Shown here: positions 1-55,158 of the stretch, in pieces
Position numbering within the stretch: the first letter of the stretch is position 1
Layout of the letters: every line of letters starts with the position of its first letter
Assembly: GCF_003724155.1 (NCBI RefSeq)
Contig: NZ_RJJQ01000024.1
Coordinates: 1 to 55,158, forward strand
DNA from: Flexivirga caeni
GTDB taxonomy: Bacteria; Actinomycetota; Actinomycetes; Actinomycetales; Dermatophilaceae
Length of the DNA stretch: 55,158 nt
Direction of reading: 5' to 3'
Notes under the pieces: generated by a model
Seen by the model: the letters and a program-made list of their open reading frames with translations, nothing else
What the model was told of the DNA's origin: nothing
Databases searched by the model: none
Position numbers and translations under genes: made by a program

Positions 1-93
1 ATCACGCCACTGCCCGCCACGCCCACCCGAGGGTGGCAACAACGGTCCGATCCGCTCCCACGCCGCGTCCGTCAACTCACCACGTCCAACCAC
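1..93 (-). CDS. IS5-family transposase, N-terminal fragment (continues off the window)
   Basis: The frame reads GELTDAAWERIGPLLPPSG followed by GRGGQWRD. This is the typical N-terminus of IS5-family transposases with a DUF4096-type helix-turn-helix, where L-T-D-A-x-W and G-G-Q-W-R-D are conserved. The start taken is GTG at 93; no clear Shine-Dalgarno sequence precedes it. Only 31 codons are visible and they are open to the left edge, so whether the gene is intact is unknown. The DDE catalytic residues would lie outside the window. Confidence 0.7.
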   Translation of the reverse strand, partial: MVGRGELTDAAWERIGPLLPPSGGRGGQWRD

Positions 94-140
94 GCCAGCA
101 TCATCGGTAACACCGACTCACATCATTCGCAGGACACGCC
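1..140 (-). mobile_element. End of an IS5-family insertion sequence, cut by the window edge
   Basis: The minus strand carries the first 31 codons of an IS5-type transposase (bases 93 to 1). About 30 bases upstream of its start lies GGCGTGTCCTGCGAAT (rc of 124-139), which has the look of a terminal inverted repeat. It abuts CTAG at 141-144, a target-site duplication used by some IS5-family subgroups. The other end lies outside the window, so the inverted repeat and duplication cannot be confirmed. The element sits about 60 bases beyond the pyk stop codon. Confidence 0.65.
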
Positions 141-200
141 CTAGCCCGCCACTCGATTCGCGAGGAGCCGGAGCAAAAAACGCAGCCGGAGCAAGAAAAC

Positions 201-1640
201 TCAGTGGTATGCCGGGGCAACCTTGTTCTTGGCGTCGCCCATCCGGTGCACCCGCAGCGCGTTGGTGGAGCCGGGGATGCCGGGCGGGGAGCCGGCCACG
301 ATGATGACCAGGTCGCCCTCCTCAGCGCGGCCTTCGGCGAGCAGCGTCTCGTCGACCTGCATCGCCATCATGTCGGTGTGCTTCACCTCCGGCACGAGAT
401 AGGTCTCGACGCCCCAGACCAGCGCCAGCTGCGAGCGGGTCGACTGCTCGGGTGTGAAGGCGAGCATCGGGCGGGAGCTGCGGATGCGCGCCATCCGCTT
501 CGCGGAGTCGCCGGACGCGGTGAAGGTGACCAGGTAGCGCACGTTCAGCAGGTCGCCGACCTCGGCAGCTGCCGCGGTGACGGCGCCGCCCATGGTGTGC
601 GGGCGGGTGCCGAGGGCCGGCACCCGGTCGAGACCGTGCTCCTCGGTGCTGTCGATGATGCGGGCCATCGTCTGCACCGCTTCGATCGGCCAGGCGCCGA
701 CGCTCGTCTCGCCGGACAGCATGATCGCGTCTGCTCCGTCGAGGACGGCATTCGCGCAGTCGCTGGCCTCGGCGCGCGTCGGCCGGGAGTTCTCGATCAT
801 CGACTCCAGCACCTGGGTCGCCACGATGACCGGCTTCGCGTTGCGCCGGCACAGCTCGACGGCGACCTTCTGCACGATCGGCACCTCTTCGAGCGGGAGT
901 TCCACCCCGAGGTCTCCGCGCGCCACCATCACCCCGTCAAATGCGTTGACGATGGCGGCGAGGTTCTCGACGGCCTGCGGCTTTTCGACCTTCGCGATCA
1001 CGGGCACGCGTCGGCCTTCCTCGGCCATAATCTCGTGCGCCCGACGTATGTCGGAAGCGTCCCGCACGAAGGAGAGCGCGACGACATCGGTGCCGAGTTG
1101 CAGCGCCCATCGCAGGTCCGCCTCGTCCTTCTCCGACAGCGCGGGCACGCTCACCGCGACACCGGGCAGGTTGATGCCCTTGTTGTTGGAGACCGTGCCA
1201 CCTTCGACGACCTCGGTGTGCACGTCGGTGTCGGTCACCTCCTGGGCGCGCAGACAGACCTTGCCGTCATCGATGAGCAGCAGGTCACCGGCCCGCACGT
1301 CGCCCGGCAATCCCTTGTAGGTGGTAGAAACTCGGCTCTGATCCCCCAGCACATCGTCCACCGTGATGGTGAACTCGTCGCCCTTCGCCAGCTCGATCGG
1401 GCCGTCGGCGAATCGTCCGGTGCGGATCTTCGGGCCCTGCAGGTCACACATGACGCATACCGCCCGGCCCGACTGGTTCGACGCCTCGCGGATCGCCCGG
1501 TAGATCTTCTCGTGGTCTTCGTAGGCCCCGTGCGAGAGGTTCAGCCGGGCGACGTCCATACCGGCGTCGACGAGAGCACGGATCTTTTCGGGGCTGGAAG
1601 TGGCAGGTCCAAGAGTGGCAACGATTTTGGCTCGACGCAT
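201..1640 (-). CDS. pyk: Pyruvate kinase
   Basis: This enzyme transfers phosphate from phosphoenolpyruvate to ADP in the last step of glycolysis, in the cytosol. The protein has 479 residues, the usual actinobacterial length. It opens [16 protein letters not shown], has the substrate motif NLSHG at residues 34-38, the active-site lysine segment [10 protein letters not shown] and the metal site ARGDLGVE. The frame is open further upstream to 1985, but conservation starts at the ATG at 1640 and the extra part lies over the 33-bp repeats, so it is rejected. The gene is monocistronic: a repeat-bearing 230-base gap separates it from gltD, and an insertion sequence lies downstream. Confidence 0.97.
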
Positions 1641-1742
1641 ATCCGCAACCTTAGTGAGCCGACCGCATGCCGAGCACGTGGTCTCGGCATACGTCCCGGC
1701 ATACGAGTGAGTAGTGTCGGCACGCGAAATCAGCGCTGCGGC

Positions 1743-1827
1743 GTCCCGAAGGCGCAACCGTCGAGAGTCCGGGACCAAAACACCGAGCAATCCCGTCCCG
1801 AAGGCGCGACCGCCGAGAGTTCGGGAC
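1743..1827. repeat. Double 33-mer element (copies at 1743-1775 and 1795-1827)
   Basis: Two 33-base units that both begin GTCCCGAAGGCGC and end CGGGAC are separated by 19 bases. Unit ends are inverted repeats: GTCCCG with CGGGAC in the first, GTCCCGAA with TTCGGGAC in the second, so each can form a hairpin. The same double unit, inverted and with the same 19-base spacer, occurs at 17388-17472. It fills the gap between the gltD stop and the pyk start, and may act as a terminator for gltBD. Confidence 0.85.
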
Positions 1828-1870
1828 GCAACCCCGCACCGCGCAACCCCGCGCCCCGCAGGCCCGCCGC

Positions 1871-3331
1871 TCAGACAGTGAGCGGGCGGTCGGTCGGCGC
1901 GATCGGTGCCGGGAGGTCGGAATGCCCGCCGGACAGGAACGCGTCGACACCACGCGCGGCGGCGCGACCCTCGGCAATCGCCCACACGATCAGCGACTGG
2001 CCGCGCCCCGCATCACCCGCGACGAACACGCCGGGCACCGACGACATGAAGTTGCCGTCCCGGCGCATGTTCGAGCGCTCGTCGAGTTCGACGCCGAGCT
2101 CCTCGACCAGGCTCTCAGTCAGCGGTCCGAGGAAGCCCATCGCGAGCAGCACCAGGTCGGCGCGCAACTCCCGCTCCGACCCTTCGATCTCCTCGAAACC
2201 GCTTGCGCCGGAACGCACTTCGACGACGCGCAACGCACGGAGCCGGCCGGTGCCGTCGTTCAACGCCTCCTTCGTGCTCATGGAGTAGACCCGCTCGCCA
2301 CCCTCCTCGTGCGCGGTCGCGACCCGGAAGATCATCGGATAGGTCGGCCACGGGTGCTGCGGGGAGCGCTCCTCCCCCGGTCGCGGCATAATCTCCAGCG
2401 AGGTCACCGACGCGGCGCCCTGCCGGTGCGACGTGCCGATGCAGTCCGCGCCGGTGTCGCCGCCGCCGATCACGATCACGTGCTTGCCCTCGGCGGTGAC
2501 CTGGTCCGCGACGTGCTCACCCAGGGCGGCCCGGTTCGCCGGCGGCAGGAAGTCCATCGCCTGCACGAAGCCGTCCAGCTCCCGTCCGTCCACCGGCAGG
2601 TCCCGCGCGACGGTCGCACCGATCGCGACGACGACGGCGTCATACCGGGACCGCAATTGCGCCCAGCTGATGTCCGTGCCGACCTCCGTGTTGCACCGGA
2701 AGCGGGTGCCTTCGGCGGTCATCTGCTCGATGCGGCGGTCGACGACAGCCTTCTCCATCTTGAACTCGGGGATCCCGTAGCGCAGCAATCCGCCTGGCTT
2801 GTCTGCACGTTCGAAGACCGCGACCGTGTGACCCGCACGCGTGAGCTGCTGCGCGGCGGCAAGTCCGGCCGGCCCGGAGCCGACGACGGCGACGGTGCGC
2901 CCGGTCAGCCGTTCCGGTGGCAGCGGTATGACGGTGCCGGTCTCGAATGCCTCCTCGATCGTGGTCAGCTCGACCTGCTTGATCGTGACAGCCGGCTCGC
3001 TGATGCCGAGCACGCACGCCGTCTCGCACGGCGCCGGGCACAGCCTCCCGGTGAACTCGGGGAAGTTGTTGGTGGCGTGCAGCCGATCGATCGCGTCCGG
3101 CCAATCCCCGCGCCAGGCAAGGGTGTTCCACTCCGGGATCAGGTTGCCGAGAGGACAGCCCGAATGACAGAACGGGATGCCACAGTCCATGCAGCGGCCG
3201 GCCTGCTCCTGCAGATCCGCGCGCTGCTGCTCTTCGTAGACCTCTTTCCAGTCGCGGATGCGCACCGGCACCGGGCGACGGGCGGGGAGGCTACGCTCCC
3301 GGACCTTCAGGAAACCGCGTGGGTCAGCCAC
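1871..3331 (-). CDS. gltD: Glutamate synthase (NADPH) small subunit
   Basis: GltD takes electrons from NADPH through FAD and iron-sulfur clusters and passes them to GltB, which makes glutamate from 2-oxoglutarate and glutamine. The 486-residue protein has an N-terminal cluster-binding pattern with Cys47, Cys50, Cys55 and Cys59, then an FAD-binding [13 protein letters not shown] and an NADPH-binding GGGDTGADC segment. GTG at 3331 is chosen because GGAGGT lies five bases upstream and the protein then begins at the conserved ADPRGFL. It overlaps the gltB stop by eight bases, so translation is probably coupled. The longer open frame upstream lies inside gltB. Confidence 0.96.
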
Positions 3332-6300
3332 GGGACACCTCCATGATGCGTTCCCAGACGGCTTCGCCGTCCGGGTCGAGTCCTTCGTCTGCCGCGTGTG
3401 CGCGCACGTCGAGCACCTGCTGGTAGGCCCGCGGCAGCACCAGTGAGAATCGCTCGGCACTGACCGGCCACTGCGCGAGCAGCTTTGCGGCCACTGCGGA
3501 TTCGGTCCACTCGAGATGCTTCTCCAGCAAGCCGTGCAGTGCCGCGAGGTCCTGCTCGCGCAGCGGGCTGACGTCGACCAGCTCCCGGTTGACCAGGTGC
3601 TCGTCGAGGTCCAGCACGTAGGCGACGCCTCCCGACATACCGGCACCGAGATTGCGTCCGGTCGGGCCGAGGATCACTGCCGTGCCGCCAGTCATGTATT
3701 CGAGGCCGTGGTCGCCCACGCCCTCGACGACCGCGGTCGCGCCGGAGTTGCGCACGCAGAAGCGCTCCCCGACGATCCCGCGCAGGAAGAGTTCGCCGGT
3801 CGTCGCGCCATACCCGATGACGTTGCCCGCGACGACGTTCTGCTCGGCAACCAGCGACGCGTCACGTAGCGGCCGCACGACCACCCTACCGCCCGAAAGG
3901 CCTTTGCCGACATAGTCGTTCGCTTCGCCGAAGAGCCGCAGGGTGATGCCTGCCGGAAGGAACGCCCCGAGCGACTGACCAGCCGAACCGGTCAGTGCGA
4001 TATCGATCGTCTGGTCCGGCAGGCCCTCCGGGTAGCGCTTGGTCACCTCGTGACCGAGCATGGTGCCGACGGTGCGGTTGACGTTGGCGACCGGCAGGTC
4101 GATGCGCACCGGGGACCGGTCTTCGAGTGCGTCGCGGCTCATCGTGATCAGCTGCTGGTCGAGTGCCTTGGCCAGGCCGTGATCCTGCGCGACGGCGTGC
4201 CGCCGCAGCGTGCCCGCGGGCAACTCGACGTCGGCGAGGATCGGCGAGAGGTCCAGGCCGGCAGCCTTCCAGTGGTCGATCGCGCGCTCGGCATCCAGCG
4301 CGCCGACCTGCCCGACAGCTTCCTCGATGGAGCGGAAACCCAACTGGGCCAACAGTTCTCGCACTTCCTCGGCGATGTACTCGAAGAACTTCTCGACAAA
4401 CTCCGGCTTGCCGCTGAACCGTGCGCGCAGCTCCGGGTTCTGCGTGGCGACGCCGACGGGGCAGGTGTCGAGGTGGCAGACCCGCATCATGATGCAGCCG
4501 CTGACCACGAGCGGTGCGGTCGCGAAACCGAACTCCTCCGCGCCGAGCAGCGCGGCCACCACCACATCGCGTCCGGTCTTCAGCTGGCCGTCGGTCTGCA
4601 CGACGATGCGGTCGCGTAAACCGTTGAGCAGCAACGTTTGCTGGGTCTCGGCCAGTCCCAGCTCCCACGGCCCGCCCGCGTGCTTCAGCGACGTCAGCGG
4701 CGCCGCACCGGTGCCGCCGTCATGACCGGAGATCAGCACGACATCGGCATGGGCCTTCGACACGCCGGCCGCGACAGTGCCGACGCCGACCTCCGAGACG
4801 AGCTTGACGTGAATGCGCGCCTGCGGGTTGGCGTTCTTCAGGTCGTGAATCAGCTGCGCGAGATCCTCGATCGAGTAGATGTCATGGTGCGGAGGCGGCG
4901 AGATCAAACCGACGCCGGGCGTCGAATGACGTGTGCCGGCAACCCACGGGTAGACCTTGTGCCCGGGCAGCTGGCCACCCTCACCTGGCTTCGCGCCCTG
5001 CGCCATCTTGATCTGGATGTCGTCCGCTTCGGTCAAGTAGACGGAGGTGACCCCGAAGCGGCCGGACGCCACCTGCTTGATCGACGAACGGCGCTCCGGG
5101 TCGAGCAGGCGGTCCAGGTCCTCCCCGCCCTCACCGGTGTTGGAACGCGCGCCCAGGCGGTTCATCGCGATCGCCAGTGTCTCGTGCGCCTCCTTGCTGA
5201 TCGAGCCGTAGCTCATCGCGCCGGTCGAGAAGCGTCGCACGATGGCGGACGCCGGCTCGACCTCCTCGATCGGGATGCTCGGCCGGATCTGCTTGAAAGA
5301 GAACAGCCCTCGCAGCGTCATCAGCCGCTCGGCCTGGTCGTCGACCCGCTGAGTGTACTGCTTGAAAATGTCGTAGCGCCGCGAGCGGGTGGCGTGCTGC
5401 AGGCGGAAAACAGTGTCCGGGTCGAAGAGGTGCGGCGGACCCTCGCGGCGCCACTGGTATTCGCCGCCGGTCTCCAGCGTCCGGTGCGGCAGCTGCTGCC
5501 CGTTCTTGGGGTAGGCCGTCTGGTGCCGCTCGGCGATCTCGCCCGCGATCTCGTCGAGCCCGATGCCGCCGAGGCGGGACACGGTGCCGGTGAAGTATTC
5601 GTCGATCACCGACTGCGCGAGGCCGAGTGCCTCGAACACCTGCGCCCCGCGGTATGACGCGACCGTCGAGATGCCCATCTTGGACATCACCTTCAGCACG
5701 CCCTTGCCGAGCGCCTTGATGAGGTTCTGCACCGCCTGCTCCGGCGTGATCCCGGAGATGAACCCGCGACGGACCAGATCCTCCACCGATTCCATTGCCA
5801 GATAAGGGTTGACGGCGGCTGCGCCATACCCGATCAGCAACGCGACATGGTGGACCTCGCGCACGTCGCCCGCCTCCACGAGCAGCCCGACCTGCGTGCG
5901 GGTCTTCTCCCGCACCAGGTGATGGTGGACCGCCGCGGTCAGCAGCAGCGACGGGATCGGCGCGAACGCAGCCGTGCTCTCCCGGTCGGACAGCACCACG
6001 AACCGGTGCCCGTCCTCGATCGCCTGCGACACCTCGGCACAGATGCCCTTCAGGCGCGCACGCAGCGCGCTGGTGCCGCCGGCGACGCGGTAGGTGCCGC
6101 GGATGACGTAAGTCTGATAGCCGGGGAAGTCACCCTCGTTGTTGAGGTTGACCAGCTTGGCCAGCTCGTCGTTGTCGATGACCGGGAAGGCGAGCTCCAC
6201 CTGCCGCGCGTGCTGTGGCCCGACCTCCAGCGCATTGTGCTCCGGCCCCATCAGCGAGCCGAGCGAGGTCACCAGCTCCTCGCGGATCGCGTCCAGCGGC

Positions 6301-7874
6301 GGGTTGGTCACCTGCGCGAACAACTGACTGAAGTAGTCGAAGAGCAGCCGCGGACGGTCGGACAGGACGGCGACCGGAGTGTCGGTGCCCATCGAACCGA
6401 GCGCCTCACCCCCCGAGGTCGCCATCGGGGTCAGCAGCAGCCGCAGCTCCTCATGCGTGTAGCCGAACGTCTGCTGCCGGCGCACCACGGAAGCCGGTGT
6501 GTGCCAGACGTGTTCGCGCTCTGGGCGCTCGGACAGCTTGATGATGCCGGCGTGCAGCCAGTCCTCGTAGGGGTGCTCCGCGGCCAGGTCGCGCTTGATC
6601 TCGTCGTCGCTGATCAGTCGCCCCTGTGCAGTGTCGACCAGAAACATCCGGCCCGGCTGCAGCCGGCCCTTGCGAACGACGTGCGCGGGATCCAGGTCGA
6701 GCACGCCGGCCTCCGACGCGAGCACCACCAGCCCGTCGTCCGTCACGGCATACCGCCCCGGCCGCAGGCCGTTGCGGTCGAGCACCGCGCCGACGAGCGT
6801 CCCGTCGGTGAACGCGACACACGCGGGTCCGTCCCACGGCTCCATGATCGCCGCGTGGTATTCGTAGAACGCCCGGCGGGCCGGATCCATCGTCGCGTGG
6901 TTCTCCCACGCCTCCGGGATCATCATCAGCACGGCGTGCGGCAGGCTGCGGCCGCCCAGGTGCAGCAGCTCCAGCACCTCGTCGAAGCTGGCGGAGTCGG
7001 AGCCCGAAGGCGTGCAGATCGGGAAGAGACGCTCGATGTCGCCGCCGAAAACGTCACTGCGCAAGGTGGATTCGCGTGCACGCATCCAGTTGCGGTTGCC
7101 GCGCACCGTGTTGATCTCACCGTTGTGAGCGATCAGCCGGTAGGGGTGCGACAGCGGCCAGGACGGGAAGGTGTTGGTCGAGAAGCGCGAGTGCACCAGG
7201 GCCAGTTCGGTCGTAAAGCGCCGGTCCGACAGGTCCGGGTAGAACGGCTCCAGCTGGCCGGTCGTCAGCATCCCCTTGTAGACGACGGTGCGGCAGGACA
7301 GCGACGGGAAGTAGACCTGTCGCTCGGACTCGATGCGCTTGCGCAGCGCGAAAGCCTTCCGGTCCAGCTCGACACCGGACAACTCGCCGTCCGCGGCGGC
7401 GACGAACGCCTGACGGAAGACCGGCATCACCTCACGTGCCGCAGCGCCGACCAGTGTCGGGTCGGTCGGCACGTCGCGCCAGCCCACGACCCGCAGCCCT
7501 TCCTCGGCGGCGATCTCAGCAAAGCGCTCGCCGATGTACCACTGCTCGTCGGGGTCGACCGGGAGGAAGGCGAGGCCGACGGCATACGACCCCTTGGCGG
7601 GGAGGCCGAAATCGCAGACTGCGCGGAAGAACTCGTCCGGAAGCTGGGTGAGTATGCCGGCACCGTCGCCGACCGCCGGGTCCGCACCCGTCGCACCGCG
7701 GTGCTCGAGGTTGCGCAGTGCGGTCAGTGCGTGGTCGACGATGTCATGACCGGGCGTGCCGCGCATGGTGGCGACCATCGCGACGCCGCACGCGTCATGT
7801 TCGCGTGTCGGGTCGTAGAGCCCTTGTGCCGCCGGAACTGCGGAGAAACTTCCCTGCGCCGTCAACCAACTCAC
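3324..7874 (-). CDS. gltB: Glutamate synthase large subunit
   Basis: This large subunit hydrolyses glutamine and channels ammonia to an FMN site where 2-oxoglutarate is aminated. From GTG at 7874 the protein has 1516 residues. It has a short propeptide and then the class-II amidotransferase nucleophile at Cys29 in [10 protein letters not shown]; maturation would cut just before this cysteine. A central domain, an FMN/synthase domain with the cluster motif [15 protein letters not shown], and a C-terminal beta-helix domain ([13 protein letters not shown]) follow. The start codon overlaps the stop of the upstream PIN-toxin frame as GTGA, but no good ribosome site is visible, so the start is less certain than the gene. 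It forms an operon with gltD. Confidence 0.95.
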
Positions 7875-8437
7875 CGTCCAGTCGTCCGGAACGGCACCAG
7901 CAGCGCGCCGTTCAATGAGGAACCGAACCTCGTGGACGACGCTGGCCAGCAAGGCCCGACCACCATACCTGGACGTTCCCCATGACCACAACGTGGACCC
8001 CGGCTCTCATGATGCGAGACGGGACAGTGAGTCCCCCGTGTCGCGGCCGCTAGGCCGGCGATGACCGCGAGCCCCGCCGCAGTCGCTGCGGCGGAGAGTC
8101 CCGCATCGTAGGTGATCATCTCGCTCGCACCCAGACGCAGCCCGACGGCGAGGTGGATCGCGTCGTGTGAGCGCAGCGGTGCGTGCGTTCCCGCGGAGAG
8201 CAGGTCACCGCGCGTGACGTCGAGGTTCACCACATCAAGCACGGTGGCGAGGGCAGCACCTTCGATCACCTGCGGATTCCGTCCGGCGGCACAGTGCAAC
8301 TCGATGTGCAGCAACCACGACGCCACGAGCGTCCTGCCGGAACCGGTCAGCTCCCTGACCAGGGCATCGGATTCGGCCTCCTCGACGAGCAGCTTCATCG
8401 CCGCCGACGCGTCGAGGCAGGAGAGCGAGGTCACCAC
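7871..8437 (-). CDS. PIN-domain toxin (VapC-like) with an unusual C-terminal extension
   Basis: PIN-domain toxins are metal-dependent RNases that cleave tRNA or rRNA unless bound by their antitoxin. The fold's acidic residues are visible as Asp9 (CLDASA), Glu46 (HIELHC), Asp92 (SHDAIHLA) and Asp111 (TYDAGL). A usual family member would end near residue 130, after GLAVIA. This frame runs on 60 more residues without recognisable similarity and stops exactly at gltB, sharing GTGA with its start. A TAG lies one frame over just after GLAVIAG, so a single-base indel may have removed the original stop. The toxin start (GTG at 8437 or 8434) overlaps the antitoxin stop. Confidence 0.85.
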
Positions 8438-8673
8438 CGGCCGCGGGCGTCCGCGAGCAACTCGGCAGTGCTCGTGGACGATGTGCCGCGTCGGATGTCT
8501 CTCAGCGCGGTGAGGCCGCGCTTGGCTGGACGAGCCGCGCCGCGTGCTATCACGCTGTCGAGCGGATCCGCTCCCGCCGGGACGATGACGGCGACGACCC
8601 GGCCGCGGTTGCTCACCTGGAGAGACTCGCCGGCCTCGACCCGGCGCAGCACCTCGGCGCTGCTCTTACGCAT
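8431..8673 (-). CDS. Phd/YefM-family antitoxin
   Basis: This 80-residue protein is the antitoxin partner of the downstream PIN toxin. It has the Phd/YefM signature MRKSSAEVLRRVEAGES followed by SNRGRVVAVIVP, the N-terminal DNA-binding half; the C-terminal half would wrap the toxin. ATG at 8673 is used; GGAGGAG lies 13 bases upstream, somewhat far. Family members often have a few residues before the REMR motif, so a slightly longer form is possible, although no good codon is seen. A perfect palindrome just upstream at 8690-8706 is the likely autoregulatory operator. Confidence 0.85.
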   Translation of the reverse strand: MRKSSAEVLRRVEAGESLQVSNRGRVVAVIVPAGADPLDSVIARGAARPAKRGLTALRDIRRGTSSTSTAELLADARGRW

Positions 8674-8689
8674 CTCGCGATGGGTGCTC

Positions 8690-8706
8690 CTCCATGTAGC
8701 ATGGAG
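8690..8706. promoter_or_regulatory. Palindromic operator of the toxin-antitoxin pair
   Basis: CTCCATGTAGCATGGAG is a perfect 7+3+7 palindrome that extends imperfectly to 25 bases (8686-8710). It lies 17 bases before the antitoxin ATG and overlaps the ribosome-binding region. Phd and VapB antitoxins typically repress their own operon by binding such inverted repeats. The binding itself is inferred. Confidence 0.65.
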
Positions 8707-8748
8707 TAGCACCCGTGACAATGCGCTGACTCGCACGCGGAACAGCGC

Positions 8749-9609
8749 TCAGACGACCGGCCAGCGACCGCCGCGACCCATCCGCCATACGGCCGACCAG
8801 GGCAGCTTGCCGTGCTGTTCGCCCGGTGCCCAGGGCTGCTCGGTCCAGCCCTCCCGCCAGCCGGCGAACCAGGGACGCAGGGTCTGCGGCGCCCGGCGCG
8901 AACGCGCCACCTGCACCGCGGTCCAAGTGCCGACATACGCCCAGCTCACCGGCCAGGGCAGATTGCGCCGCGCCAGCCACACCCGGTTGCGGGCGTTCTT
9001 CAGGTAGTAGTCGTCGTGCCGCCGCGGGTCGATCACCGGGTGCCCGGCGCGCAGGCTGCCGTCATACACCACGCGACTGCCGGCGCCCCAGACCCGCCAG
9101 GCGAGCTCGATGCCCTCGTGCGCGTAGAAGAACGAGGCCGGCCAGCCAAGCGTCCGCTCGAACACCTCACGGCGTATGGCGACAGCCATCTCGACGACCG
9201 AGAACACGTTGGAGGAGTGATAGGGACTCCCCTTGCGCAGCCGCGGGATCCAGCGGGTCGGCAGTTCGTGCGCCGCCGGATCCTCGATCCGCGGCTGGAT
9301 CATGCCGATCGTGCGGTCGGCCGCGAACCGCGCGGCGCACTGCGCGAGGAAGTCGTCGTCCAGCAGCCAGGCGTCGTCGTCGAGGAAGAAGAGTAGGTCG
9401 CCGGCCACGTGGCCGACGCCGGCGTTGCGGCCGGCCGGGATGCCGACGTTCTCCGGCAGCGCGAGCGGCAGCACGCGGTCGGGCAGGTCGACCGGCTGCC
9501 ATCCGTTGCCGACCACCACGATGTCGAGCCGGACGCCGGTCTGGCGCAGCAGCGAATCCAGGCCGCGCCGCAACTCCACGGGCCGGGTGCCCTGTGTCAG
9601 CACCACCAC
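8749..9609 (-). CDS. Family-2 glycosyltransferase
   Basis: This predicted GT-A fold enzyme transfers a sugar from a nucleotide-sugar to an unknown acceptor, probably in cell-envelope glycan synthesis. Visible motifs are the nucleotide-binding strand VVLTQGTRP, the DxD-type metal site LFFLDDDAWLLDDD, and the acceptor-side region FFYAHEGIELAWRVW, where E-x-x-E/L-x-x-R is typical. The annotated start is the first of three GTG codons (9609). This leaves the first beta strand short: the same frame continues upstream through VIPAFG with no stop. It has no ATG, GTG or TTG, but an ATC codon at 9690 lies seven bases after AAGGAG, so the real start is uncertain. It ends upstream of the toxin-antitoxin pair. 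Confidence 0.85.
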   Translation of the reverse strand: MVVLTQGTRPVELRRGLDSLLRQTGVRLDIVVVGNGWQPVDLPDRVLPLALPENVGIPAGRNAGVGHVAGDLLFFLDDDAWLLDDDFLAQCAARFAADRTIGMIQPRIEDPAAHELPTRWIPRLRKGSPYHSSNVFSVVEMAVAIRREVFERTLGWPASFFYAHEGIELAWRVWGAGSRVVYDGSLRAGHPVIDPRRHDDYYLKNARNRVWLARRNLPWPVSWAYVGTWTAVQVARSRRAPQTLRPWFAGWREGWTEQPWAPGEQHGKLPWSAVWRMGRGGRWPVV

Positions 9610-9724
9610 CCCGAAGGCAGGTATGACGTCACCTGCTCGTGCTGCGTCGCGCGCGTCACCCGAGTCGGCGGTGTCAGCTCCGGGTTCGATCGTCCTTCTC
9701 CTTCGTCGGCCCGGCCACTGCTCG

Positions 9725-9817
9725 CCGAGCGGGGTACATATTCACCGACCGGGGTACAACCAGCACCCGATTCCGCAGTCAGTTCTACCCCGCTCGGCGC
9801 GGAAGTACCCCGCTCGG
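9725..9817. repeat. Four-box element, copy I (boxes CCGASCGGGGTA)
   Basis: Direct boxes lie at 9725-9736 and 9745-9756 and inverted boxes at 9786-9797 and 9806-9817. Box starts are exactly 20 bases apart on each side and the central spacer is 29 bases. The boxes read CCGAGCGGGGTA or CCGACCGGGGTA. Nested pairing of outer with outer and inner with inner boxes would give two 12-bp stems. The element ends four bases before the lgt stop codon and lies upstream of the glycosyltransferase. Other copies are at 47616-47718 and 55012-55158. Confidence 0.9.
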
Positions 9818-9821
9818 CGGA

Positions 9822-10931
9822 TCAGTCGTCGCCGGCGGGTTGGGCGTGCGCCGCGTCGGCGGCGGGGGCTCCATCGGCGGGTGGGTCGGCTTCATTGGCG
9901 GGGGCTCCATCGGCGGGTGGGTCGGCTTCATTGGCGGGTGGGTCGGCTCCATCGTCGCCCGGTCCCGCGTCGCCCCCGTCGGCCGTCGAGCCCGCGTCGC
10001 CTCCACCCGCCGCCTTCTTTTCGGCGGCGTCCTTCCCGACGGCCGCGAGGTGATCCGCGAGTTCCTGCGCGGCGACAGCCGAGACGGGCTCACGGAAACC
10101 GTTGGGGTAGCGGCGGGCACACATCCGGTAACCGATCACGCCGATGATGAACACCAGCACACACACCCAGACATTGACCCGCTGGCCGAGGATCCGGTTG
10201 GCCGGGTCGTCGCGCAGCCACTCCATCCAGATGCGACCGCAGGGGTATAGGGCGACATACAGGAAGAAGCACCGGCCGCGACCCAGCGTGTAGCGCCGGT
10301 CCAGCAGCACGATGAACAGCGCGAGCAGCAGCAGGAAGAGCGACTCGTAGAGGAAGGTCGGCTGGAAATACCCGGCGACGATCGGGTGCCCGGCGCTGTC
10401 GTGCACGGCGTGCCCGGCGCTTTCGTCCCACTGATAGATCTTCAGCCGCCACGGCAAATCGGTGGGGCGGCCGTGCAATTCGTTGTTGAAGTAGTTGCCC
10501 CAGCGCCCGAGCGCGTGTGCCAGGCAGACGCCCGGAGCGCCCGCGTCGGCAAAGTCGAGGAAGCGCACGCCGTGTTTGCGGCAGCCGATGTATCCGCCGA
10601 TCGCGCCGATCGCAACCGCACCCCAGATGCCGAGCCCGCCGTGCCAGATCGCGAACGCGTCCCAGGGGTTGCCGCCCTTGCCGAAATAGGGCTGCGGCGA
10701 GGTGATGACGTTGTAGATCCGGCCACCGATGATGCCGAACGGCACGGCCCACCAGGCGATGTCGAAGATGACCTCACGCCGGTAGCCCCGGTCCTCCAGG
10801 CGCCGGCCGGCCACCCAGACGGCGATGACGATCCCGGTGAGGATGCACAGCGCGTACATCCGGATCGGGAACGGCCCCAGCCAGAAGACCCCGACTGTCG
10901 GGCTCGGGAAGTATGACGCTTCGGTGATCAC
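9822..10931 (-). CDS. lgt: Prolipoprotein diacylglyceryl transferase
   Basis: Lgt moves diacylglycerol from phosphatidylglycerol to the lipobox cysteine of prolipoproteins in the plasma membrane. The 369-residue protein has about seven hydrophobic segments, His97-Gly-Gly in the IWHGGLGIWG motif, and the family signature HALGRWGNYFNNELHG at residues 139-154, then FQPTFLYES. GTG at 10931 overlaps the trpA stop (GTGA). The last 70 or so residues are a cytoplasmic tail rich in Ala, Asp and Pro, built partly of direct repeats (ANEADPPADGAP), which is not needed for catalysis in other species. Linkage of lgt to trpA is common in actinobacteria. Confidence 0.95.
   Translation of the reverse strand: MITEASYFPSPTVGVFWLGPFPIRMYALCILTGIVIAVWVAGRRLEDRGYRREVIFDIAWWAVPFGIIGGRIYNVITSPQPYFGKGGNPWDAFAIWHGGLGIWGAVAIGAIGGYIGCRKHGVRFLDFADAGAPGVCLAHALGRWGNYFNNELHGRPTDLPWRLKIYQWDESAGHAVHDSAGHPIVAGYFQPTFLYESLFLLLLALFIVLLDRRYTLGRGRCFFLYVALYPCGRIWMEWLRDDPANRILGQRVNVWVCVLVFIIGVIGYRMCARRYPNGFREPVSAVAAQELADHLAAVGKDAAEKKAAGGGDAGSTADGGDAGPGDDGADPPANEADPPADGAPANEADPPADGAPAADAAHAQPAGDD
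9861..9952. repeat. In-gene tandem repeat in the lgt tail
   Basis: A 36-base unit (GGCGGGGGCTCCATCGG...) occurs at 9861-9896 and 9897-9932, followed by a partial third copy. Because 36 is a multiple of three, the repeat encodes a repeated 12-residue ANEADPPADGAP-type stretch and the frame stays open. Copy number is likely to vary between strains. Confidence 0.85.
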
Positions 10932-11740
10932 TGACGCACTCCTTCGGCCAGCTCGGTCGCCTTCGCGGCGAGGGCAATCAGCCCGGCTCGGTTGTCCGGA
11001 GCCTGCACGAGCGTCGCGACCAGCGCGGACCCGACGATCACGCCGTCGGCGAATCCGGCCACCTCGTGGGCCTGTTCGCCGGTCGAGACGCCGAGACCGA
11101 CACACAGTGGGGTGTCCGTCACCTCCCGGGCGCGGCGGACCAGCTCGGCAGCGGCGGAGCCGACCGAGGAACGCGCACCGGTGACGCCCATCAGCGACGC
11201 CGCGTAGACGAAGCCGCGGCAGGCCGCGGTAGTGGTGACCAGGCGTTCCGGGGTGGAGCTCGGCGCGATCAGGAAGACCCGGTCGAGACCGTGCGCGTCG
11301 CTCGCGGCGATCCAGTCCGCTGCCTCGTCCGGCACGAGATCCGGTGTGATGAGGCCGGATCCGCCGGACGACGCCAGGTCTCGCGCGAAGGCGTCGACGC
11401 CGTAGCGCAACACGGGATTCCAGTAGGTCATCACCTCACAGGACGCGCCTGCGCCGGCGACGGCCTCGGCCGCCCGGAAGACGTCGCGCACCCGCACTCC
11501 GGCCGCGAGCGCTCCGGTCGCGGCCGTCTGGATGATCGGGCCATCCATCAGCGGATCGGTATAGGGCACACCGATTTCCACGACGTCGACGCCCGCGCGC
11601 ACCATGGTCACCATCGCCTCGATCGAGGTGTCGACGTCGGGATAGCCCACCGGTAGGTAACCGATCAGGGCCGCCCGGCGCGCACCCTTGGCGCGTGCGA
11701 GCGTCGCGGACACACCGCTGCGCTGCAGCTCTGTCGTCAT
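10928..11740 (-). CDS. trpA: Tryptophan synthase alpha subunit
   Basis: TrpA cleaves indole-3-glycerol phosphate to indole and glyceraldehyde 3-phosphate; indole passes through a tunnel to TrpB. The protein has 270 residues in a TIM-barrel. The two catalytic acids are Glu55 ([11 protein letters not shown]) and Asp66 (LMDGP), 11 residues apart as Glu49 and Asp60 are in the Salmonella enzyme. ATG at 11740 overlaps the trpB stop as ATGA; the frame is open 12 codons further but the overlap and alignment favour this start. The gene is followed directly by lgt. Confidence 0.97.
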
Positions 11741-12969
11741 ACGTCCGAATCCCTCTCGTCCAGCAGGCCGAACCACTTCGCGGCCGTGTGCACGTCCTTG
11801 TCACCCCGGCCGGACAGGCTGACCAGTAGCAGTGCGTCCGGGCCGAGCTCGCGGCCGATCTTCATCGCGCCGGCCAGGGCGTGCGCGCTCTCGATCGCGG
11901 GCAGGATGCCCTCCGTGCGGGACAGCGCCTCGAACGCTGTCATCGCCTCGTGGTCGGTGATCGGGTAGTAGTCGGCGCGACCCGAGTCGCGCAGGTAGGC
12001 ATGTTCCGGTCCGACGCTCGGGTAGTCCAAACCCGCTGACACCGAATGGGATTCGATCGTCTGACCCTCGTCGTCCTGCAGCACGTAGGTGAAGGCGCCG
12101 TGCAGCACGCCCGGTGTGGCCTCGCCGCTGAAGCGGGAAGCATGCCGGCCCGAGGCGGGACCGTCGCCGCCGCCTTCGAGACCGATCAGCCGAACGCCGG
12201 CGTCGTCGATGAACCGGTGGAAGATGCCCATCGCGTTCGAGCCGCCGCCGACACAGGCCAGCACCGCATCCGGCAGCCGGCCGAACTCGTCGAGCAGCTG
12301 CGCACGTGCCTCGACACCGATGATGCGGTGGAAGTCACGGACCATCTCCGGGAACGGGTAGGGTCCGGTCACCGTGCCCAGCACGTAGTGGGTGTGCTCG
12401 ACGTTGGCCACCCAGTCGCGGAACGCCTCGTTGACCGCATCCTTCAGCGTGCGCGACCCGTGGTCGACCGGCACGACTTCGGCGCCGAGCAGCCGCATCC
12501 GGGCCACATTGAGCGCTTGCCGCTCGGTGTCGACGCGACCCATGTAGACCGTGCAGTCCAGCCCCATGAGTGCCGCGGCGGTCGCGGTCGCCACCCCGTG
12601 CTGACCGGCGCCGGTCTCGGCGATCACCCGGGTCTTGCCCATCCGCTTGGTGAGCAGCGCCTGCCCGAGCACGTTGTTGATCTTGTGCGAACCAGTGTGG
12701 TTGAGATCCTCGCGCTTGAGCACGACCTGCGCGCCGCCGCAATGCTCGTCACCGAACCGGCGGACCGGGGTGATGATGCTCGGACGCCCGGTATAGCTGC
12801 GGTGCAACTCGGCCAGCTCGCCGAGAAACGCCGGGTCAGCCATCGCCTTGGTGCGGTGCTCGTCGAGCTCCTCCAGCGCGGCGACCAGCGCCTCGGGGAC
12901 ATAGCGTCCGCCGTACGCACCGAACCGGCCGAGCGGCGGCGCTGCCTGGGTGGTGGGTTGTTCGGTCAT
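11737..12969 (-). CDS. trpB: Tryptophan synthase beta subunit
   Basis: TrpB joins indole and serine to make tryptophan using pyridoxal phosphate. The 410-residue protein opens with [14 protein letters not shown], has the PLP lysine at residue 96 in [10 protein letters not shown], and a glycine-rich phosphate loop ([10 protein letters not shown]). Length and order match the family. ATG at 12969 overlaps the trpC stop (ATGA), and its own stop overlaps trpA in the same way, so trpC-trpB-trpA are translationally coupled. Confidence 0.98.
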
Positions 12970-13754
12970 CGGGATCCTTCGATCAGCTGCGTCACTGCCG
13001 CGCGTGGGTCGCCGCCGGTGACCAGCGCTTCGCCGACCAGCACCGCATCGGCTCCGTCCGCCACGTAGCCGGCGACATCCTGCGGGCCGCGTATGCCGGA
13101 CTCGGCCACGCGCACCCGCCCGTGCGGGATGCGTGGAGCCAGCCGGGCGAACACCGCGGGGTCGACCTCGAGAGTCTTCAGGTTGCGCGCGTTGACGCCG
13201 ATCAGCTGGGCGTCGATGGCGAGGGCCCGGTCGATCTCGGCTTCGTCGTGTGTCTCGACCAGCGCCGTCATACCGAGCGCCGTGGCGTGCTGGAAGAGGT
13301 CACGCAGCTGCGCGTCGTCGAGGGCAGCGACGATCAGCAGGATGAGGTCGGCGCCGTGCGCCCGCGCTTCGTCGAGCTGGTAGTGCTCGACCATGAAATC
13401 CTTGCGCAGCACCGGAATCGAGACCGCGGCACGCACGGCGTCCAGGTCAGCGAGGGAGCCGCCGAACCGGCGGCGTTCGGTCAGCACCGAGATCGCGGTT
13501 GCACCCCCTGCCTCGTATGCCGCTGCCAGTCGCGCCGGATCGGGGATGCTCGCCAGGTCGCCCTTGCTCGGGCTGCGCCGCTTCACCTCGGCGATGACCT
13601 TCACCGGCCCGGCCGCGCGGAAGACGGTCAGCGCATCGAGCGCGGGCGCAGCTTCCGCGGCGCGCCGCGCGATCTCCTGCGCGGACGTTTCCCGCTCGCG
13701 GTCGGCAAGGTCCTCCCGGACGCCGGCGATGATGTCGTCGAGGACCGTGGCCAC
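12966..13754 (-). CDS. trpC: Indole-3-glycerol phosphate synthase
   Basis: TrpC closes the indole ring from CdRP, the fourth step to tryptophan. The 262-residue TIM-barrel protein starts [20 protein letters not shown] and shows the substrate-binding [11 protein letters not shown], the catalytic region [13 protein letters not shown] and [11 protein letters not shown]. The start is GTG at 13754, immediately after the stop of the preceding small membrane protein; the ribosome site is weak, so coupling is likely. No trpD or trpF is present in this operon; they must lie elsewhere or be replaced. Confidence 0.96.
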
Positions 13755-14030
13755 CTAGGACGCCTGCTGCGCGTCGAGCTTGGCCTGCTCCTCCGCAGTG
13801 AGGGGCGGCGCGCTCAGCACGTGGTGGTTGCCGAAGCCCATCTTGTAGAGGACCTTTCCGGCGATGACACCGACGACGGCCAGTGCGCCGCCGAGGTAGT
13901 AGAAGGGGTGCAGACCCCAGGCGACACCGACGCCGACGCAGAGCGCGGCCACGAGCAGGAACACCACGGTTGTCCACGCGGCGACGCTGTGTCCGTGGTC
14001 CTCGTGGACTTCGTGGAATTCTTCGGCCAT
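13755..14030 (-). CDS. Small Trp-operon membrane protein (HGxxPAAW-like family)
   Basis: This 91-residue protein has two hydrophobic segments (about residues 20-40 and 43-62) and a short charged tail. Its N-terminal motif HGHSVAAWT corresponds to the HGxxPAAW motif that names this actinobacterial family, but valine replaces the proline. The function is unknown; the gene is regularly found between trpE and trpC. AAGGAG lies nine bases before the ATG at 14030. It directly abuts trpC. Confidence 0.85.
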   Translation of the reverse strand: MAEEFHEVHEDHGHSVAAWTTVVFLLVAALCVGVGVAWGLHPFYYLGGALAVVGVIAGKVLYKMGFGNHHVLSAPPLTAEEQAKLDAQQAS

Positions 14031-14058
14031 CAGCCGCTGCTCCTTCGATGTGTTTCTG

Positions 14059-14727
14059 TCACGACTTGTCCTGCCCGGCCGGTGATTCGGGCGGGCGCCG
14101 TTCGTCGATTGTGTCAGACCCGTCGGGGCGGTCGGTCGGGTCCTCACCATCCGAGAGCAGGTCCCAGTCGGAGCGGGTGCGGACCGGCTTCGACCCGGGC
14201 GCGTCATACCTGCTGGACAGGCCGGACCAGCTGCGGACGCCGGCGATCGCGAGGACCCCGGTCAGGGCCAGCAGGATGCCGCCGAACACGGCGACCCACG
14301 GCCAGATCGTCAGGCTGGTGTCGACCGTCCGGTCGCCTGTGTGCCCAGTCATCGAGGTGGCGATGTCGCCGATCGTCCGGGCCGGGTTGCGGACCGCGGC
14401 CAGCGCTGCGATGACGCTCACGACGCCGGCGAGCAGGGTGAGCACGGCCGCGATCCAGCGCGGCATACGTCCGGTGGTCAGCGTGGCCAGCACCGCCGCG
14501 GCGCCGACCAGCGCAGTCGCCAGCAGCGCGGGCGCCGCCTTGCTGCCGGAGGCGGTCGTATGGGCATGCCGGAGCACGGCATCCGTGACCGTGCCGCTGA
14601 CCCAGGTGCGGCCGTTCGCCACGACCAGCAGGATCACGGCGAGCGCGCCGACGATGAGCACCGAGCGTTTCGAGGTCAGTCCCTTCGATGGACGCTTGGC
14701 GGGCTGCACGTCAGGCTCGGTGCTCAC
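14059..14727 (-). CDS. Trp-biosynthesis-associated membrane protein
   Basis: This 222-residue protein has about four membrane segments: near residues 22-38 (SVLIVGALAVILLVV), around LLATALVGAAAVLA, AVLTLLAGVVSVIA, and VAVFGGILLALTGVLA. A polar, acidic C-terminal tail follows. It matches the family known only by its position in actinobacterial trp operons (TIGR02234-type). Its function is unknown; a role in tryptophan handling is inferred from context. GTG at 14727 overlaps the trpE stop (GTGA). A 28-base gap separates it from the next gene. Confidence 0.85.
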   Translation of the reverse strand: MSTEPDVQPAKRPSKGLTSKRSVLIVGALAVILLVVANGRTWVSGTVTDAVLRHAHTTASGSKAAPALLATALVGAAAVLATLTTGRMPRWIAAVLTLLAGVVSVIAALAAVRNPARTIGDIATSMTGHTGDRTVDTSLTIWPWVAVFGGILLALTGVLAIAGVRSWSGLSSRYDAPGSKPVRTRSDWDLLSDGEDPTDRPDGSDTIDERRPPESPAGQDKS

Positions 14728-16259
14728 CCGATCCCCCGCATGCCGCTCGCGATCGCGACGGCGCGCAGTGCGGCCGCCGCCTTGGTGCGCGTCTCCTGGT
14801 ATTCGCTCTCCGGCACCGAGTCGGCGACGATCCCGGCTCCGGCCTGCACGTAGGCGACCTGGTCCTTGATCAGCGCGGTGCGGATGGCGATGGCCATGTC
14901 GAGGTCGCCGGCGAAGTCGAAATAGCCGACGACCCCGCCATACACGCCGCGGCGGATGCCTTCCAGGCGGTCGATGATCTGCATGGCGCGCGGTTTCGGC
15001 GCGCCGCTGAGCGTGCCCGCGGGGAAGGTCGCGACGAGTACGTCGTATGCCGAACGCCCCTCGCTGAGCCGGCCGACCACGGTCGACTCCAGGTGCATGA
15101 TGTGGCTGTAGCGGCGGATTCGCATGAACTCCACCGTGTCGACCGTGCCGGCGTCGCAGACCTTCTGCAGGTCGTTGCGCGCCAGGTCCACCAGCATCAG
15201 GTGTTCCGCGCGTTCCTTCGGGTCCGCAATCAACTCGTCGGCCAGGTCCTCGTCCTGCTCGGGGCTCTTCCCACGCGGGCGCGACCCGGCGATCGGGTGC
15301 GTGATGACCTGCTCCCCCGTCACCTTCACCAGTGCCTCGGGGCTCGACCCGACGATTTCGTAGGTGGATCCGTCGGGGTGCGGCAGGCGCAGCAGATACA
15401 TGTAAGGGCTCGGGTTGCCCGCCCGCAGCGCGCGGTAGACGTCGAGGGCATCCGCACCACACGGCACCGAAAACCGTTGGGACACAACGATTTGGAAAGC
15501 CTCGCCGGAACGGATCTCTTCCTTCGCGACCTCGACCATGTCGTGGTATTGCTCGCGGGTGTGGGTGCTCACGGGCGACAGCTCGACCGGCTCGGGCACC
15601 GACACGGTGCTCGGCGCATCGACTGCGAGCGCGTCCTGCATGGCGTCCAGCCGGTCGACCGCGTCGGCCCAGGCCTCCGCGGCGCGGGCGTCGGTGTTGT
15701 CGTAGTTGACGGCGTTGGCGATGAGCAGCACGCTGCCGTCGGTGTGGTCGAGCACCGCAAGGTCGGTCGCGAGCACCATGCCGAGCTCCGGCAGGTGCAG
15801 GTCGTCGACGCCCGGGTGCTCCAGGCGTTCCCAGCGCCGGACGGCGTCATACGTGATCGAGCCGACGAGTCCCCCGGTCAGCGGCGGCAACCCCGGGATC
15901 GGGGGTGTGGCAAGCACCCGCAAGGTGTCCCGCAGGACGTCGGTGGGGGTCCCTTCGACGGGTACGCCGACCGGCGGCGAGCCGAGCCAGACGGCACGGC
16001 CGCTCTCCTCGGTGAGCGTGGCGCGGCTGTCGGCGCCGACGATCGAATAGCGTGACCAGACGCCGCCGTGCTCGGCCGACTCCAGCAGGAAGGTGCCCTG
16101 CCGGTCCCCGGCCAGCTTGCGGTAGATGCCGAGCGGGGTCTCGCCGTCCGCGAGCAACCGGCGCACGACGGGTATGACGCGCCGCTCCGCGGCGAGCTCC
16201 AGGAACTGTGGCAGCGTGGGCCACGTCTGGCCCCATTCGGTTTCGGCGTGAACGGTCAT
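14724..16259 (-). CDS. trpE: Anthranilate synthase component I
   Basis: TrpE converts chorismate to anthranilate, using ammonia from a TrpG glutaminase that is not encoded here. The 511-residue protein has the N-terminal tryptophan-feedback motif [10 protein letters not shown] and the C-terminal chorismate-binding motifs [25 protein letters not shown] and [16 protein letters not shown]. This favours TrpE over a PabB-type enzyme, as does the trp context. ATG at 16259 overlaps the hisI stop (ATGA). No leader peptide rich in tryptophan was found ahead of hisI. Confidence 0.95.
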
Positions 16260-16621
16260 GCGCCGGCCACCGCCCCGAGATCGGTGAAGAAGCAGGTCCG
16301 GGCTCCGGTGTGGCAGGCGGCGCCGACCTGGTCGACGCGCACCAGGAGAGTGTCGCCGTCACAGTCGAGCGCGACCGACCTGACGTGCTGCACGTGACCG
16401 GACGTGTCGCCCTTGCGCCAGTATTCGCCGCGGCTGCGTGACCAGAAGGTCACCCGGCCGGTAGTCAGCGTGCGGTGCAGCGCTTCGTCGTCCATCCAGC
16501 CGACCATCAGCACCTCGCCGCTGTCGTGCTGCTGGATCACCGCGGGCACGAGCCCGGCGTCGTCGCGCTTCAGCCGCGTCGCGATGTCTGCATCCAGCGC
16601 CGATGAACTCACGACCGCCAT
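16256..16621 (-). CDS. hisI: Phosphoribosyl-AMP cyclohydrolase
   Basis: HisI opens the purine ring of phosphoribosyl-AMP, step three of histidine synthesis, with a zinc at the dimer interface. The 121-residue single-domain protein has the motifs [29 protein letters not shown] and the cysteine-bearing [13 protein letters not shown]. HisE is encoded separately 4 kb away (20651-20914), so the two are not fused. It heads the hisI-trpE-...-lgt unit; the 86-base gap to the divergent gene at 16708 must hold both promoters. Confidence 0.96.
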
Positions 16622-16707
16622 TGTGCCCCACCGGATTCAGCGCCCGCCCGGCGCCGCGTGTCACCCGTTCGGCCCTATGCACGCCGCGACTGCGCCATGA
16701 TGCGGGT

Positions 16708-17352
16708 ATGGCGAAATTCGCGCGCGCCGAACGCATCGCCCTGTGCGACACGTTCCTGCAGACCGGACCCGACGCTCCAACCCTGTGTGATGGTTGGGCG
16801 GCTCGTCAGCTTGCGGCACACCTGGTGCTGCGCGAGAGCCGGCCGGACGCTGCCGCGGGGATGTTCGTGCCGCTGCTGGTCGGCCACCTCGATGCGGTGC
16901 AGCGCACGATCGCCGCGCGGCCGTGGGAGGAGCTGGTCGGCAAGCTCCGAGGCGGCCCGCCGCGGCTGAGCCCGTTTCGCCTGCCGGGCGTGGACGAGAA
17001 GGCCAACCTCGCAGAGTTCTTCATCCACCACGAGGACGTGCTGCGCGCCGGCGACGACCGGCCGGCGCGGCGTGAGTTGCCGGCGGGCGAGCAGGCTGCA
17101 CTGTGGGCTGTTCTTCCCCAGATCGGGAAGATGAGTCTGCGCAGCGTCCGCACCGGAGTGGTCGCCGACTGTCCCGGCCACGGCCGCCGTACCCTGCGCG
17201 GCGCCAGGGACAACCACGGCAGCGTGGTGGTCACCGGCGCCCCGGGTGAGGTGCTGCTGCACATCTTCGGCCGGGCCCGCGTCGCCGACGTCGAGCTCGA
17301 CGGCTCGGACGCGGATGTCGCCGCGTTCCGCGCGGCGACGATCGGGTTCTGA
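16708..17352 (+). CDS. Actinobacterial DinB/maleylpyruvate-isomerase-like protein (TIGR03085-type)
   Basis: This 214-residue protein resembles the actinobacterial TIGR03085-type family, related to DinB/mycothiol-dependent maleylpyruvate isomerases. It has an early LCDGWAARQLAAHLVLRE segment, whose histidine is a typical metal ligand, and a later FFIHHEDVLRA that could supply further ligands. The substrate is unknown. ATG at 16708 is the start of conserved sequence; the frame is open further upstream over the divergent promoter. This is one of the few plus-strand genes and is probably monocistronic. Confidence 0.8.
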   Translation: MAKFARAERIALCDTFLQTGPDAPTLCDGWAARQLAAHLVLRESRPDAAAGMFVPLLVGHLDAVQRTIAARPWEELVGKLRGGPPRLSPFRLPGVDEKANLAEFFIHHEDVLRAGDDRPARRELPAGEQAALWAVLPQIGKMSLRSVRTGVVADCPGHGRRTLRGARDNHGSVVVTGAPGEVLLHIFGRARVADVELDGSDADVAAFRAATIGF

Positions 17353-17387
17353 TCCCGGCGCTACAGGCGTCGTGCATGTCGTTTCCC

Positions 17388-17472
17388 GTCCCTGACTCTC
17401 GACCGTCGCGCCTTCGGGACAGGATTCCGGCAATCTTGCGTCCCTAACTCTCGACCGTCGCGCCTTCAGGAC
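17388..17472. repeat. Double 33-mer element (copies at 17388-17420 and 17440-17472)
   Basis: Two 33-base units beginning GTCCCTGACTCTCGACC or GTCCCTAACTCTCGACC and ending CCTTCGGGAC or CCTTCAGGAC are spaced by 19 bases. They match the reverse complement of the pair at 1743-1827, including the spacer length. The element lies between two convergent genes (stops at 17352 and 17483), where it could terminate both transcripts. Confidence 0.88.
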
Positions 17473-17482
17473 AGCTTCCCCG

Positions 17483-17980
17483 TCAACTCAGCGTGCGCGC
17501 CATCGCCAGCTCCCAGCGACCGTCTCGGCCGAGTTCGCGTTCACCGGTGAACGCGAATCCACCCCGCTCATACGCTCGTATGCCGCGAGGGTTGTCCGCC
17601 ATCACCCACAGCGCAAGCCTCCATGCGCCACACCCCACGGCCACGTCGGCGCACGCCGCGAGCAGCAGGTCCACCGCCCCCGTGCCCCGCGCATCCGGGT
17701 GCAGCCACATGCCCATCACACACCAGCCCGCGTCGAACTCGTAGGCTCCCGCGATCCCGACGTCTACGCCGTCGCGAACCGCGAGAAACGTCGCCGGGCG
17801 CTCAGCACGCCTGCGCCACTCGCCCTCATCGAAGGCGATCTCGCGCTCGTAGGTCGAGCCGAACATCTCGGGCGCATCCTGCAGCGCCGCCAGGCGCACC
17901 GCGCGGTAGCGCTCCCAGCCGTCGGGCTCCACCCGCACGACCGACACCTCGGGCAGCTCGCAGTGCCTCGCGGCCTTCAC
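17483..17980 (-). CDS. GNAT-family N-acetyltransferase
   Basis: This 165-residue protein has the GNAT fold pattern: [21 protein letters not shown], then a central [20 protein letters not shown]. The latter is motif A, with the acetyl-CoA pyrophosphate loop R-G-T-G, and [18 protein letters not shown] is motif B. The substrate cannot be told from sequence. GTG at 17980 overlaps the hisF stop as GTGA, which ties its expression to hisF; a slightly later GTG is also possible. Confidence 0.85.
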
Positions 17981-18732
17981 CGCACCTCGTGTCCGGCGGC
18001 GCGCAGGGCGTCCTTGACCTCGCCGATGGTGAGCTGACCGAAGTGGAAGACCGACGCCGCCAGCACCGCGTCCGCACCGGCGTCGATCGCCTCGACGAAG
18101 TGCTCCACGCGTCCGGCTCCCCCGCTGGCGATGATCGGCACGTGCACCTCCGATCGCACCGCCCGGATCAGTTCCAGGTCGAAACCGTCCTTGGTGCCAT
18201 CCGCATCCATCGAGTTCAGCAGGATCTCACCCACGCCCAACTCCGCTGCGCGAGAGCACCATTCGATGGCATCGAGATCCGTCGACTTGAGACCACCATG
18301 CGTGGTGACCTCGAAATTGCCGTGTTGCGAACGCCGTACATCGGCGGACAGCACGAGCACCTGCGCCCCGAACCGGTCGGCGATCTCGGCGATCACCTGC
18401 GGCCGGGCGATGGCGCCGGTGTTGATCCCCACCTTGTCCGCGCCGGCACGCAGCAGCCGGTCGACATCGTCGACGGTGCGCACGCCGCCGCCGACGGTGA
18501 GCGGGATGAAGACCTGCTCCGCGGTGCGGCCGACGACGTCGTATGTCGTCTCCCGGCCGGCCGAACTCGCAGTCACGTCAAGGAAAGTCAGCTCGTCCGC
18601 GCCCTGGCGGTCATAGCGCTCCGCGAGTTCGACCGGGTCGCCGGCGTCACGTAGGTTCGCGAAATTGACGCCCTTGACGACACGTCCGGCATCGACGTCC
18701 AAGCAGGGAATCACGCGCACCGCAACCGACAT
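17977..18732 (-). CDS. hisF: Imidazole glycerol phosphate synthase, cyclase subunit
   Basis: HisF condenses ammonia from HisH with PRFAR to form imidazole glycerol phosphate and AICAR. The 251-residue TIM-barrel has the two catalytic aspartates Asp12 ([14 protein letters not shown]) and Asp131 (LSADVRRS), and phosphate-binding loops VGGGVRT and IASGGAG. ATG at 18732 is the conserved start; the frame is open upstream but overlaps the divergent gene. HisH is not in the window. Confidence 0.97.
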
Positions 18733-18784
18733 GGCAGCAGCGTAGCCGTGCCCCGCAGCGCCTCTCCCGGTTAGGTTCTCTGGT

Positions 18785-19330
18785 GTGTATGACGACTCAC
18801 CGCACCTCGACCGGGTGGCCGCGCTCGCGCGCGCGGCCGCACGCCGGCCTGTCGTCATTGCGGTCGACGGCCGCAGCGGGGCCGGCAAGACGACCTTCGC
18901 CGAGCGGCTCGCGGACCGGCTCGAGCGTTCGCTCGTGATCCATGTCGACGACCTGTGTCCGGGGTGGGACGGCTTGGCCGCCATACCCGCGTTGCTGACC
19001 GCCCAGGTGCTGGTGCCGCTGCGGCGGGGTGAGCCCGCGGCATACCGCCGATTTGACTGGTACGCAGACGAATTCGCTGATCTCGTGCCACTTCCGGAGA
19101 CTGCAACCGTCATTGTGGAAGGTGCTGGAAGCAGCGTGTCACCCGCGCGCGGCTATGTCGACGTCCGGGTCTGGCTGGAAGCCGGCGAACCGGAACGCAA
19201 GGAGCGTGCGCTGGCCCGCGACGGTGAGACCTACCGCCCCAACTGGCGCCGCTGGGCCGACCAGGAGGACCGGTTGTTCGCCGCCGACGACACCCGCGCG
19301 CACGCCCACGTCGTCGTGCACACCACCTGA
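18785..19330 (+). CDS. P-loop nucleotide kinase, uridine-kinase-like
   Basis: This 181-residue protein has a Walker A motif GRSGAGKT at residues 29-36 and an Asp-Asp at [13 protein letters not shown], as in uridine kinase and related small-molecule kinases. [11 protein letters not shown] and VIVEGAGSS fit the substrate-binding and Walker B-like parts. The true substrate is unknown. The start is GTG at 18785; the divergent hisF begins 52 bases away. It ends nine bases before the stop of the convergent gene at 19340. Confidence 0.8.
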
Positions 19331-19339
19331 CACCGCCGG

Positions 19340-19804
19340 CTAGTCCGCGCCCCCGGGCGTCCGGTTGTTGACCTCGACCAGTGCTGCCAGCCGGCGTGCC
19401 TCGGCCTCGGCGAAGGTGCCGTCGGAGCGCTGCACGGCCATGACCGCGAGCGTCTCGGTGTCACTGAGCTCCAGGGTCAGCCAGGGCGCGCCGTTGCCGA
19501 ACTGCACATTGACGATCTCGGCCCACTCCAGGTGACGCGAAACGATCAGGTTGCGCACCTCCAGGCCTCGCGGCGTGGGTGTCGCGCGCACCAGCGCATA
19601 GCGCAGCAGGAATGCCGCGACAGCCACCGCGAAGACGACCATCGCGACCGAGTCCGGCGTGTTCCAGCCGGTGACCCCACCGCGCGGGATCCGCACCGCG
19701 ACCACCGTGAAGACGACGACCAGGGCCACCGCGACGGTCAGGCTGACGAAGCGCGACCGCCGTGGCCGGAACGTCGCGTAGGCGTCCTGCTGCCCTCCGG
19801 TCAC
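19340..19804 (-). CDS. PH-domain membrane protein
   Basis: This 154-residue protein starts with two hydrophobic segments (about residues 20-38 and 48-66), followed by a beta-rich stretch with TPTPRGLEVRNLIVSRHLEW and WLTLELSDTETLAVMAVQ. This matches the small actinobacterial PH-domain (bPH-type) proteins often found next to hisG. Its role is unknown. GTG at 19804 overlaps the hisG stop (GTGA), making it the last gene of the ribD-to-hisG run. Confidence 0.8.
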   Translation of the reverse strand: MTGGQQDAYATFRPRRSRFVSLTVAVALVVVFTVVAVRIPRGGVTGWNTPDSVAMVVFAVAVAAFLLRYALVRATPTPRGLEVRNLIVSRHLEWAEIVNVQFGNGAPWLTLELSDTETLAVMAVQRSDGTFAEAEARRLAALVEVNNRTPGGAD

Positions 19805-20664
19805 AACCGGCACGCCGCGATCTCGGTGACCAGGATCGCGCGCGCACCGATCTCGTAGAGCTGGTCCATGACGGTGTTGGTCGACCCGCGCGGCACCATC
19901 GAACGCACCGCGACATATCCCTCGCGGTGCAGCGGCGAGACGGTCGGCGACTCGAGGCCGGGCGTCAGCGCGCACGCCCGCTCGACCAGTTCGACCCGGA
20001 TGTCGTAGTCCATCATCACGTAGCGGTGCGCTGTCTGGACGCCCTGCAGCCGCCGGACGAGTATGTCGACCGTCGGGCTCGGCTCGGTTCGCTCCTGCGG
20101 GCGGATCAGCACCGCCTCACTGTGCAGGATCGGCTCCCCGAAGACCGCCAGTCCGGCATTGCGCAGGGTGGTCCCGGTCTCGACGACGTCCGCGATGACG
20201 TCAGCGACGCCAAGCGTCACCGCGGTTTCGACCGCACCGTCCAGGCGGACCACGGTCGCCTCGAAACCCTTGTCCGCCAAGTCTTTCCGGACCAACCCGG
20301 GGAAGCTCGTCGCGATCCGCTTGCCGCCCAGTTCGTTCGTCGAGGTGACGTCTCCCGGGCGCGCCGCGTAGCGGAAGGTCGACGCGCCGAAGCCGAGCTG
20401 CATGACCTCGCACGCCGGTGCACCCGAGTCGAGCAGCAGATCGCGGCCGGTGATGCCCACGTCGAGGTGACCGCGGCCGACATACACGGCGATGTCGCGC
20501 GGTCGCAGATAGAAGAGCTCGACCTGCTGCTCGGCGTCGACGACCACGAGCTCCTTGGCCTCCCGGCGGACCCGGTAGCCGGCCTCGCGCATGATCTGCG
20601 CGCTGGCGTCGGCCAGGGCGCCCTTGTTGGGCATGGCGACGCGCAGCCGCTCAGAGGTGGGCAT
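19801..20664 (-). CDS. hisG: ATP phosphoribosyltransferase (long form)
   Basis: HisG catalyses the first, feedback-inhibited step of histidine synthesis, joining ATP and PRPP. The 287-residue protein is the long form with a C-terminal regulatory ACT-like domain, as in mycobacteria. It begins [14 protein letters not shown], has the PRPP loop [16 protein letters not shown], and the C-terminal part includes [21 protein letters not shown]. The start ATG at 20664 overlaps hisE by 14 bases. Being long-form, it does not need HisZ. Confidence 0.96.
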
Positions 20665-20914
20665 AGACGTCCTCCAGGGTGATGTCCTGGGCAACCATCA
20701 GCACCTGCAGGTGGTAGAGCAACTGGCTGATCTCCTCGGCCGCGCGCTGCGTGCCCTCATGCTCGGCCGCCATCCACACCTCGGCGGCCTCCTCGACGAT
20801 CTTCTTGCCGATGAAATGCACCCCGGCGTCGAGTTCGCGCACGGTGCCGGAATCGGCCGGCCGGTCCTGGGCTTTGGCAGTCAGCTCCGCGAAAAGCTGC
20901 TCGAACGTCTTCAC
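20651..20914 (-). CDS. hisE: Phosphoribosyl-ATP pyrophosphatase
   Basis: HisE hydrolyses phosphoribosyl-ATP to phosphoribosyl-AMP, step two of histidine synthesis. The 87-residue all-helical protein (MazG-like fold) begins [12 protein letters not shown] and has the metal-binding helix [16 protein letters not shown] followed by [17 protein letters not shown] at 20914 gives the usual N-terminus; a TTG at 20923 is an alternative, and neither has a visible ribosome site. It follows the methyltransferase by 11 bases and overlaps hisG. Confidence 0.95.
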
Positions 20915-20925
20915 GTCGGTCAAGG

Positions 20926-21831
20926 CTAGTTGCTGCCGGCCCGCGTCCGGCGACCCGGACCACTCCCCGAACGCCGCGCAGCGCCCGTGACCGCGTGCAG
21001 CAGATGCGCGCCGGCTCCGGCTGCAGGGCGCCGCACCCCGAAGTAGCGCTCGATCCAGTCGGCGGTCGCCAGGTCCTCGACCGCCGCGAAGCCGCGATCG
21101 GCGAGCAGGCAGCGCATCTCCTCCGGTGTGTATGACGACAGCCACGGCTCGCCGAGAGCAGCCACTCGGCTGGCGCGCGCGGCTCGGACCTGCGCGACGC
21201 GCCCGCTGAGGTCCTCGGTCGGTTCGGGGTAGTCGAAGACGAGATCCACCGGAGCCGTCGCAAGTCCGGACAGTTCGGAGACAGTCGCCTCGATCGCGGG
21301 CCTCGTGAGATAGACGAGGACGCCGAGCCAGACGACGACCACCGGCCTGGCCGGGTCAAGGCCGGCCGACTGCAGCGCAGCGTGCACCGACTGCGTCTCG
21401 AAGTCGACGCCGACGTATGCGACGGGCAGCGTGGGAAAGATGCCTTCGCGCGTCAGATGCTCCCGTTTCCACGCGCCGGTCGCGGGATGGTCGACCTCGA
21501 AAACCCGCACCACGTCGTCGGATTCAGGACCGCCTCGGTATGCCGTGGTGTCCAGCCCCGCACCGAGCACCACGACCTGGACCGGATCGCCGGCACGTTC
21601 GGCCGCGCGGCGCACGACGTCACGCGCGAACTGGTGGCGCGACGCGATGAAGAAGCGCATCCCGCGCCGCTCGGGATGCCGCGCGACGTCCTGCTCGATG
21701 CGGCGCCGTGACCACCCGGTCATCGGCACCGCCATCGGATCGTCGAAAACGCTTGCTCGGTCGACGATCTGGTGTGCTGCCCGATGCATGGCAGCCGACC
21801 AGGCCGTGCGGCTCGGCTTACCCGGAATCAT
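20926..21831 (-). CDS. Class I SAM-dependent methyltransferase (LCMT/TIGR00027-like)
   Basis: This 301-residue protein belongs to the leucine-carboxyl-methyltransferase-like group common in actinobacteria. It has the SAM-binding motif [16 protein letters not shown], a [14 protein letters not shown] segment and [17 protein letters not shown]. The N-terminal [24 protein letters not shown] pattern is typical. The acceptor is unknown. It lies nine bases after the ribH stop and before hisE, so it is probably co-transcribed with the riboflavin genes; a functional link is not evident. The C-terminal 25 residues are Arg/Gly-rich and unstructured. Confidence 0.85.
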
Positions 21832-21840
21832 CGCCGCAGG

Positions 21841-22329
21841 TTAACCTTCGCCGCTGGACGGCGCCTCAGTCCCGGCGAGCGTCACCGCGGTGGCAACAGC
21901 AGCTGTCGCCGCCTCAAACCCCTTGTCCTCGGCCGATCCCGGCAGCCCGGCGCGGTCGAGCGCCTGCGCATCGTCGTCGCACGTCAGCACCCCGAAGCCG
22001 ACCGGCGTGCCGGTGCGCACCGAGACCTCAGTCAGTCCCGTGGTGGCCGCCGCACACACATAGTCGAAATGCGGTGTGCCACCGCGGATCACGACGCCGA
22101 GCGCGACGAGGGCGTCATACGACGGGGCGAGGCGGGCGCACGCGACCGACAGCTCGAACGTGCCGGGCACCCGGATCAGCGGCGCCCCCTCGATCCCGCA
22201 CGCCGTCAGTCCGCGCTGCGCACCATCGACCAGGCCGTTCATGACCTGCTCGTGCCACGACGCGGCGACGATCGCCACCCGCAGCCCTGACCCATCCGCC
22301 ACCGTCACCGGTGCTCCCTCTCCGCTCAC
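21841..22329 (-). CDS. ribH: 6,7-Dimethyl-8-ribityllumazine synthase
   Basis: RibH condenses ArPP with dihydroxybutanone phosphate to give lumazine, the penultimate step to riboflavin, in an icosahedral or pentameric assembly. The 162-residue protein has [16 protein letters not shown], the substrate motif RVPGTFELS, and [14 protein letters not shown] with the catalytic histidine. GTG at 22329 is preceded by AAGGAGG eight bases upstream. The frame is open upstream through tandem repeats to 22509, but this GTG fits the family length. The GTG overlaps the stop of the small bridging ORF as GTGA. Confidence 0.95.
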
Positions 22330-22460
22330 GACGGCCCCCTCCTTCGTCGGGTTCCGTCGTTCGCCCCGTGTTCTTTGGTCGCTCCGCTCACGACGGGTCC
22401 TTCCTTCGTCGGGTTCCGTCGTTCGCCCCCGTGTTCTTTGGTCGCTCCGCTCATGCCGGG
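22321..22460. repeat. Tandem duplication of the ribBA/ribH junction (62 and 63 bp units)
   Basis: The string TCCGCTCA recurs at 22321, 22383 and 22446. The units between (22321-22382 and 22383-22445) are nearly identical and differ by one base in length. Each unit, read on the minus strand, carries a Shine-Dalgarno-like AAGGAGG or AAGGAAGG and a start-like GTGAGCGGA or ATGAGCGGA. The repeat thus copies the translation start region of ribH, and the ribBA stop lies inside its third, partial copy. Confidence 0.9.
22326..22454 (-). CDS. 42-codon bridging ORF between ribBA and ribH
   Basis: Reading from ATG at 22454, this frame encodes 42 residues ([20 protein letters not shown], then a second imperfect copy) and stops with TGA at 22326-22328. 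Its ATG overlaps the ribBA stop as ATGA, and its stop overlaps the ribH GTG as GTGA. The peptide is basic and low in complexity, and it is probably a by-product of the tandem duplication. Translation through it would keep ribosomes moving from ribBA into ribH. There is no evidence of its own function. Confidence 0.45.
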
Positions 22461-23689
22461 TCCTTCCTACTCGTGGAATAGGCCACCGATGGACTCGCTC
22501 CCGCGTCACCCAGCCGGTGGCCCAGCCGGTCCCGTTTGGTGTCGAGATAGCGACTGTTGTTGACCGTGCGACCGGTGAGCAGCGGCACCCGCTCGACCGT
22601 CAATCCCAGCGCCGCCAGCTGCGTCTCCTTCTGCGGGTTGTTCGTCAGCAGCCGCAACGACGTGACACCGAGATCGCGCAGGATCGCTGCAGCCGCACCG
22701 AACTCGCGGTCGTCGACCGGCAGCCCGAGCTCGGTCTGCGCGTCCACGGTGTCGAGTCCGGCGTCCTGCAACTCGTAGGCGCGCAGCTTGTCGAGCAACC
22801 CCACCCCACGCCCCTCGTGCCCGCGCAGATAGATCAGCACGCCACCCTCGGCGCCGATCAGGCGCAGCGACTCGGCGAGCTGCGGCCCGCAGTCGCACCG
22901 CGCGGAGCCGAATGCGTCGCCCGTCAGGCACTCCGAATGCACCCGCACCACAGGCGATTCCGTCGGTATGCCGTGCTGCGACACGAGCGCGACGTGATCG
23001 TGACCGGTCAGCAGGTCGTGGTAGCCGAACATCGTGAAGGTGCCGTTCGGTGTCGGCAGCTTCGTCCGCGCCTGGCAGACCACCCGGTCGTGACGCCTGC
23101 GCCATACGACCAGGTCCTCGATCGTGATCACCGCCAGCCGCTCGCGCGCAGCGAGCAACTCCGCGTCGCGCAGCCGCATCATCGACCCGTCGTCATGGAC
23201 CAGTTCGACGATCGCACCCACCGGCGCGCAACCCGCCAGCCGCGCCAGATCCACCGCGGCCTCCGTGTGTCCGGCGCGCTCCAGCACCCCGCCGTCGCGC
23301 GCACGCAGCGGGAAGACATGGCCTGGACGGGTGAAGTCGACCACCTCCGACGCCGGGTCGGCCAGCGCCGCAAGCGTTTTCGCACGTTCGGCAGCGCTGA
23401 TGCCGGTCGTCAGGCCCGTTGCGTCGACCGAGACCGTGTATGCCGTCCCCTTCGGGTCCTGGTTGTCGCGCACCATCGGCGGCAGGTCGAGCCGGTCCGC
23501 GATCGCGTGCGTGATCGGTGCGCAGATGACGCCTGACCCGTGCCGCACGGCCCAGCCGACCCAGCGTGCATCGGCGTGCTGCGCCGCCATCACGAGGTCG
23601 ACCTCGTTCTCCCGGTCGGCGTCGTCGGCGACGAGCACCGGTCTGCCGGCTGCGATTTCGGCGAGTGCGGTCTCGATGGTGTCGGTCAT
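22451..23689 (-). CDS. ribBA: Bifunctional DHBP synthase / GTP cyclohydrolase II
   Basis: This enzyme makes both riboflavin precursors: dihydroxybutanone phosphate from ribulose 5-phosphate (N-terminal half) and the pyrimidine precursor from GTP (C-terminal half). The 412-residue protein shows [14 protein letters not shown] for DHBP synthase. The cyclohydrolase zinc site is [18 protein letters not shown], followed by [16 protein letters not shown] and TNNPQK. The acidic loop reads RENEVD (residues 26-31), where RENEGD is usual, so the glycine is replaced by valine. ATG at 23689 overlaps the ribM stop (ATGA). Confidence 0.96.
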
Positions 23690-24393
23690 GTCGCTACCGC
23701 CTTGGTCGGAGTAGGTGCGGTGCTCTCGGACGACTGGCGGGTGATGCGCAACCAGACGAAGAAGCCCCAGATCACGAAGCATGCGTAGACGGCATACAGG
23801 ACGGCTGACGGGTAGTGCTTGAAGTAGATGAGTTCCGGCACGCCCACCAGGTCGACGGCGATCCACGCCAGCCAGAAGTCGGTCCAGCCACGCGCCATCG
23901 CGTAGGTGGCGACGATGGACCCGACGAAGATCCAGGCATCGGCCCAGAAGTACCAACCCGGAGGCGACCAGCCGACGCCGATGAGACGCGACAACCACTG
24001 GCACACCAAGACACCGACAATCCAGAACCCCACATAACCGAGCCGCTCCGCGCCGGTCGCCCACCGTGGTTGCACTGCCGGGGTGTCCTGACCGGCGCTG
24101 TTCCGGGTGCGCAACCAGGCCCACCACCCGTAGACAGAGGTAATGATGAAGAAGACCTGACGGCCGGCCTGGCCGTACATGACGTGATCGCCGCCATTGG
24201 TCGCACCGAATCCGAAGAAGACGACGAACAGCAGAGCATTGCCCACGATGCCGATTGGCCACGCCCAGACCTTGCGCCGCATGCCGCCGATCGCAGAGCC
24301 GAGTCCGAAGAGATTGCCGATAATCTCGGTCCAGAGGACTTCCTCATTCCCGATGCGCTGTGACGCCTGCGCCATCCACTCGAACCAGTTCAC
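23686..24393 (-). CDS. ribM: PnuC-family transporter, probably riboflavin uptake protein RibM
   Basis: This 235-residue protein has about seven membrane segments and PnuC-family signatures: EIIGNLFGLGSAIGGMRRKVWAWPIGIVGN split by a short loop, YGWWAWL, and AWIAVDLVGVPELIYFK near the end. PnuC proteins carry nicotinamide riboside, but the PnuC-like RibM proteins of Corynebacterium and Streptomyces import riboflavin and sit in FMN-riboswitch operons. The position between riboflavin synthase and ribBA, with GTGA and ATGA overlaps on both sides, supports RibM by inference. The start is GTG at 24393. Confidence 0.85.
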   Translation of the reverse strand: MNWFEWMAQASQRIGNEEVLWTEIIGNLFGLGSAIGGMRRKVWAWPIGIVGNALLFVVFFGFGATNGGDHVMYGQAGRQVFFIITSVYGWWAWLRTRNSAGQDTPAVQPRWATGAERLGYVGFWIVGVLVCQWLSRLIGVGWSPPGWYFWADAWIFVGSIVATYAMARGWTDFWLAWIAVDLVGVPELIYFKHYPSAVLYAVYACFVIWGFFVWLRITRQSSESTAPTPTKAVAT

Positions 24394-24992
24394 CGCTGCC
24401 CTCCCTGCACACCGAGCATGCGCTCCACGTACTTGGCCAGGACGTCCACCTCGATGTTCACCGGGTCCCCGACGGCTCGCTCGCCGAAGGTCGTCAGCGC
24501 CAGCGTCGTCGGGATCAGGCACACCGTGAAGCTGTCGTCGCGCACGCCCGCCACGGTCAGCGAAACCCCGTCGAGCGCGACCGACCCCTTCTCCGCGACG
24601 TATGACGCGAGCCGCTCCGGCAGCGACAGCCGCAGCTCGGTCCAGTGCTCGTGCTCGGTGCGGTCCTGCACCTCGACGACGCCGTCGACGTGTCCCTGCA
24701 CGATGTGACCGTCCAGCCGCCCGTCAGCCCGGACCGCGCGTTCGAGGTTGACGTGTCCTCCGGGAACGAGTGCGCCCAGGCTGCTGCGGTCGAGAGTCTC
24801 GGCCATCACGTCGACGGTGAATTCTTCGGCGTCGTGGCCGACCACGGTCAGGCAGACACCGTTGACCGCGATCGACGCACCGTGCTGGACGCCGTCGAGG
24901 ACGTGGTTTGCCTGCAGCGTCAGTTGAGCGGAATCCCCTTGGCGCACCAGGTCTTTCGCTGTGCCCAGCTCTTCGACAATGCCGGTGAACAT
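24390..24992 (-). CDS. ribE: Riboflavin synthase alpha chain
   Basis: This enzyme dismutates two lumazine molecules into riboflavin and a pyrimidine. The 200-residue protein has two similar barrel halves, each with a G-x-S-(I/L)-(A/T)-V-(N/D)-G-V-(C/S)-L-T-V pattern: GASIAVNGVCLTVV and GSVALDGVSLTVAG. It starts MFTGIVEELG, the family hallmark. GGAGGA lies six bases upstream of the ATG at 24992. The gene begins one base beyond the ribD stop. Naming of ribE versus ribC varies between species. Confidence 0.97.
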   Translation of the reverse strand: MFTGIVEELGTAKDLVRQGDSAQLTLQANHVLDGVQHGASIAVNGVCLTVVGHDAEEFTVDVMAETLDRSSLGALVPGGHVNLERAVRADGRLDGHIVQGHVDGVVEVQDRTEHEHWTELRLSLPERLASYVAEKGSVALDGVSLTVAGVRDDSFTVCLIPTTLALTTFGERAVGDPVNIEVDVLAKYVERMLGVQGGQR

Positions 24993-24993
24993 G

Positions 24994-26004
24994 TCACTTC
25001 CTCCGATAGGTGAGGCGTAGGTCGTCATCGATCCGCACCAGGTCGTGCAGGGTCCAGGTCGGGGCGTCCGCGAGCGTGCGCACGCCGAAGTCGGCGACTG
25101 CGGGGGCACCTGCGCCGAGCAGGAGCGGGGCGGCGTAGACGATCGCCTCGTCGATCACGCCGGCCCGCAGGAACGCGGCGGCCAGCATCGGCCCGCCTTC
25201 GAGCAGCACGGACCGGATGTCGCGGGCGTGCAACTCCCGGAGCACGACAGCGGGATCGTGAGTCCGCAGCTGCACAGTCGGGGCTGCGCCGTCCAGGACG
25301 TGTGCGGCTGCCGGAAGCTCGCGATCGCCGACGACCACCCGCAGTGGCTGCCAGCCGAGGGTCGCACCATCCGCCGTGCGTGCCGTGAGTCGCGGATCAT
25401 CGGCGAGCGCCGTGCCGGTGCCCACCACGATCGCGCCGACTCGCCGGCGCAACTCATGCACATCGGCCCGGGACCGCTCGTTGCTGATCCACTGGCTGGT
25501 GCCGTCGAGGGCAGCCGTCCGGCCGTCCAGGCTCATCGCGAATTTCCAGGTCACCCAAGGCCGTTCGTGCGTGACGGCAAAAGTCCAGGCGGGGTTGAGA
25601 GCTTCAGCCTCCGGAGCCAGCACTCCGCCATACACCTCGACTCCGCTGTCGCGAAGCAGTGCCGCTCCCCCGCGCGCCGCCGGGTTGGGGTCCCCCTGGC
25701 CGAAGACGACCCGGGCCACGCCTGCGGCTCGGAGCGCCTCGGTGCACGGGCCAGTCCGGCCCTGGTGCGCACACGGCTCCAGGGTGACGTATGCCGTGGC
25801 GCCCTTCGCCCGCTCACCCGCCTCAGCGAGCGCGATCACTTCGGCGTGCGGCGTGCCGGCACCGGCATGCCAGCCGCGACCGACGACGATGCCGTCGCGT
25901 TCGATGACGCAGCCGACCCGCGGGTTGGCATCGGCGATCGGGCCACGGACGGCGAGATCGAGGGCAGCACGCATCGGCTGCTCGAAAGCTGCGGGTGTTG
26001 GCAC
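24994..26004 (-). CDS. ribD: Bifunctional riboflavin deaminase/reductase
   Basis: RibD deaminates and then reduces the pyrimidine intermediate of riboflavin synthesis. The 336-residue protein has an N-terminal zinc deaminase domain (GTPHAEVIALAEAG, and PCAHQGRTGPCTEAL with two cysteines) and a C-terminal reductase domain (WVTWKFAMSLDGRTA, VLLEGGPMLAAAFL). GTG at 26004 is chosen because AAGGAG lies nine bases upstream; the frame is open ten codons further to 26034. It is the first gene after the FMN riboswitch. Confidence 0.96.
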   Translation of the reverse strand: MPTPAAFEQPMRAALDLAVRGPIADANPRVGCVIERDGIVVGRGWHAGAGTPHAEVIALAEAGERAKGATAYVTLEPCAHQGRTGPCTEALRAAGVARVVFGQGDPNPAARGGAALLRDSGVEVYGGVLAPEAEALNPAWTFAVTHERPWVTWKFAMSLDGRTAALDGTSQWISNERSRADVHELRRRVGAIVVGTGTALADDPRLTARTADGATLGWQPLRVVVGDRELPAAAHVLDGAAPTVQLRTHDPAVVLRELHARDIRSVLLEGGPMLAAAFLRAGVIDEAIVYAAPLLLGAGAPAVADFGVRTLADAPTWTLHDLVRIDDDLRLTYRRK

Positions 26005-26092
26005 CGCTCGCCACTCCTTCCGGTCCGGTCTCACCGGCTCCGGGGGTGACGGGCGATTGCGGAAGACACCGGCATCGGTGTCGTCGCCGCCT

Positions 26093-26116
26093 CAGACGTG
26101 CCCGAGGGCACGCCTG
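26093..26116 (-). promoter_or_regulatory. Strong hairpin just after the FMN aptamer (expression platform)
   Basis: CAGACGTGCCC and GGGCACGCCTG form an almost perfect 11-bp stem around a two-base centre, one base downstream of the aptamer's P1 strand. No T-run follows, so it may act as a GC-rich terminator or as a structural partner that switches when FMN binds. The ribD start lies about 90 bases further on. Confidence 0.5.
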
Positions 26117-26117
26117 A

Positions 26118-26241
26118 CGTGCTGCCTCCCATCCGGACTGTAACCGTCGGTCCTGGAGTTCCACCAGGTCAGCCGACTGCCGAAGCAGCCGGGTCGCGGA
26201 CTATCACCGCCGGCTCGGAATTTCACCGACCCCGGAGCACG
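26118..26241 (-). promoter_or_regulatory. FMN riboswitch (RFN element)
   Basis: On the minus strand the conserved RFN core is seen: GGGGTCGGTGAAATTCCGAG, then GGCGGTGATAGTCCGCGACC, a variable arm, TGGTGGAACTCCAGGACCGA, CGGTTACAGTCCGGATGG and GGAGGCAGCACG. The P1 stem pairs CGTGCT (5' end, 26236-26241) with AGCACG (26118-26123). FMN binding is known to lower expression of downstream riboflavin genes. It precedes ribD by about 110 bases and should control ribD-ribE-ribM-ribBA-ribH, and possibly the genes read on from them. Confidence 0.96.
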
Positions 26242-26327
26242 TTCGCAACCATTCTGACACAGCCGTCAAGCCCGCTCCCCGCCAGCATCACCCACCTGTC
26301 GGCCGACCGACGCTCCACCACACCCGA

Positions 26328-26390
26328 TCGAGCGGCACACATCTGCATTGACCGGCACACTTAATGGGCCCGTTTTTCTGTGCCGCTCGA
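26328..26390 (-). terminator. Inverted repeat between rpe and the riboflavin leader
   Basis: TCGAGCGGCACA-type arms (26379-26390 and 26328-26339, 12 bp perfect) enclose 39 bases. A second right arm, TGTGCCGG on the minus strand near 26352-26359, can also pair with the same left arm. The structure lies 20 bases after the rpe stop and before the FMN aptamer, so termination of rpe transcripts is the simplest reading. The short A-run after the left arm is unusual for a terminator. Confidence 0.45.
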
Positions 26391-26410
26391 GACGGTTGTG
26401 TACCTCTCGA

Positions 26411-27073
26411 TCAGGAGGGGTGCGCGCAGGCAGTTGCGAGGTCGCGCAGCTGATCCACGGCCGCGGCCGCATCCTCGGCGCCGTACACCGCTGAGCCCGC
26501 GACGAATACGTCAGCACCGGCCTCCGCACATTGCTCGATCGTGGCAGCCGAGACTCCCCCGTCGACCTCGATGAGGATCTCGCCGCCGCGCCGCGCCACC
26601 GCTTCGCGCACCTGGCGCACCTTCGGCAGCTGATCGGCCATGAAGCTCTGCCCACCAAAGCCGGGCTCGACGGTCATCACCAGCACCATGTCGACGACGT
26701 CGAGCAGCTCCTCGTACGGCGCAAACGGCGTGCCGGGCTTGAGCGCCATACACGACCGGGCGCCGGCAGCCCGCAGATCCGCGGCGAGCTTGCGCGGATC
26801 GTGCGCCGCCTCGATGTGGAAGGTCACGCTGTGCGCGCCGGCCTCCGCATACGCCGGCGCCCACCGATCAGGGTCGTCGATCATCAGATGGCAGTCGAGC
26901 GGGATCGGCGTCACCCGCAGCAGTGCTTCGACGATCGGCAATCCGAGGGTGAGGTTGGGCACGAAATGGTTGTCCATGACATCCACGTGCGCCCAGTCGG
27001 CATTCGCGATGCGCTGCAGATCACGCTCCAGGTTGGCGAAATCGGCCGACAGGATGCTTGGTGCGATCAGCAC
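26411..27073 (-). CDS. rpe: Ribulose-phosphate 3-epimerase
   Basis: Rpe interconverts ribulose 5-phosphate and xylulose 5-phosphate in the pentose phosphate pathway, and so supplies the ribulose phosphate used by RibBA. The 220-residue TIM-barrel starts [16 protein letters not shown] and has the metal and catalytic segments [37 protein letters not shown] and [12 protein letters not shown] at 27073 follows GGAGGA closely. It lies 50 bases after rsmB. Confidence 0.97.
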
Positions 27074-27123
27074 GCTTCCTCCAAAGCTCTCAGGTGGTGA
27101 ATGCCGTTGTGGTCGTGTGGTTT

Positions 27124-28641
27124 TCAGCTCGTCACAGTCTTGCGCAGCAGTGCGAAGAACATGGCGTCGGTGCCATGCACGTGCGGCCACAGCTGCACCG
27201 TCGGGCCGTCGCCGAGGTCGCTGATCTGCGAGCCGGACGCGTCCCGGAACAGTCCGCGCGCGTCCTCGACGGTCGCGTCGCCTCGCCCTTCGGTCACCGA
27301 GTCGACCACCGCCGTGGTCTCCGCGACGTGCGGGCTACAGGTCACATAGGCGACGACTCCACCCGGCTTGGCCGCATCCAGTGCCGAGGCCAGCAACTCG
27401 GCCTGGATCGCCGTCAGCTCGCCCACATCAGCGGGTGTGCGGCGCCATCGTGCCTCCGGACGGCGACGCAGCGCGCCGAGCCCGGTGCAGGGCGCGTCGA
27501 CGAGGATCCGGTCGTAGGTGTCCGGTTCCTCGGCACCCAGCTCGCGCCCGTCACCGGTGCCGATCATCACTTCGGCGCCCGCGTCGATTGCGGCACGCAT
27601 GGTGCGCCGGACCAGCTCGGTCCGGTGCTCGTTCACCTCGTTGACGAAGACCGTCACGTTCTGCTGAGAAGTCGAAAGTGCTGCCAGCAGAGCGGCTTTC
27701 CCGCCCGGCCCGGCGCACAGGTCGAGCCACTCCTGTGGGCCGTCGCCATCCCGGGGCGCCGCCGCAAGCGCGAGCGCCACCAGTTGCGAACCCTCGTCCT
27801 GCACCGCTGCGCGGGTCTGCCGCACTGCGGGTATGTCGGCGGGATCTCCGCCGGGCAGGACCGCCCCCACCGGTGACAGCTGTGACGCCTCGGCGCCCGC
27901 CTCGACCAGCTCGGCCACCGTCGCCAGCCCCGGCCGGGCGACCAGCGAGACCGCGGGCGCCGCGTTGTCGGCTTCCAGCAGCGCGACCAGAGCATCCTCG
28001 AGGTGCGCCTCGTCGGTGACGCCCCCCGAACGCAGCGAGCCCCGCAATGCGCGCACCACCCAGGCAGGGTGCGAGTGCTCGACCGCGAGCGCTTCGTCCC
28101 GTGGCCGGCCGGCGGTGACCTCGCGGATCCATTCCTCGCGGGTGCGCTCGGTGATCCGCCGCAGCACGGCGTTGACGAAACCCGAGGCACCCGTGCCGTT
28201 CACCTCGCGAGCGAGCGCGACCGTCTCGGACGCGGCGGCGTGCGGCGGCACCCGCATCCCGAGGATCTGGTGGGCGCCCAGCCGCAGTGTGTCCAGCACA
28301 GGCGGGTCGATCTGGCTGACCGGGCGACCGGAGGCGAACTCGATGATCGCGTCGTAGAGGCCGCGCATCCGGATCGCGCCATACGTCAGCTCGGTCGCGA
28401 ACGCCGCGTCCCGGCCGTGCAATCCGGCCGCCCGCAACACCTTCGGCAGTTCCAGGTTGGCGTAGGCGCCACCTGCCACCGCACGACTGACCTGCCAGGC
28501 GGCCTTGCGGGTCGGGTCACCTCCGCGGCGGCGATCCGCGGGTCGCACGGCCGTGCGGTTCTTGCCGCCGGCCCGGCGGGACTCCGGTCGCTGCCGGCCG
28601 CGCTCGTCGCGGTAGCCGCCGCGCTGCTGTTCATCGTTCAC
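27124..28641 (-). CDS. rsmB: 16S rRNA (cytosine-967-C5) methyltransferase
   Basis: RsmB methylates C967 of 16S rRNA. The 505-residue protein has a basic, disordered first 40 residues, a NusB-like RNA-binding domain, and a Rossmann methyltransferase domain. The latter has the SAM loop [10 protein letters not shown], the catalytic DAPCTGLG and a second cysteine in VTCSPH. GTG at 28641 overlaps the fmt stop (GTGA). The fmt-rsmB pairing is widespread in bacteria. The long arginine-rich N-terminus is larger than in enterobacteria but common in actinobacteria. Confidence 0.94.
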
Positions 28642-29567
28642 GCGAGGGTCTCTCCTTCTGCGACACGCACACCACGTGCCCAGTCTGCTGCCGGCATTGC
28701 CTTCTTGCCATGCGGTTGCACCGTGTCCAGGCGTATGGCGCCCGTGCCGGTCCCGGCATACACCGCGTTCTTGGTCGCGTGCAGCGCACCCGGCGCGAGG
28801 GCCACGTCCTCGGGCGCGCGTGGTTCCGCCCGGATCACCTTGAGCCGTGCACCACGGAAGGTCGTCCACGCACCCGGCGCCGGCGTGCAGCCGCGCACAC
28901 GCCGGTCGATCGCGAATGCCGGCTCCTGCCAACGGATTTCGCCATCGGCAACGGTGAGTTTCGGGGCGAGTGACACACCATCGGCAGGCTGCGGCACCGG
29001 CGTGATCGCACCGTTCTCCAGCCCGTCCAGGGCGGCCACGAGCAACCCGGCGCCGGCGTCGGCCAGCCGGCCGAGCAGGTCGCCACTGGTGTCCGTCGGG
29101 CGGATCGTCTCGGTCATCGTGCCCAGGATCGGACCGGTGTCCATGCCTTCCTCCAGCAGAAACGCCGTTGCACCGGTCACCTCGTCGCCGTGCAGGATCG
29201 CGTGCTGCACCGGCGCCGCACCGCGCCACGCGGGCAGCAGCGAGAAGTGCAGGTTGACCCAGCCGAAGCGCGGCACGTCCAGCACCGGGCGCGGCACGAT
29301 CGAGCCGTAAGCCACCACCGGGCATACGTCGGGCTCCAACTGCGCGAGCTCGACCGCGAACCCGGGCTCCTTGGCGGAGCGTGGTTTCAGCACCGGCAGG
29401 CCGAACTCAGCCGCGACCGCGGCCACGGGCGACGGGCGCAGCGTGCGACCGCGGCCGGCCGGCGCGTCGGGGCGAGTGACGACACCGACCAGCTCGTGCG
29501 GGGATGCGGCAATGGCCCGCAGGCTCGGCAGCGCGGCTTCCGGGGTGCCGGCGAAGACGACGCGCAT
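28638..29567 (-). CDS. fmt: Methionyl-tRNA formyltransferase
   Basis: Fmt formylates initiator methionyl-tRNA. The 309-residue protein starts [19 protein letters not shown], has the active-site segment [18 protein letters not shown] with Asn and His, and the catalytic Asp in [11 protein letters not shown]-terminal OB-like domain follows. ATG at 29567 comes one base after the def stop (TGAGATG), so def, fmt and rsmB are read as one unit. Confidence 0.97.
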
Positions 29568-29568
29568 C

Positions 29569-30114
29569 TCAGGCTCCGTAAGAGGGGTTCGCGTGCGGGC
29601 TGTCGCGGATGATCGGACCGGGCAGCCCGGCCCATTCGGCGGCACGAATCTCCTTCAGCGCCAGGCGACGCTGCTCCTTGTCCAGCCGGTCGATGAACAG
29701 CACGCCGTCGAGGTGGTCGGTTTCGTGCTGGATGCAGCGTGCCAGCAGGTGACTGCCTTCGAGCATGACGGGCTCGCCATACATGTCGACGCCGTGCGCG
29801 ACCACCGAGAGCGCGCGTGGGGTCGGCCAGGAGAAGTCCGGGATCGACAGGCAGCCCTCGTCGTCGGTCTCCTGCTCACGGGACAGGTCCAGGTCGGGGT
29901 TGACCAGATGGCCGACCTCGCCGTCGACGTAGTAGGTGAAGACGCGCAGCCCGACGCCCAGCTGCGGCGCGGCGAGCCCTGCGCCGGGTGCGTCCAGCAT
30001 TGTCTCGGTCAGGTCCTGCACGAGAGTGCGCAGCTCCTTGTCGAAGACGGTGACGGGCGCGGCGGGGGTGCGCAGCACCGGGTCGCCATACAGCCGGATG
30101 GGGGTGATCGACAT
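29569..30114 (-). CDS. def: Peptide deformylase
   Basis: Def removes the formyl group from new proteins using an active-site metal. The 181-residue protein has the three family motifs: GAGLAAPQ (residues 44-51), EGCLS with metal ligand Cys88, and HETDH with His130, Glu131 and His134. Length fits the actinobacterial type. AGGAG lies five bases before the ATG at 30114. Longer upstream reading in the same frame overlaps the HAD gene and is rejected. Confidence 0.97.
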
Positions 30115-30121
30115 GAAACTC

Positions 30122-30796
30122 CTACTGCCCGACCGGAAGTCCACGCACCAGCAGATCCGCCCGCAGTTCCTCGGCGCTGGTGAACGCGATCGCGTCCATG
30201 CCGGCGGCGGTGGCGGCCTGCACGTTGGCCAGGCTGTCGTCGATAAAGATGCAGTCGTCCAGACTGCCGAGATGGCGGATGCGGTCTTCGAGCTCCTCGA
30301 AGATCTCCGGGTCCGGCTTGGCGACGCCCTCCTCGCCGGACACCACGATGTCCTCGAAGAGGTCGAGGAAGTCAAACGTGTCCAGGGCGATCGGGAAGGT
30401 CTCCGCGGACCAGTTGGTGAGCGCGACCAGCGGGATCTGCGCGGCGTGCAGCTGCTTGAGTATGGCGACCGTCCCGTCGATGGGGCCACGGAGCGATGCG
30501 GCGAAATTCGCACGGTACGAACGGATCTCGTCCGCAAGGTGCGGGTATGCCGCGGTGGCCTCAGCCTCTCCGTCGGCGAAGGTGCGGCCGGAATCCTGCG
30601 CGTGATTCCAGGCGTGGAAATCGAACTCGCCGCACGTCAGGAAGGCCCGCGCGCGCTCTTCGCCGACGCCCGCGGCGATCGCCGGAGCGGGGTCCCACTG
30701 GATGAGCACGTTGCCCAGGTCGAAGACGACCGCGTCGACCGGCGACGGATCGAGATCGCGGTCAGTGGAGCGCTCGGTCTGCTGCTGGGTCACCAC
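30122..30796 (-). CDS. HAD-superfamily hydrolase
   Basis: This 224-residue protein is a probable small-molecule phosphatase. It has HAD motif I AVVFDLGNVLIQWD, motif II as LVALTNWS, the motif III lysine in GVAKPDPEIF, and motif IV FIDDSLANVQAA. The asparagine at D-L-G-N in place of the second Asp is common in the DLGNV subgroup, which includes alpha-D-glucose-1-phosphate phosphatase-like enzymes. The substrate is unknown. It starts with GTG at 30796 or 30793 and ends seven bases before def. Confidence 0.9.
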   Translation of the reverse strand: MVTQQQTERSTDRDLDPSPVDAVVFDLGNVLIQWDPAPAIAAGVGEERARAFLTCGEFDFHAWNHAQDSGRTFADGEAEATAAYPHLADEIRSYRANFAASLRGPIDGTVAILKQLHAAQIPLVALTNWSAETFPIALDTFDFLDLFEDIVVSGEEGVAKPDPEIFEELEDRIRHLGSLDDCIFIDDSLANVQAATAAGMDAIAFTSAEELRADLLVRGLPVGQ

Positions 30797-30841
30797 TCAG
30801 ACACTAGCGACGCCGCAGCCGCGTAGGACTTGCGGGTCCGC

Positions 30842-32935
30842 CTACAGGTAGGCGCCGCTGGGTTCGACCCGAACCGTCACGGTGCCGGGCAGCTTGCGCG
30901 CACTGCGGATGGCGCGTGCAGCTGACACGGCCCGCGCAGCCGCGTCTGCGTGGTCGCGCGAGGTTCGCAGCAGCAGTGCGGTGCCGGGCTGCCCACCCGG
31001 TGCCGGCATCGGTCCGAGCGTCTCCAACGGCACGTCGTCGTGCACGGCGTGCCGGGTGGCTGCCGCGAACGCCTCCAGGTCGGCCAGCTCGCCGGTGAGC
31101 AGGGTCATCCACGCGGCGGGCGGCAGGTCGAGCTCCCGTCGGGCGGCGAGCTCCCGCTCGGCAAAGGTCGCGGGCGCCCAGCGCGCCACCGCTTCGACCG
31201 GTGCGAGCGTGACGCCCGGGGCTGCGCCACAGATCACGACCGCGCCACCGTCGGACGCGGCACGAGTGAGTGCCGCAGCTGCTAGCCAGCGCCGCACGGT
31301 CTCCTCGCCCGCGTCCAGCGCCGCGCGATCGAGCAACGCCCAGGCGTCGAGCAATAGCGTGGCGGCATAACCTGTTTCGGCCACGGGCTCCGCGCCCGGG
31401 GTCGCGATGACGAGCCTCGGCTGGGCCCCGACGCTGCCGAGCACCTCGCCTGCACCGGACCGGATGACAGGCGTGCCCGGAAAGGCCCGGCCGAGTTCCT
31501 CGGCGGTCCGGCGCGCGCCGATCACTGCCGCGCGCAGACTCGTCGCGTAGCAGTCGGGGCATCGCCATGGCGTCGCCTCGCGAGCGCACCAGCGACAGGT
31601 CGCGGGAGCGGTGGGTGCCGGGAGCCCGAGCGGGCCGTGGCACTCGGGACACCGGGCGACCTGCCGGCACTGTCCGCATCGCAGGGTGGGCAGATATCCG
31701 CGGCGGGGCACCTGGACCAGCACCGGGCCGTCGGCGAGCGCCGCGTGCGCGGTCGACCAGGCAACAGGTGGTAGATGAGAGTGCGCGGCGGCGCCCGCCC
31801 GCTCGACTTCCCGCTCGTCGCCGGCGACGACCACCCGCGGCACGTTCGCGGGCGACGTGCGGGTGCTGACGTCGCGCACCGCGCCGCTCTCCAGCCATGC
31901 CTGCACCGGCACCGATCGCGCAAAACCACCGAGCAGCAACGCTGCCCGCTCCCGCACCGCCCGCACCCGCAGCACCTCGCGCGTCTGCGGGTATGGCGAG
32001 CGCGGCTCCGCCAGCAGGTCGTCGCCGTCGTCCCAGCAGGCCAGCAGCCCGAGGTCACGGACGGGTGCCCAGGCGGCGGCACGCGTGCCGATCACACACC
32101 GCACGTGTCCGCGCAGCACCTTCAGCCACGCGGTGTAGCGAGCCTGGGGTCCCTGCTCGGCGGTGAGCCGCACATGCTGCCCGTCGCCCAGCTCCCCCAC
32201 GACGGCCGCCTCGAGCCGGTCCAGGTCACGGTGATCGGGCACCACGATCAGCGCGCCGCGGTCACCGGCCAGGGCCGCATGTGCCGCCTCGGCGAGTGCC
32301 GCAGGCCAGTCGAGGACAGGGTCCACGGTCGGCGCGGCCAGCCAGGAGGCTGCTGGAGCGTCGCCGGTGGCCACTCGGTGCAGGAAGGCATCCCCTGCCG
32401 GATATCGTTGCCAGGCAACGGATTTGCCGACTGTCGGCCGCTGCCGGTGTGGCGCGTCCTTCGCGTCGAGCGCCTTCTCCGCGCCCGCATGCCGGGGCGG
32501 CACCGCGAGCCGGAGCACGTCGGCGAGTGACCCGGCGTAATGGTCGGCGATGGTGCGCGCCGCCGCCAGCACGGCGGGCGTCAGCACCGGTTCCGGGCTG
32601 ACCACCCGGCGCAGCCGGGTGAGCTTGCCAGTGTGCTCCGGGACGTCGGTGCGCGCGATCACGAATCCGGAGACGTCCTTGCCGGCGAACCGGACCTTGA
32701 CCCGCGTGCCGGGCACCGCGGCCGGAGCCAGTTCGGCGGGCACCGCATATTCGAACGGCCGATCCAGATGCGCCAGCGGGACATCCAGCACCACGCGAGC
32801 GACTGGCTGCGGCACCTGCGGCAGGTCCGGGGTCGCCGCCACCCGCTCGGCCTGCCGCGGCACTGCCGCGTGCACCAGCTGCAGCTGCTCGTCGGACGGT
32901 TGCATGCCCACGTTTATACGCGACCCGTCGGACAC
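30842..32935 (-). CDS. priA: Primosomal protein N' (PriA), actinobacterial helicase-inactive form
   Basis: PriA restarts stalled replication forks. The 697-residue protein has the N-terminal DNA-binding domain (VARVVLDVPLAHLDRPFEY, GTRVKVRFAG) and the zinc-binding region with paired cysteines CGQC, CPEC, CRWC and CPDC. No Walker A (GKT/GKS) or DEAH motif is present, as is known for actinobacterial PriA, so it is unlikely to be an active helicase. The start may be GTG at 32935 or ATG at 32905. It lies after metK and its strong terminator, so it probably has its own promoter. Confidence 0.93.
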   Translation of the reverse strand: MSDGSRINVGMQPSDEQLQLVHAAVPRQAERVAATPDLPQVPQPVARVVLDVPLAHLDRPFEYAVPAELAPAAVPGTRVKVRFAGKDVSGFVIARTDVPEHTGKLTRLRRVVSPEPVLTPAVLAAARTIADHYAGSLADVLRLAVPPRHAGAEKALDAKDAPHRQRPTVGKSVAWQRYPAGDAFLHRVATGDAPAASWLAAPTVDPVLDWPAALAEAAHAALAGDRGALIVVPDHRDLDRLEAAVVGELGDGQHVRLTAEQGPQARYTAWLKVLRGHVRCVIGTRAAAWAPVRDLGLLACWDDGDDLLAEPRSPYPQTREVLRVRAVRERAALLLGGFARSVPVQAWLESGAVRDVSTRTSPANVPRVVVAGDEREVERAGAAAHSHLPPVAWSTAHAALADGPVLVQVPRRGYLPTLRCGQCRQVARCPECHGPLGLPAPTAPATCRWCAREATPWRCPDCYATSLRAAVIGARRTAEELGRAFPGTPVIRSGAGEVLGSVGAQPRLVIATPGAEPVAETGYAATLLLDAWALLDRAALDAGEETVRRWLAAAALTRAASDGGAVVICGAAPGVTLAPVEAVARWAPATFAERELAARRELDLPPAAWMTLLTGELADLEAFAAATRHAVHDDVPLETLGPMPAPGGQPGTALLLRTSRDHADAAARAVSAARAIRSARKLPGTVTVRVEPSGAYL

Positions 32936-33054
32936 AGCATGCGTCGTGCCCAGCGCATCCGCCGGTCAGCGGCGGAGCCTCGTTCGACTCAGCGCCGCGA
33001 CCAGCGCAGACCAACCCCAGCACCCCACCAGCCAGCCCGCGCGCAGACGACGAC

Positions 33055-33108
33055 CAAGACAGCGCCGAGCCCGGTCGAACGTGTTCGACCGGGCTCGGCG
33101 CTGTCTTG
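33055..33108 (-). terminator. Very strong terminator after metK
   Basis: A perfect 26-bp inverted repeat with a two-base centre (33081-33082) begins CAAGACAGCGCCGAG and ends GGCGCTGTCTTG. It starts 17 bases beyond the metK stop codon. No long T-tract follows on either strand, in keeping with actinobacterial I-shaped terminators. Being perfectly symmetrical it could work in both directions. Confidence 0.85.
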
Positions 33109-33124
33109 CGAGGAGTCGCAGCAA

Positions 33125-34339
33125 TCAGATACTGCTCCGCAGTTGCTCCACTCGGTCGGTGCGCTCCCAGGTGAAGGCGCCTTCGACGCCGTCGGCCTTG
33201 GTGCGCCCGAAGTGACCGTATGCCGCAGTCGGCTGGTAGATCGGCCGGAGCAGGTCCAGCTCCTCGACGATCGCGGCCGGGCGCAGGTCGAAGACCTTCG
33301 TGATGGCGTCCTGGATCTTGTCCAGCGGCTTGGTTTCGGTGCCGAACGTCTCGACATACAGGCCGACGGGCTGGGCCTTGCCGATCGCGTAGGCCACCTG
33401 CACTTCGCAGCGTTCGGCGAGGCCGGCGGCGACGACGTTCTTGGCGACCCACCGCATGGCGTATGCCGCGGACCGGTCGACCTTCGAGGGATCCTTGCCG
33501 GAGAAGGCGCCGCCGCCGTGGCGCGCCATACCGCCGTAGGTGTCGACGATGATCTTGCGGCCGGTCAGTCCGGCGTCGCCCATCGGGCCGCCGATCTCGA
33601 ACTTGCCGGTCGGGTTGATCAGCTTGCGGTAGGACGAGGTGTCCAGGGTGTTGCCGGTCGCCGCGAGTTCTTCCAGCACCGGCTTGATGACGTGAGTGTC
33701 GATGTCCGGCTCGAGCATGCCTTCGAGCGAGATGTTGGGCGCGTGCTGGGTCGAGAGGACGACCGTGTCCAGCCGGACCGCCTTGTCACCGTCATAGCTG
33801 ATGGTGACCTGCGTCTTGCCGTCCGGCCGCAGATAGGCCAACTCGCCGCTCTTGCGGACGCTGGTCAGCCGCTCGGCGAGCCGGTGCGCGAGGAAGATCG
33901 GCAACGGCATCAGCTCGGCCGTGTCGGAGCAGGCGTAGCCGAACATCAGGCCCTGGTCGCCCGCGCCCTGGCTGTCGAGCGCGTCGGTGCCGCCCTCGGC
34001 GCGGTGCTCGTGCGCGGTGTCGACGCCCTGCGCGATGTCTGCGGACTGCTCGCCGATGGAGATCGAAACGCCACAGGATGCGCCGTCGAAACCCTTCAGC
34101 GACGAGTCGTAGCCGATCTCCACGATGGTGTCGCGCACCAGCTGCGCGATCGGGACGTAGCTCTGGGTGCGGACCTCGCCGGCGACGTGCACCAGGCCGG
34201 TGGTCACCATCGTCTCGACCGCGACCCGCGAGGTGGGGTCGTCCGCCAGCATGGCGTCCAGGATCGCGTCGCTGATCTGGTCGCAGATCTTGTCGGGGTG
34301 TCCCTCGGTGACGGACTCGGAGGTGAACAAACGTGCCAC
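33125..34339 (-). CDS. metK: S-adenosylmethionine synthetase
   Basis: MetK makes SAM from methionine and ATP. The 404-residue protein shows the ATP motif [31 protein letters not shown], and the phosphate loop [22 protein letters not shown] at 34339 is preceded by AAGGAG six bases upstream, and TATAAG just before that may be part of a promoter. No SAM riboswitch was recognised in the 65 bases between coaBC and metK. The gene ends at the 26-bp inverted repeat. Confidence 0.98.
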
Positions 34340-34404
34340 AGGTTGCTCCTTATATGTGCAGCGGCTGCTGGCTGGCCCGGTGATGTCGCGGGCCGCTTTG
34401 GATC

Positions 34405-35613
34405 TTAGCCGGTGGTGAGCCGCGCCTCGACGGCATCCCAGACGGCTGCGGCGAGCGTCACCTTGTCGGCCGGACCGACCTGGTGCTCCCCGCCGTCCCG
34501 GCTCAGAATGTGTATGGCGGAGGTGTCCTGCCCGAAAGTGATTCCGGGCCCGACCTCGTTGACGACCTGCAGGTCGCTGCCTTTACGGGCGAATTTCGCC
34601 CGCGCATGGTCCAGCACCGATGCGGTTGCGTCGCCCGTCTCCGCGGCGAAGCTGACGATCAGCGGTGTCGTGGCCGTGCCGCGCGCGGCGACCAGGCCGC
34701 GCACGATGTCGGGGGTCTCGGCGAACCGCAGCACTAGGTCATCGCCGGTGCCGGACTTCTTGATCTTGTGGTCGGCGTATGCTGCCGAGCGGTAGTCGGC
34801 GGGGGCCGCCGCCATCACGATCACGTCCGCGTCCTTGCCGGCCGCGGTCACTGCGTCCTGCAGCTGCACCGTGGTCTCCACCTCGACCACCTCGACTCCG
34901 GCGGGTGCCGGCAGCGACGCGTTGGCGCTCACCAGCGTGACGCGCGCGCCCCGCTCGGCGGCGACAGCGGCGAGGGCGTAGCCCTGTTTCCCGCTCGACC
35001 GGTTGCCGATGAAACGCACCGGATCGATCGGCTCGCGCGTGCCCCCGGCGGACACCACGACGTGACGGCCGGCAAGGGAACCCGCCTCAGACTGCACCAA
35101 TCCCAAAGCGTAGGAAGCGATTTCGTCCGGTTCGGGCAGTCGGCCGGGGCCGGTGTCGGCGCCGGTGAGCCGGCCCGAGTCGGGGTCGATCACGTGGACG
35201 CCGCGTGCGCGCAATGTCGCGACGTTGGCGACGGTTGCGGGGTGCGACCACATCTCGGTGTGCATCGCGGGCGCCAGGACGATCGGGCAGCGCGCGGTCA
35301 GCAACGTATTGGTGAGCAGGTCGTCGGCCAGGCCGTGCGCCGCCTTGGCGATGAGGTCGGTCGTGGCGGGTGCGACGACGACCAGGTCGGCTTCCTTGCC
35401 CAGGCGCACGTGCGGGACCTCTTCGACGCGGGTCCACACGTCATCGGCGACGGGCTTCCCGGACAGGGCAGCCCAGGTGGGTGCGCCGACGAAGCGCAGC
35501 GCCGCCGCGGTCGGGACGACCGTGACGTCGTGTCCGGCCTCGGTGAACCGGCGCAGCAGCAGACACGCCTTGTAAGCGGCGATGCCCCCGCTGACCCCGA
35601 GAACGATGCGCAT
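34405..35613 (-). CDS. coaBC: Phosphopantothenoylcysteine decarboxylase / synthetase
   Basis: CoaBC catalyses two consecutive steps of coenzyme A synthesis. The 402-residue protein has an N-terminal FMN flavodoxin-like CoaC domain ([24 protein letters not shown]) and a C-terminal CoaB domain ([19 protein letters not shown], then KIKKSG in the CTP/4'-PPC site). ATG at 35613 matches the family; the open frame further upstream covers rpoZ and is rejected. A hairpin-rich 92-base gap separates it from rpoZ. Confidence 0.97.
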
Positions 35614-35651
35614 GAGGCGGCGACTACCGAGAAACCGGGCTCGGGGTCGGG

Positions 35652-35702
35652 GCCCCCGCGAAGTATTCGGAGGAGCGCAGCGGGGGAGAAACTTCGTGGG
35701 GC
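35652..35702 (-). promoter_or_regulatory. Alternative hairpins between rpoZ and coaBC
   Basis: The arms 35652-35664 (GCCCCCGCGAAGT) and 35691-35702 (ACTTCGTGGGGC) pair almost completely. The first arm also overlaps CCCCCGC (35653-35659), which can pair with GCGGGGG at 35680-35686 instead. This could be an attenuator or a processing site that lowers coaBC relative to rpoZ. There is no T-run. Confidence 0.5.
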
Positions 35703-35705
35703 AAC

Positions 35706-35969
35706 TCAGGCCTCGAGCTTCTCGATGGACAGGAGGCCGTCGTTGATCTCGCGCAGCGCGATGGACAGCGGCTTGTCGTTGACCTGGCTGTCGACGAGCG
35801 GCCCGACATACTCCAGGAGGCCCTCGGACAGCTGCGAGTAGTAGGCGTTGATCTGCCGGGCCCGCTTGGCGCCGTAGATGACCAGCGCGTACTTGGAGTC
35901 GGCGACCTGCAGCAGGTCGTCGATCGGCGGGTTGGTGATGCCCTCGGGGGCAGCCTTGGTGCCAGACAC
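35706..35969 (-). CDS. rpoZ: RNA polymerase omega subunit
   Basis: Omega helps assemble RNA polymerase by clamping the beta' subunit. The 87-residue protein has the conserved [31 protein letters not shown] and [13 protein letters not shown] at 35969 begins [10 protein letters not shown]. It lies 14 bases after gmk, in the conserved actinobacterial order mihF-gmk-rpoZ-coaBC-metK. Confidence 0.97.
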
Positions 35970-35983
35970 GAAAAATTCTCGCT

Positions 35984-36634
35984 TCAGTCGGTGGGTGGTT
36001 GTTCGTCAGCACGGGCGCCGTCGGAGACCACGCAGATGTGCTGCTGCATCAAGTGTACGAGTTCCTCGGCCGCACGCCGAACGTCGTCGTTGACGATGGT
36101 CGTGTCGAACTCCGCCTGGGCGGCCAGTTCGCGCCGCGCGGTGGCGAGGCGCACCTCGCGCTCCGCCTCGCTCTCGGTGCCGCGACCGACCAGCCGGCGG
36201 ACGAGTTCGTCCCAGCTGGGTGGTGCCAGGAAAACGAAGTAGGCCCCGGGCAGTTGCTCGCGGACCTGGCGCGCGCCCTGCAAGTCGATCTCCAGCAGCG
36301 GAAGTTTCCCTTCGGCCGCGGCCTGCAGCACCGGGCCGCGCGGCGTGCCGTAACTGGCCCGCCCGTGCACGACCGCGTGCTCCAGGAACTCGCCGTCGGC
36401 GACCATCGCGTCGAATCGCTCCTGGGTGATGAAGTGGTAGTGCTTTCCGTCGATCTCCCCCGGCCGTGGCGGCCGGGTCGTCGCCGACACCGACAGCCAC
36501 ACCTCGGGGTAGTGCTCGCGGATGTATGCCGAGACGGTGCCCTTGCCGACCGCCGTCGGGCCGGCGAGCACGACCAGCGGCGCACAGTCGGAGCGCCGGG
36601 CACCCGTCCCGCCGGAGACCTGGTCCGCAGTCAC
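35984..36634 (-). CDS. gmk: Guanylate kinase
   Basis: Gmk phosphorylates GMP to GDP. The 216-residue protein has the P-loop [16 protein letters not shown], the GMP-binding motif [20 protein letters not shown] and [14 protein letters not shown]. The first 17 residues are a non-conserved leader. GTG at 36634 overlaps the mihF stop (GTGA), so the two are coupled. Confidence 0.97.
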
Positions 36635-36957
36635 GAATCCCGTCCGTCGTCGAAATGAGCCAGCAGCCGCTGCACCTGGTTGGCGCCGAGGCCGCGCACC
36701 CGCCGCGTCTCGGCGATGCCGATCTCCGCCATGATCTGCCGCGCACGGACACGACCCACGCCGGGTAGCGACTCCAGCAGTGCGGAGACCTTCATCTTGC
36801 CGATGACCTCGTTGCCCTTGCCCGCCTCAATCACCTCGCGTAGCGAACCCTGGGCGTACTTCAGGCGATTCTTGACCTCGGCACGTTCCCGTCGCGCAGC
36901 AGCCGCCTTGGCGAGTGCCTCTGCGCGCTGTTCCGGCGTCAATTGCGGTAAGGCCAC
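36631..36957 (-). CDS. mihF: Actinobacterial integration host factor
   Basis: MihF is a small nucleoid-associated DNA-binding protein, unrelated in fold to enterobacterial IHF. The 108-residue protein has a basic N-terminal helix (EALAKAAAARRERAEVKNRL) and the conserved C-terminal helix-two-turn-helix region with VSALLESLPGVGRVRARQIM and ETRRVRGLGANQVQRLL. AGGAG lies eight bases before the GTG at 36957. It heads the gmk-rpoZ-coaBC run. Confidence 0.95.
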   Translation of the reverse strand: MALPQLTPEQRAEALAKAAAARRERAEVKNRLKYAQGSLREVIEAGKGNEVIGKMKVSALLESLPGVGRVRARQIMAEIGIAETRRVRGLGANQVQRLLAHFDDGRDS

Positions 36958-37089
36958 GTGTCAATCTCCTGCGTTCATCGGATGCCAAGAACTGGTTGTC
37001 GGCGGGCACGATGCCCCTCCCCCGCGAACCTAGCGACTGTTCGCGCAATTCGGCAACGAGGGGTGCAGGTCGGGCGGGTATGGTGAAGG

Positions 37090-37368
37090 ATGACTTCCGG
37101 CATACCCGACCCCATCGACCTCGTCGACACCCGCGCCAGGTCGCGGCTGTTGCGCACCTGGCGCAACCTGTCACCCACGCAACGACGGCTGGTGATCACG
37201 GTGGGGGCACTCGAAGCCGCTGCCAAGGCAGCCGCGCTCATCGACCTCAGCCGGCGACCCGCGTCCGAGATCCGGGGCCCGAAACTGCTCTGGGCGGTGG
37301 CGTTGCCCACGGTCAACTCGGCCGGGCTGCTGCCCGCTGCCTATTTCCTGGTCGGCAGGCGTCGCTGA
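37090..37368 (+). CDS. Small membrane protein of unknown function
   Basis: This 92-residue protein has one to two hydrophobic segments (LLWAVALPTVNSAGLLPAAYFLVG near the C-terminus and a weaker one around RLVITVGALEAAAKAAALIDL) and ends in RRR. The pattern, with ALIDLSRRPASEIRGPK between the segments, recurs in small actinobacterial proteins next to mihF or elsewhere. No function is known. ATG at 37090 lies close after GAAGG. The gene is divergent from mihF and convergent with the stress protein, so it interrupts the usual pyrF-mihF linkage. Confidence 0.75.
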   Translation: MTSGIPDPIDLVDTRARSRLLRTWRNLSPTQRRLVITVGALEAAAKAAALIDLSRRPASEIRGPKLLWAVALPTVNSAGLLPAAYFLVGRRR

Positions 37369-37399
37369 CAGTGCGGTGAGCGCGCCCGCCGCGGCGCAC

Positions 37400-38236
37400 T
37401 CAGCGGATGACGGCAACCGGGCAGGGAGCGCTGGTGATCAGCCGCCTGCTGACCGAGCCGAGCAGCAGCGACCGGAAGCCGCCGCGCCCGCGGCTGCCGA
37501 CGACCAGCAGGCCTGCTCCGTTCGCGGCCTCGGCGATGACCGCACCTGCGTTGCCGCGCAGGGCATCAGTGGTCACCTCCAGGTCAGCGTGCGCCTGCTG
37601 CGCCCGCTCCTGCGCCGAGTCCAGATCGGTCCGCACTGCGTCGATGATGTCGCCGTTCTCACTGATCTCGGCGACACCGGCCAGATCCACCCAGGCACTG
37701 ACGATGTGCAGGCTCGCACCGGCGTCGTGCGCGGCGGTCGCTGCGAAATCGACAGCACGCCCCGACGCCTCTGATCCGTCGTAGGCAACAACGACCCGGC
37801 CCAGCGGGGACACCGACTCGCCCCGCACGATCACGGCGGGGCACTTCGCGTGCCCCGCGAGCGCGAAACCGACCGAACCGAGCATGGTTTCGAGGAACTG
37901 GTGGTGTCCCCGGCTGCCCACCACCACCAGGCTGGCGTCCTCCGACGCCTCCACCAAGGACTGTGCTGGGTTCGCGACGACGCCGCGGGCCCCGACATCC
38001 GTCGCACCCTCGGCGCGAGCCACTTCCTCGCCTGCGGCGGCCACCGCCACGGACTCGTCGGTGAATTCGCCCTGGGCGTCGGCCGGGAGGAACTCACTGC
38101 CGTAGACCACGGGCATCGGCACCGCAGCCAGGATCTGCAGCGGTTGTCGACTGCGCACCGACGCCTGTGCTGCCCACCGAACAGCGGCGGTCGATTGCTC
38201 CGAACCGTCATACCCGACAACGATCATCAGCGTCAT
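37400..38236 (-). CDS. Tandem universal stress protein
   Basis: This 278-residue protein consists of two Usp domains. Each ends with the ATP-binding pattern G-x2-G-x9-G-S: VVVGSRGHHQFLETMLGS in the first and VVGSRGRGGFRSLLLGS in the second. The domains begin IVVGYDGSEQS and VVVAYDGSEAS. Such proteins in actinobacteria often respond to hypoxia or redox stress. ATG at 38236 has GAAGGA right before it and GGAG eight bases upstream; a second ATG four codons on is possible. A BlaI-like palindrome lies 55 bases upstream. Confidence 0.92.
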   Translation of the reverse strand: MTLMIVVGYDGSEQSTAAVRWAAQASVRSRQPLQILAAVPMPVVYGSEFLPADAQGEFTDESVAVAAAGEEVARAEGATDVGARGVVANPAQSLVEASEDASLVVVGSRGHHQFLETMLGSVGFALAGHAKCPAVIVRGESVSPLGRVVVAYDGSEASGRAVDFAATAAHDAGASLHIVSAWVDLAGVAEISENGDIIDAVRTDLDSAQERAQQAHADLEVTTDALRGNAGAVIAEAANGAGLLVVGSRGRGGFRSLLLGSVSRRLITSAPCPVAVIR

Positions 38237-38291
38237 TCCTTCTGCTCCGGCCCACCACTCAGTGGGCACTCCGTCCCAACAACGCCCATGC

Positions 38292-38308
38292 TACTACATT
38301 TCGTAGTA
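38292..38308. promoter_or_regulatory. TACTAC-N5-GTAGTA palindrome before the stress protein
   Basis: TACTACATTTCGTAGTA is a 6+5+6 inverted repeat, AT-rich within very GC-rich DNA, between pyrF and the universal stress gene (start 38236). It resembles operators of BlaI/MecI/CopY-type repressors (TACTAC...GTAGTA), usually spaced by four bases, so the assignment is tentative. No such regulator is encoded nearby. Confidence 0.5.
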
Positions 38309-38342
38309 ATTGGTCGTTCTGCCCTGAGGACGCTATCCGTGC

Positions 38343-39226
38343 CTACTCGCCGCCGTACGAGCCGGGTCGTAACGTTGCGGCCTCGTGCTGAACTTCGCGC
38401 AGTGCCGACCGCAGGGCGACCGGGTCCGGGCCTGCTGCCAGGACCGCGCGGGAGGTCGCGGGCAGGACGAGGTGACTCGCCGGGCCGAAACCACCCGCGA
38501 TGTCCTCGACAGTCGCACCCTGGGCGCCGAGCCCCGGAGCCAGCAATGGTGCCCTTGTCTGTGCGAGCCGCTCGGTGACGCCGAGCTCGGCAATGTCCTT
38601 GCCGACCGTCGCCCCGACGACCATGCCGACGTCGCCGTAGCCGCCCGCGGGTGTGAGGCAGTTCGCGTCCGAGACGGCCTCGATGATCGCGCCGCTGACC
38701 GTGTCTCCGTCCCAGGTTGCGTGCTGCACGGTGGCACCCTCGGGGTTGGAGGTCATCGCGAGCACGAACACGCCGCGTCCATTGCGTCGAGCAATGTCGA
38801 ATGCCGGTGCGAGAGAACCGAATCCGAGGAACGGGCTGACGGTGATCGCATCAGCACGCAGCGACGACGACTCGTCGAGGTAGGCCTGCGCGTAGGCCAG
38901 CATCGTCGAGCCGATGTCACCGCGCTTCACATCGAGCAGGCTGAGCGTCTCCATCTCGCGCAGCCCGGCGAGCACGTCCTCCAGGACCTCGACCCCGGCA
39001 GCGCCGAAGCGTTCGAAGAAGGCGCTCTGCGGCTTCACCAGGGCAACCGCACCACCGAACGCCTCGACCGCCACCTCCGCGAACAGGCGCAGCCCTTGCA
39101 CCGTCACCGGCAGGTCCCAGGCCTCCAGCAGCTGCGGATGCGGGTCGATGCCGACGCACACCGGGCCGTGTAGCGCGACGGCAGCTTCCAGCCGGATCCC
39201 GAACGGCTCCAGCGAGTTTCGTCCCG

Positions 39227-39230
<4 letters not shown>
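38343..39230 (-). CDS. pyrF: Orotidine 5'-phosphate decarboxylase (type 2)
   Basis: PyrF converts OMP to UMP, the last step of pyrimidine synthesis. The 295-residue protein is the longer type-2 form found in actinobacteria, with VCVGIDPHP, the catalytic [12 protein letters not shown], and [10 protein letters not shown] near the end. ATG at 39230 overlaps the carB stop (ATGA). It is the last gene of the pyrR operon; pyrD and pyrE are not in the window. Confidence 0.96.
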
Positions 39231-42544
<3,314 letters not shown>

Positions 42545-42546
42545 GT

Positions 42547-43704
42547 TCAGTTGCTCCCCTTGCTGGATTCGATCAGCTGCACGAACCGGTCGAAGAGGTA
42601 TGCCGCGTCGTGTGGGCCGGCAGCGGCCTCGGGGTGGTATTGCACCGAAAAGGCAGGAAGGTCAACGCATTCCAGGCCCTCGACCACATCGTCGTTGAGG
42701 CCGATGTGCGAGACCCGCACCCGGCCGAACTGCGCACCGGCCGGTGCCTGCACCGGCTCGCCGTCGCGTGGCGCATCCACGGCGAACCCGTGGTTGTGCG
42801 CGGTCACCTCGACCTTGCCGGTCGTGCGGTCCAGCACCGGCTGGTTGATCCCGCGGTGCCCGTATTTCAGCTTGTAGGTGCCGAAGCCGAGCGCGCGACC
42901 GAGCAACTGGTTGCCGAAGCAGATCCCGAAGAACGGGATGCGCGCCTCCAGCACCTGCTGCAGGAGATCCGCCTGCGGCGCCGTCGAGGGGTCGCCAGGC
43001 CCGTTGGAGAAGAAGACGCCGTCGGGCGAGGTTGCCGCAATCTGCTCGAAGGTGCAGTTGGCCGGCAGCACGTGCACCTCGATGCCGCGTTCGGCCATCC
43101 GCTGCGGGGTCATCGCCTTGATGCCGAGATCGACCGCGGCGACGGTGAAGCGCTTGGTGCCCTCGGCGGATACGACATAGGTCTCGTCGGTGCTCACCTC
43201 GGAGGCGAGTTCGGATCCGGCCATCAGCGGCTGCTCACGCACCCGCTGCACGAGCGTGTCGACCGGCGCGTCGCTGCCGGCGAAGATGCCCGCCCGCATC
43301 GCGCCCGATTCCCGCAGATGCCGGGTCAGCGCGCGGGTGTCGATGTCGCAGATGCCGACGACGCCCTGCTCGGTGAGCTCGTCCTCCAGCGTTCGTTGCG
43401 AGCGCCAGTTGGAGGGCCGCAGCGCAGGATCGCGCACGACATACCCGCTCACCCAGATCCGGCGTGACTCCGAATCCTCATCATTCACACCGGTGTTGCC
43501 GATGTGCGGGGCCGTCATGACGACGATCTGCCGGTGGTAGCTGGGGTCGGTCAGGGTCTCCTGGTAGCCGGTCATCCCGGTCGAGAAGACGGCCTCTCCG
43601 AAGGTGTCGCCGGCGGCGCCGTAGGACAGGCCGCTGAAGGCGGTGCCGTCCTCAAGCACGAGCGTCGCGCGGCCGCGCCCGGTCAGTGGGTCGGCGGTCG
43701 TCAT
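42547..43704 (-). CDS. carA: Carbamoyl-phosphate synthase small subunit
   Basis: CarA hydrolyses glutamine and delivers ammonia to CarB. The 385-residue protein has the N-terminal [15 protein letters not shown] region and a C-terminal class-I amidotransferase with the nucleophile in [12 protein letters not shown] and the His/Glu pair in [14 protein letters not shown] at 43704 ([11 protein letters not shown]) overlaps the pyrC stop as ATGA. The frame is open much further upstream inside pyrC, which is rejected. Confidence 0.97.
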
Positions 43705-44999
43705 TCCTGGATCTCCTCGTTGAGTAGGGTCGGGCGGCCGCGCAACAGGGTGGCGTGCACGCGACCGGTGAGTGACAAGCGGTGCCAGGGGTTGTTGCGG
43801 GAGAGCGAGTGCGACGCGGCACCATCGACGGTGACGGTCGCCACCGGGTCGATCAGGGTCAGGTTGGCCGGCTCGCCGACGGCGATCGGGCGACCGTGCC
43901 CGTCGAGGCCGGCAATGCGTGCCGGCGTCACCGACATGACGTCGGCGACCTGGGCCCAGGTGAGCAGGCCGGGCTGCACCATCACGGTGTTGACGACCTG
44001 CAGCGCCTGCTCGAGACCGAGCATCCCGAATGCCGCTTCCGCGAACGCGTGCTGCTTGTCGTGCCGCGCGTGCGGTGCATGATCGGTGGCGACCGCGTCG
44101 ATCGTGCCGTCTGCCAGCGCTTTTCGCAGCTCGGTGATGTCCTCGGTGGGACGCAGCGGCGGGTTGACCTTGAAGGTCAGGTCGTAACCGGTCAGCAGGC
44201 TGGTGTCCAGCATCAGGTGGTGGGGGGTCACCTCGGCGGTCACCGCGATGCCCTGGGCCCTCGCCCACCGGATGACCTCGACCGACCCGGCAGTCGACAC
44301 GTGGGCGACATGCACGCGGGAGCCGGTATGGCGGGCCAGCATCACGTCGCGGGCCACGATGACCTCCTCGGCGACACCCGGCCAGCCGGGCAGGCCGAGC
44401 CGCCCGGACAACTCGCCCTCGTGGCAGCAGGCAAACTGGTCGGCCAACCGCGGCTCTTGCGCGTGTTGCGACACGACCCCGCCGAATGCCTTGACGTATT
44501 CCAGCGCCCGCCGCATCAGCCGGGCATCGTGCACGCAGCGGCCGTCGTCGGAGAAGACCCGCACCGCGGCCCGGCTGCGGGCCATCAAGCCGAGCTCGGC
44601 CAGCTGCTCGCCAGCCAGGCCTTTGGTCACCGCACCGACCGGCTGCACGTCGACCAGCCCGTAGTCGCGGCCCAGGTCAAGCACCCGCTCGGCCGCTTCC
44701 GCGGTGTCGGTAACCGGGCTGGTGTTGGCCATCGCGAGCACGGCGGTGAAGCCACCGGCGGCCGCCGCGGCCGAACCTGTCGCGATCGTCTCGGCATCCT
44801 CGCGACCGGGCTCGCGCAGGTGGGCGTGCAGGTCGACCAGCCCGGGCAGGGCGATCAGGCCGTCAGCCTCGATGACGGTGGCGTCCTGCGCGTCCGGCGT
44901 GCCGACCTCGGCGACGACGCCGTCGCGCACCAGCACGTCCTGGCGGCCGGCACCGAGCAGGTCGGCACCCTTGATCAGGTAGGTGTTGGCATCGCTCAT
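43701..44999 (-). CDS. pyrC: Dihydroorotase
   Basis: PyrC cyclises carbamoyl aspartate to dihydroorotate. The 432-residue protein is the class I (amidohydrolase) type with the metal site [13 protein letters not shown], further histidines in [13 protein letters not shown] and VAHVSTAG, and [13 protein letters not shown] at 44999 overlaps the pyrB stop and its own stop overlaps carA (both ATGA). In several actinobacteria an extra small gene lies between pyrC and carA; here it is absent. Confidence 0.97.
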
Positions 45000-45922
45000 G
45001 ATTCGGCGCCTCCCAGCAGGTGATAGAGGACGCTCATCCGCACGGCGACCCCGGCGGAGACCTGGTCGAGGATAAGCGATCGGGCTTCGTCGGCCGCGTC
45101 GGCGGTGATCTCCAGGCCCCGGTTCATCGGCCCGGGGTGACAGATCACCGCGTGCTCCGGCAGCACCCGCAGCCGGTCGCGAGTGAGGCCGTAGCCGACG
45201 GTGTATTCGCGCGGCGTCGGGAAGAACCCTCCCGTCATACGTTCCTTCTGGACGCGCAGCATCATCACGGCATCGAGGGTCGGCAGCACTTCATCGAAGT
45301 CGTATCCGTAGGAAAACCCTTCGGCCGCAGCCCAATCCGCGATGCCGCTCGGCATCAGCGTGGGCGGCGCGACGAGGGTGACATGGGCGCCGAGGGTGCG
45401 CAGCAGGATGAGGTTGCTGCGCACGACCCGCGAATGCGTCAGGTCGCCGACGATGCCGACCCGGCGCCCGGCGAGGTCGCCGAGCTTCGTACGCATCGTG
45501 TAGGCGTCCAGCAATGCCTGGGTCGGGTGCTCGTGCGTGCCGTCGCCGGCGTTGACGACTGTTGCGTCGACCCAGTCGGTGACCTGAGCGGGCGCGCCGC
45601 TCGCGTGATGCCGGATGACGAGGGCGTCGACCCCCATCGCAGCGACCGTCATCACCGTGTCGCGCAGTGACTCGCCTTTGCTGACCGACGAGCCCTTCGC
45701 CGACACATTGATGACGTCGGCGGACAGCCATTTTCCGGCGATCTCGAAGGAGGACCGGGTGCGGGTGGAGTCCTCGAAGAAGAGATTGACGACGGTCCGG
45801 CCGCGCAGCACCGGCAGCTTCTTGACCTCGCGGCGCTGCACGTCGTGCATCTGCGCCGCAGTGGTCAGCAACTGCTCTGCGTCGTCGCGGCTCAGGTCGG
45901 CCGCCGAGAGCAGGTGTTTCAT
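44996..45922 (-). CDS. pyrB: Aspartate carbamoyltransferase catalytic subunit
   Basis: PyrB joins carbamoyl phosphate and aspartate. The 308-residue protein has the carbamoyl-phosphate motif [13 protein letters not shown] and the [12 protein letters not shown] segment, with [13 protein letters not shown] forming the 80s loop. No pyrI regulatory subunit is encoded. ATG at 45922 overlaps the pyrR stop (ATGA). Confidence 0.98.
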
Positions 45923-46515
45923 CGGATTCCCTCCGACCCGGATGCCGCAATCCGGACTTCTTCGACCCCGTCGTGTTCGGCCAGCCGCACGCTGACCCGC
46001 TCCGATCTCGCGGTCGGGAGATTCTTGCCGACGTGGTCGGCGCGGATCGGCAGCTCGCGGTGTCCGCGATCGACGAGTACGGCGAGGCGCACCGCACGCG
46101 GGCGGCCCAGGTCACCAAGGGCGTCGAGCGCCGCGCGGACAGTGCGGCCGGAGTAGAGCACGTCGTCGACGAGAACGACCGTGCGATCGTCGATGCCGTC
46201 TCCGGGGATCGAGGTGTGCCCCACCGCGCGGGTCGGCTGGCTGCGCAGGTCGTCGCGGTACATCGTGACGTCGAGCGAGCCGACCGGCACGTCGGTGCCT
46301 TCGATCTCGTGCAGCAGCCGCTCGATGCGCTGCGCGAGCACTTCGCCACGGGTCGGTATGCCGAGGATCACCAGGTCCTGCACACCCTTGTTGTGCTCGA
46401 TGATCTCGTGCGCGATGCGGCGCAGCGCGCGGGAGATGTCGGCTTCGGTGAGGACGATGCGACCCGAGGCGTTCGCCGCGTCGGGTCGGGGCACTGCTGT
46501 GTCAGGACGCTCCAT
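45919..46515 (-). CDS. pyrR: Pyrimidine operon regulator / uracil phosphoribosyltransferase
   Basis: PyrR binds pyr mRNA when UMP is abundant and lowers pyr expression. The 198-residue protein has the PRPP-binding motif [33 protein letters not shown], and the basic RNA-binding surface around [20 protein letters not shown] lies nine bases before the ATG at 46515. A PyrR-type RNA loop lies directly upstream of that site (46535-46550), suggesting that PyrR blocks its own translation and that of the genes coupled to it. Confidence 0.97.
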
Positions 46516-46524
46516 GCGTCGTAG

Positions 46525-46550
46525 ACCTCCTTCGCCGCCTCACAGGACGG
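46525..46550 (-). promoter_or_regulatory. PyrR-binding loop next to the pyrR ribosome site
   Basis: On the minus strand, TCCTGTGAGG (46539-46548) matches the PyrR loop consensus TCCNGNGAGG at every fixed position. CCG/CGG pair around it (46535-46550) to close a hairpin. The Shine-Dalgarno AAGGAGGT (46525-46532) starts two bases after the hairpin. In Mycobacterium smegmatis a loop in this place allows PyrR to repress translation; the same mechanism is inferred here, as no terminator/antiterminator pair is seen. Confidence 0.8.
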
Positions 46551-46555
46551 AATCG

Positions 46556-46630
46556 TTAAAGGATGTCGAACGCCGCCAACTCTACCGCGCCGGCCGATGT
46601 GCCCTGCACCACGGTCCGGTGGTCGGTCAT
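46556..46630 (-). CDS. 24-codon ORF ahead of pyrR (possible leader peptide)
   Basis: ATG at 46630 overlaps the stop of the upstream membrane-protein gene as ATGA. The frame encodes 24 residues (MTDHRTVVQGTSAGAVELAA, then FDIL) and stops with TAA at 46556-46558, five bases before the PyrR hairpin. It has no similarity I recognise. It could be a leader whose translation affects the hairpin, or simply a chance overlap. Confidence 0.35.
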   Translation of the reverse strand: MTDHRTVVQGTSAGAVELAAFDIL

Positions 46631-47562
46631 GCGCGGGACCGGGCGACCAGCCAGAGCACGCCGAACACGATCGGCTGGTGCAGCAGGTAGATGGCGAGGG
46701 TATGGCGCCCGGCGGTGGCGACCCAGCGGGCCGGTTTGAATGCCGGCTGCCACGACCGCAATTTCGCGGAGGCCGCGGCGTGCTCGCTGCCGGGCCGGCC
46801 CGGGGACAGCAGCCAGCGCATAACGCCGACACCCGCGAACGCCAGCGCCAGCCAGGGCAGCACCGGCTGCCAGTCGAGTGTCGGACGCGTTCCGTCGGCC
46901 AGCCCGGTCCAGGAGCTCCAGGACGAGCGACCGGGCAGGTGGATCATCCACGGCAGGGCCACCGCGACCAGGGCCGCTGCCCACGCCGTCCAGCGTGGAC
47001 CGCGCATGGCGGGCAGCACGAGCAGCGAGGCCGCTGCGATGGAGTGCAGAATCCCGAAGGTGATCACCTCGCGCGGCTGGTAGACCCAGCTCGCGGCGGT
47101 CAGCAGCAGCGCGCACGCGACCAGCTTCAGCTCGCGTCGCCAGAACGCCGGCCACCGGCTGCGCCGGCCGTGTGCCAGCACCAGTGACGCGCCGGTGAGC
47201 ACGAGGAACGTGCCGGCGATGGTGTGGGCAAGTGCCGTCCCGGCGAAGTGCTCGCCGATGTTCCAGCGGATCAGCCGGAGATTGCCGAGGTCCCAGGTGG
47301 TGTGGAACGCGACGACGGCAACGATGGCGACACCGCGGGCAAGGTCGATGGCCGCCCATCGCGCGGGGCGCTGGCTGTGGGTAGGCGCGGTGACGGCGCG
47401 GGTCCCCGGATCCGCGGCATTGGGTACGGCGACAGTTCGGCTCGGCGTAGGCGAAGCCGCACCGTGTGCGGGGAGAGCACGGGCCCGCCGCACGCAGGCG
47501 GGGTCATATGCGGGAACAGCGCGAGGAAGCGAAGCCCCCGCCCCAGGTGCCGCTCTCGTCAT
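46627..47562 (-). CDS. Membrane protein of the heparan-alpha-glucosaminide N-acetyltransferase-like family (DUF1624)
   Basis: This protein of up to 311 residues has about seven hydrophobic segments. It begins its conserved part with WAAIDLARGVAIVAVVAFHTTWDLG, where the Asp, Arg and His are typical of the HGSNAT/acyltransferase-3-like fold, and continues through HTIAGTFLVLTGASLVLA and FGILHSIAAASLL. It may acetylate an envelope sugar; the substrate is unknown. The N-terminal 75 residues before this are low complexity, so a start later than ATG 47562 (for example a GTG just before the conserved part) is possible. It ends overlapping the small ORF before pyrR. Confidence 0.8.
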   Translation of the reverse strand: MTRAAPGAGASLPRAVPAYDPACVRRARALPAHGAASPTPSRTVAVPNAADPGTRAVTAPTHSQRPARWAAIDLARGVAIVAVVAFHTTWDLGNLRLIRWNIGEHFAGTALAHTIAGTFLVLTGASLVLAHGRRSRWPAFWRRELKLVACALLLTAASWVYQPREVITFGILHSIAAASLLVLPAMRGPRWTAWAAALVAVALPWMIHLPGRSSWSSWTGLADGTRPTLDWQPVLPWLALAFAGVGVMRWLLSPGRPGSEHAAASAKLRSWQPAFKPARWVATAGRHTLAIYLLHQPIVFGVLWLVARSRA

Positions 47563-47615
47563 ACTTCCTGGGACTCCGCCGAAACCGATCCGGCTCCCTC
47601 GGATCCACGATCTGG

Positions 47616-47718
47616 CCGACCGGGGAACATCCGCACCAACCGGGGTAGATATCTGGCACTCGGACACTGCAATCCTGGCCAGCGTTCTACCCCCTCGATG
47701 GAAAAGTACCCCGCTCGG
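47616..47718. repeat. Four-box element, copy II
   Basis: Direct boxes CCGACCGGGGAA (47616-47627) and CCAACCGGGGTA (47636-47647) lie 20 bases apart. Inverted boxes lie at 47688-47699 (degenerate) and 47707-47718 (perfect), 19 bases apart, with a 40-base central spacer. It is the most decayed of the three copies and lies 54 bases upstream of the DUF1624 gene start. Confidence 0.8.
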
Positions 47719-48037
47719 TGTGGGTCGCCCGAGGGTTCCGGACGCGAGGTCCGGGCGCGAAGAGGACCTCCGCATAGGCGGGACCCGATACGGTCGTGGT
47801 GACGGCGCCGCCCAGCGATGTGCAGGCAACCAAGCGTGGCACTCGCCGGATGGAGTCGCCGAAGTTACATCGATCCCGACGGCCAGCCCGCAGATTGCCG
47901 ATCGTCATGACGAACGTCACCCAGACATCGGCGTGCCGGTCACCGTCGTCGTCGCGGAGGCGATTGCCGCATCGCCAGACGACCCTTATCTACTGTCGAG
48001 CACGACCTGGGAACTGCGCACTATTCAGGCAAGCGAA
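47719..48037. other. Gene-free stretch
   Basis: No convincing gene is seen in these 319 bases. Open frames exist on both strands but have no recognisable motifs or ribosome sites. Base composition is somewhat less GC-rich than in the flanking operons, particularly after 47960. It probably holds the end of the transcript from 48589 and upstream sequence of the DUF1624 gene. Confidence 0.5.
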
Positions 48038-48069
48038 AGCAGGGCACCCGAACACTTAGATGCCCTGCT
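48038..48069 (-). terminator. Terminator after the Tat-exported protein
   Basis: AGCAGGGCA (48038-48046) and TGCCCTGCT (48061-48069) form a 9-bp perfect stem with a 14-base loop. On the minus strand the stem is followed by TTTCGCTTG, a weak T-tract. It starts 31 bases after the stop of the gene at 48101. Confidence 0.75.
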
Positions 48070-48100
48070 CTCGTGCGTACGACGCGTCTCCGGTCGTCTG

Positions 48101-48589
48101 TTAAGGTGCCGCTGGCGACACGGTCGACGTGCCACTGTAGGACTGAACGCTTGAGCCGGCAGGGCCAGCAGCCGTAAAGCTGTAGGTGCCCGGATCTGCG
48201 TACGTTCCAGACACGAATCCCATCACCCCAGCCGGGAACGACACCGTGGGCGGCGCCTGCGAAATGATGGTGGCACCTGCCGATAGCGAAGACGGGTCAA
48301 TCGTGAAGCCATCCGTGAATGTGATTGTAGTCCCGTCGGGGTACTCCGCTCCGGGATGAGCTGACGAGTCGAAGCCTTGCAATGTGTAGCTGAAGGTGTC
48401 ACCGACCGAACCGCTCTGGCCCAGGACGCCGAGCCGAACTGCCTTCGGCGGCGGCGGCGTCGTCGAAGCCGAGGCGGCGGGTGCGGCGGCGCCAATGGCG
48501 ACGACTGGCGCTGCCCACGCGGCGCCCTTGGCGATGGTGCGGCGCGACGGACGCAGCCCGTGCGCAGTCTTCTCTGTCTGCGTGCTCAA
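48101..48589 (-). CDS. Small Tat-exported protein of unknown function
   Basis: This 162-residue protein starts at TTG (48589), seven bases after GGAGAA. The N-terminus has a twin-arginine signal, SRRTIAKGAAWAAPVVAIGA, and a likely cleavage site after APAASAS, then a proline spacer. The mature part (about 115 residues) is rich in Gly, Ser and Thr and appears beta-sandwich-like (GDTFSYTLQGFD, DPGTYSFTAAGPAG), resembling actinobacterial surface or adhesion-type modules. No catalytic motif is seen. It is monocistronic with its own terminator. Confidence 0.75.
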   Translation of the reverse strand: MSTQTEKTAHGLRPSRRTIAKGAAWAAPVVAIGAAAPAASASTTPPPPKAVRLGVLGQSGSVGDTFSYTLQGFDSSAHPGAEYPDGTTITFTDGFTIDPSSLSAGATIISQAPPTVSFPAGVMGFVSGTYADPGTYSFTAAGPAGSSVQSYSGTSTVSPAAP

Positions 48590-48917
48590 GAGTGTTCTCC
48601 AATTCTCCCGTGCTCGGCGACCGCGTGCAGGCGAGGCATCTGCCCCGTGAGTCCGGCGTCACGACCCGACGAACCGCGTAGTCCATTGATGTGGCTTACC
48701 CCCCACGCCACGCGCAGGAGCCCCATCCCGGCAATGACCTGAACCCTGGAATGCCTGGTGACACCGACCCATGGCCAGAGCACCTGACACGTGTCATGCG
48801 CCGGGATGATGTGACCAGAATGGCGGTTGAACAGCGGATCGAGCGAACAGTTCGCCGATTTTTGAAATAGCTTCCCAGCGCCGCAAAAAGACAACCGTCA
48901 AGGCCGGCTGACGCCGG
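48590..48917. promoter_or_regulatory. Intergenic region with a perfect 12-bp palindrome at 48785-48796
   Basis: These 328 bases between the winged-helix gene and the Tat-exported protein contain no credible gene. TGACACGTGTCA at 48785-48796 is a perfect palindrome about 200 bases upstream of the TTG start at 48589 and could be a regulator site. The segment near 48850 is AT-rich compared with the rest of the window. A 102-codon frame here lacks motifs and a ribosome site and is not called. Confidence 0.4.
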
Positions 48918-49907
48918 TCAGCGGCCGAAGAGATTGAGCAGACTCTCCCCGCGCGCCGTACGCTCGACGACTACTCGATTGCCCTGTCGCTGGCGAACGA
49001 TCACCCCGGTCCGCTCCAGCTGCTCCACGTGATACGTCGCCCGGCTGGGCGTGAGCTGGACCGCCTTGGCAAGTTCGCCCATCCCGAGCGGCCGGTCCAG
49101 CGCCGTCAGCACGGACGAGCGAATGCTGCCGACCAGAGTTTCCAGCGGCCGCTCGGGCAGCGCGTGCCCCGTTTCGTCGATCAGCGTGCTGAGTCCCGGC
49201 AACGGGTAGCCGATAGCGACCGCAATGCCTTCGTGCGTCTGTGGCGAACCCGCCGGCCACGGCTCCATGACGACGAGGGACGCCGGTGCACCGGCAAGCA
49301 CCGGGAAGAGCTCGACTCTCCGGGCCAGGCGTGCCTTGATGCGAGTGCCCGACATGCCACGCAACCAATCGCCGTCCAGCCGCGTGGTCGGCAGCAGCCC
49401 CGCAAGGATGGCGGCACTGTCCGGCGCGCCTCGCATCAGATCGACCCGCCGCTCCTCATGGTCGAGCAGCGTGGCCGCCCGCGGCCAGAACTCGCGGGTG
49501 ACCGAGGACGAGTCCCGGATGCTTCGCACCGCCGCCTGGTGGAATCGAGGCTGATTGTCGATCATCTGCCGCACGCCGAGCGGGAGCTTCTCGGCGAAGT
49601 GGTGCGCGGCGCCCAGCAGGTGAGGGTCCACCGGTGCATCAGCGATCTGCCGCAGCTTCTCGTCGATCGATAGCGGCGCGGTGTAGATGTCCTCGGAAAG
49701 CGACTCCGGAACCACGTAGCGCAGGAGCTGCAAATGCGGAATGTGGGGCCGAACCAATCGGTGCAGTTCTTGCCGCCATACACCGGGCATGCCGACCGGC
49801 ATGGCGCCGGCCGTACCTGCGACGTGCAATAGCGCCGACGCAAACGGCCGCCGAGCGAAGACGAACTCCACCTCGTGAAGATTCCGCAGATCGACATCGA
49901 CAAACAT
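48918..49907 (-). CDS. ArsR-type winged-helix transcriptional regulator
   Basis: This 329-residue protein has a long N-terminal domain without recognised motifs. A C-terminal winged helix-turn-helix lies at about residues 265-325, with LDRPLGMGELAKAVQLTPSR followed by ATYHVEQLERTGVIVRQRQG. Proteins of this design occur in actinobacteria as putative repressors of uncertain ligand. ATG at 49907 is used. Two inverted repeats lie 80-130 bases upstream and may be autoregulatory sites. Confidence 0.8.
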   Translation of the reverse strand: MFVDVDLRNLHEVEFVFARRPFASALLHVAGTAGAMPVGMPGVWRQELHRLVRPHIPHLQLLRYVVPESLSEDIYTAPLSIDEKLRQIADAPVDPHLLGAAHHFAEKLPLGVRQMIDNQPRFHQAAVRSIRDSSSVTREFWPRAATLLDHEERRVDLMRGAPDSAAILAGLLPTTRLDGDWLRGMSGTRIKARLARRVELFPVLAGAPASLVVMEPWPAGSPQTHEGIAVAIGYPLPGLSTLIDETGHALPERPLETLVGSIRSSVLTALDRPLGMGELAKAVQLTPSRATYHVEQLERTGVIVRQRQGNRVVVERTARGESLLNLFGR

Positions 49908-49984
49908 GTGAGATCACTGCCCCTCGAACGGGGCGTCCCAGAGCGCACAGAATCGCCATAGCTACGACGACCCCCGTAACTCCA

Positions 49985-50038
49985 TTTAGGGAAAAGGGTA
50001 TCCACCTAAAGCCGAGCGTGGAGGTGGATTACCAATAT
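49985..50038. promoter_or_regulatory. Overlapping inverted repeats upstream of the winged-helix gene
   Basis: TTTAGG (49985-49990) and CCTAAA (50005-50010) form one inverted repeat. TCCACC (50001-50006) and GGTGGA (50033-50038) form another that overlaps it. They lie in the 181-base gap between nusB and the regulator, 78 bases or more before the regulator's ATG, a common place for a promoter and its operator. Confidence 0.4.
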
Positions 50039-50088
50039 CCGAGACCGTACGCAACTTCACACGCGTCGAACTGCGTGCCCACCGAACC

Positions 50089-50523
50089 TCATACCAGCGA
50101 CTGTTTGACTCCGGCGATCTTGTCGAGCAGGCCGTTGACGAACTTCGGCGAGCTGTCGGTCGACAACTCCTGTGCCAGCCGCACGGCCTCGGTGATGACG
50201 ACCGGGCTGTCGACGTCGCCCCAGACCAGTTCCCAGGTCGCGGCCCGCAGCAGCGCGCGATCGACGGCCGGCATCCGCTCGGGCGGCCAGTCGCTGCTGC
50301 CGTAGATCTGCAACGCGTCGTTGATCGCCGCCCAGTGCTCGACGACGCCGCGGACGATCTGCACGGTGTAGTCCGGCAGCGGTGTCTGTGTGGTCGGAGC
50401 GGCGACGCGCTGGTCGACCAGTTCGCGCGCGTTGACGCCGCGCTGTTCCGCTTCGAAGAGCAGGTCGAGCGCCTTCTTGCGCGCCTTGGTCCGCGAGCCG
50501 TGGCGGGCAGGAGTGTCCGGCAT
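50089..50523 (-). CDS. nusB: Transcription antitermination factor NusB
   Basis: NusB binds boxA RNA with NusE/S10 during rRNA transcription. The 144-residue all-helical protein has GSRTKARKKALDLLFEAEQRG at its start and ERMPAVDRALLRAATWEL and SPKFVNGLLDKIA towards the end. ATG at 50523 lies two bases after the efp stop, so the two are co-transcribed, as in most actinobacteria. Confidence 0.97.
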   Translation of the reverse strand: MPDTPARHGSRTKARKKALDLLFEAEQRGVNARELVDQRVAAPTTQTPLPDYTVQIVRGVVEHWAAINDALQIYGSSDWPPERMPAVDRALLRAATWELVWGDVDSPVVITEAVRLAQELSTDSSPKFVNGLLDKIAGVKQSLV

Positions 50524-50525
50524 CG

Positions 50526-51086
50526 TCAGCTGACGCGGCCGAGGTAGGAGCCGTCGCGCGTGTCGACCTTGACCTTGGTGCCCTGCTCCAGAAAGAGCGG
50601 TACCTGGATCTCGGCGCCGGTCTCCAGGGTCGCCGGCTTGGTGCCGCCGGACGAACGGTCACCCTGCAGGCCGGGCTCGGTGTGGCTGATCTCGAGGACG
50701 ACCGAGGCAGGGAGCTCGACATACAGGACGGTGCCGTCGTGCTGCGCGACGATCGCCTCCTGGTTCTCCAGCAGGTAGTCGGCAACCTTGCCGACGGTCT
50801 CCGCCGGGATGTTCAGCTGGTCGTAGGTCTTCGTGTCCATGAAGACGTAGTCGTTGCCATCCTTGTAGAGGTACTGCATGTCGGAGCGGTCGACGCTCGC
50901 GGTCTCCACCTTGACGCCCGCGTTGAAGGTCTTGTCGACGACCTTGCCGGACAGCACGTTCTTCAGCTTGGTGCGCACGAACGCCGGGCCCTTGCCGGGC
51001 TTGACGTGCTGGAACTCGACCACGGACCACAGCTGGCCATCGATGTTGAGGACCAGGCCGTTCTTCAGGTCGTTGGTTGACGCCAC
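50526..51086 (-). CDS. efp: Elongation factor P
   Basis: EF-P relieves ribosome stalling at polyproline stretches. The 186-residue three-domain protein has the tip loop [10 protein letters not shown] with Lys32 at the functional position; actinobacterial EF-P of this loop type is thought to work without modification. GTG at 51086 has only a weak ribosome site (AGAAGAG). The upstream 128 bases hold the promoter region. Confidence 0.97.
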
Positions 51087-51214
51087 GTTGTTGCTCTTCT
51101 CTTTCGGAGGGCCTGGCCGACGCAGCGGCGCCGGAGGTATGACGACCGCACCCAGCGTGTGCCACCGGCATCAGGGCGTGCGGCAGCCGCTCGGAGCGGC
51201 GGAAGGACACCAGT

Positions 51215-51727
51215 CTACCGAGCGGCCTCGAAAGCCGCGAGCGCAGACTCGGAGAACAGCGCGAACGTCACCTGCTCGACCGCGGTCCGCGTGGACCGGA
51301 CGGTGTGTATGGCGATGCGCGCCGCGTCATCCATCGGCCAGCCGTAGAGGCCCGCGGACACCGCCGGAAACGCCACCGAGCGGGCGCCGAGGTCATCGGC
51401 GACCCGCAGCGAGTTGCGGTAGCAGTCGGCGAGCAGTCCGGAGCGGTCCTCGCGACGGGAGTAAACCGGCCCGACAGCGTGGATCACCCAGGTCGCCGGC
51501 AGGTTGCCGGCCGTGGTCGCCACTGCCTGGCCGGTCGGCAGCCCGTCGGGGTAGTCGGTCGCGCGCAGCTGGCAGCAGGCCGCCAGGATCTCGGGTCCGC
51601 CCGCGCGATGGATCGCGCCGTCGACTCCCCCGCCGCCCATCAGCGACGAATTTGCAGCATTGACAACGGCATCCACGTCCAGTGTGGTGATGTCCACCAA
51701 TACCGTCGTGAGCTGCACCTGCGCCAC
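51215..51727 (-). CDS. Macro-domain protein (O-acetyl-ADP-ribose deacetylase-like)
   Basis: This 170-residue protein is a single macro domain. It shows the ADP-ribose pocket motif VVNAANSSLMGGGGVDGAIH, where the Asn and GGGGVD are typical of the MacroD/YmdB deacetylase group, and FPAVSAGLYGWP for the distal ribose loop. It probably removes ADP-ribose or acetyl from ADP-ribose derivatives. GTG at 51727 begins one base after the aroB stop; its placement in the aro-efp run is unusual. Confidence 0.92.
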   Translation of the reverse strand: MAQVQLTTVLVDITTLDVDAVVNAANSSLMGGGGVDGAIHRAGGPEILAACCQLRATDYPDGLPTGQAVATTAGNLPATWVIHAVGPVYSRREDRSGLLADCYRNSLRVADDLGARSVAFPAVSAGLYGWPMDDAARIAIHTVRSTRTAVEQVTFALFSESALAAFEAAR

Positions 51728-51728
51728 G

Positions 51729-52814
51729 CTACTCGCGCACTGCGTCGTATGCCGCCCGCAGCAGCCGCTCGTCGGGGCCGGTCAGCCGGGTCGGCTGGGC
51801 GATGCCGGTCAGCGCGACGAAACGCAGCGTCGACCCGCGGGTCTTCTTGTCGCGACCCATGGCCGCACGCAGCGCCGTCCAGCGTTCGTCGACGTCCCCG
51901 TCGACGGGGTATGCCGTGGGCAGTCCGACCGCCTGCAGCGCGAGCCGGTGCTGAGCCACCAGTTCCTCGTCGATGAGGCCCGCGCGCCGGGAGAGCTCGG
52001 CGACATACACCATCCCGACGGCCACGGCATCGCCGTGCCGCCAGCGGAACCCCGACACCTGCTCCACCGCATGCGCGAAGGTGTGCCCGTAGTTCAGGAT
52101 CTCGCGCAGTCCGGCCTCTCGCAGATCCGCGGACACGACGTCGGCCTTGACCTGCACTGCCCGCGAAATGAGTTCCGGCAGAACGGATGCCGCAACATCG
52201 GTGGCCGCGTCGGCGTCGGCCGCGAGCTCCAGGATGCGCGGATCGGCGATGAAGCCGCACTTGATGACCTCGGCCATGCCGGCAACCAGATCGGTGTGCG
52301 GGAGCGTCCGCAGCAGGTCCAGGTCGCAGACCACCGCCGCTGGCGGGTGGAACGAGCCGACGAGGTTCTTGCCCTCGGGGATGTTGATGCCAGTCTTACC
52401 CCCGACCGCGGCATCCACCATGCCGAGCACGGTGGTGGGCACCTGTACCACCGGCACTCCGCGCAGCCAGGTGGCGGCCACGAAACCGCCGAGGTCGGTG
52501 GTCGCGCCACCGCCGATCGCGATCACCGCGTCGGTGCGGGTGAAGCCGGCCTGCGCGAGCACCGACCAGAGCCGTACAGCAACGTCCGCGGTCTTCGCGG
52601 CCTCGGCGTCGGGGAGCTCCTCGACATACGGTGTCAGGCCGGCGGCCGACGCGGCCGCGGCGACGGACCCGGCAGCCTCCGCCAGCACGGGTGCGTGCAC
52701 GATCAATATGCGCTGCGCGCCGTCCGGCACATGCTGCACCACCTGGTCGAGCACGCCATTGCCGATCACCACGTCGTAGTCGTCACCGACGCGAATCATC
52801 TTGGTATCACTCAT
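51729..52814 (-). CDS. aroB: 3-Dehydroquinate synthase
   Basis: AroB cyclises DAHP to dehydroquinate, step two of the shikimate pathway, with NAD and zinc. The 361-residue protein has the NAD loop AIGGGATTDLGGFVAATWLRG, QVPTTVLGMVDAAVGGKTGIN, and the metal ligands in AEVIKCG and NYGHTFAHAVE. ATG at 52814 overlaps the aroK stop by eight bases. The open frame further upstream is rejected as it lies in aroK. Confidence 0.97.
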   Translation of the reverse strand: MSDTKMIRVGDDYDVVIGNGVLDQVVQHVPDGAQRILIVHAPVLAEAAGSVAAAASAAGLTPYVEELPDAEAAKTADVAVRLWSVLAQAGFTRTDAVIAIGGGATTDLGGFVAATWLRGVPVVQVPTTVLGMVDAAVGGKTGINIPEGKNLVGSFHPPAAVVCDLDLLRTLPHTDLVAGMAEVIKCGFIADPRILELAADADAATDVAASVLPELISRAVQVKADVVSADLREAGLREILNYGHTFAHAVEQVSGFRWRHGDAVAVGMVYVAELSRRAGLIDEELVAQHRLALQAVGLPTAYPVDGDVDERWTALRAAMGRDKKTRGSTLRFVALTGIAQPTRLTGPDERLLRAAYDAVRE

Positions 52815-53316
52815 GATTCCGCACTTTCGCGACAATCTCGGCTGCCACATCAGCGGGTTCGCGGCCCTCGGTCGACACGATCCAGGTCGCCAGCCGCTCG
52901 TAGGTCGGACGCCGCTCCCCCATCAGCCGCGTCCAGGTGGCGCGCGGGTTGACGGCGAGCAGCGGACGGGCGCCGGAAAAGCCCACTCGTCCGGCGGCAT
53001 CGGCGATCGACACGTCGAGGAAGACCACGGGCAGCGGCGCCAGCAGCTGCGCAGTCGCCTCGGTCATCGGCGCTCCACCACCAACCGCGACCACGCCGCC
53101 GGCCGAGGTCGCCCGTGCGACGGCATCGGCCTCCAGCTCGCGGAAGTGCGCCTCGCCCCGCTCGACAAAGATGTCGGAGATCGTCAGCTGCTGCTCGGTC
53201 TCGATGAGTTTGTCGGTGTCGATGAACTCGGTGCCCAGCTGCTCGGCGACCAGCCGCCCGACGGTGGTCTTGCCCGCGCCGGGCGGGCCGATCAGCACCG
53301 CGACGGGAGTGGTCAT
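52807..53316 (-). CDS. aroK: Shikimate kinase
   Basis: AroK phosphorylates shikimate. The 169-residue protein has the P-loop [12 protein letters not shown], the substrate Asp in [18 protein letters not shown] and the glycine loop [12 protein letters not shown] at 53316 overlaps the aroC stop as ATGA. The frame is open further upstream inside aroC and is trimmed to this start. Confidence 0.97.
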
Positions 53317-54527
53317 TTCATCAGCTCCGGGATGGCGGCGAGGTATGTCGCCTGATTGCGCGACACCTCGGGCACGCTGTCGCCGCCGAACTTCTCCAGG
53401 GCCGCCTGCGCGAGCACCAGCGCGACCATCGCCTCGGCAACGACGCCGGCCGCCGGCACGGCGCACACATCCGATCGTTGATGGATGGCGGTGGCCTCTT
53501 CCCCGGACGCCACATCGATCGTCTTGAGCGCGCGCGGCACCGTGGAGATGGGTTTCATCGCGGCACGGACGCGCAGCACCTCGCCGGTCGACATACCGCC
53601 CTCGGTGCCGCCGGAGCGATTGGTCTCCCGCCGGATCCGGCCGTCTTCACGGACGATCTCGTCGTGCGCCGCCGACCCGCGGCGCGCGGCGGTGCGGAAG
53701 CCGTCGCCGACCTCGACACCCTTGATCGCCTGGATCCCCATGAGTGCGCCGGCCAGTTGCGCGTCGAGCCGGCGGTCGCCGTGTACGTGCGAGCCGAGAC
53801 CCGGCGGCACGCCATACGCCAGCACCTCGACGATGCCCCCGAGGGTGTCTCCGTCCTTCTTGGCCGCGTCGATCGCGGCAACCATGCGCGCCGAACCGTC
53901 CGCGTCGAGAGTGCGCACCGGGTCGGCGTCGAGGGCGGCGACGTCGTCGGGCCCTGGCAGCGGAGCGTCGTCGGAGACCTCCTGCCCGCCGATCGCGACC
54001 GTGTGCGAGACCAGCCGGATGCCGAGCGCCTGCTCCAGGAACGCCGCGGCCACCCGGCCGAGCGCGACGCGGGCGGCGGTCTCGCGGGCCGAAGCTCGCT
54101 CCAGCACCGGCCGCGCCTCATCGAAGCCGTATTTCTGCATCCCGGCGAGGTCCGCGTGCCCGGGCCGTGGACGAGTCAGCGGGCGGTTGCGGGCCAGTTC
54201 ACCGGACGCGCCGACGTCCGCGGCAGCCGCCATCGCCGCGGGGTCGACCGGCTCGGGACTCATCACCGTCTGCCACTTGGGCCACTCGGTGTTGGCGATG
54301 GTGATCGCGATGGGCGAGCCGAGGGTGCGACCGTGCCGGACACCGCCGGTGAACGACACCTCGTCCTGCTCGAACTTCATCCGGGCGCCCCGGCCATACC
54401 CGAGCCGGCGCCGCGCGAGCGCCTCCGCGAGATCGCGCGCGGTGACAGTGACACCCGCTGGGAGTCCGTCGATCACGGCGGTCAGTTCCGGTCCGTGGGA
54501 TTCGCCTGCAGTCAACCAACGAAGCAT
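53313..54527 (-). CDS. aroC: Chorismate synthase
   Basis: AroC makes chorismate from EPSP using reduced FMN. The 404-residue protein starts [20 protein letters not shown] and has [30 protein letters not shown] and the C-terminal [14 protein letters not shown]. Chorismate feeds trpE elsewhere in this window. AAGGA lies eight bases before the ATG at 54527. It heads aroC-aroK-aroB-macro; a repeat-rich 630-base stretch follows upstream. Confidence 0.97.
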
Positions 54528-54644
54528 GCGTCGATCCTTCCATGCGGCCGCATCGCGCGCCCCGCGCCATCGGATGGCGGACTGAGCCGCTCGCTGTATG
54601 CCGGCCGGGGCGGACTGGAAGTGCGCAGCGGCGCGCGCACCCCT

Positions 54645-54720
54645 GGCCGGCCGAGTAGCTCGGAAGATGCCTGTCCCAGTGGAGGAGTGAAGCGGGGAAC
54701 GTACGGAGGGCGCCGAGGAG
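54645..54720. repeat. Imperfect direct repeat, copy 1 (partner at 54872-54955)
   Basis: Starting GGCCGGCCGAGTAGCTCGG, with CCTGTCC and then GGAGGAGTGAAGCGGGGAAC, this stretch matches 54872-54955 with roughly three quarters of bases identical by eye. It lies upstream of aroC. The unit contains the inverted pair CCGAG...CTCGG at its start. Confidence 0.75.
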
Positions 54721-54871
54721 TGCTTCCAGACCCCGCCGCGCCACGGCTGACGGCCGAAACGGCCGATGACGGTCCGGCAGCGACGTCAGCGGTGGTTTCG
54801 GGCGTCAGCGAACACCTCGACCGTCAGTCGGCGGAGCGAATTTTCTCATGAACGGCCATCGGCCAACCGGT

Positions 54872-54955
54872 GGCCGACCGAGTCGCTCGGGGAAGCCTGT
54901 CCTGAGTAGTGGAGGAGCAAAGCGGGGAACGTAGCGAAGGGCGAAGCGCAGGAAG
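54872..54955. repeat. Imperfect direct repeat, copy 2
   Basis: This is the partner of 54645-54720, beginning GGCCGACCGAGTCGCTCGG and continuing CCTGTCCTGAGTAGTGGAGG. The stretch 54528-55011 holds only these two repeats and no convincing gene; a 75-codon frame here (54805-55032) reads through repeats and is not called. The GAGCAAAGCGGGG core resembles other GAGCGNAGCG-type strings in the window's intergenic DNA. Confidence 0.75.
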
Positions 54956-55011
54956 GCGTCGCGGTCGTCCTCGGCCTCCTCGGCTCGTGTCGAGGACCCA
55001 GCGCCTTCTCG

Positions 55012-55158
55012 CCGAGCGGGGTACTTCGGCATCGAGCGGGGTAGAAATCCGGCCGTTGGGCGTGCGTGGTTGTACCCCGGTCGGTGGGCTTCTACCCCGC
55101 TCGGTGAGAGGAGCGCGCAGCTCGAGGTCGTATGCCGGTCGGCGGGTTTGTACCCCGC
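55012..55158. repeat. Four-box element, copy III, with an extra box at the window edge
   Basis: Direct boxes lie at 55012-55023 and 55032-55043, and inverted boxes at 55073-55084 and 55093-55104. Period is 20 bases on each side and the spacer is 29 bases, identical in geometry to copy I. A further inverted half-box (TACCCCGC) begins at 55151 and is cut by the window end, so the array may be longer here. Confidence 0.9.

Follow-up and report, generated by a model that had tools for sequence, protein, structure and literature searches.

What is the four-box palindromic element that recurs between the genes of Flexivirga caeni, and does any gene travel with it? The question was raised by a stretch of 55,158 nucleotides (contig NZ_RJJQ01000024.1), analysed at full length and referred to here as the window, in which a preliminary description had pointed to three copies of one design: two direct boxes, a central spacer and two inverted boxes. 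All three copies were recovered. Copy 1 (9725..9817; 93 bp, no strand assigned) carries exact boxes at 9725-9736 and 9745-9756 on the plus strand and at 9786-9797 and 9806-9817 on the minus strand, separated by a 29-bp centre, and it ends 4-5 bp from the stop codon of a minus-strand ORF (9822-11105). Copy 3 (55012..55104; 93 bp, no strand assigned) also has a 29-bp centre, with plus-strand boxes at 55012-55023 and 55032-55043, the latter with one mismatch, and minus-strand boxes at 55073-55084 and 55093-55104. Copy 2 (47616..47718; 103 bp, no strand assigned) is degenerate: its plus-strand boxes (47616-47627 and 47636-47647) have one mismatch each and start 20 bp apart, while its minus-strand boxes (47688-47698, lacking one base, and 47707-47718, exact) start 19 bp apart. 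Box starts 20 bp apart, once 19 bp, had been described correctly, but the centre, 29 bp in copies 1 and 3, is about 10 bp longer in copy 2 (39-40 bp); likewise the spacers of copies 1 and 3, held to be identical, agree in length and differ in sequence. To the right of copy 3 lies an extra half-unit on the minus strand (55105..55158), consisting of a degenerate box (55131-55142) and a box start (55151-55158) at which the window ends mid-box. Allowing two mismatches or fewer, CCGASCGGGGTA matches the window 32 times, compared with 17.0 +/- 4.0 in shuffled versions. A search of the window against Rfam yielded no family matching the element; the sole match was an FMN riboswitch at 26115-26244 on the minus strand.

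A search of the whole genome and of its relatives, as the preliminary description had proposed, showed that the element is dispersed. The exact box CCGANCGGGGTA occurs 118 times (65 + 53) in the 4.14-Mb F. caeni genome, versus once for the reversed pattern, and scanning the stretches around box matches resolved these into about 40 element places. The usual layout has direct boxes starting at 0 and 20 and inverted boxes at 61 and 81, so the spacing, on whose retention in further copies the preliminary description had staked its proposal, is kept. A few copies carry extra 20-bp units, a 58-bp half-unit extension or only half an element. Arrays enlarged by added units were observed at L058:2440 and L042:502-730, with up to nine boxes in L042, and four exact boxes standing alone (L050, L055, L060 and L061) are probably chance occurrences.

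The box sequence differs between species, while the layout extends further. In 38 relatives, including four congeners, the exact F. caeni box occurs at chance level, 0-5 times per genome. When only the skeleton was kept (CCGA..GG boxes plus spacing), 23 + 23 matches were obtained in F. caeni and the layout was found in all four congeners examined, at 33, 18, 8 and 1 distinct places by hand count of the listing; these are undercounts, as the pattern tolerates no mismatch, requires a centre of 19-49 bp and passes over copies whose two pairs both have 19-bp spacing. The same skeleton gave no match in 395 other genomes of the order, all listed ones from other genera, and is blind to elements with other boxes there. 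Among the genomes designated G000 (F. caeni) to G003, the variable part of the box is its 3' half: GGGGTA in G000; GGCTCA/GGCCCA and GGACAC/GGACAA in G001; GGACAG/GGACAC, with some GGCTCA, in G002; and GGCACA/GGCCCA in G003. Viral contigs contained no match to the box pair. A contig scan for look-alikes elsewhere returned 22 stretches, 18 of them coming from one Chloroflexi MAG with a different repeat. In that MAG (Dive96_bin3.112; L069-L090), tandem 20-bp palindromes (TGCCCCGAACGGGGTACC) stand in a conserved frame and happen to share the box and the 20-bp period; further matches in the same scan fell in Curtobacterium, Streptomyces, Fibrobacter and Vicinamibacterales.

Three natures had been suggested for the element: a protein-binding array, a transcribed nested hairpin and a REP/RAYT-like mobile element. 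Its geometry bears on the first two. Box starts within a pair lie 19 or 20 bp apart, and the centre is within 1 bp of 19, 29 or 39 bp in 106 of 110 elements (scanner range 6-45 bp; 19-49 bp in the pattern behind many of the loci), although the number of independent events behind these steps may be small. Centre lengths that differ by one helical turn would suit a protein touching a single face of double-stranded DNA, and together with the 20-bp box spacing and the AbiEi-like partner introduced below they lend the protein-binding array indirect support. Pairing was assessed genome by genome. In G000 the two arms of one element show no better pairing than arms drawn from separate elements, so that the covariation predicted for a hairpin is missing from these arms, and the 8-bp spacers pair worse than shuffled ones (z -5.2 as found, -4.5 oriented), which we read as polarity of the element rather than a stem. 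G000 centres gave pairing z values of 0.8 oriented and -2.5 as found, and their folding is marginally more stable than that of shuffled sequence (mean z -0.73, s.e. 0.31). The hairpin as a selected trait was rejected for G000 on the behaviour of arms and spacers, and orienting the copies changed nothing. Centres pair above shuffled expectation in G001 (z 3.9 and 2.4 at two lengths), G002 (3.5) and G003 (3.5), in shuffles that ignore relatedness. Inverted boxes are thus found throughout, and of the four genomes tested three retain a palindromic centre; since the centres of G001, G002 and G003 pair better than shuffled, a cruciform, single-stranded or RNA hairpin may have a role in those genomes. 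The nested hairpin thereby loses its footing in F. caeni and keeps some in the relatives.

The elements lie between genes and prefer 3' ends, a dispersal seen in this genus. According to a simple, purpose-made codon-position gene caller, 45 of 72 elements in the relatives stand between convergent genes, 24 between tandem genes, 1 between divergent genes and 2 inside an ORF; the 40 F. caeni elements divide into 15 convergent, 14 tandem, 5 divergent and 6 at contig edges. Many are 5-30 bp from a stop codon. REPs show a similar preference for 3' ends, according to the portion of PMC3733652 drawn on here. This location, mostly convergent in the relatives, is what would be expected if the elements terminated transcription in both directions or were REP-like 3' structures, and had been spread by an unrelated transposase, by slippage or by recombination, with any neighbouring nuclease gene merely tolerating or using them; the pairing centres of G001, G002 and G003 (relatedness being uncontrolled) and the tandem 20-bp expansions agree with such passive repeats. 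We consider this account unlikely, because G000 arms lack covariation and because it leaves unexplained the unrelated boxes that, in other genera, flank one and the same gene family on both sides in matched copies.

Element positions turn over between species. For eight of the 40 F. caeni elements, an incomplete catalogue flagged a counterpart at the corresponding position of a relative, convincing in about five cases. At one convergent junction elements are present in G001 and G002 and absent from G003 and G004, where the distance between the matching flanks is -5 to +23 bp; gain and loss are indistinguishable there. Positions that are shared carry species-specific boxes, as at the ClpB junction (five genomes; the GGCCCA of G001 and the GGCTCA of G004 are one base apart), L043/L177 and L057/L158. 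Comparison of occupied with unoccupied sites at loci A, B and E showed no target-site duplication, with flanks about 70-88% identical and junctions that are not base-precise. Inspection by eye of L177 (G002) showed, beside an element and to the left of position 1541, a box that together with its flank is tandemly repeated as a 26-bp unit.

Which gene, if any, accompanies the element? The first candidate was the DUF222/HNH family, the 13E12 repeat genes, which are multi-copy and adjoin elements in F. caeni. Of the 11 F. caeni DUF222 genes above the cut-off, 7 lie about 1.5 kb or less from an element. An extended element closes four units that resemble one another (80-90% identity), and a further two are immediately preceded by an element. 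The half-unit beside copy 3 is the extension that also goes with DUF222/HNH copies elsewhere in the genome. These observations would accord with an HNH endonuclease that spreads the element, but three of the 11 genes (C1:242258, C51:100084 and C1:204879) have no element in the examined stretch, and a contig end truncates another (C10:113466); moreover, the DUF222 clusters hold F. caeni loci only and the association is seen in this genome, the one covered by the genome-wide DUF222 search, whereas the link described next holds across genera. DUF222/HNH as sole partner was accordingly set aside, and we regard it as the partner with very low probability. Two DUF222/HNH gene families adjoin elements in F. 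caeni (L038, L064, L065 and L067; L049, L063, L058 and L033), and two copies are internally deleted.

When the genes lying between two elements were compared, one family recurred, encoding an AbiEi-like protein, of winged-helix type, of about 300-400 aa. A single PADLOC AbiEi model matches 41 of 45 family members, while a Pfam scan of the same 45 proteins assigned AbiEi_1 to six, AbiEi_4 to three and Y1_Tnp to none. For the C-terminal half Pfam gave almost no assignment: one member matched DUF559 (E 0.0038) and one matched MTES_1575 (E 0.001). All 45 sequences share E213-S214, D245 and E256-x-D258-G259-x-x-K262 in this half, and D245 with E256-x-D258-G-x-x-K262 we take, by eye, to be a PD-(D/E)XK nuclease motif of the DUF559/Vsr-like kind. 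A sequence search of the PDB with the family gave a single, chance match, and viral contigs contained no confirmed relative. With a profile built from four members and a cut-off of E<=1e-20, the family was detected in 59 of 117 genomes. From 111 listed places we examined 49, and the flanks were readable for 48 genes.

Examination of these flanks, with a generic finder that knows no box sequence and in which a lower score is a better match, revealed elements around the family well outside the genus. Scores of 7 or less were obtained for 48 of 97 flanks near the nuclease gene versus 2 of 96 flanks further out at the same loci and 0 of 47 stretches inside genes; random 1-kb pieces reached this score in 6 of 400 cases, and a score of 8 or less in 15 of 400. 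Counting a skeleton match or a generic score of 8 or less, elements stand on both sides of 24 of the 48 genes, on one side of 10 and on neither side of 14. In other genera the elements beside these genes are often 66-75 bp long and their boxes are often unrelated to those of this genus, with clear pairs at L217 (CGACGGCGGCACA), L222 (GTGAACCTACT) and L253 (GACSAGTCGGGG); L216 and L214 have boxes near those of this genus.

The two elements of a gene nonetheless match each other. For the 23 genes with both sides at 8 or less, upstream and downstream elements have a mean of 18.6 of 20 bases equal, versus 13.1 between genes, in a sample that includes the doubtful arrays G003x, L225 and L237 (left-right identity 14-16/20). 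Across 22 genes, nuclease identity correlates with box similarity (Mantel rho 0.28, 0/1000 permutations). The sole gene pair above 80% protein identity has 9 of 12 box bases equal, which we counted against a partnership between gene and element.

Within the genus the linkage is closer still. All nine close homologues have elements on both sides, seven in the skeleton scan and two once the generic finder was added; G003a and G002b each have one weak side. The stop codon of the gene falls inside the downstream element in 8 of these 9, and in 11 of the 24 genes overall. In F. caeni the nuclease gene at the ClpB junction sits between two GGGGTA elements and a second gene (C51) between elements of the minor GGCACA family. 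The commonest box of a genome is the box found beside a resident nuclease gene in G000, G001 and G002, and the two commonest boxes of G003 are among those beside its nuclease gene; G004, with two catalogued elements, one of them beside the nuclease gene, is uninformative on this match. Also counted against a partnership were the 14 genes with elements on neither side, the several F. caeni elements that adjoin DUF222/HNH genes instead, the four G001 nuclease genes (E<=1e-20), none of which is flanked by the GGACAC family, and the solitary elements, where the examined stretches yielded no remnant of the nuclease at E<=1e-3.

These observations have led us to propose that the element is the non-coding, dispersed half of a two-part system, whose other half is the AbiEi-like gene with the putative PD-(D/E)XK-type motif that lies between copies. 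We hold this partnership to be probable, though with appreciable room for doubt. According to the proposed mechanism, the AbiEi-like protein would bind the four boxes as two facing direct pairs, with the boxes of a pair two helical turns apart and centre length changing in steps of about one turn. AbiEi-family proteins do bind arrays of inverted repeats, four of them in the case of Rv2827c (PMC7319586). The AbiEi-like part would read the boxes and the nuclease part would cut at or near the element; repair after cutting would then copy or recombine element-gene-element units, as well as solitary elements, to new and to occupied sites. Binding specificity and boxes would drift together, giving each species a box of its own. 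The analysis shows the layout, the dispersal, the boxes particular to each species, the matched elements around the gene, the turnover and the position at 3' ends; binding, cleavage, and mobilisation with its route we infer. Any single route, be it transposition, homing or recombination, we rate below the partnership as a whole.

The ClpB junction illustrates the model. An element-nuclease-element unit is present at this place in G000, G003 and G004, a single element in G001, and two elements around another gene in G002; these are the states that cut-and-repair copying predicts. They would also be produced by a homing route, in which the nuclease cuts solitary elements, the gene enters by gene conversion that homogenises the boxes, and new sites arise otherwise. 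The orientation of the two flanking copies (direct in 13 and inverted in 11 of 24 genes, but direct in 9 of the 11 cases with a clear difference of at least 10 score units) and the species-specific boxes at shared positions would be in keeping with homing. In contrast to classical homing, insertion preserves the site, a full element being left at either side, and the gain of elements at empty places is unaccounted for. We judge homing a doubtful though real candidate; as a route within the partnership, it overlaps with that reading rather than competing with it.

A regulatory interpretation must also be weighed, in which the flanking elements are autoregulatory operators or terminators of the AbiEi-like gene, the solitary copies are its regulon, mobility is absent and the nuclease serves in defence. 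One element does lie just before the AbiEi-like gene. According to PMC7319586, AbiEi-family proteins autoregulate through inverted repeats at promoters, and the four repeats that Rv2827c reportedly binds lie at its own promoter. The solitary elements, however, lie at 3' ends and not at promoters, as the divergent counts given above (1/72 in relatives, 5/40 in F. caeni) attest, and few positions in the incomplete catalogue are common between species, whereas a regulon is not expected to swap all of its sites. Operator copies therefore appear to us an improbable explanation.

How does the proposed partnership compare with known systems? MITEs, and transposon ends with several binding sites such as those of Tn7, IS21 and Mu, offer one parallel: a short non-autonomous element with inward-facing paired sites at each end, and boxes 1-2 are indeed inverted relative to boxes 3-4, as terminal inverted repeats are. 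Here, however, no target duplication was seen (the flanks are diverged), no transposase-like gene was recognised between elements, and the gene unit has a complete palindrome at either end. The linked proteins, which the PADLOC matches relate to the type IV toxin-antitoxin AbiEi antitoxins (AbiEi, Rv2827c), differ from these in a C-terminal nuclease-like domain and in arrays that are dispersed genome-wide in this genus.

The closest likeness is to the REPIN/RAYT systems, or REPtrons, which, in the portions of PMC3116915 and PMC3733652 drawn on here, share dispersed intergenic palindromes, location at 3' ends, species-specific sequence and a dedicated gene flanked by the repeats. Matching repeats on both sides of the linked gene, in 9/9 close homologues and 24/48 overall, repeat that arrangement. 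The unit differs, being a 12-bp box repeated at 19-20 bp within an array of four boxes, arranged as two direct pairs, with centres in 10-bp steps in this genus, rather than a 20-40-bp hairpin often arranged as inverted doublets; no GTAG- or CGTC-tagged hairpin unit of 20-40 bp was found in G000 elements. The linked gene also differs, being AbiEi-like with a PD-(D/E)XK-type motif and not a Y1/HUH transposase. Because this gene is no RAYT and the layout is different, the element is not a REPIN: it fails the defining features of unit and linked enzyme and resembles REPIN/RAYT in organisation. The suggestion of a REP/RAYT-like mobile element is supported by analogy, in the dispersal, the species-specific boxes at 3' ends, the presence and absence at given sites and the flanked gene family, but not in the nature of the gene. 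The best reading, by the same analogy, is a REP/RAYT-like partnership built on an unrelated enzyme, and there is a fair chance that the four-box element and its gene are a kind of their own. CGTC-tagged REPs with no known transposase are likewise palindromic and intergenic, with an unknown partner, and some class-2 boxes here contain CGTCA; those REPs are small palindromes, and the portion of PMC3733652 drawn on describes no four-box layout, while its text lacks the word 'actinobacteria'. Searches of the open-access literature, a scope outside which most subscription papers and bioRxiv fall, brought up no account of the element or of dispersed repeats around an AbiEi-like gene.

The evidence thus suggests a repeat-and-enzyme partnership of an unrecognised kind in bacteria. 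A bolder version, to which we give somewhat less than an even chance, is that a nuclease acting without any transposase or recombinase maintains and spreads the four-box arrays and that its specificity shifts together with all copies, so that each species comes to own a private box; the arrays would then form an unrecognised class of selfish repeat, and part of the many actinobacterial AbiEi-like genes would be mobility or maintenance genes rather than antitoxins. Dispersed bacterial palindromes with a gene dedicated to them are, to our knowledge, known mainly from REP/RAYT. Should an unrelated enzyme be confirmed in a similar job, it would show repeated evolution of the arrangement, and a gene family that is common but poorly understood would gain a role. 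A natural series of protein-DNA specificity pairs would also be at hand in the many boxes and their cognate proteins, and box replacement at conserved positions makes the concerted evolution of dispersed sites directly testable.

Two further observations may be added. At L039:2476-3726 (F. caeni, C3) a gene that looks phosphotransferase-like by eye lies between two elements, and element, gene and element are all absent at the same place in G001. Lastly, TGTGGATA or its complement occurs at most 300 bp upstream of, or 50 bp inside, the start of the profile match in 18 of 49 nuclease genes, in G000-G004 as well as in other genera, compared with a background of 16 occurrences in 972,962 bp; in 10 of those 18 genes the perfect DnaA-box 9-mer TGTGGATAA is present, and the sequence may represent a promoter element or a DnaA box.
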